33,997 bases of DNA from Thermoleophilia bacterium. Its GTDB lineage: Bacteria > Actinomycetota > Thermoleophilia > Gaiellales > Gaiellaceae. Positions 1 to 33,997 of the stretch are shown piece after piece. Where the stretch lies: contig JABFWJ010000119.1 of assembly GCA_013362295.1 (NCBI GenBank), forward strand, positions 1-33,997, written 5' to 3'. The position numbers and the translations under genes were made by a program. The notes beneath the pieces are model-generated. The model worked only from the letters and a program-made list of their open reading frames with translations. It did no database searches and had not been told where the DNA came from. Numbering within the stretch: position 1 is the stretch's first letter; every line of letters begins with the position of its first letter.

Positions 1-474
1 GAGCGCGTGGCGCGCGTCGCGCTCGTCGGCTCGATGCCGCCGCCGGACGGCGTGCGCGCGCTCCCGCGCGACGTGCAAAACGTCATGCGGGTCGCCCGCG
101 TCGCACCGAGAGTCGCCGCGCGTGGGCTGGAGGCGTGGGGGAAGCGCCCGACGCCTCCGACGGGCGACGTCGTCACGGACGAGGCGTATGCGCGCGGTCG
201 GCTCGAGTCGTTCCGCTACGGCGGCTTGTGGCTCGCGCGCGAGCTCGCGTACCTCGCCCGCCCGTGGGGGTTCGAGCTCGCGGACGTCCGAGCACCGGTC
301 ACGCTCTGGTGGGGCGAGCACGACCGCGTGTGCCCGCCGTCGATCGGCCGCGACTACGAGCAGCGCCTCCCGAACGCCAGCCTCCGCCTGCTCGACGACA
401 ACCACCAGATCCTCTTCACCCGCTGGCGCGAGATCCTCGCGGACGTGTCCCGAGGCGCCACGACCTGCGTCTGA
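1..474 (+). CDS. alpha/beta hydrolase, C-terminal part (5' end outside window)
   Basis: The reading frame is open from the first base of the window and stops with TGA at 472-474, so the true start lies upstream; the GTG at 7 is probably an internal valine. The visible part begins with RVARVALVGS, which resembles the strand after the nucleophile elbow of alpha/beta hydrolases. It continues to a WWGEHDRVCPP motif that carries the usual catalytic aspartate region, and then to a DDNHQILFTRW segment that fits the catalytic histidine near the C-terminus. The nucleophile serine would be upstream of the window. The substrate cannot be told. It could equally be an esterase, a haloperoxidase-like hydrolase or an epoxide-hydrolase-like enzyme. 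Confidence 0.75.
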   Translation, partial: ERVARVALVGSMPPPDGVRALPRDVQNVMRVARVAPRVAARGLEAWGKRPTPPTGDVVTDEAYARGRLESFRYGGLWLARELAYLARPWGFELADVRAPVTLWWGEHDRVCPPSIGRDYEQRLPNASLRLLDDNHQILFTRWREILADVSRGATTCV

Positions 475-581
475 CCCCATTCGCCCCGCGGCTCGCGTCG
501 GGCCTGTGGAAAACCCGCCCGGGATTGGCTCAACCAAGCCGTTGTGTCATCGCTTTCGGCCACGACCGGCGTCTGACACCA
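457..581. repeat. imperfect 23-nt direct repeat (457-479 and 559-581)
   Basis: Two 23-nt stretches differ at only two positions. Both start with GCCACGACC and end in a GCGTCTGAC-plus-CCA block. The first contains the stop codon of the hydrolase; the second lies in the otherwise empty 475-613 gap. The second copy holds an imperfect inverted repeat (GGCGTC / GACACC). I see no promoter or further gene in this gap. The repeat could be a regulator site, a decayed small duplication or a dispersed intergenic element. Confidence 0.4.
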
Positions 582-613
582 GGGTTGTCCCTCGCAGACA
601 GTCCGCGCCGCGC

Positions 614-1204
614 TCAGCGGGGCGGGCGGAGGGCGGCGAACTCGTCGGTCACCTCGAGCCGGTCCGAGGCGAAGCGGAAGAGCGCCGCCGGGCGCCCGCC
701 TGTGCGACCCGGAGCGCGGCGGCCGTCGACGCGCTCGAGCACGCCGCGGCGCACGAGCACGCGCTGCAGGTTCGTCGCCGACACGTCGTGTCCGAGCGCC
801 GCGACGTACACCTCGCGCAGCTCCGAGATCGTGAACGTCGCCGGCGCGAGCGCGAACCCGAGATTCGTGTACGAGAGCTTCGCCCGCAGGCGCGACTGCG
901 CGGCGCCGACGAACGGAAGCGCACTCTCGGCAGCCGGACGCCAGTCCCCGGGCACATCAGCCTCCGACGAGACGAGCCCGAGGTACGCGGTCGCGACGCT
1001 GCCGTCCTCCAGCACGCGCGTCTCGAGTTGCTCGACGTGCGCGAGCACTGCGAGGTCGACGGCGCGGGCGAGGGCCGATTCGAGCGAGTCGCCCGGCGAA
1101 AGGGCCGCCGCCGGGAGCCGGCCGCCGTCGAGAAGCACGTCGAGCCGCCCGTCCCGCGCACGCATGACGACGCCGAGTGCGACATGAGAAGTAGAATCCG
1201 CCAC
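614..1204 (-). CDS. NrtR-like transcriptional regulator (degenerate Nudix domain + winged helix)
   Basis: This 196-residue protein has the two-part build of NrtR regulators. Residues 6-110 look like a Nudix-type beta/alpha domain (HVALGVVMRARDGRLDVLL), but I see no GX5EX7REXXEE catalytic box, so it should sense a ligand rather than hydrolyse it. Residues 110-180 match the NrtR winged-helix domain, with YTNLGFAL, FTISELREVY, NLQRVLVRRGVLE and a GRPAALFRF wing. Known NrtR proteins bind ADP-ribose-type ligands and control NAD or pentose metabolism. I chose the GTG at 1204 because it starts just before the conserved first strand and leaves a 36-bp divergent gap to the lipoprotein gene. No good ribosome site precedes it, so translation may be leaderless. 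The divergent layout suggests it controls the BMP lipoprotein and itself. Confidence 0.75.
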   Translation of the reverse strand: MADSTSHVALGVVMRARDGRLDVLLDGGRLPAAALSPGDSLESALARAVDLAVLAHVEQLETRVLEDGSVATAYLGLVSSEADVPGDWRPAAESALPFVGAAQSRLRAKLSYTNLGFALAPATFTISELREVYVAALGHDVSATNLQRVLVRRGVLERVDGRRAPGRTGGRPAALFRFASDRLEVTDEFAALRPPR

Positions 1205-1229
1205 GGTTTTCGTCCCAGAGTCTAAAACC
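1205..1229. promoter_or_regulatory. candidate operator: interrupted palindrome between NrtR-like gene and lipoprotein gene
   Basis: GGTTTT at 1205-1210 is mirrored by AAAACC at 1224-1229. Two more matching positions extend inward, giving 8 of 11 paired positions. This occupies almost the whole 36-bp gap between the divergent starts and abuts the regulator's GTG. Its length and AT-rich arms stand out in this GC-rich sequence and fit an operator for the adjacent winged-helix protein. The binding is inferred. Confidence 0.45.
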
Positions 1230-1240
1230 TCGGAGGGCCC

Positions 1241-2293
1241 GTGAAGAGACTGATCCCCGTGCTGCTGCTCACCGTCGTGCTCGCCGCCGGCTGCGGCTCG
1301 AAGAAGCAGGCGAACACGACGACGCCGTCGACCCCCTCGCCTTCGCCGACGACCACCTCCGGCTCGTCGTCGGGCGCCGGCTTCAAGGTCGGCCTCAGCA
1401 CGGACATCGGCGGCCTGAACGACCGCAGCTTCAACCACCTCGCGTTCGTCGGCCTGACCCGCGCGGGCCAGCAGCTCGGCGTCCAGACGCGTGTCGTCGA
1501 GTCGAAGTCGCCGTCCGACTACATCCCGAACCTGAGCGCGCTCGCGAAGCAGGGTTACGACCTCGTGATCGGCGTCGGCTTCACCGAGATCCAGGCGATC
1601 GAGGCCGTCGCGAAGCAGTTTCCGAAGACGCACTTCGCGATCGTCGACGTGTCGAATGCCGACGAAGGGAACCTCAAGAACGTCGAAGGCCTGCTCTTCA
1701 AGGAGCAGGAGGCCGGGTACCTCGCGGGGTATGCAGCCGGGCTCGCAGCCAAGGCGCGCGCCGGCACCGCCGTCTCGTCGGTGGGAGGGCAGAAGCAGCC
1801 GCCCGTCGACCGCTACATCGCCGGCTACCAGGCGGGCGCCAAGGCCGCCTTCCCCGGCGTGAAGGTGATCAACGGGTACTCGCAGGACTTCGCGAACCAG
1901 GCGAAGTGCAAGGAGGTCGCGCTCAACCAGATCGCGGGCGGCTCGGCCGTCGTCTTCCAGGTGGCCGGCGGCTGCGGCCTCGGGGCGCTCGACGCCGCGA
2001 AGGAGAAGAAGGTCTGGGGCGTCGGCGTCGACGCCGACCAGGGTTACCTCGGAACGTACGTGCTCACGTCCGCGTTGAAGCGCGTCGACACGGCGGTGTT
2101 CGACTCGATCCGCGACGCGAAGTCCGGCACGTTCAAGGGCGGCCAGGACGCCGTGTACGGGATCAAGGACCAGGGTGTCGGCATCGGGAAGTTCTCGCCC
2201 GACGCACCGAAGGGCATCCCGGCCAAGGTGACCGCGATCCGGCAGCAGATCATCAGCGGCAAGATCAGCAACATCCCGACGACCGTGAAGTAG
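1241..2293 (+). CDS. BMP-family ABC transporter substrate-binding lipoprotein
   Basis: This 350-residue lipoprotein starts at a GTG with a GGAGG ribosome site 4 nt upstream. The signal sequence ends in the lipobox LAAGC, so Cys18 should be lipidated and anchor the protein outside the cytoplasmic membrane. A Ser/Thr/Pro-rich linker (19-47) leads to a periplasmic-binding fold of the basic membrane protein (BMP/PnrA) family: KVGLSTDIGGLNDRSFN, LVIGVGFTE, EQEAGYLAGY and GVDADQG are typical. Members bind nucleosides or related ligands. No permease or ATPase of this transporter is present in the window, so it is an orphan binding protein here, or it works with components elsewhere. The divergent NrtR-like regulator hints at a nucleoside or NAD-related ligand, but that is inference. 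Confidence 0.88.
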   Translation: MKRLIPVLLLTVVLAAGCGSKKQANTTTPSTPSPSPTTTSGSSSGAGFKVGLSTDIGGLNDRSFNHLAFVGLTRAGQQLGVQTRVVESKSPSDYIPNLSALAKQGYDLVIGVGFTEIQAIEAVAKQFPKTHFAIVDVSNADEGNLKNVEGLLFKEQEAGYLAGYAAGLAAKARAGTAVSSVGGQKQPPVDRYIAGYQAGAKAAFPGVKVINGYSQDFANQAKCKEVALNQIAGGSAVVFQVAGGCGLGALDAAKEKKVWGVGVDADQGYLGTYVLTSALKRVDTAVFDSIRDAKSGTFKGGQDAVYGIKDQGVGIGKFSPDAPKGIPAKVTAIRQQIISGKISNIPTTVK

Positions 2294-2310
2294 CGAGAGG
2301 AAGGAGCGGC

Positions 2311-2694
2311 ATGGCCGAGTTGTCCGAGAGACACCAGGAGCTGCTGAAGGGGAAGAACTTCGGCGTCGTCGCCACCGTCGGCGACGACGGGCGCCCGCAG
2401 ACGAGCGTCGTGTGGGTCGACACCGACGGCGAGAACGTCGTCTTCAACACGACGAACAAGCGCGCGAAGGGCCGCAACCTGCGCGCGAACCCGATCGTGA
2501 GCATCAGCGTCTGGGACAACGGCGACCCGTACAGCTACTTCGAGGTGCAGGGCCCGGCAGAGCTGACCGAGGAAGGCGCGGCCGAGCACATCAACGACCT
2601 CTCCCGGCGCTACGAAGGCAAGGACTTCCACACCCCGGTCGACCGCGTGATCGTCCGCGTCCGGCCGCGCAGGGTCCTCGACCACATGGAGTAG
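2311..2694 (+). CDS. PPOX-class (pyridoxamine 5'-phosphate oxidase fold) oxidoreductase, likely F420- or flavin-dependent
   Basis: A 127-residue protein starts at ATG 2311 with a strong GAGGAAGGAG ribosome site. It has the split-barrel fold signature of the PPOX family. An opening helix is followed by FGVVATVGDDGRPQTSVVWV, then NVVFNTTNKRAKGRNLRANP, where the Lys/Arg-rich loop usually binds cofactor phosphate, and a closing VRVRPRRVLDHM strand. Actinobacterial relatives of this length are mostly F420-dependent reductases or flavin/heme-binding proteins. It lies 17 nt after the lipoprotein gene and is probably co-transcribed with it. The physiological substrate is unknown. Confidence 0.8.
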   Translation: MAELSERHQELLKGKNFGVVATVGDDGRPQTSVVWVDTDGENVVFNTTNKRAKGRNLRANPIVSISVWDNGDPYSYFEVQGPAELTEEGAAEHINDLSRRYEGKDFHTPVDRVIVRVRPRRVLDHME

Positions 2695-2727
2695 ACAGCA
2701 CCCGTAGCTGAATACCTGCATAGCCCG

Positions 2728-2733
2728 TATGCT
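2728..2733 (+). promoter_or_regulatory. -10 element TATGCT for a leaderless aminotransferase mRNA
   Basis: TATGCT is followed by exactly 6 nt and then the ATG at 2740. No ribosome binding site is present. A -10 hexamer ending 6-8 nt before the start codon is the known arrangement of leaderless actinobacterial genes. Confidence 0.6.
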
Positions 2734-2739
2734 CGCGCG

Positions 2740-4095
2740 ATGGCCGTGATCGACCTCCGGGCCGCAGCGCAGGACCATCTCTGGCTCCACTTCACGCGCA
2801 TGTTCGGCTACGAGCCGCCCGTGATCGTGCGCGGCGAGCACTGCTACCTCTGGGACGACCGGGGGAACAAGTACCTCGATGCGTTGGCCGGTCTCTTCTC
2901 GGTCAACATCGGCTACTCGTATGGGGACGAGATCGGCCGCGCGGCGCACGAGCAGATGCGCGAGCTGCCGTTCTACACGAACTGGTCGTACGCGCATCCG
3001 CGCGCGATCGAGCTCGCCGCGAAGCTCGCCGAGCTCGCGCCGGAGCACATCAACCGCGCGTTCTTCGTCTCGGGCGGCTCCGAGGCGGTCGAGTCGGCGT
3101 GGAAGCTCGCGCGCCAGTACCACATGGCGAACGGCGAGCGCCGCTGGAAGGCGGTCTCGCGCCGGACCGCCTACCACGGCACGACGATGGGCGCGCTCTC
3201 GATCAACGGCATCCCGGCGTTGCGCGCGCCGTTCGAGCCCCTCGTCCCGGACGTGATCCATGTGCGCAACACCAACCGCTATCACCGGCCGCCGGACGAG
3301 ACCGAGGAGCAGTTCACGCAGTTCCTGCTCACCGACTTGGACGAGGCGATCCAGCAGGCGGGGCCGGAGACGGTCGCCATGGTCATCTTCGAGCCCGTTC
3401 AAAACGCCGGCGGCTCGTTCATGCCCCCGGCCGGCTACTTCCGCGGCGTACGGGAGATCTGCGACCGCTACGGGATCCTGCTCTGCGCCGACGAGGTGAT
3501 CACCGCCTTCGGCCGCACCGGCGAGTGGTTCGGGAGCCTGAAGTTCGACATCCGGCCCGACCTGATCACCTGCGCGAAGGGGCTCTCCTCGAGCTATGCG
3601 GCGATCGGCGCGGTCCTCGTCGCAGACAAGGTCTACGAGGCCTTCGGCACGGAGACCGCGATGTACGCGCACGGCATCACCTTCGGAGGCCATCCCGTCG
3701 GCTGCGCCGTCGCGCTGAAGAACCTCGAGATCATGGAGCGCGAGGGGATCGTCGAGCACGTCGCCGAGACCCAGGACGGCTTCCGCGCGCAGCTCGCGAC
3801 CCTGCTGGAGCTCGACATCGTCGGCGACGTGCGCGGCACCGGCTACCTCTGGGCGCTCGAGCTCGTCAAGGACAAGGCGACGCGCGAGACGTTCGACGAC
3901 GACGAGTCCGAGACGCTCCTGCGCGGCTTCCTCTCGCCGCGCCTCTTCGAGCGCGGGCTGATCTGCCGCGCAGACGACCGCGGCGACCCCGTCGTCCAGA
4001 TCTCCCCGCCGCTCGTGGCCGGGCAGGAGGAGTTCGATCAGATCGTGGGAATTCTCGGTGAGGTGCTCACCGAGGCCTGGCAGCGCATCACCTAA
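2740..4095 (+). CDS. class III (omega) aminotransferase, PLP-dependent
   Basis: This 451-residue protein is full length for fold-type I class III aminotransferases. Visible features are the phosphate-binding SGGSEAVESA (111-120), YHGTTMGALS (145-154), the PLP-contacting aspartate in LLCADEVITAFGRTG (Asp251) and the Schiff-base lysine in LITCAKGLSS (Lys280). GITFGGHPVGCA supplies the threonine/glycine loop near the neighbouring subunit. Such enzymes move an amino group from an omega-amino acid, a polyamine-derived amine or a beta-amino acid to pyruvate or 2-oxoglutarate. The amino-acid permease gene 21 nt downstream suggests uptake and transamination of one amino compound (for example GABA, putrescine or beta-alanine), but the substrate cannot be read from sequence. 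ATG 2740 is the only fitting start and appears leaderless. Confidence 0.9.
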   Translation: MAVIDLRAAAQDHLWLHFTRMFGYEPPVIVRGEHCYLWDDRGNKYLDALAGLFSVNIGYSYGDEIGRAAHEQMRELPFYTNWSYAHPRAIELAAKLAELAPEHINRAFFVSGGSEAVESAWKLARQYHMANGERRWKAVSRRTAYHGTTMGALSINGIPALRAPFEPLVPDVIHVRNTNRYHRPPDETEEQFTQFLLTDLDEAIQQAGPETVAMVIFEPVQNAGGSFMPPAGYFRGVREICDRYGILLCADEVITAFGRTGEWFGSLKFDIRPDLITCAKGLSSSYAAIGAVLVADKVYEAFGTETAMYAHGITFGGHPVGCAVALKNLEIMEREGIVEHVAETQDGFRAQLATLLELDIVGDVRGTGYLWALELVKDKATRETFDDDESETLLRGFLSPRLFERGLICRADDRGDPVVQISPPLVAGQEEFDQIVGILGEVLTEAWQRIT

Positions 4096-4116
4096 CACGG
4101 AGCTAGGGAGGCACGG

Positions 4117-5652
4117 ATGACAGCGGTCGCCGAGGAAACGACGACATTCGCACTCGTCGAGAAGAGCAAGCTGATCAAGTCGCTTCGCCACTTCGACATG
4201 GTGTTCTTCACCGTCTGCGCGTTCGTCGGGCTCGACACGCTCGGTACCGTCGCGTCGAACGGCCCCGAAGGCTTCCGCTGGCTCGTCGTGCTCGCGCTCG
4301 TCTTCGTCGCGCCCTACATGCTCGTGATGGCGGAGGTCGGCAGCGCGTTCGTCATGGAGGGCGGCCCCTACGAATGGGTGAAGCTCGCGTTCGGCCGCTT
4401 CCATGGCGGCATCGCCGCGATCCTGTACTGGGTCACGAATCCGTTCTGGGTCGGCGGCTCGCTCGCCTTCATCGCGACCGACTCGTGGCGCGCGAACGTT
4501 TTCGGCGTCGGCCACGGCACGTTCGGCGACTACCTCTTCAAGTTCGTCTTCATCTGGATCTCGATCGGCGTCGCGATCGTGTCGCTGCGCTACGGGAAGT
4601 GGATCCCGAACGTCGGCGGCTTCCTGCGCATCATCGTGCTCGGCTTCTTCTCCTTCACGGTGCTGCTCTACGGGATCGAGCACGGCTTTGCCGGCTTCTC
4701 GGTGAGCGACATGTCGCCGACGAAGGCGGTGTTCCTCGGGCTCGTGCCGGTGCTGCTCTTCAACTACGTCGGCTTCGAGCTGCAGAACGGCGCCGCCGAG
4801 GAGATGGACAATCCACAACGCGACGTACCGATCTCCGTGCTGCAGAGCGGGGTCATCGGCGTGCTCCTCTACGTCGTCCCGATCCTCGGCATCGTCCTGA
4901 TCCTTCCGGCGAAGGACGTGACCGGCATCGGCGGGTTCATCGACGCCGTGACGAAGACGTTCAGCGTTTACGGCGGCGCCGCGCACACGTTGCTCGTGCT
5001 GATGACGATCTGCTTCGTGGGGACGCTCGTGACCTCGGGCGCCGTGTGGATGATCGGCTCGGACCGCATCCAGGCGGTCGCCGCCTACGACGGCTCGTTC
5101 ATCCCCTGGTTCGGCGTGTTCAACAGGACGTTCGGCACGCCGGTCCGCGTGAACGTGATGTCGGGCGTCGTCTCGACGCTCTTCTGCTTCGCCGCGATCG
5201 CGTTCTTCGACAGCGGCGCCGACAGCACCTTCCAGGTCGTGCTCGACATCGCGATCTCGACGACGTTGATCTCGTACGTGTGGATCTTCCCGGCGGCGCT
5301 GAAGCTGCGCTACACGCACCCGGACGTGCCGCGGCCGTACCGGCTCCCGGTCTCGTGGATGTGGGTCGGCTCGCTCCTGATCACGGCCTGGGTCGCGCTC
5401 GGCTCCTTCGTCGCGATCTTCCCCGGCGTGCTCGAGAAGATTTTCGGCGTCCCCTATGACTTCAAGGACAACTGGGGTGTCGGCCGCGGCAAGTTCGAGC
5501 TCTACACGCTGGTGTCGCTCGGGGCGATCATCGCGTTCGGCATCGTCGGGTACATCCTGGGGCGCGACGTCCGCAAGGAAGCAGTGGCGAGCGAAGGCGC
5601 CCGGACCGAGCCGACCCACCTCCCGCCGGACATGGGTGAGCTCCCCGCGTAG
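4117..5652 (+). CDS. APC-superfamily amino acid/polyamine permease
   Basis: A 511-residue integral membrane protein of the APC (amino acid-polyamine-organocation) type, with about twelve hydrophobic segments. The first helix carries the usual glycine-containing break (FFTVCAFVGLDTLGTVAS). The conserved region around the sixth segment (FNYVGFELQNGAAEEMDNPQRDVP) matches the family signature, in which a Glu-rich loop follows the substrate-binding helix. A clear AGGGAGG ribosome site precedes ATG 4117. It should import an amino acid or amine by cation symport or exchange. It sits directly behind the class III aminotransferase and is likely in the same operon, feeding that enzyme. The C-terminal tail after the last helix is hydrophilic and ends in EPTHLPPDMGELPA. 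Confidence 0.87.
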   Translation: MTAVAEETTTFALVEKSKLIKSLRHFDMVFFTVCAFVGLDTLGTVASNGPEGFRWLVVLALVFVAPYMLVMAEVGSAFVMEGGPYEWVKLAFGRFHGGIAAILYWVTNPFWVGGSLAFIATDSWRANVFGVGHGTFGDYLFKFVFIWISIGVAIVSLRYGKWIPNVGGFLRIIVLGFFSFTVLLYGIEHGFAGFSVSDMSPTKAVFLGLVPVLLFNYVGFELQNGAAEEMDNPQRDVPISVLQSGVIGVLLYVVPILGIVLILPAKDVTGIGGFIDAVTKTFSVYGGAAHTLLVLMTICFVGTLVTSGAVWMIGSDRIQAVAAYDGSFIPWFGVFNRTFGTPVRVNVMSGVVSTLFCFAAIAFFDSGADSTFQVVLDIAISTTLISYVWIFPAALKLRYTHPDVPRPYRLPVSWMWVGSLLITAWVALGSFVAIFPGVLEKIFGVPYDFKDNWGVGRGKFELYTLVSLGAIIAFGIVGYILGRDVRKEAVASEGARTEPTHLPPDMGELPA

Positions 5653-5664
5653 TGCGCGCGCGAC

Positions 5665-5670
5665 TACGCT
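5665..5670 (+). promoter_or_regulatory. -10 element TACGCT for the EamA transporter gene
   Basis: TACGCT ends 7 nt before ATG 5678, the spacing expected when transcription starts on the initiation codon. An AGGA touches the ATG directly, too close to work as a ribosome site. Confidence 0.5.
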
Positions 5671-5677
5671 GCGAGGA

Positions 5678-6583
5678 ATGCAGCGCTCGATCGGGATCAC
5701 GCTCGTCGCGGTGGCGGCGGCGCTCTGGGGGCTGGACGCGTGGATCCGGCGCCCGCTCGCGCACTCGACCGCGGTCGCGACGATCGTGTTCGGCGAGCAC
5801 CTGGTGCTCGTCGCGGTCACGCTGCCGCTGCTCCTCGGTGCGCTCGCCGCGCTCTTCCGGCTCGGGTGGCGGTACATCCTCGCGGCCGTGGTGATCGGCG
5901 CCGGCTCGTCGGCCGTGGCGACGATCTTGTTCACGCAGGCTTTCGTCGACGGCGACCCGATCACGCCGGTCGTCCTCCAGAAGCTGCAGCCGGTGATCGC
6001 GGTGGTCGCCGCACGCCTCGTGCTCGGCGAGCGGCCGCGGCCCCGCTTTGCGCTCTATCTCGTGCCGGCCCTGGTCGGCGCCTGGCTGATCGGCGTGCCG
6101 CGTCCGTTCCACCCGTCGGCGCACGGCGTGAAGCCGACGCTCTTCGCGCTCGGGGCCGCCGGGCTCTGGGCGCTCGGCACGGTGCTCGGGCGTTACCTTG
6201 CGCAGCGGCTGGCGTTCCAACACGTGACGACACTGCGCTTCGCGTTCGGCCTGCCGGCGAGCGCGATCGCGCTGCTCGTGCTCGGCGCGCCGGCCTTCGC
6301 GTCGGGCCACGACACGCTCTGGATCGCCGTGCTCGCGCTCGTGACCGGGCTCGTCGCGCTCAGTCTCTACTACTACGGGCTGCGCACGACGCCGGCCGTC
6401 GCCGCGACCCTCGCGGAGCTCGCGTTCCCGATCACGGCCGTGCTCGTCGGGTACTTCAAGTTCGGGTTCACGCTCACCGGCTGGCAATGGGTCGGTGTCG
6501 CGGTGACGACGCTCGTGGTCGCGCTGCTGCCCGTGCGGCCGTACGACCCCGTCGAGTACGTCCCCGCGCCCGCACCGGCGTGA
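5678..6583 (+). CDS. EamA/DMT-family transporter
   Basis: A 301-residue membrane protein of the drug/metabolite transporter superfamily, built as two EamA repeats of about 140 residues, each with some five hydrophobic segments. The first repeat begins ITLVAVAAALWGLDAWIRRPL, where the W-G motif is typical. The second begins near ALGAAGLWALGTVLGRYLAQRL and ends with LAELAFPITAVLVGYFKFG. The sequence between the repeats (LVLGERPRPRFALYLVPALVGAWLIG) is characteristic of EamA exporters. The likely role is export of a small metabolite, perhaps an amino acid. The start at ATG 5678 gives the full first repeat. Its TGA stop overlaps the GTG start of the next gene, so the two are translationally coupled. 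Confidence 0.85.
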   Translation: MQRSIGITLVAVAAALWGLDAWIRRPLAHSTAVATIVFGEHLVLVAVTLPLLLGALAALFRLGWRYILAAVVIGAGSSAVATILFTQAFVDGDPITPVVLQKLQPVIAVVAARLVLGERPRPRFALYLVPALVGAWLIGVPRPFHPSAHGVKPTLFALGAAGLWALGTVLGRYLAQRLAFQHVTTLRFAFGLPASAIALLVLGAPAFASGHDTLWIAVLALVTGLVALSLYYYGLRTTPAVAATLAELAFPITAVLVGYFKFGFTLTGWQWVGVAVTTLVVALLPVRPYDPVEYVPAPAPA

Positions 6584-7449
6584 CCGACATCACGCTCTGC
6601 GACGTCGGACCGCGCGACGGCCTGCAGAACGAGCCGGACACGCTGCCGCCCGCCGTGCGCGCCGATCTCGTGTCGCGCCTCGCCGCCGCCGGCGTTCCGC
6701 GGATCGAGGCGGTTTCGTTCGTCCGCGACGACCGCGTCCCGCAGATGGCGGGCGCGGAGGACGTGGTCGCCGCTGCCGAACCGGGAGGGGCGGAGCTCAC
6801 GGGGCTCGTGCTCAACGAGCGCGGCTACGAGCGCTTCGCCTCGACGCGGCTCGACCGGGTCAACTGCACGCTCGCCGCCACCGAGGAGTTCAACCGGCGG
6901 AACGGCAACGCCACGCTCGACGAGGCCGTCGAGCGCGTGCGCGCGATCGTCGCGGCGGCAGCGGTTCCGGCGACCGTGACCGTGTCCTGCTCCTGGGGGT
7001 GCCCGTTCGAGGGCGAGGTCGACCCCGGCGTCGTCGCCGACCTGTGTGAGCGCCTCGTCGATGCCGACGAGCTCGTCCTCGCGGACACGATCGGCGTCGC
7101 GACGCCGCGGCGCGTGCGCCGGCTCGTCGAGCGCGTCGCGATCCTCGCGAAGCCGGTCGGCGCGCACCTGCACAACACGCGCAACACCGGCTACGCCGCC
7201 GCCTGGGGTGCGCTCGACGGCGGCGCAACCGTGCTCGACGCCTCGATCGGCGGCCTCGGCGGCTGCCCGTTCTCTCCGCAGGCAACTGGAAATGTCGCCA
7301 CGGAGGATCTCGTGTGGCAGCTCGAGCGCGACGGCGTGCGCACGGGCATCGACGTGGACGCGCTCGTCGCGATCACGCGCCGGCTCGAGCAGCTCCTCGG
7401 GCGCCGCCTCGAAGGCTCGCTCTACCGCGCGGCGAGCTGGCCGGCGTAA
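6580..7449 (+). CDS. hydroxymethylglutaryl-CoA lyase family protein
   Basis: A 289-residue TIM-barrel enzyme of the HMGL-like (pyruvate carboxyltransferase-like) family. The N-terminal ITLCDVGPRDGLQNEP holds the catalytic Arg and metal-binding Asp. AHLHNTRNTG (His196, His198) supplies the metal-binding histidines. SIGGLGGCPFSPQATGN carries the active-site cysteine (Cys229) in the lyase signature loop. HMG-CoA lyase splits 3-hydroxy-3-methylglutaryl-CoA into acetoacetate and acetyl-CoA at the end of leucine breakdown. The signature fits that reaction better than isopropylmalate or citramalate synthases. The start is a GTG inside the upstream stop (GTGA). No other leucine-catabolic genes are adjacent, so the exact substrate remains open. 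Confidence 0.87.
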   Translation: MTDITLCDVGPRDGLQNEPDTLPPAVRADLVSRLAAAGVPRIEAVSFVRDDRVPQMAGAEDVVAAAEPGGAELTGLVLNERGYERFASTRLDRVNCTLAATEEFNRRNGNATLDEAVERVRAIVAAAAVPATVTVSCSWGCPFEGEVDPGVVADLCERLVDADELVLADTIGVATPRRVRRLVERVAILAKPVGAHLHNTRNTGYAAAWGALDGGATVLDASIGGLGGCPFSPQATGNVATEDLVWQLERDGVRTGIDVDALVAITRRLEQLLGRRLEGSLYRAASWPA

Positions 7450-8009
7450 TGGAGATCTCCGTCGACGGAAAGCGCGTCGTCGAGCTCGAGTCGTTCAGCG
7501 AGGGCGACGCCGACGCTGCAAGGGCCGACGACGCAGAGCTGCTCTGGGTGCACTCCAACGAAGACCTGAGCCCGCACGGGTTCCGTCGCGCAGGCGCGTA
7601 CCTGCGCATGCACGCTGAGCAGGTGCCGGTCCGGGCGCGTGCCGAGCCGCCGCTGCTGGAGGAGCGCGACTACGCGGAGGTACTCGCGCGCGCCTACGCA
7701 GGCCTCTGGGGGCACAAGCACGTGTCGCCGCTCGCGGCTCCGCCCGAGGGCACGGTCGTCGTCGGGGTCCCGGTCGTCGGGCTCTGCCGCGTGTGGACGT
7801 CCGAGCGACTGATCGACGGCCCGGGCGTCCTCCCGGAGGGGCGGTCGCCCGACGCATACGCCTCGCTCCTCGTGGCCGCGTGCGCGGTGCTCGGCCCCGG
7901 CCCTGCCGACCTCGACTCGTGGGGCGACGCCGACGATGTGATCGAGGCCTACGAGGATCTCGGCTTCGACGTCGTCGAGCGCGTGCAGGGCTGGGAGCTC
8001 CCGCTCTAG
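7449..8009 (+). CDS. GNAT-like hypothetical protein
   Basis: The ATG overlaps the TAA stop of the lyase gene by one base, so the two are coupled. The 186-residue product has no strong named signature. Its second half reads like a GNAT acetyltransferase: VVVGVPVVGLCRVW (strand), a IDGPGVLPEGRSPDAYASLLVAAC-like loop and helix, then SWGDADDVIEAYEDLGFDVVERV. The acetyl-CoA pyrophosphate loop (Q/RxxGxG/A) is poor, with PEGRSPDAY in its place. The N-terminal half (residues 1-75), with ELLWVHSNEDLSPHGFRRAGAYLRM, also resembles a degenerate GNAT start. It may be a catalytically altered acetyltransferase. The function is unknown. Confidence 0.6.
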   Translation: MEISVDGKRVVELESFSEGDADAARADDAELLWVHSNEDLSPHGFRRAGAYLRMHAEQVPVRARAEPPLLEERDYAEVLARAYAGLWGHKHVSPLAAPPEGTVVVGVPVVGLCRVWTSERLIDGPGVLPEGRSPDAYASLLVAACAVLGPGPADLDSWGDADDVIEAYEDLGFDVVERVQGWELPL

Positions 8010-8011
8010 CC

Positions 8012-8042
8012 CCAACCTGATTCGCGCAGCGAACCAGATTGG
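8012..8042. repeat. 31-nt palindromic repeat, copy A (inverted relative to copy B)
   Basis: A near-palindrome of 31 nt whose arms are CCAACCTGATTCGC and GCGAACCAGATTGG. It is the same element as the copy at 8072 read on the other strand, with small changes. It sits 3 bases after the stop of the GNAT-like gene, where a hairpin could end transcription. Confidence 0.6.
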
Positions 8043-8071
8043 AGATTCTGTGGTCTGGGTGCGAAGGGCTC

Positions 8072-8102
8072 GAATCTGGTTCGGCTGCGCCGAATCAGAT
8101 TC
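8072..8102. repeat. 31-nt palindromic repeat, copy B
   Basis: The arms GAATCTGGTTCGGC and GCCGAATCAGATTC pair at every position apart from one G-T wobble, around the 3-nt loop TGC. It lies between two convergent genes (stops at 8009 and 8110) and forms an inverted pair with copy A. It could act as a bidirectional terminator without a U-tract or as a mobile REP/REPIN-type element. Confidence 0.65.
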
Positions 8103-8109
8103 ACCCGCG

Positions 8110-8595
8110 TCAGACGCGCCACGGCTCGTCCGTGTCCGGGAAGCCGTCGCCGGCGGAGGCGAGCTTCGGGATCAGGAACGAGCGCGCGAACTCGCACACG
8201 ACCTCGCGGCGCTGGTTGACGCCGCGGGTGCGCACGCCGACGATGCCGTGCGTGGGGCGCGACCGCGACTCGCGCACCGACGTCACCTCCGTCTCCGACC
8301 AGATCGTGTCGCCGACGAAGACCGGGTGGGGGAGGCGGATCTCCGTCCATCCGAGGTTCACCGCGCCGGCCTGCGACGTGTCCGCGACGGAGAGGCCGAG
8401 CACCAGCGCGAGCGTGAACGTGGAGTTGACGAGGATGCGGCCCCATTCGGTCTCCTTCGCCGCCTCCTCGTTGAAGTGCAGCTCATTGGTGTTCAGCGTG
8501 AGCATCGTGAAGAGGAGGTTGTCCGTTTCCGTCACCGTGCGTCCGATCGCCGAGCGGTACACCGCCCCGACGCTGAAGTCTTCGTAGTGACGCAT
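8110..8595 (-). CDS. MaoC-fold (R)-hydratase-like protein
   Basis: A 161-residue hot-dog-fold protein of the MaoC/hydratase 2 group. It opens with HYEDFSVGAVYRSAIGRTVTE and contains HPVFVGDTIWSETEVTSV, both typical of MaoC-like dehydratases. The hydratase motif is altered. Where active enzymes show D-x-N-x-x-H, this one reads NTNELHFNEEAA, and the following IahG region reads ILVNS. The histidine is kept but the aspartate is Asn. It may hydrate or dehydrate an unusual acyl-CoA, or only bind one. The ATG overlaps the TGA of the upstream cyclase-domain gene (TGATG), so the two are co-translated. Confidence 0.78.
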   Translation of the reverse strand: MRHYEDFSVGAVYRSAIGRTVTETDNLLFTMLTLNTNELHFNEEAAKETEWGRILVNSTFTLALVLGLSVADTSQAGAVNLGWTEIRLPHPVFVGDTIWSETEVTSVRESRSRPTHGIVGVRTRGVNQRREVVCEFARSFLIPKLASAGDGFPDTDEPWRV

Positions 8596-9332
8596 CAGAA
8601 GAACGCGAGCTTCACGATCAGCACGATGGCGACGATTGCGACGACGACCATGACGAGCATCACGAGGCCGCTCGCGGCTGACCTGACCTGTGACCCCGGC
8701 CCGACGAGGGCCTGCTCGAGCTGCCGCTCGACGTAGGCGTTGATCCGCTCCTCGAATCTCGACTCGATCGTGTCCGCCCGCTCCGTCTTCAGCGGCTTCG
8801 ACGCGGCCGGGGCGCCGTCGACGGAGAGCTCGTAGATGTGCTCGTGCTGGATGTCCTTCAGGTTCTGCTGTCCGAGGTCGTGCACCTGGACGCCGTCGGG
8901 CAGCTGGTTGCCGAGGAGCGCGCGGGTCGTCTCGGAGACGAGGATCTGGCCGCCGTGGCCGGCGGCAGAGATGCGCGCCGCCCGCACGACGTCGATGCCG
9001 AGGTAGCCCTCATCGCCGAGGCTCGGCTCGCCGGTGTGCAGCCCCATGCGCACGCGCACCTCGACGCCGTGCGGCCACGTGTGACCGCGCAGCGTTCGCT
9101 GCGCGTCGACGGCGGCGCCGACGGCGTCACGTGCACGCGGGAAGGAGAAGAAGAACGAATCGCCCTGCGTGTCGATCTCCGTTCCGCCGCGGGCGCCGAA
9201 GGCCTCGCGCACGATCCGCCGGTGCTCGCGCGCGAGCTCCGCGAAGTCGTCGCCGAGCTCCTGCAGCAGACGCGTCGAGCCTTCGACGTCGGTGAAGACG
9301 AACGTGACGGTGCCGCCCGGCAGGCCGCTCAT
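8595..9332 (-). CDS. class III adenylate/guanylate cyclase-domain protein with C-terminal membrane anchor
   Basis: The 245-residue product starts [20 protein letters not shown], the classic opening of single-domain actinobacterial class III cyclases. The metal-binding aspartates are Asp15 (FTDVEGST) and Asp58 (TQGDSFF). In the later signature [19 protein letters not shown] the transition-state Arg120 is kept, but Val116 stands where the catalytic Asn should be. Residues from about 220 to the end form one hydrophobic helix, so the protein is probably tail-anchored with its cyclase domain in the cytoplasm. It may make cAMP weakly, or serve as a nucleotide sensor. It shares an 18-bp promoter gap with the divergent DUF255 gene. 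ATG 9332 is well supported. Confidence 0.82.
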
Positions 9333-9350
9333 CGCGCCTACGCTACCCGC
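9333..9350. promoter_or_regulatory. overlapping divergent leaderless promoters
   Basis: Only 18 bp separate the ATG (minus, 9332) from the GTG (plus, 9351). On the plus strand TACGCT (9339-9344) lies 6 nt before the GTG. On the minus strand TAGCGT (9345-9340) lies 7 nt before the ATG. The two hexamers overlap by five bases in the palindrome-like core TACGCTA. Neither gene has a ribosome binding site. Confidence 0.65.
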
Positions 9351-11252
9351 GTGAACCGGCTGGCCCAAGAGACGTCGCCGTATTTGCAGCAGCATGCGCA
9401 CAACCCGGTCGACTGGCAGCCGTGGGACGACGAGGCGCTCGCACGCGCACGCACCGAGGACAAGCCGATTCTGCTCTCGATCGGCTACGCCGCGTGTCAC
9501 TGGTGTCACGTCATGGAGCGCGAGTCGTTCGAGGATCCCCTCACCGCGCGGGTGATGAACGACAACTTCGTGAGCATCAAGGTCGATCGGGAGGAACGGC
9601 CCGACCTCGACTCGATCTACATGGACGCCGTGGTCGCGCTGACCGGCCACGGCGGCTGGCCGATGACCGTGTTCCTCAAGCCGACGGGTGAGCCGTTCTT
9701 CGGCGGCACGTATTTCCCGCCCGAGCCGCGGCACGGGCTGCCGTCGTTCAAGCAGGTGCTGCTTGCGATCGCCGAGGCGTGGCAGGAGCAGCGCGACGAG
9801 GTCGACCGCTCCGGCGCAAACCTCGCGGAGCACATCCGCTCGGGCGCGCGGCTGCCGGCGTCGAAGGACCCGCTCACGGCGCAGCTGCTCGACGATGCGC
9901 AGCGCAACCTGCACCACGGCTTCGACCCGCAGTGGGGCGGCTGGGGCAGGGCGCCGAAGTTCCCGCCCGCGCCGGTGCTCGAGTTCCTGCTGCGGCGCGG
10001 GGAGGAGGAGATGACCCGCCGCACGCTCGACGGGATGGCGCTCGGCGGGATGTACGACCTCGTCGGCGGCGGCTTCCACCGCTACTCGGTCGATGAGCGC
10101 TGGCTCGTGCCGCACTTCGAGAAGATGCTGTACGACAACGCGCTGCTCGCCTCCGTCTACCGGCAGGCGTGGCGCCGCTTCGGCGAGGAGCGCTACCGGC
10201 GCATCTCGGACGAGACGATCGACTACGTCCTGCGCGAGCTCGCGCTCGACGGCGGCGGGTTCGCGTCTGCGCAGGATGCGGACACCGCCGGCGTCGAGGG
10301 GCAGACGTTCCCGTGGGCGCCGGGCGAGGGCGCGCCCGAGGAGTTCCTGCAACCGTTCGAGCACGGCCGTTCTGTCCTCCGCGGCGAGCTCGACGACGCC
10401 ACGCGCATGCGGTTGCTCGAGCAACGCGCGCGGCGGCCGCAACCGGCGCGCGACGACAAGGCGATCGCCTCGTGGAACGGCCTGATGCTCGCCGCGCTCG
10501 CACAGGCCGGGCGCGTCGAGCCTGCCGTACGGCTTGCGGGATTCCTGCTCGGGCCGCTCTCCACGGAGGGGGGCCGCCTTCACCGCACCTATCGTGGAAA
10601 AACCCTGCGCGACGGCGTGGCCAAGGGCACGGGATACCTGGAGGACTACGCCGACGTCGCCTACGGCCTGATGGAGCTGCACGTCGCGACCGGCGAGCCG
10701 CGCTGGCTGCGCGAGGCGCACCGGCTCGCGACCCTGGCGGTCGATCTCTTCGCCGACGACGAGAGCGGCGGGTTCTTCCAGGCGCCGCGCGACGGCGAGC
10801 AGCTCGTCGCGCGCAAGAAGGAGCTGGACGACCATCCGACCCCGAGCGGGAACGCGATGATCGCGTACGTCCTCCTACGGCTCGCGCGCATCTGGGGCGA
10901 CGACGAGCTCGAGCGCCGCGGAGTCTCGGTCCTCCGGCTGGTGCGCGACATGCTGACGCGCACGCCGTCGTCGTTCGGCTGGCTGCTCGTCGCGCTCGAC
11001 CAGCACCTCGCGCCGCACCGTGAGCTGGCGATCGCCGGCAGCCCGGACGCGCCGGTCGCGCGCGCCGCCGTCGAGCGGGCCGCCGCGACCGACGTGATCG
11101 CGTTCGGGCCCGCGGAGGACGTGCCGCTGCTCGCGGGACGCACAGAGATAGACGGCCGCGCGGCCGTCTATCTCTGTGAACGGTTTGCCTGCCGCCTACC
11201 TGTTACCGAACCGGATGAGCTTCCCGCTCGCGCTCTGCCTCTTCCGCCGTGA
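9351..11252 (+). CDS. thioredoxin-domain protein, DUF255/YyaL (SPATA20-like) family
   Basis: A 633-residue protein with a thioredoxin-like N-terminal domain (DUF255) followed by an alpha/alpha-toroid region like that of N-acylglucosamine 2-epimerases. The start [25 protein letters not shown] is the hallmark of the family. The CxxC-type motif ACHWCHVM gives Cys49 and Cys52, followed by [15 protein letters not shown] and [23 protein letters not shown]. The toroid part includes [25 protein letters not shown] and FASAQDAD. Its biochemical role is not established. Its C-terminus ([14 protein letters not shown]) also matches the family, so the perfect palindrome at 11141-11178 lies in real coding sequence. 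The GTG start appears leaderless. Confidence 0.88.
11141..11178. repeat. perfect 38-bp palindrome
   Basis: The left arm CACAGAGATAGACGGCCGC (11141-11159) is followed without spacer by its exact reverse complement (11160-11178). It is within the 3' end of the DUF255 gene and 24 bases downstream of the stop of the convergent membrane-protein gene, so it may be that gene's terminator hairpin. No U-tract follows on either strand. Confidence 0.85.
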
Positions 11253-11760
11253 CCTCGCGCCGCTCGGCCGCGACCGGCTCGTCTGCCGCGGTGCGGTCGT
11301 AGGTCGCCCTGCGGTCGTAGGCCCCGGGCGCGCGAACCACCTCGGGCTCGGGCTCCGGTGCGGGCGCCGGCTCGAGCGTCAGGCCGAGCGTGTAGCCGAT
11401 GCCGAATGCCAGCACGCCGAGCCAGGTGACGAGCGCCTTGACGACGTACTCGATGCCTGCGGTCTCGGACCACGAGAGCACGTGCGCCCGGAACCAGTTG
11501 CCCTGCGGTTGCATCGCCAACAGCACCCACCCGGCCAGGATCAGGACCGGCAGGAACGCCAGCAGGAACATCAGCGGCGGATTCCCCCTGCGGCCTCTGA
11601 TCTGCGCGAGGCCGAACACGAGCCCGGCCGCCGCGATGATTCCGTACGCCTCCCAGTAGCCGTAGGTCTCTCCCCGCTCCATGTGGGTGGCGGCCCAGAG
11701 GAGGACCCCCGCGACGAGGGCGGCGCCGAGAGTCGCAACTGCTCTGCTTGCTCCAATCAT
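11203..11760 (-). CDS. small multi-span membrane protein, unknown function
   Basis: A 185-residue protein starts at ATG 11760, with a GAGGAG ribosome site 6 nt upstream. It has about four hydrophobic segments: residues 7-27, 38-56, 68-88 and 105-128. The first loop contains [15 protein letters not shown]. The C-terminal 55 residues are charged and probably disordered, with a Pro/Glu repeat ([10 protein letters not shown]) and an Arg/Glu-rich end. I do not recognise a named family. It overlaps the convergent DUF255 gene by 50 bases, and the 38-bp palindrome beyond its stop could terminate its transcript. Confidence 0.65.
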
Positions 11761-11861
11761 CACTTTCTCCTCGCTTTCTGCCTCTGCGGGTAGAACGCCG
11801 GGGACCCCCGAGACGGTTCGCGGGTGCCTCTGGCAAAGGGGAAGCCCCGGCGCGGGGGCGT

Positions 11862-11867
11862 TAAGCT
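11862..11867 (+). promoter_or_regulatory. -10 element TAAGCT for the liv operon
   Basis: TAAGCT ends 8 nt before ATG 11876 of livG, and no ribosome site is seen. It is the likely main promoter of the branched-chain amino-acid transport operon, transcribed with no or almost no leader. Confidence 0.5.
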
Positions 11868-11875
11868 CACGCCGG

Positions 11876-12610
11876 ATGGCGCTGCTCTCCGTTCGCGACG
11901 TCACTCGCCGGTTCGGCGGCATCGTGGCCATCGACGACGTCTCGCTGGACGTCCAGCCCGGGCAGATCGTGGGCCTGATCGGCCCGAACGGGGCCGGCAA
12001 GACCACCCTCTTCAACGTGATCACGCGCCTCTACCGGCCCGACAGCGGCCGGCTGGACTTCGAGGGGAAGAGCCTCCTGCGCACGCCGCCGCACCGGATC
12101 GTGCGGCGCGGGATCGCCAGGACGTTCCAGAACGTCGAGCTGTTCCGGACGATGACCGTCCTCGACAACGTCCTCGTGGGCGCGCACAGCCGGACGAGGC
12201 CGTTCCGCGGGGGTGCCGCGCGCGGTCACGTGCAGGAGGTCCTCGACTACGTCGGGATCGCCGGCGTCGCGCACAGACCGGTCGCCGGCCTGCCGTTCGG
12301 CACGCTGAAGCGGGTCGAGCTCGCGCGTGCGCTCGTTGCCGAGCCGAAGCTGCTGCTGCTCGACGAGCCCGCCGGCGGCCTCAACCACGAAGAGGTGTCC
12401 GAGCTCGGCGCGTTCATCCGCAAGCTGCGGGAGGACTTCGACCTCACTGTCCTCCTCGTCGAGCACCACATGGGGCTCGTGATGGGGATCGCGGAGCGCA
12501 TCCACGTGCTCGACTTCGGGCGGAAGATCGCCGAGGGATCGCCGGACGAGGTGCAGCGGAATCCCGCCGTCATCGAGGCCTACCTCGGCGCCGACGCATC
12601 CGCCGCGTGA
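11876..12610 (+). CDS. livG: branched-chain amino acid ABC transporter ATP-binding protein LivG
   Basis: A 244-residue ATPase of the LivG type. The Walker A motif GPNGAGKT is at 36-43. The Q-loop region RTFQNVELFRTMTVLDNVLVG is the LivG hallmark. The signature LPFGTLKRVELARAL replaces the usual LSGGQ, as is normal in this subfamily. Walker B is LLLLDEPAGGL, and LLVEHHMGLVM carries the switch histidine region. It powers uptake of branched-chain amino acids or related compounds together with LivF, LivH and LivM encoded downstream. Its TGA overlaps the GTG of the phosphatase gene (GTGA). Confidence 0.92.
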   Translation: MALLSVRDVTRRFGGIVAIDDVSLDVQPGQIVGLIGPNGAGKTTLFNVITRLYRPDSGRLDFEGKSLLRTPPHRIVRRGIARTFQNVELFRTMTVLDNVLVGAHSRTRPFRGGAARGHVQEVLDYVGIAGVAHRPVAGLPFGTLKRVELARALVAEPKLLLLDEPAGGLNHEEVSELGAFIRKLREDFDLTVLLVEHHMGLVMGIAERIHVLDFGRKIAEGSPDEVQRNPAVIEAYLGADASAA

Positions 12611-13341
12611 CGCGCGCTCTCGCCTGGGACGGCTGCGTCAACGTCCGCGACCTCGGCGGGCTGCCGGTCGAGGGTGGCGGCGAGACTCGCTTCGGCGTCC
12701 TGGTGCGCGCCGACAACGTGCGCAAGCTCACCGACGCCGGCTGGGACGCGCTCGCCGACCACGGCGTCACGCGGATCGTCGACCTGCGCTGGCCCGAGGA
12801 GCTCGCCGAGGATCCGCCGCGTGAGCTCGACCTCGACGTCGTGCACGTGTCGCTGCTCGGGGAGCTGGACTCCGACTACGTCGACGACGTGGACGACTAC
12901 CTCGAGGCGAACGACGCCGCCGCCTACTGGAGCTCGTTCTACGGACAGATGCTGGAGCGCTACCGGGAGAACTTCGGCGCCGGGGTCGCCGCGCTCGCGG
13001 ACGCGCCCGGCGGCGTCGTGCTGTTCCACTGCGCAGGCGGCAAGGACCGGACCGGCCTCATCGCTGCACTCGTGCTGCGCGTCGCAGGCGTCGGCATCGA
13101 GGAGATCGCAGACGACTACGCGCTCACCGAGGCATATCTGACGACGGGCTGGGTCGACGCGGCTCCCGACGAGGCCGAGCGTCATCGCCGCCGCTTCAAG
13201 CAGCAGGCGCCTCCCGCCGCGATGGCGCGCACGCTGCATGCGATCGAGGAGCGCTACGGTGAGGTGGCGGCATACCTTCGCGCGGCCGGCGTCACGGACG
13301 ATCAGCTCGACCGTCTGCGGGGACGCCTTGTCGCTTCTTGA
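12607..13341 (+). CDS. tyrosine/dual-specificity protein phosphatase (Y_phosphatase3-like)
   Basis: A 244-residue protein has the P-loop signature HCAGGKDRTG (141-150), with nucleophile Cys142 and phosphate-binding Arg148, preceded by VNVRDLGGLPVEGGGETRFGVLVRADNV. This is the start pattern of the bacterial tyrosine phosphatase family that includes MptpB-like enzymes. The aspartates near 87-97 form an unusually acidic loop (DSDYVDDVDDYLE). It probably removes phosphate from phosphotyrosine, phospholipids or phosphoinositide-like substrates in the cytoplasm. It overlaps livG by 4 bases and livF by 14, so it is a true member of the transport operon. That placement is unusual and may mean control of transport, or simple hitch-hiking. 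Confidence 0.87.
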   Translation: MTRALAWDGCVNVRDLGGLPVEGGGETRFGVLVRADNVRKLTDAGWDALADHGVTRIVDLRWPEELAEDPPRELDLDVVHVSLLGELDSDYVDDVDDYLEANDAAAYWSSFYGQMLERYRENFGAGVAALADAPGGVVLFHCAGGKDRTGLIAALVLRVAGVGIEEIADDYALTEAYLTTGWVDAAPDEAERHRRRFKQQAPPAAMARTLHAIEERYGEVAAYLRAAGVTDDQLDRLRGRLVAS

Positions 13342-14029
13342 GCTGCAGGGCGTCGAGGCGCGCTACGGCGAGATCCGGGCGCTGCACGGCGTCACGCTGA
13401 CGGTCGACGAAGGCGACTTCGTCGCGCTTCTCGGCGCGAACGGCGCGGGCAAGACGACGACGCTGCGCGCGGTGTCGGGCACCGTGAAGACGAGCGGCGA
13501 CGTGCTGCTCGACGGTCAGAAGCTCTTCCGGCGCACGCCGGAAGCGATGGCGCGCCGCGGCGTCGCGCACGTCCCCGAGGGCCGGGGCACGTTCTCGACG
13601 CTCTCGGTGCTCGACAACCTCCGCCTCGGCGCCTGGGTGCACGGCAATGCGGAGCCCCGCGAGCTCGCTCACGTGTTCGAGTTCTTCCCGCGCCTGTACG
13701 AGCGGCGGCTGCAGCAGGCCGGGCTGCTGTCGGGCGGAGAGCAGCAGATGCTCGCGCTCGGCCGCGCGATGATGGCGAGGCCGCGGTTGCTGCTCCTCGA
13801 CGAGCCCTCACTCGGGCTCGCGCCGCGCGTCGCACGCGAGATCTTCGGCGTGCTCGGACGCAAGAACGAGACGGGCACGACGATCGTCGTGGTCGAGCAG
13901 AACGCCACGCTCGCGCTCGAGGCGGCCCAGCACGCGTTCGTGCTGGAGACGGGCCGCGTCGTCCTCGGCGGCGACGCGGCCGACCTGCGCAAGAACGAGT
14001 CCGTCCGAAGGTCCTACCTTGGCTACTGA
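13328..14029 (+). CDS. livF: branched-chain amino acid ABC transporter ATP-binding protein LivF
   Basis: A 233-residue ATPase, the normal LivF length. I chose the TTG at 13328, which overlaps the phosphatase stop by 14 bases, because LSLLELQGVEARYGEIRALHGVTL is the family N-terminus and no ATG or GTG lies nearby. Walker A is GANGAGKTT, LivF-type VPEGRGTFSTLSVLDNLRLGAW follows, then the signature LSGGEQQMLALGRAMMARP and Walker B LLLLDEPSLGLAP. It pairs with LivG to drive the LivHM permease. The weak start and the overlap suggest coupled translation. Confidence 0.9.
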   Translation: MSLLELQGVEARYGEIRALHGVTLTVDEGDFVALLGANGAGKTTTLRAVSGTVKTSGDVLLDGQKLFRRTPEAMARRGVAHVPEGRGTFSTLSVLDNLRLGAWVHGNAEPRELAHVFEFFPRLYERRLQQAGLLSGGEQQMLALGRAMMARPRLLLLDEPSLGLAPRVAREIFGVLGRKNETGTTIVVVEQNATLALEAAQHAFVLETGRVVLGGDAADLRKNESVRRSYLGY

Positions 14030-14039
14030 GCAAAACCTG

Positions 14040-14070
14040 GAAGCTGGTTCGGCTTCGCCGAATCAGATTC
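14040..14070. repeat. 31-nt palindromic repeat, copy C
   Basis: The arms GAAGCTGGTTCGGC and GCCGAATCAGATTC match copy B at 8072 except at the fourth base and in the loop. It fills the short gap between livF and livH, the only real gap in this operon, and could attenuate or stabilise the transcript there. Confidence 0.65.
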
Positions 14071-14089
14071 CGGGCCGCCCCGGGACGAG

Positions 14090-14971
14090 ATGACGAACTT
14101 CATCCAGCAGATCGTGAGCGGTCTCGCCTCGGGCGGGATCTACGGGCTGCTCGCCCTTGCGCTCGTTTTGATCCACCGCTCGACCGGCGTGATCAACTTC
14201 GCGCAGGGCGAGATGGCGACGCTGTCGGCCTTCGTCTGCTGGACGCTGATCAGCCACGGTTGGGCGTTCTGGCCGGCCTTCGGCGCCACGCTCGTGCTCT
14301 CGTTCGCCGGCGGCCTCGCCCTCGAGACGACGATCATCCGCCCGATCCAGGGCGGCCCGCTGCTCGGGATCGTGATCCTGACGATCGGCCTCCTGATCGC
14401 GTTCAACGGGCTCGACACGTGGATCTGGGGCGGGGCGGCGAAGCAGTTCCACGGGCCGTTCTCCACGGCGCCGATCCGGGTGGGCGGCGTCGCGTTCTCG
14501 AAGCAGGACCTCGGGGTGATCGCCGTCGCGTTCGTCGTTCTCGCGCTCGTCGGCGTGCTGTTCACACGCACGAGGCTCGGCCTCGGGCTGCGTGCGGCGG
14601 CCGTCAACCCGGACGAGGCGCGGCTCGTCGGCGTTCGCGTGCCGTCGATGCTGGCGCTCGGCTGGGGGCTCGCCGCGGTGCTGGGCGCGATCGCGGGGGT
14701 GATGGCGGCACCGTCGCTCTTCCTCGAGCCGAACATGATGCAGACGGTGCTCCTCTATGCCTTCGCCGCCGCCGTACTCGGGGGGATGGACTCGCCGCTC
14801 GGTGCCGTCGTCGGCGGGCTGCTGCTCGGCGTGCTGCTGAACCTCGTCGGGACGTACGTTCACTGGATCGGCGGCGAGCTGCGCCTCGCGACGGCGCTCG
14901 CGGTGATCCTCGCGGTCCTGCTCGTGCGCCCGTCCGGGCTGTTCGGCCGTGCGGCAGCGAGGCGCGTGTGA
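14090..14971 (+). CDS. livH: branched-chain amino acid ABC transporter permease LivH
   Basis: A 293-residue membrane protein with about eight hydrophobic segments. It opens FIQQIVSGLASGGIYGLLALALVLIHRSTGVINFAQGEMA, the standard LivH start in which the INFAQGE loop is nearly invariant. The cytoplasmic coupling motif RTRLGLGLRAAAVNPDEARLVGV (around 160-182) contacts the ATPases. GGMDSPLGAVVGGLLLG and the RPSGLFG end also match the family. It forms the translocation path with LivM. The start is ATG 14090; the ribosome site is weak (GGGACGAG). Confidence 0.92.
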   Translation: MTNFIQQIVSGLASGGIYGLLALALVLIHRSTGVINFAQGEMATLSAFVCWTLISHGWAFWPAFGATLVLSFAGGLALETTIIRPIQGGPLLGIVILTIGLLIAFNGLDTWIWGGAAKQFHGPFSTAPIRVGGVAFSKQDLGVIAVAFVVLALVGVLFTRTRLGLGLRAAAVNPDEARLVGVRVPSMLALGWGLAAVLGAIAGVMAAPSLFLEPNMMQTVLLYAFAAAVLGGMDSPLGAVVGGLLLGVLLNLVGTYVHWIGGELRLATALAVILAVLLVRPSGLFGRAAARRV

Positions 14972-15942
14972 GGCCGAAACAGGTGGCGTTCGGGCTCGGC
15001 GTGCTGGTCCTCGTGGTGCTGCCCTTCGTGCTGAGCGACTTCCGGACGGTGCAGCTCGCGACCGTCGGTGCCTACTTCATCGCGATCCTCGGCCTCGACG
15101 TGCTGACCGGCCACAGCGGCCAGATCTCGCTCGGCCACGGCGCGTTCATGGCGGTCGGCGGCTACACGACGGCGATCCTGATGGCGAACCACGGGGTGCG
15201 CGACCTCGTGACGATCCCGATTGCTGCCGCGGTCGCGGGCGGGATCGGCCTCGTGGCCGGAGTCCCCGCACTGCGCCTCTCCGGGCTCTACCTCGCCCTC
15301 GCGACGTTCGGGATCGCGGTCGTCCTGCCGACGATCCTCAAGAAGTTCGATCACTTCACCGGCGGCTCGACCGGCATCACGCTGTTCGGCAAGCCGACGC
15401 AGACCGGCCACGGCGTCGGCGTCTGGGGCTTGACGAACAACCAGTGGCTGTACGTGCTCACGTGGACGATCGGTTGCGCGCTGTTCCTGTTCGCTTGGTG
15501 GCTGCTCGACTCGCGCTTCGGGCGCTCGCTGCGCGCCGTGCGCGACAGCGAGCTCGCGGCGGCGGCGTCCGGCGTCAACCGCGCGAAGTACAAGGTGCTC
15601 GCCTTCGGCGTGTCCGCCGCGTTCGCGGGCGTCGCGGGAGCGCTGTTCGCGATCAACGTCGCGTACACCTCGCCCGACACGTTCCCGATCACGCTCTCGC
15701 TCTACCTCCTCGTCGGCGCGGTCGTCGGCTTCTTCGGCTCGATCTGGGGTGCGGCGCTCGGCGCGCTGCTGATCCAGTTCCTGCCGGACATCGTCGGGCT
15801 GATCCCGCACGTCGACCCGAAGCAAGGCGGGCCGACGACGTTCTTCTTCGGCCTCGTGCTCGTCGTCTTGATGCTCGCCCTTCCGCTCGTGCTGCGCGTC
15901 GCGTCTCGGGTCGCGAATCGCGGGTACCTTGGGGCGCGATGA
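14968..15942 (+). CDS. livM: branched-chain amino acid ABC transporter permease LivM
   Basis: A 324-residue permease with about nine hydrophobic segments. LGLDVLTGHSGQISLGHGAFMAVGGYTTAIL is the LivM signature. LRLSGLYLALATFGIAVVLPTIL follows, and then the EAA-like coupling loop SRFGRSLRAVRDSELAAAASGVN. The GTG at 14968 overlaps the livH stop, giving coupled translation with no gap. It completes the membrane channel of the LIV-type importer. Its C-terminus overlaps the start of the binding-protein gene (ATGA). Confidence 0.92.
   Translation: MRPKQVAFGLGVLVLVVLPFVLSDFRTVQLATVGAYFIAILGLDVLTGHSGQISLGHGAFMAVGGYTTAILMANHGVRDLVTIPIAAAVAGGIGLVAGVPALRLSGLYLALATFGIAVVLPTILKKFDHFTGGSTGITLFGKPTQTGHGVGVWGLTNNQWLYVLTWTIGCALFLFAWWLLDSRFGRSLRAVRDSELAAAASGVNRAKYKVLAFGVSAAFAGVAGALFAINVAYTSPDTFPITLSLYLLVGAVVGFFGSIWGAALGALLIQFLPDIVGLIPHVDPKQGGPTTFFFGLVLVVLMLALPLVLRVASRVANRGYLGAR
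15925..15930 (+). promoter_or_regulatory. possible internal -10 element TACCTT before the binding-protein gene
   Basis: TACCTT lies inside the end of livM, 8 nt before ATG 15939. It could give extra leaderless transcripts of the binding protein, which transporters usually need in excess. Support is the spacing alone. Confidence 0.3.
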
Positions 15943-17147
15943 CCCGGAATCTCTGCGCGCTCGCACTCGCCGCACTCGCCCTCGCCGGCATCGCAGCGGC
16001 CTCGACGTCCGGCACGCCCGGAGTGTCGTCCACGACGATCACGCTCGGCTCGAGCGGGCCGCTGACCGGCGAGGCGGCCGCCGCCGCAGGCGTGCTGCGC
16101 GGCGCGGAGGGCTACTTCAAGTACGTCAACGCGCGCGGCGGCGTGAACGGCCGCAAGATCGACTTCAAGTACCTCGACGACGGCTACGACCCGTCGCGAA
16201 CGGTGCAGAATGTGCGCCAGTTGATCCAGCAGGACAATGTCTTCGCGTTGTTCTCCGTGGTCGGCACGAACGGCAATCTCGCGATCCGCGACTTCGCGAA
16301 TGCGTCCGGCGTGCCCACCGTGTTCTCCGCCTCCGGCGCGACGACCTTCGGCAAGGAGTACGCGAAATATCCGTGGACGATCGGTTACCTGCCGCCCTAT
16401 GCGGAGGAGGGCCAGCTCTACGCGAAGCACATCCTCGCGACGAACGCGAAGAAGGCGAAGATCGCCGTCCTCTACCAGAGCGACGATTACGGGAAGGATG
16501 TGCTCGCCGGCTTTCGCAAGGGCCTCGGCGCGAAGGCCCGGTCGTTGATCGTGCAGACCGTCGGCTACGACCCGACGGCATCCGACGTCCAGTCGCAGGT
16601 CGCGCAGCTGAAGGCGAGCGGGGCGAACACGTTCTGCATCTTCGCTTTCGGCAAGTTCGCGATCCAGTCGTTCGTCTACGCGAACAAGCTCGGGTGGAAG
16701 CCGCAGATCTACGTCAACGACGTCGCATCGGCGTCGTCGATCATGCTGCTGAACCCCCAGTCGACGGCCGAAGGCGCGATCTCCATCCTGTGGGGCAAGG
16801 ATCCCGCGACGCCGAAGTTCAAGAAGGACGCGGGCACCGCGCTCGGCGCGAAGATCGTCAAGAAGTACATCCCCGGCGGAAACCCGTCGGACGGCTTCCT
16901 GATCGCCGGGATGGCCGAGGCGTTCTCGATGGTCGATGCGCTCAAGGCGGCCGGCAAGAACCTCACGCGCAAGGGCCTGATGAACGCCGTCACGCACATG
17001 AACGAGGCGAACAACCCGTTCCTCGTCCCCGGCGTCAAGGTGCACACGACGCCGACGTTCCGCTTCCCGATCGCGTCCGCCCAGCTGCAGCGCTGGCACA
17101 ACCGCCACTGGGAGCCGTTCGGCGGCGTGCAGTCCGCGAAGCTTTAG
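15939..17147 (+). CDS. ABC transporter substrate-binding protein, LivK-like (Leu/Ile/Val family)
   Basis: A 402-residue exported binding protein. Residues 1-21 form a signal peptide (hydrophobic ALALAALALAGIAAAS), with no lipobox cysteine visible. The mature part has the type I periplasmic-binding fold: ITLGSSGPLTGEAAAAAGVLRGAEGYFKYVN, GGVNGRKIDFKYLDDGYDPSRTVQNVRQL, and VVGTNGNLAIRDF in the ligand-binding cleft. It should capture a branched-chain amino acid or similar compound for LivFGHM. Lacking a lipid anchor in a probable Gram-positive-type envelope, it may instead be held by its uncleaved signal helix or by the transporter. ATG 15939 overlaps the livM stop. Confidence 0.9.
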   Translation: MTRNLCALALAALALAGIAAASTSGTPGVSSTTITLGSSGPLTGEAAAAAGVLRGAEGYFKYVNARGGVNGRKIDFKYLDDGYDPSRTVQNVRQLIQQDNVFALFSVVGTNGNLAIRDFANASGVPTVFSASGATTFGKEYAKYPWTIGYLPPYAEEGQLYAKHILATNAKKAKIAVLYQSDDYGKDVLAGFRKGLGAKARSLIVQTVGYDPTASDVQSQVAQLKASGANTFCIFAFGKFAIQSFVYANKLGWKPQIYVNDVASASSIMLLNPQSTAEGAISILWGKDPATPKFKKDAGTALGAKIVKKYIPGGNPSDGFLIAGMAEAFSMVDALKAAGKNLTRKGLMNAVTHMNEANNPFLVPGVKVHTTPTFRFPIASAQLQRWHNRHWEPFGGVQSAKL

Positions 17148-17175
17148 ACGCCGGCCGCGCGGGAAGAGGCTCGAG

Positions 17176-17382
17176 ATGGCTGTTCTCCTCGTCGACGACC
17201 GGGACGGCAGGATCCTCGACGAGCTCGAGACCGTCGAGGACGCGCAGCGCGTCCTCGAAGGGTGGGCGAGGGACGACGGCAGCATTCCGGACTATCTCTG
17301 CCTGGTCGAGCTCCGCTCGCATCATGGCGCGATCCTCGGCACCCACTCGTCCGTCAAGATCCGCCCGCTGCGGGGACGCTAG
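17176..17382 (+). CDS. small conserved-looking protein of unknown function (68 aa)
   Basis: A 68-residue acidic protein starts at ATG 17176 with a GGGAAGAGG ribosome site. It begins MAVLLVDDRDGRILDELETVEDAQRVLEGW, a strand-loop-helix pattern, and ends with basic VKIRPLRGR. I recognise no named family. It follows the binding-protein gene by 28 bases and may belong to the end of the liv operon. The good ribosome site and coding-like composition support a real gene. Confidence 0.6.
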   Translation: MAVLLVDDRDGRILDELETVEDAQRVLEGWARDDGSIPDYLCLVELRSHHGAILGTHSSVKIRPLRGR

Positions 17383-17407
17383 GACCGCGGAACGAAGTCG
17401 CGCGCGG

Positions 17408-18058
17408 TCAGACGTGAGCGAGCACGCGCTCGAGCGGGCGAGGTACTTCGTCCAGATCGAGCGCATCGACGAGCAGGCGCGCGTACCGGAGCTTGCGGCG
17501 GTCGGCGCTCCCCATGAAGCGCCGCAGCTGCCGTTCGAGCGGCTGTCCGCGCCAGGCCGGCTGCTTCTGGAACGTGCGGAAGGAGCCGAGGTCGCCCTGG
17601 GAGTCGAGGACAGCGACGACCGAGGCCGCGCCGAGCGCACGGATCAGCTCGTCCTCCAGGTCTTCGTGACAGACGTGGAAGCCCAGCCGCTCCATGTCGA
17701 GGCGCGTGAGCCGGGAGCCGAAACCCGCCCGCTCGAGGCTGCGCCGGAACACATCCGCCTCGCCCGCGTCGCAGAGGCCGGCCAGCCTGACGTTCGGCCC
17801 CTGTGTTCTCCGTCCCCGTGGCCCGAACCGGGTGAGGAAGCGGTGGATTGCCTGCGCGCCTCCGATCGGCACGATCAGGATCCCTTCGCGGTCGAGCTCA
17901 CGGCCGTGGCGTGCTGCGAGCGTCTCGAGCGCGATCTGGTCGCTGATTCCCTCCACGAGCACGATCGCGCGCGCGCCGTCCGCCCGGGCGAGCGCCCGTC
18001 TCGTCGCCGGCGGGCCTCCGCCGGGCAGTGCTTCGATGCGCAGCCGAGGCTCCTCCAC
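17408..18058 (-). CDS. stand-alone TOPRIM-domain protein (OLD-nuclease C-terminus-like)
   Basis: A 216-residue protein without an ATPase domain. Residues 31-110 form a TOPRIM fold. Glu36 is in AIVLVEGISDQIALETLAAR, followed by ILIVPIGGAQAIHRF and then LAGLCDAGEAD, where Asp97 and Glu100 take the place of the usual DxD pair. This is how the TOPRIM part of OLD-family endonucleases looks, but here the N-terminal ABC ATPase is missing and nothing nearby supplies it. The helical C-terminus (LEDELIRALG, QLRRFMGSADRRKLRYARLLVDALD) also resembles that family. The GTG at 18058 is the likely start but has no clear ribosome site. It might cut or bind nucleic acid; the role is unknown. Confidence 0.7.
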   Translation of the reverse strand: MEEPRLRIEALPGGGPPATRRALARADGARAIVLVEGISDQIALETLAARHGRELDREGILIVPIGGAQAIHRFLTRFGPRGRRTQGPNVRLAGLCDAGEADVFRRSLERAGFGSRLTRLDMERLGFHVCHEDLEDELIRALGAASVVAVLDSQGDLGSFRTFQKQPAWRGQPLERQLRRFMGSADRRKLRYARLLVDALDLDEVPRPLERVLAHV

Positions 18059-18120
18059 AGCCCGAATCTTCGCAGCGCACGCGCGCCGACGGCGATCTCC
18101 GGGACCGGGCGCACCTGTGG

Positions 18121-18149
18121 TTGACTCTGCGCGACGAAGCGGATACAGA
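18121..18149 (+). promoter_or_regulatory. sigma70-type promoter for the cyclic-nucleotide-binding gene
   Basis: TTGACT (18121-18126) is followed by a 17-bp spacer and TACAGA (18144-18149). The ATG at 18186 lies about 30 nt past the expected start and has a GGAGG site, so this transcript has a normal leader, unlike many neighbours. The promoter sits in the 127-bp gap upstream of the divergent TOPRIM gene. Confidence 0.6.
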
Positions 18150-18185
18150 CTTCGGCACTCACCTGCCGGAAGGAGGCGCAGGCCC

Positions 18186-18575
18186 ATGGATGCGAGACGG
18201 CTCGAAGGCGTCGGCTTCTTCTCCAACCTGTCGAAGAAGGAGCTGGCGAAGCTCGCGCAATGGGCGGACGAGGTCTTGGTTCGTGCCGGCGACCGGCTGG
18301 CGACCGAAGGCGACTTCGCGCACGAGTTCTTCGTGATCGAGGAGGGCTCGGCCGAGGTGACGCAGAACGGCGAGCGGATCGCAGAGCTCGGCCCGGGCGA
18401 GTTCTTCGGCGAGATCGGCCTCCTCGAGACGGAGCGGCGGACGGCGAGCGTCGTGGCGACGACGCCGATGCGGCTGATCGTGATGTTCCAGCGCGAGTTC
18501 AAGCAGATGGAGCGCGAGCTGCCGACGGTCGCCGAGCGGATCCGTGCCGCGATCCGCGCGCGGCTCGACCGGTAG
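18186..18575 (+). CDS. cyclic nucleotide-binding domain protein
   Basis: A 129-residue single-domain protein. After a short helix (LSKKELAKLAQWADEVLV) comes a cNMP-binding beta-roll: AGDRLATEGDFAHEFFVIEEGSAEVTQNGERIAELGPGEFFGEIGLLETERRTASVVATTPMRL... The phosphate-binding cassette FFGEIGLLETERRTASV has the Gly-Glu and the Arg that hold the cyclic phosphate. There is no DNA-binding domain, so it cannot be a CRP-type activator by itself. It may be a cAMP-sensing partner for another protein. The two cyclase-domain proteins in this window (8595-9332 and 19146-19985) make a cAMP link plausible. A GGAGG site 9 nt before ATG 18186 decides the start. Confidence 0.88.
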   Translation: MDARRLEGVGFFSNLSKKELAKLAQWADEVLVRAGDRLATEGDFAHEFFVIEEGSAEVTQNGERIAELGPGEFFGEIGLLETERRTASVVATTPMRLIVMFQREFKQMERELPTVAERIRAAIRARLDR

Positions 18576-18581
18576 CCCGGC

Positions 18582-19085
18582 GTGGACCGCTCGCAGCTTC
18601 AGGCCGTGCAGGCGCCGCTCAAGGAGCGCTACGCCGAGGATCCCGGAACGGCGCTCGTGACGCTGCACGCCGCAGGGCAACTCGGCGAGGAAGAGGTTGC
18701 CTGCACCGTCGCGACCGGCCGCGCCCTCGTCGAGGCAGGACTCCATCCCGCGACCGGCGGGACCGGCCTGCTCGCCTGCTCGGGCGACATGCTCCTGCAG
18801 GCCCTTGTCGCGTGCGCCGGGGTCACGCTCCGCGCCGTGGCGACCGCGCTCGAGCTCGACGTGCGCGGCACGGTCCATGCCGAAGGCGACCTCGACTTCC
18901 GCGGCACGCTCGGTGTCGCAAAGGACGAGCACGTCCCGGTCGGTTTTCGCGCGATCCGGCTCGGCTTCGAGCTCGAGCACGCATTGACGGCGGACGAGCT
19001 TGCGAGGCTGATCCGCCTCACGGAGCGGTACTGCGTCGTCTACCAGACGCTCGCCGGCGGGGTGCCCGTGGACGTGTCCTTCTAG
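18582..19085 (+). CDS. OsmC/Ohr-family protein
   Basis: A 167-residue protein of the OsmC fold. The segment HPATGGTGLLACSGDMLLQALVACAGVTLRAVA holds the first redox cysteine (Cys78). LTERYCVVYQTLAGGV holds the second (Cys151). These two positions form the peroxide-reducing pair in OsmC/Ohr enzymes, which detoxify organic hydroperoxides in the cytoplasm with a lipoylated or thiol reductant. A third cysteine (Cys66) is unusual. The GTG start is 6 bases after the stop of the cyclic-nucleotide-binding gene, so the two are probably one operon. Confidence 0.83.
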   Translation: MDRSQLQAVQAPLKERYAEDPGTALVTLHAAGQLGEEEVACTVATGRALVEAGLHPATGGTGLLACSGDMLLQALVACAGVTLRAVATALELDVRGTVHAEGDLDFRGTLGVAKDEHVPVGFRAIRLGFELEHALTADELARLIRLTERYCVVYQTLAGGVPVDVSF

Positions 19086-19145
19086 GAACTCGTTTCAGGC
19101 GAAATCCGGGCTCGCCGGGCGGGGTGTTCCTGCCATCATCAAGAG

Positions 19146-19985
19146 ATGCCGCCGCTCGATGCGAAGCAGCGGGCGAGCCTGCCCGACAGCGCCTTCGCCT
19201 ACATCGATTCCAGCGGGAAACGCCGGCTCCCGATCAACGACGCGTCGCACGTCCGGAATGCTCTCGCCCGGTTCGGCCAGGTGCATTTCGAGGACGAGGC
19301 CGCCCGCGACGCGGCGCGGACGCGTCTCCTGCGGGCGGCGAAGAAGTACGGCGTCGTCCCGATCGGGTTCGTCAGCGCGGAGCTGCAGCCGCAGCGGAAG
19401 CTCCCGAAGGGCCAGGTGACCTTCCTCCTCACCGACATCGAGGGCTCGACGGAGCTGCTCCAGCACCTCGACGATCGCTATCCGGCGCTGCTCACCGCCG
19501 TCCGCAAGGCGATGCGCGCCGCGGTGCGCCAGGCTGGGGGGCGCGAGGTGGACGTGCGCGCGGACGACCTGTTCGCCGTCTTCGAGCAGGCCCCGGCGGC
19601 GCTCGAGGCTGCGATCGCGATCCAGCGGGCCATGCGTGCGGGCCCCTGGCCCGACGCTGTCGACGTCCGCGTGCGGATCGGCGTGCACAGCGGCCGTCCG
19701 ACGCTCACCGACACCGGCTACATCGGCCTGTCCGTGCACGCGGCGGCGCGCATCTGCTACGCGGCGCACGGCGGCCAGATCGTCCTCTCCTCCTCCGTGT
19801 ACTCGGCGGTCCAGGAGGCCCTTGCCGAGGGCGTCGCGCTCAGGAGCCTCGGCGCCTGGCGGTTCCAGGGGCTGCGCGAGCCGGAGGATCTCTACCAGGT
19901 CGAAGCGGCCGACCTGCTGGCCGAGTTTCCGCCGCTGCGCTCCGCGATCGCGGTCGAGAAGCGCCGTCGAGCCGCCCGCGGCTGA
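19146..19985 (+). CDS. class III cyclase-domain protein with N-terminal helical domain
   Basis: A 279-residue protein with two parts. Residues 1-72 (LPDSAFAYIDSSGKRRLPINDASHVRNALARFGQ) match a small domain often found alone in phage and actinobacterial proteins. Residues 88-265 are a class III cyclase domain: QVTFLLTDIEGSTELL with metal Asp97, VRADDLFAVF with Asp140, and GLSVHAAARICYAAHGGQIVLS with Arg202. His198 replaces the catalytic Asn, as Val does in the other cyclase of this window, so activity may be low or altered. No membrane segment is seen. A weak CATCAT sits 6 nt before the ATG with TGC in front, a possible extended -10. Confidence 0.8.
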   Translation: MPPLDAKQRASLPDSAFAYIDSSGKRRLPINDASHVRNALARFGQVHFEDEAARDAARTRLLRAAKKYGVVPIGFVSAELQPQRKLPKGQVTFLLTDIEGSTELLQHLDDRYPALLTAVRKAMRAAVRQAGGREVDVRADDLFAVFEQAPAALEAAIAIQRAMRAGPWPDAVDVRVRIGVHSGRPTLTDTGYIGLSVHAAARICYAAHGGQIVLSSSVYSAVQEALAEGVALRSLGAWRFQGLREPEDLYQVEAADLLAEFPPLRSAIAVEKRRRAARG

Positions 19986-19995
19986 GCGTCGACCG

Positions 19996-20469
19996 TCAGA
20001 GCAGCAGCCCCATCTCGATCGTGTCCCACAGCTCGCCGCTCGTCCGGCGGTACTGCTTGACGCGCCGTCCCTCCTCGACGAAGCCGTATTTCCGGTAAAG
20101 CGCCAGCGCCGCCGCGTTGTGGGCGAAGACGCTGAGGATCACCTTGTGCAGGCCGCGTGCGCGCGCGTCCTCGATCGCCGCTTCGAGCAGCGCCGAGCCC
20201 ACCCCGCGGCCACGCCACTCGCGTGCAACCGCCATTCCGATCTCGCCGAAGCCGTGAGGGCTCGAGTCGAGATGCACCGAGCCGACGATCTCGGCGCCGG
20301 AGGCCGCGACGGTCGTCCCGTCGAGCGTCCACGAGGCAGCACGCGACTCGAGGTCGATGGGCGGCTCCGTGGCGATGCCGTCCCGTTCCTCGGCGACGGC
20401 AGCGAACAGGAGCGCGAGCGGCCTGCGGTCGACGTCGCGGGCGGGGCGAACCTCGAACGGCGAGGGCAT
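19996..20469 (-). CDS. GNAT-family N-acetyltransferase
   Basis: A 157-residue GNAT protein. VRPARDVDRRPLALLF is the usual first strand and helix. EIGMAVAREWRGRGVGSALLEAAIEDARARGLHKVILSVFAHNAAALALYRKYGFVEEGR contains the acetyl-CoA pyrophosphate loop RGRGVG and the C-terminal N-x-x-A-x-x-L-Y-x-K-x-G-F signature. The ending KQYRRTSGELWDTIEMGLLL resembles RimI/PhinoT-like amine acetyltransferases. It acetylates an amine on a small molecule or protein; the substrate is unknown. It converges with the second cyclase gene and diverges from the transglycosylase gene, with 54 bp between the starts. Confidence 0.87.
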   Translation of the reverse strand: MPSPFEVRPARDVDRRPLALLFAAVAEERDGIATEPPIDLESRAASWTLDGTTVAASGAEIVGSVHLDSSPHGFGEIGMAVAREWRGRGVGSALLEAAIEDARARGLHKVILSVFAHNAAALALYRKYGFVEEGRRVKQYRRTSGELWDTIEMGLLL

Positions 20470-20523
20470 CACGCTGCAGCTTCGCGGAAGGAGCCTGTCG
20501 ACGCAGGACGAACTGGACCGCCC

Positions 20524-21588
20524 GTGCGCCGCTGCATCGCGCTCATCTCCGTCACCGGTGCGTTGGCGGCCGCCCCGGCCGTCCACGCTGCCGGAAACCC
20601 GCAGATCGCCGGCCTGCAGGTCGCTCTGCGCGCGCACGGCCTCTATCTGGCGCAGATCGACGGCATCGCGGGCCCGAAGACGGCTGCGGCGGTGCACTCG
20701 TTCCAGCGCAAGCACGGGCTGCCCTACGGCGTCGCCAACGCGCGCATGCGCGCCGCTCTCGGCCCGCTCGGCCGGCCGCTCTTCGGCACCCGGATCCTCC
20801 GCCGCGGCGACTTCGGCTGGGATGTCTCGGTGCTCCAGTTCCTGCTCACGCGCCGCGGCGTGTACTCGGGTGCGCTCGACGGGTACATGGGCCGCGAGAC
20901 GACGGTGGCGCTGCGCCGCTACCAGCGCTCGATGCATCTGCTGGCGGACGCCGTCGTGGGGCCGCGCACGCTGTCGGCGATCGTTCGGCGCGACGCGGTC
21001 CCGATCCGCACGCATCCGGTTTCCTCCACGCACACGAGGATCCATGTCGTGCGCAGCGGCGACACGCTGACTGCGCTTGCCGCGCGCTACCGCACGACGA
21101 TCGCCGCGCTCGCGTCCGTCAACCACATCGACCCGGCGCGGCCGATCGTGATCGGCCAGCGCCTGCGGCTGCCCGCGCAATCGCCCTCGCTCACGCCGCA
21201 GCGCCTCGACGTCCGCGGCATGCTCGACCAGTGGTCGGGGCGGCTCGGCGTCGACCACCACCTCGTGCGCGCGCTCGCGTGGATGGAGTCCGGCTTCCAG
21301 ACGGAGATCGTCTCGTCCGCCGGCGCGCGCGGCGTCCTGCAGACGCTCCCGACGACGCGGCGGTACGTCGAACGGGTGCTCGCCGGCCGCAGAATTCCGC
21401 AGAGCGTCGACGGCGACATCGAGGTCGGCATCCTCTATCTGCGCCATCTGCTGCAGACCTTCCGGGGGGACGAGCGTCTCGCGCTCGCCGGCTGGTACCA
21501 GGGCGAGCGCGCGGTCCGCAAGCACGGCTTGTACAAGGTGACGAAGCCGTTCGTCGCGAACGTGCTCGCATTGCGGAGCCGGATGTAA
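20524..21588 (+). CDS. secreted cell-wall hydrolase: two peptidoglycan-binding domains, LysM, lytic transglycosylase
   Basis: A 354-residue exported protein. Residues 1-23 form a signal peptide ending AVHA. Two peptidoglycan-binding type 1 repeats follow: 27-62 (LQVALRAHGLYLAQIDGIAGPKTAAAVHSFQ) and about 97-153 (VLQFLLTRRGVYSGALDGYMGRETTVALRRYQ). A LysM domain occupies 173-217 (HVVRSGDTLTALAARYRTT...). A lysozyme-like transglycosylase domain runs from about 230 to the end, with catalytic Glu255 in LAWMESGFQTEIVSSAGARGVLQTLPTT. It should bind and cut the glycan strands of the cell wall. The usual ALGLMQ is VLQTLP, a mild divergence. The polysaccharide deacetylase gene follows by 9 bases. Confidence 0.88.
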   Translation: MRRCIALISVTGALAAAPAVHAAGNPQIAGLQVALRAHGLYLAQIDGIAGPKTAAAVHSFQRKHGLPYGVANARMRAALGPLGRPLFGTRILRRGDFGWDVSVLQFLLTRRGVYSGALDGYMGRETTVALRRYQRSMHLLADAVVGPRTLSAIVRRDAVPIRTHPVSSTHTRIHVVRSGDTLTALAARYRTTIAALASVNHIDPARPIVIGQRLRLPAQSPSLTPQRLDVRGMLDQWSGRLGVDHHLVRALAWMESGFQTEIVSSAGARGVLQTLPTTRRYVERVLAGRRIPQSVDGDIEVGILYLRHLLQTFRGDERLALAGWYQGERAVRKHGLYKVTKPFVANVLALRSRM

Positions 21589-21591
21589 CCT
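21586..21591 (+). promoter_or_regulatory. -10 element TAACCT built on the upstream stop codon
   Basis: The TAA stop of the transglycosylase gene is also the first half of TAACCT, which ends 6 nt before ATG 21598. No ribosome site precedes the ATG. Confidence 0.5.
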
Positions 21592-21597
21592 CGGGCC

Positions 21598-22383
21598 ATG
21601 CGGGTCGCGCTGTGCCTGGTGGTGACCGCCCTCTTCGTGGTACCGCTGGCCCTCGCCTCGCCGATCGGGCCGGACCCCATCCGCCGCCCGCACGTCGTTC
21701 TCCAGTGGGAGCAGACGCGCGCGCTGAACGCCGCTCTGCGCCGCGGCGAGCCGATCTACTGCGGCGGCGGGCATGCGAACGTCGTCGCGTTGACGTTCGA
21801 CGACGGGCCGGGACCGTTCACCGAGCAGCTCCTCGAGCTGCTCCGGCATGCGGGCGCGCATGCCACGTTCTTCGTCGTCGGGAGCCGGCTGCAGGACTGG
21901 CCCGACGCGCCGCACGCCGAGTCGCAGGTCGGTGTGATCGGGAACCACACGTGGTCGCACGCGCATCTCACGACGATGCCGACCTGGCTCGTCTGGGCCG
22001 AGCTCCTGCGGACGCAGTACGAGACGCTGCAGGTCCTGGGCTGGAAGCCGCGCCTCTTCCGTCCGCCGTACGAGCAGCACAACGCGGCGACCGACAGGGT
22101 CGTGCGCTCGCTCGGGCTCGTGCAGGTCATGTGGTCCGCGACGTCGGGCGACGACCTCCGGCACCCGACGAGGAGATCGGTCGCACGCAACGTGATCCGC
22201 GAGCTCCGCCCCGGCGCGATCGTGCTGATGCACGACATCCATCCCTGGACGATCGAAGCAATGCCGGCGATCCTCGCTGCGATCCGCGCGCGCGGACTGC
22301 GCGCGGTCTCGATCCCCGAGCTGCTGGTGCTCGACCCGCCGAGGCCGCGTCAGCAGTGCGCGTTCGCGCCCGGCCTCGACTAG
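21598..22383 (+). CDS. exported polysaccharide deacetylase (NodB homology domain)
   Basis: A 261-residue protein has a signal peptide (residues 1-20) and a NodB domain. Motif 1 is ALTFDDGPGP (catalytic base Asp68, metal ligand Asp69). Motif 2 is NHTWSHAHLTTM with zinc-binding His117 and His121. Motif 3 is RPPYEQHN. Motif 5 is VLMHDIHPWT. All active-site residues are present, so it should be an active zinc-dependent deacetylase of N-acetylglucosamine-type sugars, probably in peptidoglycan, acting outside the membrane. It pairs functionally with the upstream transglycosylase. It overlaps the convergent DsbA-like gene by four bases. Confidence 0.9.
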   Translation: MRVALCLVVTALFVVPLALASPIGPDPIRRPHVVLQWEQTRALNAALRRGEPIYCGGGHANVVALTFDDGPGPFTEQLLELLRHAGAHATFFVVGSRLQDWPDAPHAESQVGVIGNHTWSHAHLTTMPTWLVWAELLRTQYETLQVLGWKPRLFRPPYEQHNAATDRVVRSLGLVQVMWSATSGDDLRHPTRRSVARNVIRELRPGAIVLMHDIHPWTIEAMPAILAAIRARGLRAVSIPELLVLDPPRPRQQCAFAPGLD

Positions 22384-22982
22384 GACGCAGCCGCTAACTG
22401 CTCGAATGCGCGCTCGAACACCGCGCGGGGCTGCGCTCCCGGAACGAGCAGCTTGCCGTCGATCACCCAGGCGGGAATGCCGTTGACCCCCACCGACTGC
22501 GCGTGCGCGGTCGAGGCGTGCACGCGCTCGCGGTACTCGTCGGTCGCGAGTACGCGCTCGACGTCGTCCGCGGGCAGGTCGTGCAGTAGCCGCCGCAGCT
22601 CGTCCCGGTCGCCGATGTCGACTCCGTCGCGCCAGTAGGCGTCCATCGTCCGACTGTGGATCTCCTCGTGACGGCCGATGTCTCGCGCCAGCTCGGTCAG
22701 CCGGAGCGCGTCGAACGAGTTCGGAACGGTCTCGGGATTCGGGTTGTACGCGAGGCCCTCTTCTGCGAACCGCTCCTGCAGGCGCTGCTGGAAGGAGTCT
22801 CCGTAGCGAGCAGTCAGCGCGGCCCGGGGCAATCCGGCGCGTGGATACTCGGGGTGGAGATCGAACGGAAGCCACGTCACCTCGGCGTCGTACCGGCGCC
22901 GGAGCCACTCGGCCAGCGGCTGGCCGATGCGGCAGAACGGTCAGATGTAGTCCGACCAGACGAGTATCTCGTGCGCGGCCAT
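22380..22982 (-). CDS. DsbA/FrnE-family oxidoreductase, candidate selenoprotein (in-frame TGA at active-site Cys)
   Basis: Read through one TGA, this is a complete 200-residue FrnE-like thiol oxidoreductase. ATG 22982 directly follows the lysA stop (TAGATG), with GGAG 6 nt before it. The protein reads EILVWSDYI, then TGA (codon 14, bases 22943-22941), then PFCRIGQPLAEWL. Family members have WSD..CPxC-x-IG here, so the TGA sits exactly on the first catalytic cysteine, giving UPFC with Cys17 as partner. The frame stays open and family-like to TAG 22380 (TWLPFDLHPEYP, GVNGIPAWVIDGKLLVPGAQP with the cis-proline region). A hairpin of SECIS type follows the TGA. I infer selenocysteine. The alternative is a recent nonsense mutation or base-call error (TGC to TGA). 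Confidence 0.75.
22904..22933 (-). promoter_or_regulatory. candidate bacterial SECIS hairpin
   Basis: Starting 7 nt after the TGA, GCCGC pairs with GTGGC (one G-T), an A bulges, then TCGGCCA pairs with TGGCCGA around the loop GCCGC (its ends may also pair). The loop's first base is G and lies 20 nt after the TGA. This agrees with the known bacterial SECIS rule of a guanine at the apical loop start and a 16-37 nt distance. Confidence 0.6.
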
Positions 22983-24251
22983 CTATGTCTCCAACGCCAG
23001 CAGGTCGTCGACGGTCTCGCGGCGGCGGATCAGACGCGCCTCGCCGTCACGCACGAGCACTGCGGGCGGGCGGGGGACCGCGTTGTACGTCGACGACATC
23101 GCGAGCGTGTATGCGCCTGTCACCGGCACGGCGAGCAGGTCGCCTCGGCGCGGCTCCGGCAGGTCGACCCGCTCGATCAGGACGTCGCCGGACTCGCAGT
23201 GCTTTCCGGCGACCGAGTACGGCTCCGCAACGTCCTCGTCGGCGCGGTTCGCGAGCAGCGCCGTGTAGCGCGCGTTGTACATCGCGGGGCGCGGGTTGTC
23301 CGACATGCCGCCGTCGACCGTGACGTACGTCGTTGCGGCGCTCGCCCGCTTCACGCCGCCGACCGTGTAGAGCGTCACGCCCGCGCGCGAGACGAGTGAG
23401 CGGCCCGGCTCGAAGATCAGCTGCGGATCCGGGAGACCCTGCAGAGGCCACGTGCGCTGCAGCTCGCCGAGGAGGCCGCCGACGAACTCCTCGATCGTGA
23501 ACGACGGCTCCTCGAGCACGTGCCGCACGCCGAGCCCACCGCCGAGGTCGATCACGCGCGGTGTCCACCCGAGCTCGGCCCGCAGGCGGACCGCGAAGCT
23601 CGAGATCCAGTCGACGGTCATCAGCGAGGCGCCGAAGTGCAGGAGCTGCGATCCGACGTGGACGTGCAGCCCCTCGCATTCCGGCAGCCGCCGGATCGCC
23701 TCGACCGCGTCGTCCGGCGGGAGCCCGAACTTCGATCCGTGATGCGCGGTCTTCACCGCTTCGTGCGTGTCGGCTTCGATCCCCGGCGTGACCCGGACGA
23801 GGAACCGGGTCGCGTCGATCGCCCGCGCACGCTCGAGCTCCTCGAGCGAGTCGAGCACGATCAGTGCGCCGGAGCCCGCGGCCCGGCGGAGCAGCTCGTC
23901 CTCCTTGTTGTTGCCGTGGATCACGAGCCGCTCGCCTGGGACCCCCGCGCGGAGCGCAAACTCCAGCTCGCCGACCGTCGAGACGTCGGCGCCGAGGCCC
24001 TCCTCGGCCAGGACCTGCAGCACCGCGACGGAGGGAAATGCCTTCGTGCCGTAGGCGACGAGCGCGCCCGGGGCGGCGGTCAGGTACGCGCGCGCGTGGC
24101 CGCGGATCGTCGCCTCGTCGTAGACGACGACCGGCGTGCCGAACTCGCGCGCGAGCTCGGTCGAGCGCACACCGCCGAGCACGAGCTCGCCGTCCGCGAC
24201 GCGTGCGGTGTCGGGCAGGAGATCCGTCAACACGGCAGGCATTCTGCTCAT
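22983..24251 (-). CDS. lysA: diaminopimelate decarboxylase
   Basis: A 422-residue fold-type III PLP enzyme. PLP-binding Lys70 lies in LVAYGTKAFPSVAVLQVL. Further family marks are GLGADVSTVGELEFAL, HGNNKEDELLRRA, FGLPPDDAVEAI, HVHVGSQLLHFGA, DLGGGLGVRH, FEPGRSLV and the catalytic CESGDVL near the end. It converts meso-diaminopimelate to lysine, the last step of lysine synthesis, in the cytoplasm. The N-terminus MSRMPAVLTDLLPDTARVADGELVLGGV fits; the start may be ATG 24251 or the in-frame ATG 24242. The 24251 codon overlaps the divergent transporter's ATG. The DsbA-family gene follows without a gap. The protein could be mistaken for another ornithine/diaminopimelate decarboxylase, but the motifs favour lysA. 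Confidence 0.9.
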   Translation of the reverse strand: MSRMPAVLTDLLPDTARVADGELVLGGVRSTELAREFGTPVVVYDEATIRGHARAYLTAAPGALVAYGTKAFPSVAVLQVLAEEGLGADVSTVGELEFALRAGVPGERLVIHGNNKEDELLRRAAGSGALIVLDSLEELERARAIDATRFLVRVTPGIEADTHEAVKTAHHGSKFGLPPDDAVEAIRRLPECEGLHVHVGSQLLHFGASLMTVDWISSFAVRLRAELGWTPRVIDLGGGLGVRHVLEEPSFTIEEFVGGLLGELQRTWPLQGLPDPQLIFEPGRSLVSRAGVTLYTVGGVKRASAATTYVTVDGGMSDNPRPAMYNARYTALLANRADEDVAEPYSVAGKHCESGDVLIERVDLPEPRRGDLLAVPVTGAYTLAMSSTYNAVPRPPAVLVRDGEARLIRRRETVDDLLALET

Positions 24252-26268
24252 GCCGATGCTCGCAGCGCTCGCCGACCTCGCACATCGCCGCAGCCGCGCG
24301 ATCGCGGTTGGGGCGCTCGCGATCGCGCTCGCGGCCGCCTGGTTCGGGGCGTCGACTCCGTCGCGGCTCGAGTCGAGCGATAACGACTTCCAGGACAGCT
24401 CGTCGGAGAGCTTCCGCACGCTCGACCTGCTCTCGCGCGCGACCCACGTCCTTCCGGGCCCCTCGCTGGTCGTCGTCGCTCCGCCTCGCGAGGCGCGTGC
24501 CGCCGCGGCGCAGCTGAGGCGCGACCCGGCGGTCGCTCGTCTGCAGGCTCCCGCGGCGGTGTCGCGTGACGGTCGGCTGGTGCTCGTGGCCGCGTGGTTT
24601 CGCACGCACGGTTCGGCAGCGGCCCCGAACGTCTCGCAGCTCGCGCGCTCGCTGCCGGGAATCGTCGGCGGCGCGGCACTCGCGAACGAGCAGGTGGGCA
24701 GGCAGTCCGAACGCGACCTGGTGCGGGCCGAGCTGATCGCGTTTCCGCTCCTGCTTCTGCTTGCGCTCTGGATCTTCCGCGGCGTCGTCGCCGCGCTGCT
24801 CCCCGTCGCCGCGGGCCTACTCGCGTTGTTGCTGACGCTCGCGCTCTTGCGGCTCGTCAACGACGTCCGTCCGATCTCGGTCTTCGCGCTCAACCTCGTC
24901 ACGGGCGCCGCCATCGGGCTCGCGATCGACTACAGCCTGTTGCTCGTCACGCGGTACCGCGAGGAGCTCGCCCGCCGCGGGCCGGGGCGCGAGCCGCTGC
25001 GCGCGACGCTCGCGACCGCCGGCCGGACGGTCGCGTTCAGCGCGGGGACGGTCGCCGCGGCGTTTGCGTCGCTCCTCGTCTTCCCGCTGCCGTTCCTGCG
25101 CTCCATGGCGATCGGCGGGATCATCGTCGCGCCTCTGGCGGGGCTCGTTGCGCTCGTCCTGCTGCCGGGGCTGTTCGCCCTGCTCGGCGCGCGCGTCAAC
25201 GTGCTCGCGCCGCGCCGCTGGCAGCGCGCCGCCGAGCGCGCCGCGCGGGCGGAGCAACGCGGAGCCTGGTATCGCTTTGCGCGCTGGGTGATGGCGCGGC
25301 CTGCGCGTGTCGCGCTCGGCTCGGCGGCGCTCCTCGTCGCGCTCGGCGTGCCGTTTCTCGGCGTGCGCTTCGTCGTCGTCGATGCGAGCGTCCTCCCATC
25401 GAGCTCGAGCGCCCGCCGCGCCGACGACACGCTGCGCGAGCGGTTCGCACCCGGGCTCGATGCGCCGCTGCACCTCCTCGTGCGCGCGCGGAGCCCGGCG
25501 CCGACGATCGGTGCGATCCGGCGGCTCACCGGCGTCTCGCGGGTCGCTGCGCCCCAGCGCGTCGCTCCGGGCCTGTGGACGGTCGACGTCGTGCCGCGCA
25601 CGGGTGCGATGAGCGAGCAGACGAAGCAGCTCGTGCGGGACGCCCGCGGGCTCCCGGGTGTCGCCGCGACCGGCCGCACCGCGTGGTATCTCGACACGGC
25701 CGCGAGCCTGCGAAACAGGCTCCCGCTCGCGCTCGCGCTCCTCGCGCTCACGACGTTCGCGCTGCTGTACCTCGTCACTGGCTCGCTCGTGCTCCCGCTG
25801 AAGACGCTCGCCGTGAACGTGCTCGGCCTTTCGGCCGCGTTCGGGATGCTCGTGCTCGTCTTCCAGGACGGCCGCCTCGAGTGGCTGTTGCGCTACCGCA
25901 GCCAGGGCGCACTCGAGCTCACGCAGCCGGTGCTCCTCTTCGCGATCGCGTTCGGGCTCGCGACCGACTACGGCGTCTTCCTGCTTTCGCGGATCAAGGA
26001 AGCACACGACGCCGGTCTGCCGAACCGCGAGGCGGTCGCGCTCGGTCTCGAGCGGACGGGACGGGTGATCACGGCCGCGGCGCTCCTCTTCTGCGTCGCG
26101 GTCGGCGCATTCGCCACCTCGGGCGTCCTGATCGTGAAGGAGCTGGGGCTCGGGATAGCCTTCGCCGTGGCGATCGACGCGTCGCTCGTCCGGGCACTGC
26201 TCGTTCCCAGCCTGATGGCGCTGCTCGGCGACTGGAACTGGTGGCCGCGGAGGCAATTTCGCCGCTAA
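24250..26268 (+). CDS. MMPL/RND-family transporter
   Basis: A 672-residue membrane protein made of two similar halves, each with a large extracytoplasmic loop and a bundle of five to six helices. The first bundle has NLVTGAAIGLAIDYSLLLVTRYREEL; the second has FAIAFGLATDYGVFLLSRIKEAH. These G-x-x-x-D-Y motifs carry the proton-relay aspartate and tyrosine of MmpL/RND exporters. Loops of about 130 residues follow helices 1 and 7. It likely exports lipids or hydrophobic compounds using the proton gradient. Start ATG 24250 (MPMLAALADL) or ATG 24256 is possible, and both diverge from lysA. No accessory lipid-synthesis genes are nearby, so the cargo is unknown. Confidence 0.87.
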   Translation: MPMLAALADLAHRRSRAIAVGALAIALAAAWFGASTPSRLESSDNDFQDSSSESFRTLDLLSRATHVLPGPSLVVVAPPREARAAAAQLRRDPAVARLQAPAAVSRDGRLVLVAAWFRTHGSAAAPNVSQLARSLPGIVGGAALANEQVGRQSERDLVRAELIAFPLLLLLALWIFRGVVAALLPVAAGLLALLLTLALLRLVNDVRPISVFALNLVTGAAIGLAIDYSLLLVTRYREELARRGPGREPLRATLATAGRTVAFSAGTVAAAFASLLVFPLPFLRSMAIGGIIVAPLAGLVALVLLPGLFALLGARVNVLAPRRWQRAAERAARAEQRGAWYRFARWVMARPARVALGSAALLVALGVPFLGVRFVVVDASVLPSSSSARRADDTLRERFAPGLDAPLHLLVRARSPAPTIGAIRRLTGVSRVAAPQRVAPGLWTVDVVPRTGAMSEQTKQLVRDARGLPGVAATGRTAWYLDTAASLRNRLPLALALLALTTFALLYLVTGSLVLPLKTLAVNVLGLSAAFGMLVLVFQDGRLEWLLRYRSQGALELTQPVLLFAIAFGLATDYGVFLLSRIKEAHDAGLPNREAVALGLERTGRVITAAALLFCVAVGAFATSGVLIVKELGLGIAFAVAIDASLVRALLVPSLMALLGDWNWWPRRQFRR

Positions 26269-26271
26269 GAT
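26266..26271 (+). promoter_or_regulatory. -10 element TAAGAT for the leuS leader transcript
   Basis: The TAA stop of the MMPL gene forms the first half of TAAGAT. The ATG of the leader peptide follows 7 nt later, so the leuS transcript probably begins on that ATG. Confidence 0.5.
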
Positions 26272-26278
26272 GCGGCCG

Positions 26279-26299
26279 ATGGAGCTGCTGCTTACGTAG
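26279..26299 (+). CDS. leader peptide MELLLT with three consecutive leucine codons
   Basis: A six-codon reading frame, ATG GAG CTG CTG CTT ACG TAG, lies about 100 nt before leuS. Three of its six codons are leucine, in a row, as in leader peptides that measure charged leucyl-tRNA. A -10 hexamer is placed for leaderless translation, and an intrinsic terminator lies downstream. It is too short for codon statistics, so the assignment rests on context. Confidence 0.6.
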   Translation: MELLLT

Positions 26300-26303
26300 C
26301 GCA

Positions 26304-26363
26304 GGGAGCACCCGCGGCGACGCCGCGCCGATCTCCCGCGGCCTCTCGTTCGAGAGGCTTTTT
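26304..26363 (+). terminator. attenuator: pause/anti-terminator helices and intrinsic terminator before leuS
   Basis: The terminator stem GCCTCTC (26341-26347) pairs with GAGAGGC (26352-26358) around GTTC, and five Ts follow (26359-26363). Upstream, GGGAG (26304-26308) can pair with CTCCC (26333-26337) around an inner GC-rich hairpin. The self-complementary CCGCGG occurs twice (26312 and 26336), and pairing of the two copies would invade the terminator base. This fits a switch controlled by ribosome stalling on the leucine codons. Confidence 0.6.
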
Positions 26364-26398
26364 CGTCTCCGGGCCTCTTTTCACGGCAGGGAGCATTC

Positions 26399-28771
26399 GT
26401 GAACGAGTACGACGCACACGCAATCGAGAAGAAGTGGCAGTCGGTCTGGGAGGCAGAACAGACCTTCCACGTCGACAACCCGGCGCCGGGCACCGCGCCC
26501 GACGACGAGCACTTCTACATGCTCGAGATGCTCCCGTATCCGTCGGGCAGCCTGCACATGGGGCACGTGCTGAACTACACGCTCGGCGACGTCGTCACCC
26601 ACTTCAAGCGCCGCAACGGGTGCAAGGTGCTGCGTCCGATGGGGTTCGACTCCTTCGGGTTGCCGGCCGAGAACGCCGCGATCAAGGACGGCGGGCATCC
26701 GCTCGAGATCACGGAGCGCAACATGGAGGCGATCCGCGTGCAGATGCGCCTGATGGGGTGGGCGATCGACTGGCAGCGCGAGGTGTCCGCGCACGAGCCG
26801 ACCTACTACCGCTGGACGCAGTGGCTGTTCCTGAAATTCTTCGAGCACGGCCTCGCGTACCGGAAGGCCGCGCCGGTGAACTGGTGCCCGAACGACCAGA
26901 CGGTGCTGTCGAACGAGCACGTCGTCGACGGCCGCTGCTGGCGCTGCGGGTTCGTCGTCGAGACACGGAACATGGAGCAGTGGTTCTTCAAGATCACCGC
27001 GTACGCCGATCAGCTGCTCGACGACCTGGAGACGATCGATTGGCCCGAGCGCACGAAGAAGATCCAGCGCCAGCACATCGGCCGCTCCGAGGGCGCGGAG
27101 GTGCTGTTCCGCATCGAGGAGCTGGACCGCGACGTCGCCGTCTTCACGACGCGGCCCGACACGCTGTTCGGCGCGACGTTCTTCGTCGTCGCTCCCGAGT
27201 CGCCGCTCGTCCAAGCGCTGGCAGGCGGAGACGAGGAGGTGCTGACGTATGCGAGCATCGCGGCCGCGCGCCCGACCGAGGAGCGCGCGACCCGGGAGAA
27301 GAGCGGCGTCTTCACCGGCCACTACGCGACGAACCCGGTCAACGGCGAGAAGCTTCCGGTCTGGATCGCCGACTACGTGCTGATGGAGTACGGAACGGGC
27401 GCGATCATGGCGGTGCCCGCCCACGACGAGCGCGACCTCGAGTTCGCGAAGCAGTACGACCTCCCGGTCCGGGCGGTGATCGACGAGCACGGCAGGCTGG
27501 TCGGCTCAGGCGAGTTCGACGGGCTGCCCTGGCGCGAGGCGATCCCGCGCATCGTCACGTGGCTGAGCGGGCGCGGTCGGGCGAAGCCCGCGATCAACTA
27601 CCGCCTGCGTGACTGGAGCTTCTCGCGCCAGCGCTACTGGGGCTGCCCGATTCCGATCGTCTACTGCCCGGAGCACGGAGCGGTGGGCGTGCCGGAGGAC
27701 CAGTTGCCGGTTCTGCTGCCCGAGGTCGAGGACTACCGGCCGAAGGGCAAGCCGCCGCTGGCGTCGAACCTCGATTTCATCAACACGACGTGCCCGAAGT
27801 GCGGCGGCCCGGCGCAGCGCGAGGCGGACACGATGGACACGTTCGTCGACTCGTCCTGGTACTTCCTGCGCTACACCGATCCGCACAACGAGCACGCGCC
27901 CTTCGATCGCGCGATCGCGGACTTCTGGATGCCGATCGACCAGTACATCGGCGGCATCGACCACGCGAAGGGACACCTCCTATACTCGCGCTTCTTCGTG
28001 AAGGCGATGAACGACTACGACATGCTCGGCGTGCGCGAGCCGTTCGCACGTCTGTTCCACCAGGGCTGGGTGAAGCTCGCCGGGAAGCGGATGTCGAAGT
28101 CGCAGGGCGGCGTGTCGCCGAACGAGCTGATCGATCGGTTCGGTGCCGACGCGATCCGCATCTACATCCTCTTCCAGGGTCCCGCCGACCAGGACATCGA
28201 CTGGACGCCGGACGGCATCGACGCGACGGTGCGGTTCATCCGCCGGCTATGGCGGGTCGTGCACGAGGCGGCGGCCCGGCCGCCGTCGCCCGAGGGCGTC
28301 GACACGCCGCTTGCGCGGAAAGCGCACGAGACGATCGCGCGTGTCACGGACGACGTCGACCGCCGCTTCGTCTTCAACACGCCGATCGCCGCAGTGATGG
28401 AGCTCGTGAACGAGTTGTCGAAGGCGCCCGACGATCCGGCCGCGCGCTTCGCGGCGGAGACCGCCGTCTCGGTGCTGCAGCCGTGGACGCCGCATGTGGC
28501 GGAGGAGCTCTGGGGCGTGCTCGGTCACGACTCGCGCCTGTGGGAGGCGGCGTGGCCGGTCGCGGACGAGACGATGCTGCAGCGCGAGACGATCGAGCTC
28601 GTGCTGCAGGTGAACGGGAAGGTGCGCGACCGTGTGCGGGTGCCGGCCGGGCTGCCGCAGGACGAGCTCGTCGCGCATGCGCGGGCGTCCGAGAAGGTGC
28701 GGGCGCACCTGAACGGCGAGGAAGGGCGCGTGATCGTCGTGCCGGACAAGCTCGTCAACATCGTCATCTAG
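26399..28771 (+). CDS. leuS: leucyl-tRNA synthetase
   Basis: A 790-residue class I synthetase, near the usual bacterial LeuRS length. The HIGH motif reads HMGH (53-56) in PYPSGSLHMGHVLNYTLGD. The KMSKS loop is KRMSKS (563-568). The CP1 editing domain is present, with the TTRPDTLFGATF and MAVPAHDERDLEFA signatures that remove mischarged tRNA. A zinc-type CPKCGG is near residue 464. The anticodon-binding and C-terminal regions (VLQVNGKVRDRV) complete the protein. It joins leucine to tRNA-Leu in the cytoplasm. The GTG start has GGGAG 6 nt upstream, so this gene has a normal ribosome site, unlike its leader peptide. Confidence 0.96.
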   Translation: MNEYDAHAIEKKWQSVWEAEQTFHVDNPAPGTAPDDEHFYMLEMLPYPSGSLHMGHVLNYTLGDVVTHFKRRNGCKVLRPMGFDSFGLPAENAAIKDGGHPLEITERNMEAIRVQMRLMGWAIDWQREVSAHEPTYYRWTQWLFLKFFEHGLAYRKAAPVNWCPNDQTVLSNEHVVDGRCWRCGFVVETRNMEQWFFKITAYADQLLDDLETIDWPERTKKIQRQHIGRSEGAEVLFRIEELDRDVAVFTTRPDTLFGATFFVVAPESPLVQALAGGDEEVLTYASIAAARPTEERATREKSGVFTGHYATNPVNGEKLPVWIADYVLMEYGTGAIMAVPAHDERDLEFAKQYDLPVRAVIDEHGRLVGSGEFDGLPWREAIPRIVTWLSGRGRAKPAINYRLRDWSFSRQRYWGCPIPIVYCPEHGAVGVPEDQLPVLLPEVEDYRPKGKPPLASNLDFINTTCPKCGGPAQREADTMDTFVDSSWYFLRYTDPHNEHAPFDRAIADFWMPIDQYIGGIDHAKGHLLYSRFFVKAMNDYDMLGVREPFARLFHQGWVKLAGKRMSKSQGGVSPNELIDRFGADAIRIYILFQGPADQDIDWTPDGIDATVRFIRRLWRVVHEAAARPPSPEGVDTPLARKAHETIARVTDDVDRRFVFNTPIAAVMELVNELSKAPDDPAARFAAETAVSVLQPWTPHVAEELWGVLGHDSRLWEAAWPVADETMLQRETIELVLQVNGKVRDRVRVPAGLPQDELVAHARASEKVRAHLNGEEGRVIVVPDKLVNIVI

Positions 28772-28775
28772 CTCC

Positions 28776-28808
28776 TTGACATCCGTACCGAGGTACGGGT
28801 TTTACAGT
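28776..28808 (+). promoter_or_regulatory. MerR-type operator-promoter before the DUF1835 gene
   Basis: TTGACA (28776-28781) is followed by the palindrome CCGTACC-GA-GGTACGG (28783-28798), then TTTACA (28801-28806) or TACAGT (28803-28808). This gives an overlong spacer of 19-21 bp with the palindrome inside it, the layout of MerR-family operators; the arms recall the mer operator's CCGTAC/GTACGG. No merR gene is in the window. The hairpin plus TTTT could alternatively terminate leuS. Confidence 0.5.
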
Positions 28809-28811
28809 CAG

Positions 28812-29826
28812 GTGAAAAGCCCGCTGCTACACGTGACGAACGGCGAGAGCGCGGGCAAGACACTTCGGCGGACGAATCTCGGCGGCGCGGTTCTGTCGTG
28901 GCAGGACGTGCTGCACGAGGGACCGGTACCCGCCGGCTCTCGTGCGTCGCTGCGCGCGGCCCGCGCCGCGTTCCGGAGCCCCTGCGGGGGGGGGAGCACG
29001 CGTACGCGCGCGGGCGCGCTCGAGCGGCGCGACCGGCACCTCGTCGGCGCGCTGCGCGACGGGCGCCGCGTCGTGCTCTGGTTCGAGCACGACCTGTACG
29101 ACCAGCTCCAGCTCCTCGACGTGCTTGCGCTCGTGGCGGAGAGCGGCGCCGGCAGCGCGCGGGTCGAGCTCCTCGTCGTCGGCTCCTTTCCGGGCCGGCC
29201 CGCGTTCCACGGCCTCGGCGAGCTGACGGCCGAGGAGCTGGAGTCGCTCTGGTCGGAGCGGCGACCCGCCTCGACCGACGTCGTCGCGCTCGCGGCCGAG
29301 GTGTGGGATGCGGTGCGCACGCCGGCGCCCGACGCGTGGGCGGGCTTCGCCGCCGCCGACCTCGCGGGGCTGCCGTTCGCGGCCGCGGCGCTGCGGAGGC
29401 TGCTCGAGGAGCTCCCCGCGGCCCGTGACGGGCTCTCGGCCACGGAGCGGCGTGCGCTCGCCGCCGTCGCGGCGGGGGCGGACACGCCGTTCGCCGCGTT
29501 CGTCGCGGTGCAGGAGATGGAAGACGCACCGTTTCCTCGGCGACGCGTGGTTCTACCGCACCCTGGCACAGCTCGGGGCAGGCGGGTCGCGGCTCGTCGA
29601 GACCGGGAACGGCGGGCAGCTGCCGTTGCCGCCGCCGCTCGGCGACCTTCACGCCTTCGGTGGGTTGCGCCTGCGCCTGACGCGCGACGGCGAGCGCGTG
29701 CTGGAGGGCGAGGCCGATCGCGTCGAGCTGCTCGGCATCGACCGCTGGGTGGGCGGCACGCACGTGCGTCCGGGCGCGGTCTGGCGCTGGGACGCGGACG
29801 CGTCCCGGCTCCTTCCGCCGCACTAG
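28812..29826 (+). pseudogene. DUF1835-family protein gene with one-base frameshift
   Basis: The start is GTG 28812. Residues 5-110 match DUF1835 proteins: LLHVTNGESAGKTLRRTNLGG, DVLHEGPVP, then VVLWFEHDLYDQLQLLDVLA. The frame is coding-like up to FVAVQEMEDAPF (codon at 29532) and then turns into arginine-rich noise. The other frame continues with FLGDAWFYRTLAQLGAGG... and LGDLHAFGGLRLRL to TGA-free codons and a TAG at 29824-29826. Removing one T from the TTT at 29532-29534 restores a 337-residue protein. A run of nine Gs near 28985 is a second weak spot. It is either a recent mutation or a sequencing error. The function of the family is unknown; the C-terminal part often follows DUF1835. Confidence 0.72.
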
Positions 29827-29893
29827 CCTCGAATTCCACTTTCGGCACGGACCCGTTTCACACGCGTCACAGCTTTCCCGGCAGCCTCTCGGG

Positions 29894-30505
29894 ATGGCGA
29901 CATTCCCTCTCGGCGTGCACGGCCGCCGCCTCCTCGCGGGGCTCTTGCTCCTCCTCGTGCTGCTGCTCGTCGCCTGGCGGCATGCACGGCGCGCGGACGC
30001 GCCGGCGCCGCTGCAGGTCGCACCGATCTCGCCTGCCCGCCGATCGCCGTCTGCGCCGCGCCCGCGCATGCTGATCGTGGACGTCGCTGGCGCCGTTCGC
30101 CGGCCGGGTCTCGTGCGGCTGCGCGAGGGCGCGCGCGTCGCGGACGCGGTCGCGCACGCAGGCGGGCTCGCCCGCGGCGCTGTGCGGGCCGGCGTCAACC
30201 TCGCCGCTCCCCTGGCCGACGGCCAGCAGGTGCTCGTGCCGGACGGCGGTGCTGCCGGTCCTGCCGGTGCTGCCGGTTCGGTCGCCGGCTCCGCGGCCCC
30301 GACCGCCCCGACGGCGCCTGTCTCGCTCAGCTCGGCGACGGCGGAGCAGCTCGACGCCTTGCCCGGGGTCGGCCCGGTCACGGCCCAGAAGATCGTCGCC
30401 TACCGAGAGCAGCACGGCGCGTTCCGCACCGTCGACGAGCTGGACGCGATCCCGGGGATCGGGCCCGCCCGCATCGCCGACCTGCAGGGGCTGGTCGTCC
30501 CGTGA
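29894..30505 (+). CDS. comEA: competence protein ComEA (DNA-binding, helix-hairpin-helix)
   Basis: A 203-residue membrane-anchored protein. A hydrophobic helix at 11-28 is followed by a Pro/Arg-rich linker. An SLBB domain runs from about 58 to 116 (MLIVDVAGAVRRPGLVRLREGARVADAVAHAGG), then an Ala/Gly-rich spacer. A double helix-hairpin-helix domain occupies about 145-203, with SATAEQLDALPGVGPVTAQKIVAYREQHGAFRTVDELDAIPGIGPARIADL. It binds incoming double-stranded DNA outside the membrane and hands it to ComEC. Its TGA overlaps the comEC GTG. Start ATG 29894 has only a weak ribosome site; 29827-29893 holds no other gene. Confidence 0.92.
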   Translation: MATFPLGVHGRRLLAGLLLLLVLLLVAWRHARRADAPAPLQVAPISPARRSPSAPRPRMLIVDVAGAVRRPGLVRLREGARVADAVAHAGGLARGAVRAGVNLAAPLADGQQVLVPDGGAAGPAGAAGSVAGSAAPTAPTAPVSLSSATAEQLDALPGVGPVTAQKIVAYREQHGAFRTVDELDAIPGIGPARIADLQGLVVP

Positions 30506-31953
30506 GCAGACTGCTGCCGGCACACGTCCTCGTGGCCGCGGCGGCTCTCGGCCTCGTGGCGTCGGACCTCTTACGCCTGCGTGTGCAGGCGATACTCGAG
30601 CTGCCCGCGGCCGCCGCGGGAGCGCTGCTGCTCCCGGTCGCCGCGCGCCTTGCCGGTGCCGTGGTGTTGCTGCTCCTCCTCGGCTGGTGGTGGGGATCCG
30701 TCCGGCTCGACACACTCGATCGCAGCCCGCTCCTCGCGCAGGTCGGCCGCGCGGGCCACGCGCTCGTCGAGGTGACCGGTGCGCCCCGGGTCGGGCGGTT
30801 CGACCTGCGGCAACCCGGACGCGTGCGTGTCTTCGGGGGACAGGGTCTCGACGAGCGAGTGCAGCTCGAGTTTCCCCTGGGCCGCGCGCCGCCGCAGGGC
30901 GCGCTCATCGACCTGCTGGCGGTCGTGCGGTTGCCACGCGCCTCGGCCGACGGCTTCGACGAGCGCACGTGGCTGCGCCGGCAGGGCATCCACGTCGTCC
31001 TCCGGGTCGACGCCTGGAAGGACACCGGCCGCCGCCGTGGCGGGCTCGCGGGAGCCGGCGACCGGCTGCGCGCGTGGCTGCGCCGCGCCTCCGTTCCCGG
31101 GCTGGCGGGAGAACGCCGCGCGGTCCTGGACGGCGTGGTGCTCGGCGACGACAACGGTCTCTCGCCGGAGCTGCAGCAGGCGTTCCGCAGGTCGGGGCTC
31201 TATCACCTCCTGGCGGTCTCCGGACAGAACGTCGTGCTGCTCGCGGCGGGCATGCTGTGGCTCGCCTGGGCGGTCGGGATCCCGCGCGCCTGGGCCCATG
31301 CCGCAGCGGTAGGGGCGATCCTCGCCTACGTGCTTGCGGTCGGGCCGCAACCGTCCGTGATCCGGGCGGCGGTCGCGGGCGCCGCGACATCGGTCGCCTG
31401 GCTGCTCTCGCGCGAGCGCGATCCGTGGCACGTCTTGCTGCTCGCCGCCGTCGTGCTGCTCGCGTGGAACCCGTACACGGTCGCGGATGCCGGCTTCCAG
31501 CTCTCGTTCGCCGCCGTGCTCGCGATCTTCCTGGCGGTGCGTCCGCTCCTGCGCACGCTGGAGGGTTACCCGGTTCCGGCCAGGCTCGGCGCGGCGGCCG
31601 CCGTCTCGGCCGCGTGCAGCGTCGCGACGGCGCCGATCCTCTGGCTGCAGTTCGGTGCGGTGCCGTTGCTCGGCATCGTCGCCAACGTCCTCGTCGAGCC
31701 GGTGATCGCCACACTGCTCGCGCTTGCGTTCGCGACGGCGGCCCTCGATCCGGTCGTGCCGTCGCTCGCCGCGGCGCTCGCATCGCTGAACGGGCTGCTG
31801 GCCGCCTACGTGGTCTTCTGCGCCCGGGCGGTCGCCGCCGTGCCGTTCGCACAGGTACGCGGCAGCGGCGCGGCGATCGCCGCCGCCTGCTCCCTCGGCA
31901 CGGCTGCCTATGCTTGGCGGCGATGGCGGACGAGCTCAAACCGGCGTACCTGA
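30502..31953 (+). CDS. comEC: competence channel protein ComEC/Rec2 (short form)
   Basis: A 483-residue integral membrane protein with the competence core domain: VLDGVVLGDDNGLSPELQQAFRRSGLYHLLAVSGQNVVLLAAGM is the family signature, and GFQLSFAAVLAIF follows. Residues 60-180 form the DUF4131-like extracytoplasmic part (LIDLLAVVRLPRASADGFDERTWLRRQGIHVVLRV). The metallo-beta-lactamase domain that many ComEC proteins carry at the C-terminus is absent, and the protein ends after the last helix. It should form the channel that lets single-stranded DNA enter. The GTG start is coupled to comEA. Its 3' end overlaps holA by 31 bases. Confidence 0.92.
   Translation: MSRLLPAHVLVAAAALGLVASDLLRLRVQAILELPAAAAGALLLPVAARLAGAVVLLLLLGWWWGSVRLDTLDRSPLLAQVGRAGHALVEVTGAPRVGRFDLRQPGRVRVFGGQGLDERVQLEFPLGRAPPQGALIDLLAVVRLPRASADGFDERTWLRRQGIHVVLRVDAWKDTGRRRGGLAGAGDRLRAWLRRASVPGLAGERRAVLDGVVLGDDNGLSPELQQAFRRSGLYHLLAVSGQNVVLLAAGMLWLAWAVGIPRAWAHAAAVGAILAYVLAVGPQPSVIRAAVAGAATSVAWLLSRERDPWHVLLLAAVVLLAWNPYTVADAGFQLSFAAVLAIFLAVRPLLRTLEGYPVPARLGAAAAVSAACSVATAPILWLQFGAVPLLGIVANVLVEPVIATLLALAFATAALDPVVPSLAAALASLNGLLAAYVVFCARAVAAVPFAQVRGSGAAIAAACSLGTAAYAWRRWRTSSNRRT
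31909..31914 (+). promoter_or_regulatory. -10 element TATGCT for holA inside comEC
   Basis: TATGCT ends 8 nt before ATG 31923, inside the comEC 3' end. The essential holA gene could thus be transcribed independently of the competence genes, as a leaderless mRNA. Confidence 0.5.
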
Positions 31954-32909
31954 TCGCGGGCGGTGATCGGCCGAAGGTCGACCGCGCCGTTGCGCGACTT
32001 CGCAGCCGCTTCGACGTCGACGCCGTCGAACTGCTGCTCGCAACCGAGACGAGCGGCGACGATGCCGTTGCGGCCTGCAACGTGATGGGGCTGTTCGGCG
32101 CGGGGACCCGGCTCGTCGTCGTCGAAGGCGTCGAGGCCTGGAAGGCCGCGGACGCGAAGGCCGTCGCGGCCTACCTCAAGGCCCCGGCCCCGGGCACGAC
32201 GCTCGCCCTGGTCGCAGGCGAGCTGAAGAAGGACGCCCCGATCGCGAAGACAGTCGCCGCCGCCGGCGACGTGTTGATCTGGGACGTGACCACGAAGGCG
32301 ATGCCGCGCTGGATCGCCGACCAGTTCAAGCTCCACGGGGCGAAGGCCGACGCCGACGCGTGCCGTCTGCTCGCAGAGCTCGTCGGCGACGATCTCTACG
32401 AGCTCGCCGGCGAGGTCGAGAAGATCGCGACGTGGGCCGACGACGCGGAGGTGACGCCGGCCGACGTGGAGGCGCTGGTCGCACCGCGCGCCGAGTCGCC
32501 GCCCTGGAACCTCACGGACGCGTGGGGCAAACGCGACGTGGGAGCCGTGCTCCGCGAGGCCGAGAAGATGCTCGACCGCACCGGCGATCCGGTCTCGAGG
32601 ACGATCCCGCGTCTCGTCGGCAGCCTGACCAGGCACGTGCAGCGTGCGCGCGCGGCGCACCGGCTCGAAGAGCAAGGGCTCTCGGCCCAGGAGGCCGCGG
32701 CGCGGCTCGGCATGAAGCCGTACCCCACCCAGAAGCTGTTCGGCCAGGTGCGGCAGTTCAGCGCGGCCGAGCTCGACGATGCGCTGATCCGCCTGGCCGA
32801 GCTCGACCATGCGCTCAAGGGCGGGTCGCGGCTCGCGAACGAGCTCGAGCTGGAGCGTGCGCTCGTCGACATCACGCAACCTCGCGCCGCGGTCAGAGAG
32901 CCGGCGTAA
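31923..32909 (+). CDS. holA: DNA polymerase III delta subunit
   Basis: A 328-residue clamp-loader subunit. It opens KPAYLIAGGDRPKVDRAVARLRSRF, the usual HolA start. NVMGLFGAGTRLVVVEGVEAWK, LALVAGELKKDAPIAKTV and LLAELVGDDLYELAGEVEKIATWA are characteristic. The C-terminal collar domain (QLFGQVRQFSAAELDDALIRLAELDHALKGGS type) is intact. Delta opens the beta sliding clamp so it can be loaded on DNA. The position between comEC and rpsT is the gene order common to many bacteria, and it supports the call. The ATG overlaps comEC by 31 bases. Confidence 0.93.
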   Translation: MADELKPAYLIAGGDRPKVDRAVARLRSRFDVDAVELLLATETSGDDAVAACNVMGLFGAGTRLVVVEGVEAWKAADAKAVAAYLKAPAPGTTLALVAGELKKDAPIAKTVAAAGDVLIWDVTTKAMPRWIADQFKLHGAKADADACRLLAELVGDDLYELAGEVEKIATWADDAEVTPADVEALVAPRAESPPWNLTDAWGKRDVGAVLREAEKMLDRTGDPVSRTIPRLVGSLTRHVQRARAAHRLEEQGLSAQEAAARLGMKPYPTQKLFGQVRQFSAAELDDALIRLAELDHALKGGSRLANELELERALVDITQPRAAVREPA

Positions 32910-32921
32910 GCGGGCCGGAGA

Positions 32922-33194
32922 CTAGGAGTCGGAGGCGGAGCCGGCCACGATGCGGGCCGCCTGCGACTTCTTCCGCGCGCCGGCGTTCCGGTGCAGCGCG
33001 CCGCGTGCGACCGCGCGGTCGATCAGCTTGACGAGTGCCCGATGCTCTTCGTCGACCGTCGAGGCGTCTCCGCTCTCGGCCGTGGTCGCCAGCCGCTTGG
33101 CGAGCGTCTTGATCGACGAGCGATAGCGCAGGTTCTCCAGGCGCTCTTCCGCCGCGACCCGGACGCGCTTCTTCTGTTGCTTGATGTTCGGCAT
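32922..33194 (-). CDS. rpsT: 30S ribosomal protein S20
   Basis: A 90-residue basic helical protein. PNIKQQKKRVRVAAEERLENLRYRSSIKTLAKRL and KLIDRAVARGALHRNAGARKKSQAARIV are the S20 signatures, and the length is normal. It binds 16S rRNA early in assembly of the small subunit. The start is ATG 33194. The only nearby pyrimidine-rich stretch (TCTCTCCTC) is not a ribosome site, so initiation may depend on the leader structure. It converges with holA, with 12 bases between. Confidence 0.95.
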   Translation of the reverse strand: MPNIKQQKKRVRVAAEERLENLRYRSSIKTLAKRLATTAESGDASTVDEEHRALVKLIDRAVARGALHRNAGARKKSQAARIVAGSASDS

Positions 33195-33206
33195 GAGGAG
33201 AGAAAT

Positions 33207-33222
33207 GCCCGCTCGTGCGGGC
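33207..33222 (-). promoter_or_regulatory. 5' UTR hairpin of rpsT
   Basis: GCCCGC (33222-33217) pairs with GCGGGC (33212-33207) around ACGA. If transcription starts 7 nt after the -10 at 33229, this hairpin is the very 5' end of a 28-nt leader. It may protect the mRNA or take part in S20 autoregulation. Confidence 0.5.
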
Positions 33223-33228
33223 GCCGGA

Positions 33229-33237
33229 ACGGTAGCA
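33229..33237 (-). promoter_or_regulatory. extended -10 promoter of rpsT
   Basis: On the minus strand TGC-TACCGT (33237-33229) forms an extended -10 element. A start 7 nt later falls on the first base of the leader hairpin. No -35 hexamer is recognisable. Confidence 0.5.
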
Positions 33238-33264
33238 GAGGGCTCCTGCGACCGCCCGCCCGCG

Positions 33265-33270
33265 TAACGT
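33265..33270 (+). promoter_or_regulatory. -10 element TAACGT for murJ
   Basis: TAACGT ends 11 nt before GTG 33282, so the mRNA leader would be about five bases. The rpsT promoter points the other way 30 bp to the left. Confidence 0.4.
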
Positions 33271-33281
33271 TCAAGCCTCTA

Positions 33282-33997
33282 GTGGCCGACGACGCGACCA
33301 CGAGCGGTCCGGGAGAGGCCGCCGACCCGGCGGCGGGTCCGGTCTCCGAGCGACCCGCCCGGCGGCTCGCCCTCTCGACCGCCATCTTCTCCTTCGCAAC
33401 GGCCCTCTCCCGGATCCTGGGCCTCGTCCGGGAAGTCGTCGCGAAGAACTACTTCGGCGTTCGTGGCCCCGTGAACGCCTTCGAGATCGCGTTCCTCGTC
33501 CCGAACACGATCCGCGCGCTCGTCGCGGACGCCGCGCTCTCGTCCGCATTCGTCCCCGTCTTCAGCGACCTGCTCGAAAAGGGCGAGCGCCGCCGCGCGT
33601 GGCGCGTCGCGTCGTCGCTCTTCTGGCTGACGCTGCTCGGGCTCGGAGCCTTGACCGCGCTCTTCGTGCTCGTCGCCCAGTGGGCGATGCCACCGCTCTA
33701 CCCGCACTACCACCCGCTGCTGATCGGCCTCTCGCAGTTGCTCTTCCCGATCGTCGCGCTGCTCGGCGTCTCGGGGATCGTCGTCGGGATCCTCAACACG
33801 TACGACGAGTTCTCGATTCCCGCGCTGACGCCGGTCGCGTGGAACGTCGTGATCATCGGCGGGCTGGTCTTCGGCGTCCCGCACGTGCACGGCACCGACC
33901 ACAAGCTGTACGTCTACGCGGGCTCGATCCTCGCCGGGACGGTCGTCCAGGTACTCCTGCCGATCCCGTGGCTGCGCGGACGCGACGGCCGGCAGAT
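33282..33997 (+). CDS. murJ: lipid II flippase MurJ, N-terminal part (runs off window)
   Basis: The reading frame opens at GTG 33282 and is still open at the window end, giving about 238 residues. A 29-residue hydrophilic tail with Pro/Ala/Glu precedes the first helix. LALSTAIFSFATALSRILGLVREVVAKNYFG is the MurJ/MviN signature, followed by NAFEIAFLVPNTIRALVADAALSSAFVPVFSDLLEKGERRRAW. The family moves lipid-linked peptidoglycan precursor across the membrane. At least five helices are visible. The chosen GTG is the first start before the conserved core. A later start is possible because the tail is not conserved. Confidence 0.9.
   Translation, partial: MADDATTSGPGEAADPAAGPVSERPARRLALSTAIFSFATALSRILGLVREVVAKNYFGVRGPVNAFEIAFLVPNTIRALVADAALSSAFVPVFSDLLEKGERRRAWRVASSLFWLTLLGLGALTALFVLVAQWAMPPLYPHYHPLLIGLSQLLFPIVALLGVSGIVVGILNTYDEFSIPALTPVAWNVVIIGGLVFGVPHVHGTDHKLYVYAGSILAGTVVQVLLPIPWLRGRDGRQ

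Follow-up and report, generated by a model that had tools for sequence, protein, structure and literature searches.

A leucine attenuator with a leaderless leader peptide stands in front of leuS, the leucyl-tRNA synthetase gene, in a Thermoleophilia bacterium. This reading is strongly supported. The element was examined in a window of 33,997 nucleotides, the whole stretch of DNA analysed here (contig JABFWJ010000119.1). It is real and conserved, and it belongs to a known kind of leuS attenuator, found here in a new lineage. Very probably it acts by transcription attenuation and adjusts leuS expression to the charging state of leucine tRNA. In its working it resembles an attenuator, though probably not one of the classical, shared-strand kind.

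The preliminary description of this DNA had placed a TAAGAT element, consecutive Leu codons, a terminator and leuS in this region, and each of them was found where it had been placed, to the base. TAAGAT and the ATG of the leader are separated by seven bases, and the transcription start is predicted at or beside position 26279. Folding of this one sequence was not better than that of dinucleotide shuffles (z -0.92). The single sequence therefore proves nothing, and the case rests on relatives.

Table 1 Features of the leuS leader region, in window positions.
Feature	Position	Strand	Remarks
MMPL-family transporter gene	24136-26268	+	Upstream, co-directional; its stop codon is the TAA of TAAGAT
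-10 element TAAGAT	26266..26271	+	Predicted; shares its TAA with the end of the MMPL gene
Leaderless leader peptide ATG GAG CTG CTG CTT ACG TAG (MELLLT)	26279..26299	+	ATG at 26279, TAG at 26297-26299
Control Leu codons CTG CTG CTT	26285..26293	+	CTT is rare in the LeuS genes of the clade
Helix A, GGGAG (26304-26308) with CTCCC (26333-26337)	26304..26337	+	Encloses the inner hairpin
Inner hairpin CGCGGC (26313-26318) / GCCGCG (26322-26327)	26313..26327	+	Within helix A
Intrinsic terminator GCCTCTC-GTTC-GAGAGGC, then TTTTT	26341..26363	+	7-bp stem, five Ts
leuS, leucyl-tRNA synthetase	26399..28771	+	Gene under control; starts with GTG; GGGAG at 26389-26393 is SD-like

A covariance model, R1, was built from 18 leuS upstream regions of relatives. 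Searched against the organism's own genome, it scored 85.9 bits (E 2e-17) at the window site and 17.7 bits at the next best site, and it revealed no second copy of the element. Three candidate second copies, one from BLAST (L002) and two weak R1 matches (L115 and L118), were rejected, as they resemble coding sequence and were read as chance. R1 matched (E ≤ 0.1) in 77 of 103 genomes of one Thermoleophilia family. At all matched loci examined the element lies directly upstream of leuS, except at two (L146 and L188) that have no recognisable leuS start. Among the 26 family genomes without a match, some are fragmented assemblies and some truly lack the element (L024, L025 and L026). The preliminary description had proposed that related genomes be compared for conservation of the Leu codons and of the terminator, and the element passed this comparison.

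Outside the family the element is rare. The only strong extra match in a class-wide sample came from G040 (L029), a member of the order, and the other Thermoleophilia leuS genes that were examined do not have this leader element. G040 is a bin with several leuS pieces, one of which carries a family-type leader at a contig end, possibly through contamination. Weak R1 matches in other Thermoleophilia families (L190-L192) were set aside: they have no leuS nearby and resemble ordinary terminators. In a set of leuS genes from other Thermoleophilia (L196-L199, L201, L202 and L204) the leader is absent and the motif TA...T often lies a few bases before the start codon; in these genomes leuS itself may be leaderless.

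Within the family the same layout is kept in relatives whose upstream gene differs or is divergent. This bears on the possibility that the hairpin is an ordinary terminator of the upstream gene, followed by an unrelated leuS promoter, with incidental Leu codons. In the window such a reading is suggested by the overlap of the predicted promoter with the end of the co-directional MMPL gene. However, the terminator is retained in several relatives with a divergent upstream gene (e.g. L010, L011, L015 and L020), and thus does not serve the upstream gene. Conservation likewise extends to the Leu codons, to their bias towards a rare codon and to the constant distance that separates them from helix A, and we regard this explanation as very improbable.

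Seventy leaders were parsed from the family genomes. A TANNNT motif was found 7-10 nt before the leader start codon in 67 of them, while an SD-like motif precedes a single leader as against 39 of the 70 leuS starts. Most leaders are six codons (51/70) or seven codons (11/70) long. Two or three consecutive Leu residues are kept and the neighbouring residues differ, as in MELLLT, MQQLLE, MKELLL, MTRLLP and MNLLLT. Synonymous changes of the Leu codons, TTG included, also occur among the family leaders. The Leu codons, the -10 spacing and the leader start are conserved, whereas leaders differ in length, in their start codon and in the residues beside the leucines. The codon CTT makes up 87 of the 169 leader Leu codons (51%), compared to 4% of the 1530 Leu codons counted in the LeuS genes of the clade, which served as the reference. 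The simplest reading of this enrichment is selection for slow leucine decoding. As in amino-acid attenuators, a short open reading frame that repeats Leu codons is found upstream of the cognate leuS, and a conserved intrinsic terminator is found between the leader and leuS. The preliminary description's central proposal, a leucine attenuator before leuS with a leaderless leader, is supported by the conserved Leu codons, the terminator and the TANNNT spacing.

The predicted RNA structure was examined in 74 aligned matches. Of the pairs in helix A, the inner hairpin and the terminator, 97.4% are kept. Ten pairs are changed on both sides, and the observed values were reached in none of 500 shuffles; the structure itself had guided this alignment, and one of its rows is antisense. 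Four of the five helix A pairs show such both-sided changes, and helix A is also supported by a MAFFT alignment made independently from 18 sequences. Across the family the arms of the terminator are almost unchanged, while helix A varies. The inner hairpin is dispensable, since it is absent in two variants (L184 and L185). Helix A with its asymmetric loop recalls in outline the antiterminator of a T-box, and the element could in principle be a T-box or another known RNA family. However, the UGGN bulge of T-boxes is absent from the window element, and an Rfam search returned no match, T-box included, at the gathering score or with E below 1. The chance of this explanation is negligible. Rfam holds no family that covers the Thermoleophilia or the Streptomyces leuS element.

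In nearly all leaders the distance to the start of helix A is 13-14 nt when counted from the first base of a Leu codon, either the second or the last; in the window it is 13 nt, counted from the last one. In five measured leaders with a displaced stop codon (L022, L023, L182, L184 and L185) the distance from the Leu codon to the helix stays at 14, whereas the distance from the stop codon to the helix, otherwise 7, lies between -7 and 2. A gap of 3-6 nt separates the end of helix A from the terminator stem. Once helix A has folded, 42 ± 1.8 nt of RNA remain free between the P site and the end of the U-run (raw length 66-86 nt), a constancy that partly restates the constant Leu-to-helix and helix-to-terminator distances and is not independent evidence. 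The footprint of a ribosome reaches about 12 nt past the first base of the codon in its A site. With this footprint, a ribosome stalled on the Leu codons would leave helix A just free, and a ribosome at the stop codon would cover its 5' strand.

Attenuators of leuS in Streptomyces were predicted in 2005, according to Seliverstov (PMC1262725), and a 2021 reannotation of S. lividans TK24 describes LeuL2 (MRAVRLLLSEPR), a leaderless leader before leuS with a terminator after it (PMC8079986). The combination that the preliminary description had called unusual was thus already published for Streptomyces (PMC1262725, PMC8079986). Leaders of the LeuL2 type were also recovered independently in our analysis. 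Both systems have leuS as their target and a leaderless Leu leader (with a predicted 5' end in Thermoleophilia) directly upstream of it, then a helix and an intrinsic terminator with a U-run, at the same Leu-to-helix and free-spacer lengths. In the Streptomyces-like leaders, whose helix sequences are unrelated to those of the family, helix A begins 13-14 nt after the first Leu codon and the free spacer is 39-42 nt, the spacer figures covering six of nine actinomycete leaders. In contrast, the helix and terminator sequences of LeuL2 are unrelated to those of the Thermoleophilia element. The LeuL2 leader has 12 codons and its stop codon follows the 5' strand of the helix, while the Thermoleophilia leader usually has six and stops before it. 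As regards common descent, the comparison found unrelated helices, and no such element in the other Thermoleophilia examined.

Leaderless Leu leaders were also seen before leuS in three further actinomycete families (MARFLLLT in L232, MRTGLLLTEPR in L233 and MRAILLLS in L238). A long helix and a hairpin come after each of them, and the arrangement therefore extends beyond Streptomyces. In another actinomycete family (L217) the sequence AGGGTGGTACCGCGG is followed by a terminator-like hairpin upstream of leuS, an arrangement that resembles the antiterminator portion of a T-box; it gave no Rfam T-box match at the gathering score.

Classical attenuation depends on a strand that the stalled ribosome sets free and that then pairs with the 5' arm of the terminator. 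The leuS element has the same logic and the same list of parts as the trp and pheST attenuators, and helix A, or part of it, might pair with the terminator 5' arm on stalling. The preliminary description had spoken of alternative GC-rich helices between the leader and the terminator. We placed a ribosome on the control codons or on the stop codon and folded the RNA ahead of it, beginning at its front edge and including the whole terminator 5' arm. In four E. coli controls (trpL, leuL, thrL and pheM) the 5' arm was paired at 0.62-0.89 on stall and at 0.00-0.01 at the stop codon. In 68 family leaders, by contrast, the median pairing of the 5' arm was 0.12 on stall and 0.30 at the stop codon. In Streptomyces-like leaders it was near zero at the first Leu codon. 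An antiterminator that shares a strand with the terminator and is favoured on stall was therefore not found in the 68 family leaders by a test that the four E. coli controls pass. The idea that the GC-rich helices are base-pairing alternatives to the terminator is not supported for the same reason, and also because they have no strand in common with it.

Two published accounts keep the classical reading in view. Seliverstov assigns the leuS elements of Streptomyces to the classical type and gives them an antiterminator (PMC1262725), and ilvBNC of Corynebacterium glutamicum, whose antitermination hairpin borders the terminator and whose control codon is CUU, switches by a three-base overlap at the hairpin boundary (PMC11857589). 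However, when an overlap of the ilvBNC type was looked for in the leuS element, pairing of the flanks was no better than with flanks swapped between sequences. Helix A also stops short of the terminator stem, and the terminator arms stay near invariant though helix A varies. We consider classical attenuation unlikely.

For the leucine attenuator that we favour, a different switch can be outlined. Transcription would begin at or beside the A of the leader ATG, and a ribosome would start on MELLLT without a Shine-Dalgarno site. With ample Leu-tRNA the ribosome would reach the stop codon, cover the 5' strand of helix A (26304-26308) and leave. With helix A blocked, about 50 nt would remain, enough for the terminator to form, and transcription would end before leuS. 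With scarce Leu-tRNA the ribosome would wait on the Leu codons, notably the rare CTT, with its front edge at about 26303; helix A would then just fit ahead of it, and RNA polymerase would read through into leuS. We infer both the stalling of the ribosome and the direction of regulation.

A limit on RNA length is proposed for the last step because helix A has no strand in common with the terminator. In E. coli expressomes the minimum distance from the P site to the polymerase active site is 28 nt; collided expressomes have up to 37 nt, and coupled ones extend to 47 (PMC11711091). The collided expressome is sterically incompatible with terminator hairpins (PMC7858274). With a stalled ribosome and a folded helix A, about 42 nt would be free between the P site and a polymerase at the U-run. 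Folding of the 18-nt terminator would leave about 24 nt, under the published minimum of 28, so that helix A and the terminator would exclude each other through RNA length and not through common bases. This step, calculated with E. coli numbers and a margin of 4 nt, is a real possibility that we rate somewhat short of even. A helper protein, a pause site or a tertiary structure could contribute as well. A comparable effect is known at E. coli pyrBI, where a trailing ribosome suppresses intrinsic termination and a ribosome near the polymerase prevents the terminator from forming (PMC5021804). Unlike the leuS element, pyrBI has no amino-acid sensor codons and no intervening helix, and there coupling is tight across the leader.

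Control might also be exerted on translation. Helix A has a 3' strand (CTTCCC or CTCCC) that resembles an anti-Shine-Dalgarno sequence; after full translation of the leader this strand could capture the ribosome site of leuS, to release it when helix A forms on stalling. The 10-mer GCAGGGAGCA occurs twice in the window, over the 5' strand of helix A (26301-26310) and again over the leuS ribosome site (26386-26395), so the 3' strand can pair with either copy, and such control could operate together with termination. However, the exact repeat is not conserved in relatives, in which the match is generic SD complementarity only, and translational control leaves the conserved terminator and its U-run unexplained. 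We hold translational control to be quite improbable.

Several related genomes deviate from the attenuator layout. Helix A is missing in L016, L018 and L248, whose Leu codons lie right next to the terminator. L016 and L018 have a leader frame of 26 codons, and 2 nt separate its end from an ATG that is in the reading frame of leuS. In L248 GGG replaces the GTG start, so that the leader start codon is lost, and L249 keeps the terminator alone, inside a leaderless frame that is continuous with leuS. From their sequences these four look like stages of loss or decay. The absence of helix A in L016 and L018 was considered as proof that the ribosome occludes the terminator directly and then dropped, since the lost start in L248 and the state of L249 point to decay. 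The element is dispensable, as a related subgroup lost helix A and L249 retains only the terminator.

Other known systems share single features with the leuS element. E. coli pheST, with its leader pheM, is also an attenuator on an aminoacyl-tRNA synthetase operon that uses codons of the cognate amino acid; in contrast, pheM is not a leaderless frame, and its antiterminator shares a strand with the terminator (0.78-0.85 on stall, 0.01 at the stop codon). The mycobacterial polycysteine uORFs, reported by Canestrari in 2020 and described as translation attenuation where that work is cited (PMC13236596), are leaderless, amino-acid-sensing leaders from Actinomycetota as well, but sense cysteine. 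The LEU element, which concerns the actinobacterial leuA and hence a different gene, is described by Seliverstov as a pseudoknot with a base stem between the Leu codons and the leuA SD (PMC1262725).

These results extend leucine attenuation of leuS from Streptomyces to a Thermoleophilia family that is known mostly from metagenome-assembled genomes, and supply about 70 aligned natural variants of the element. A more tentative proposal, which we hold to be possible, is that actinobacterial leuS attenuators in general achieve antitermination by spacing, without a shared-strand antiterminator and with unrelated sequences in Thermoleophilia and Streptomyces. What deserves an experiment is that no shared-strand antiterminator was found in either lineage. 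Together the family variants and the Streptomyces leaders suggest a class of attenuators without the textbook overlapping hairpins; if this is true, the switch would lie in the very distance that separates RNA polymerase from the stalled ribosome.
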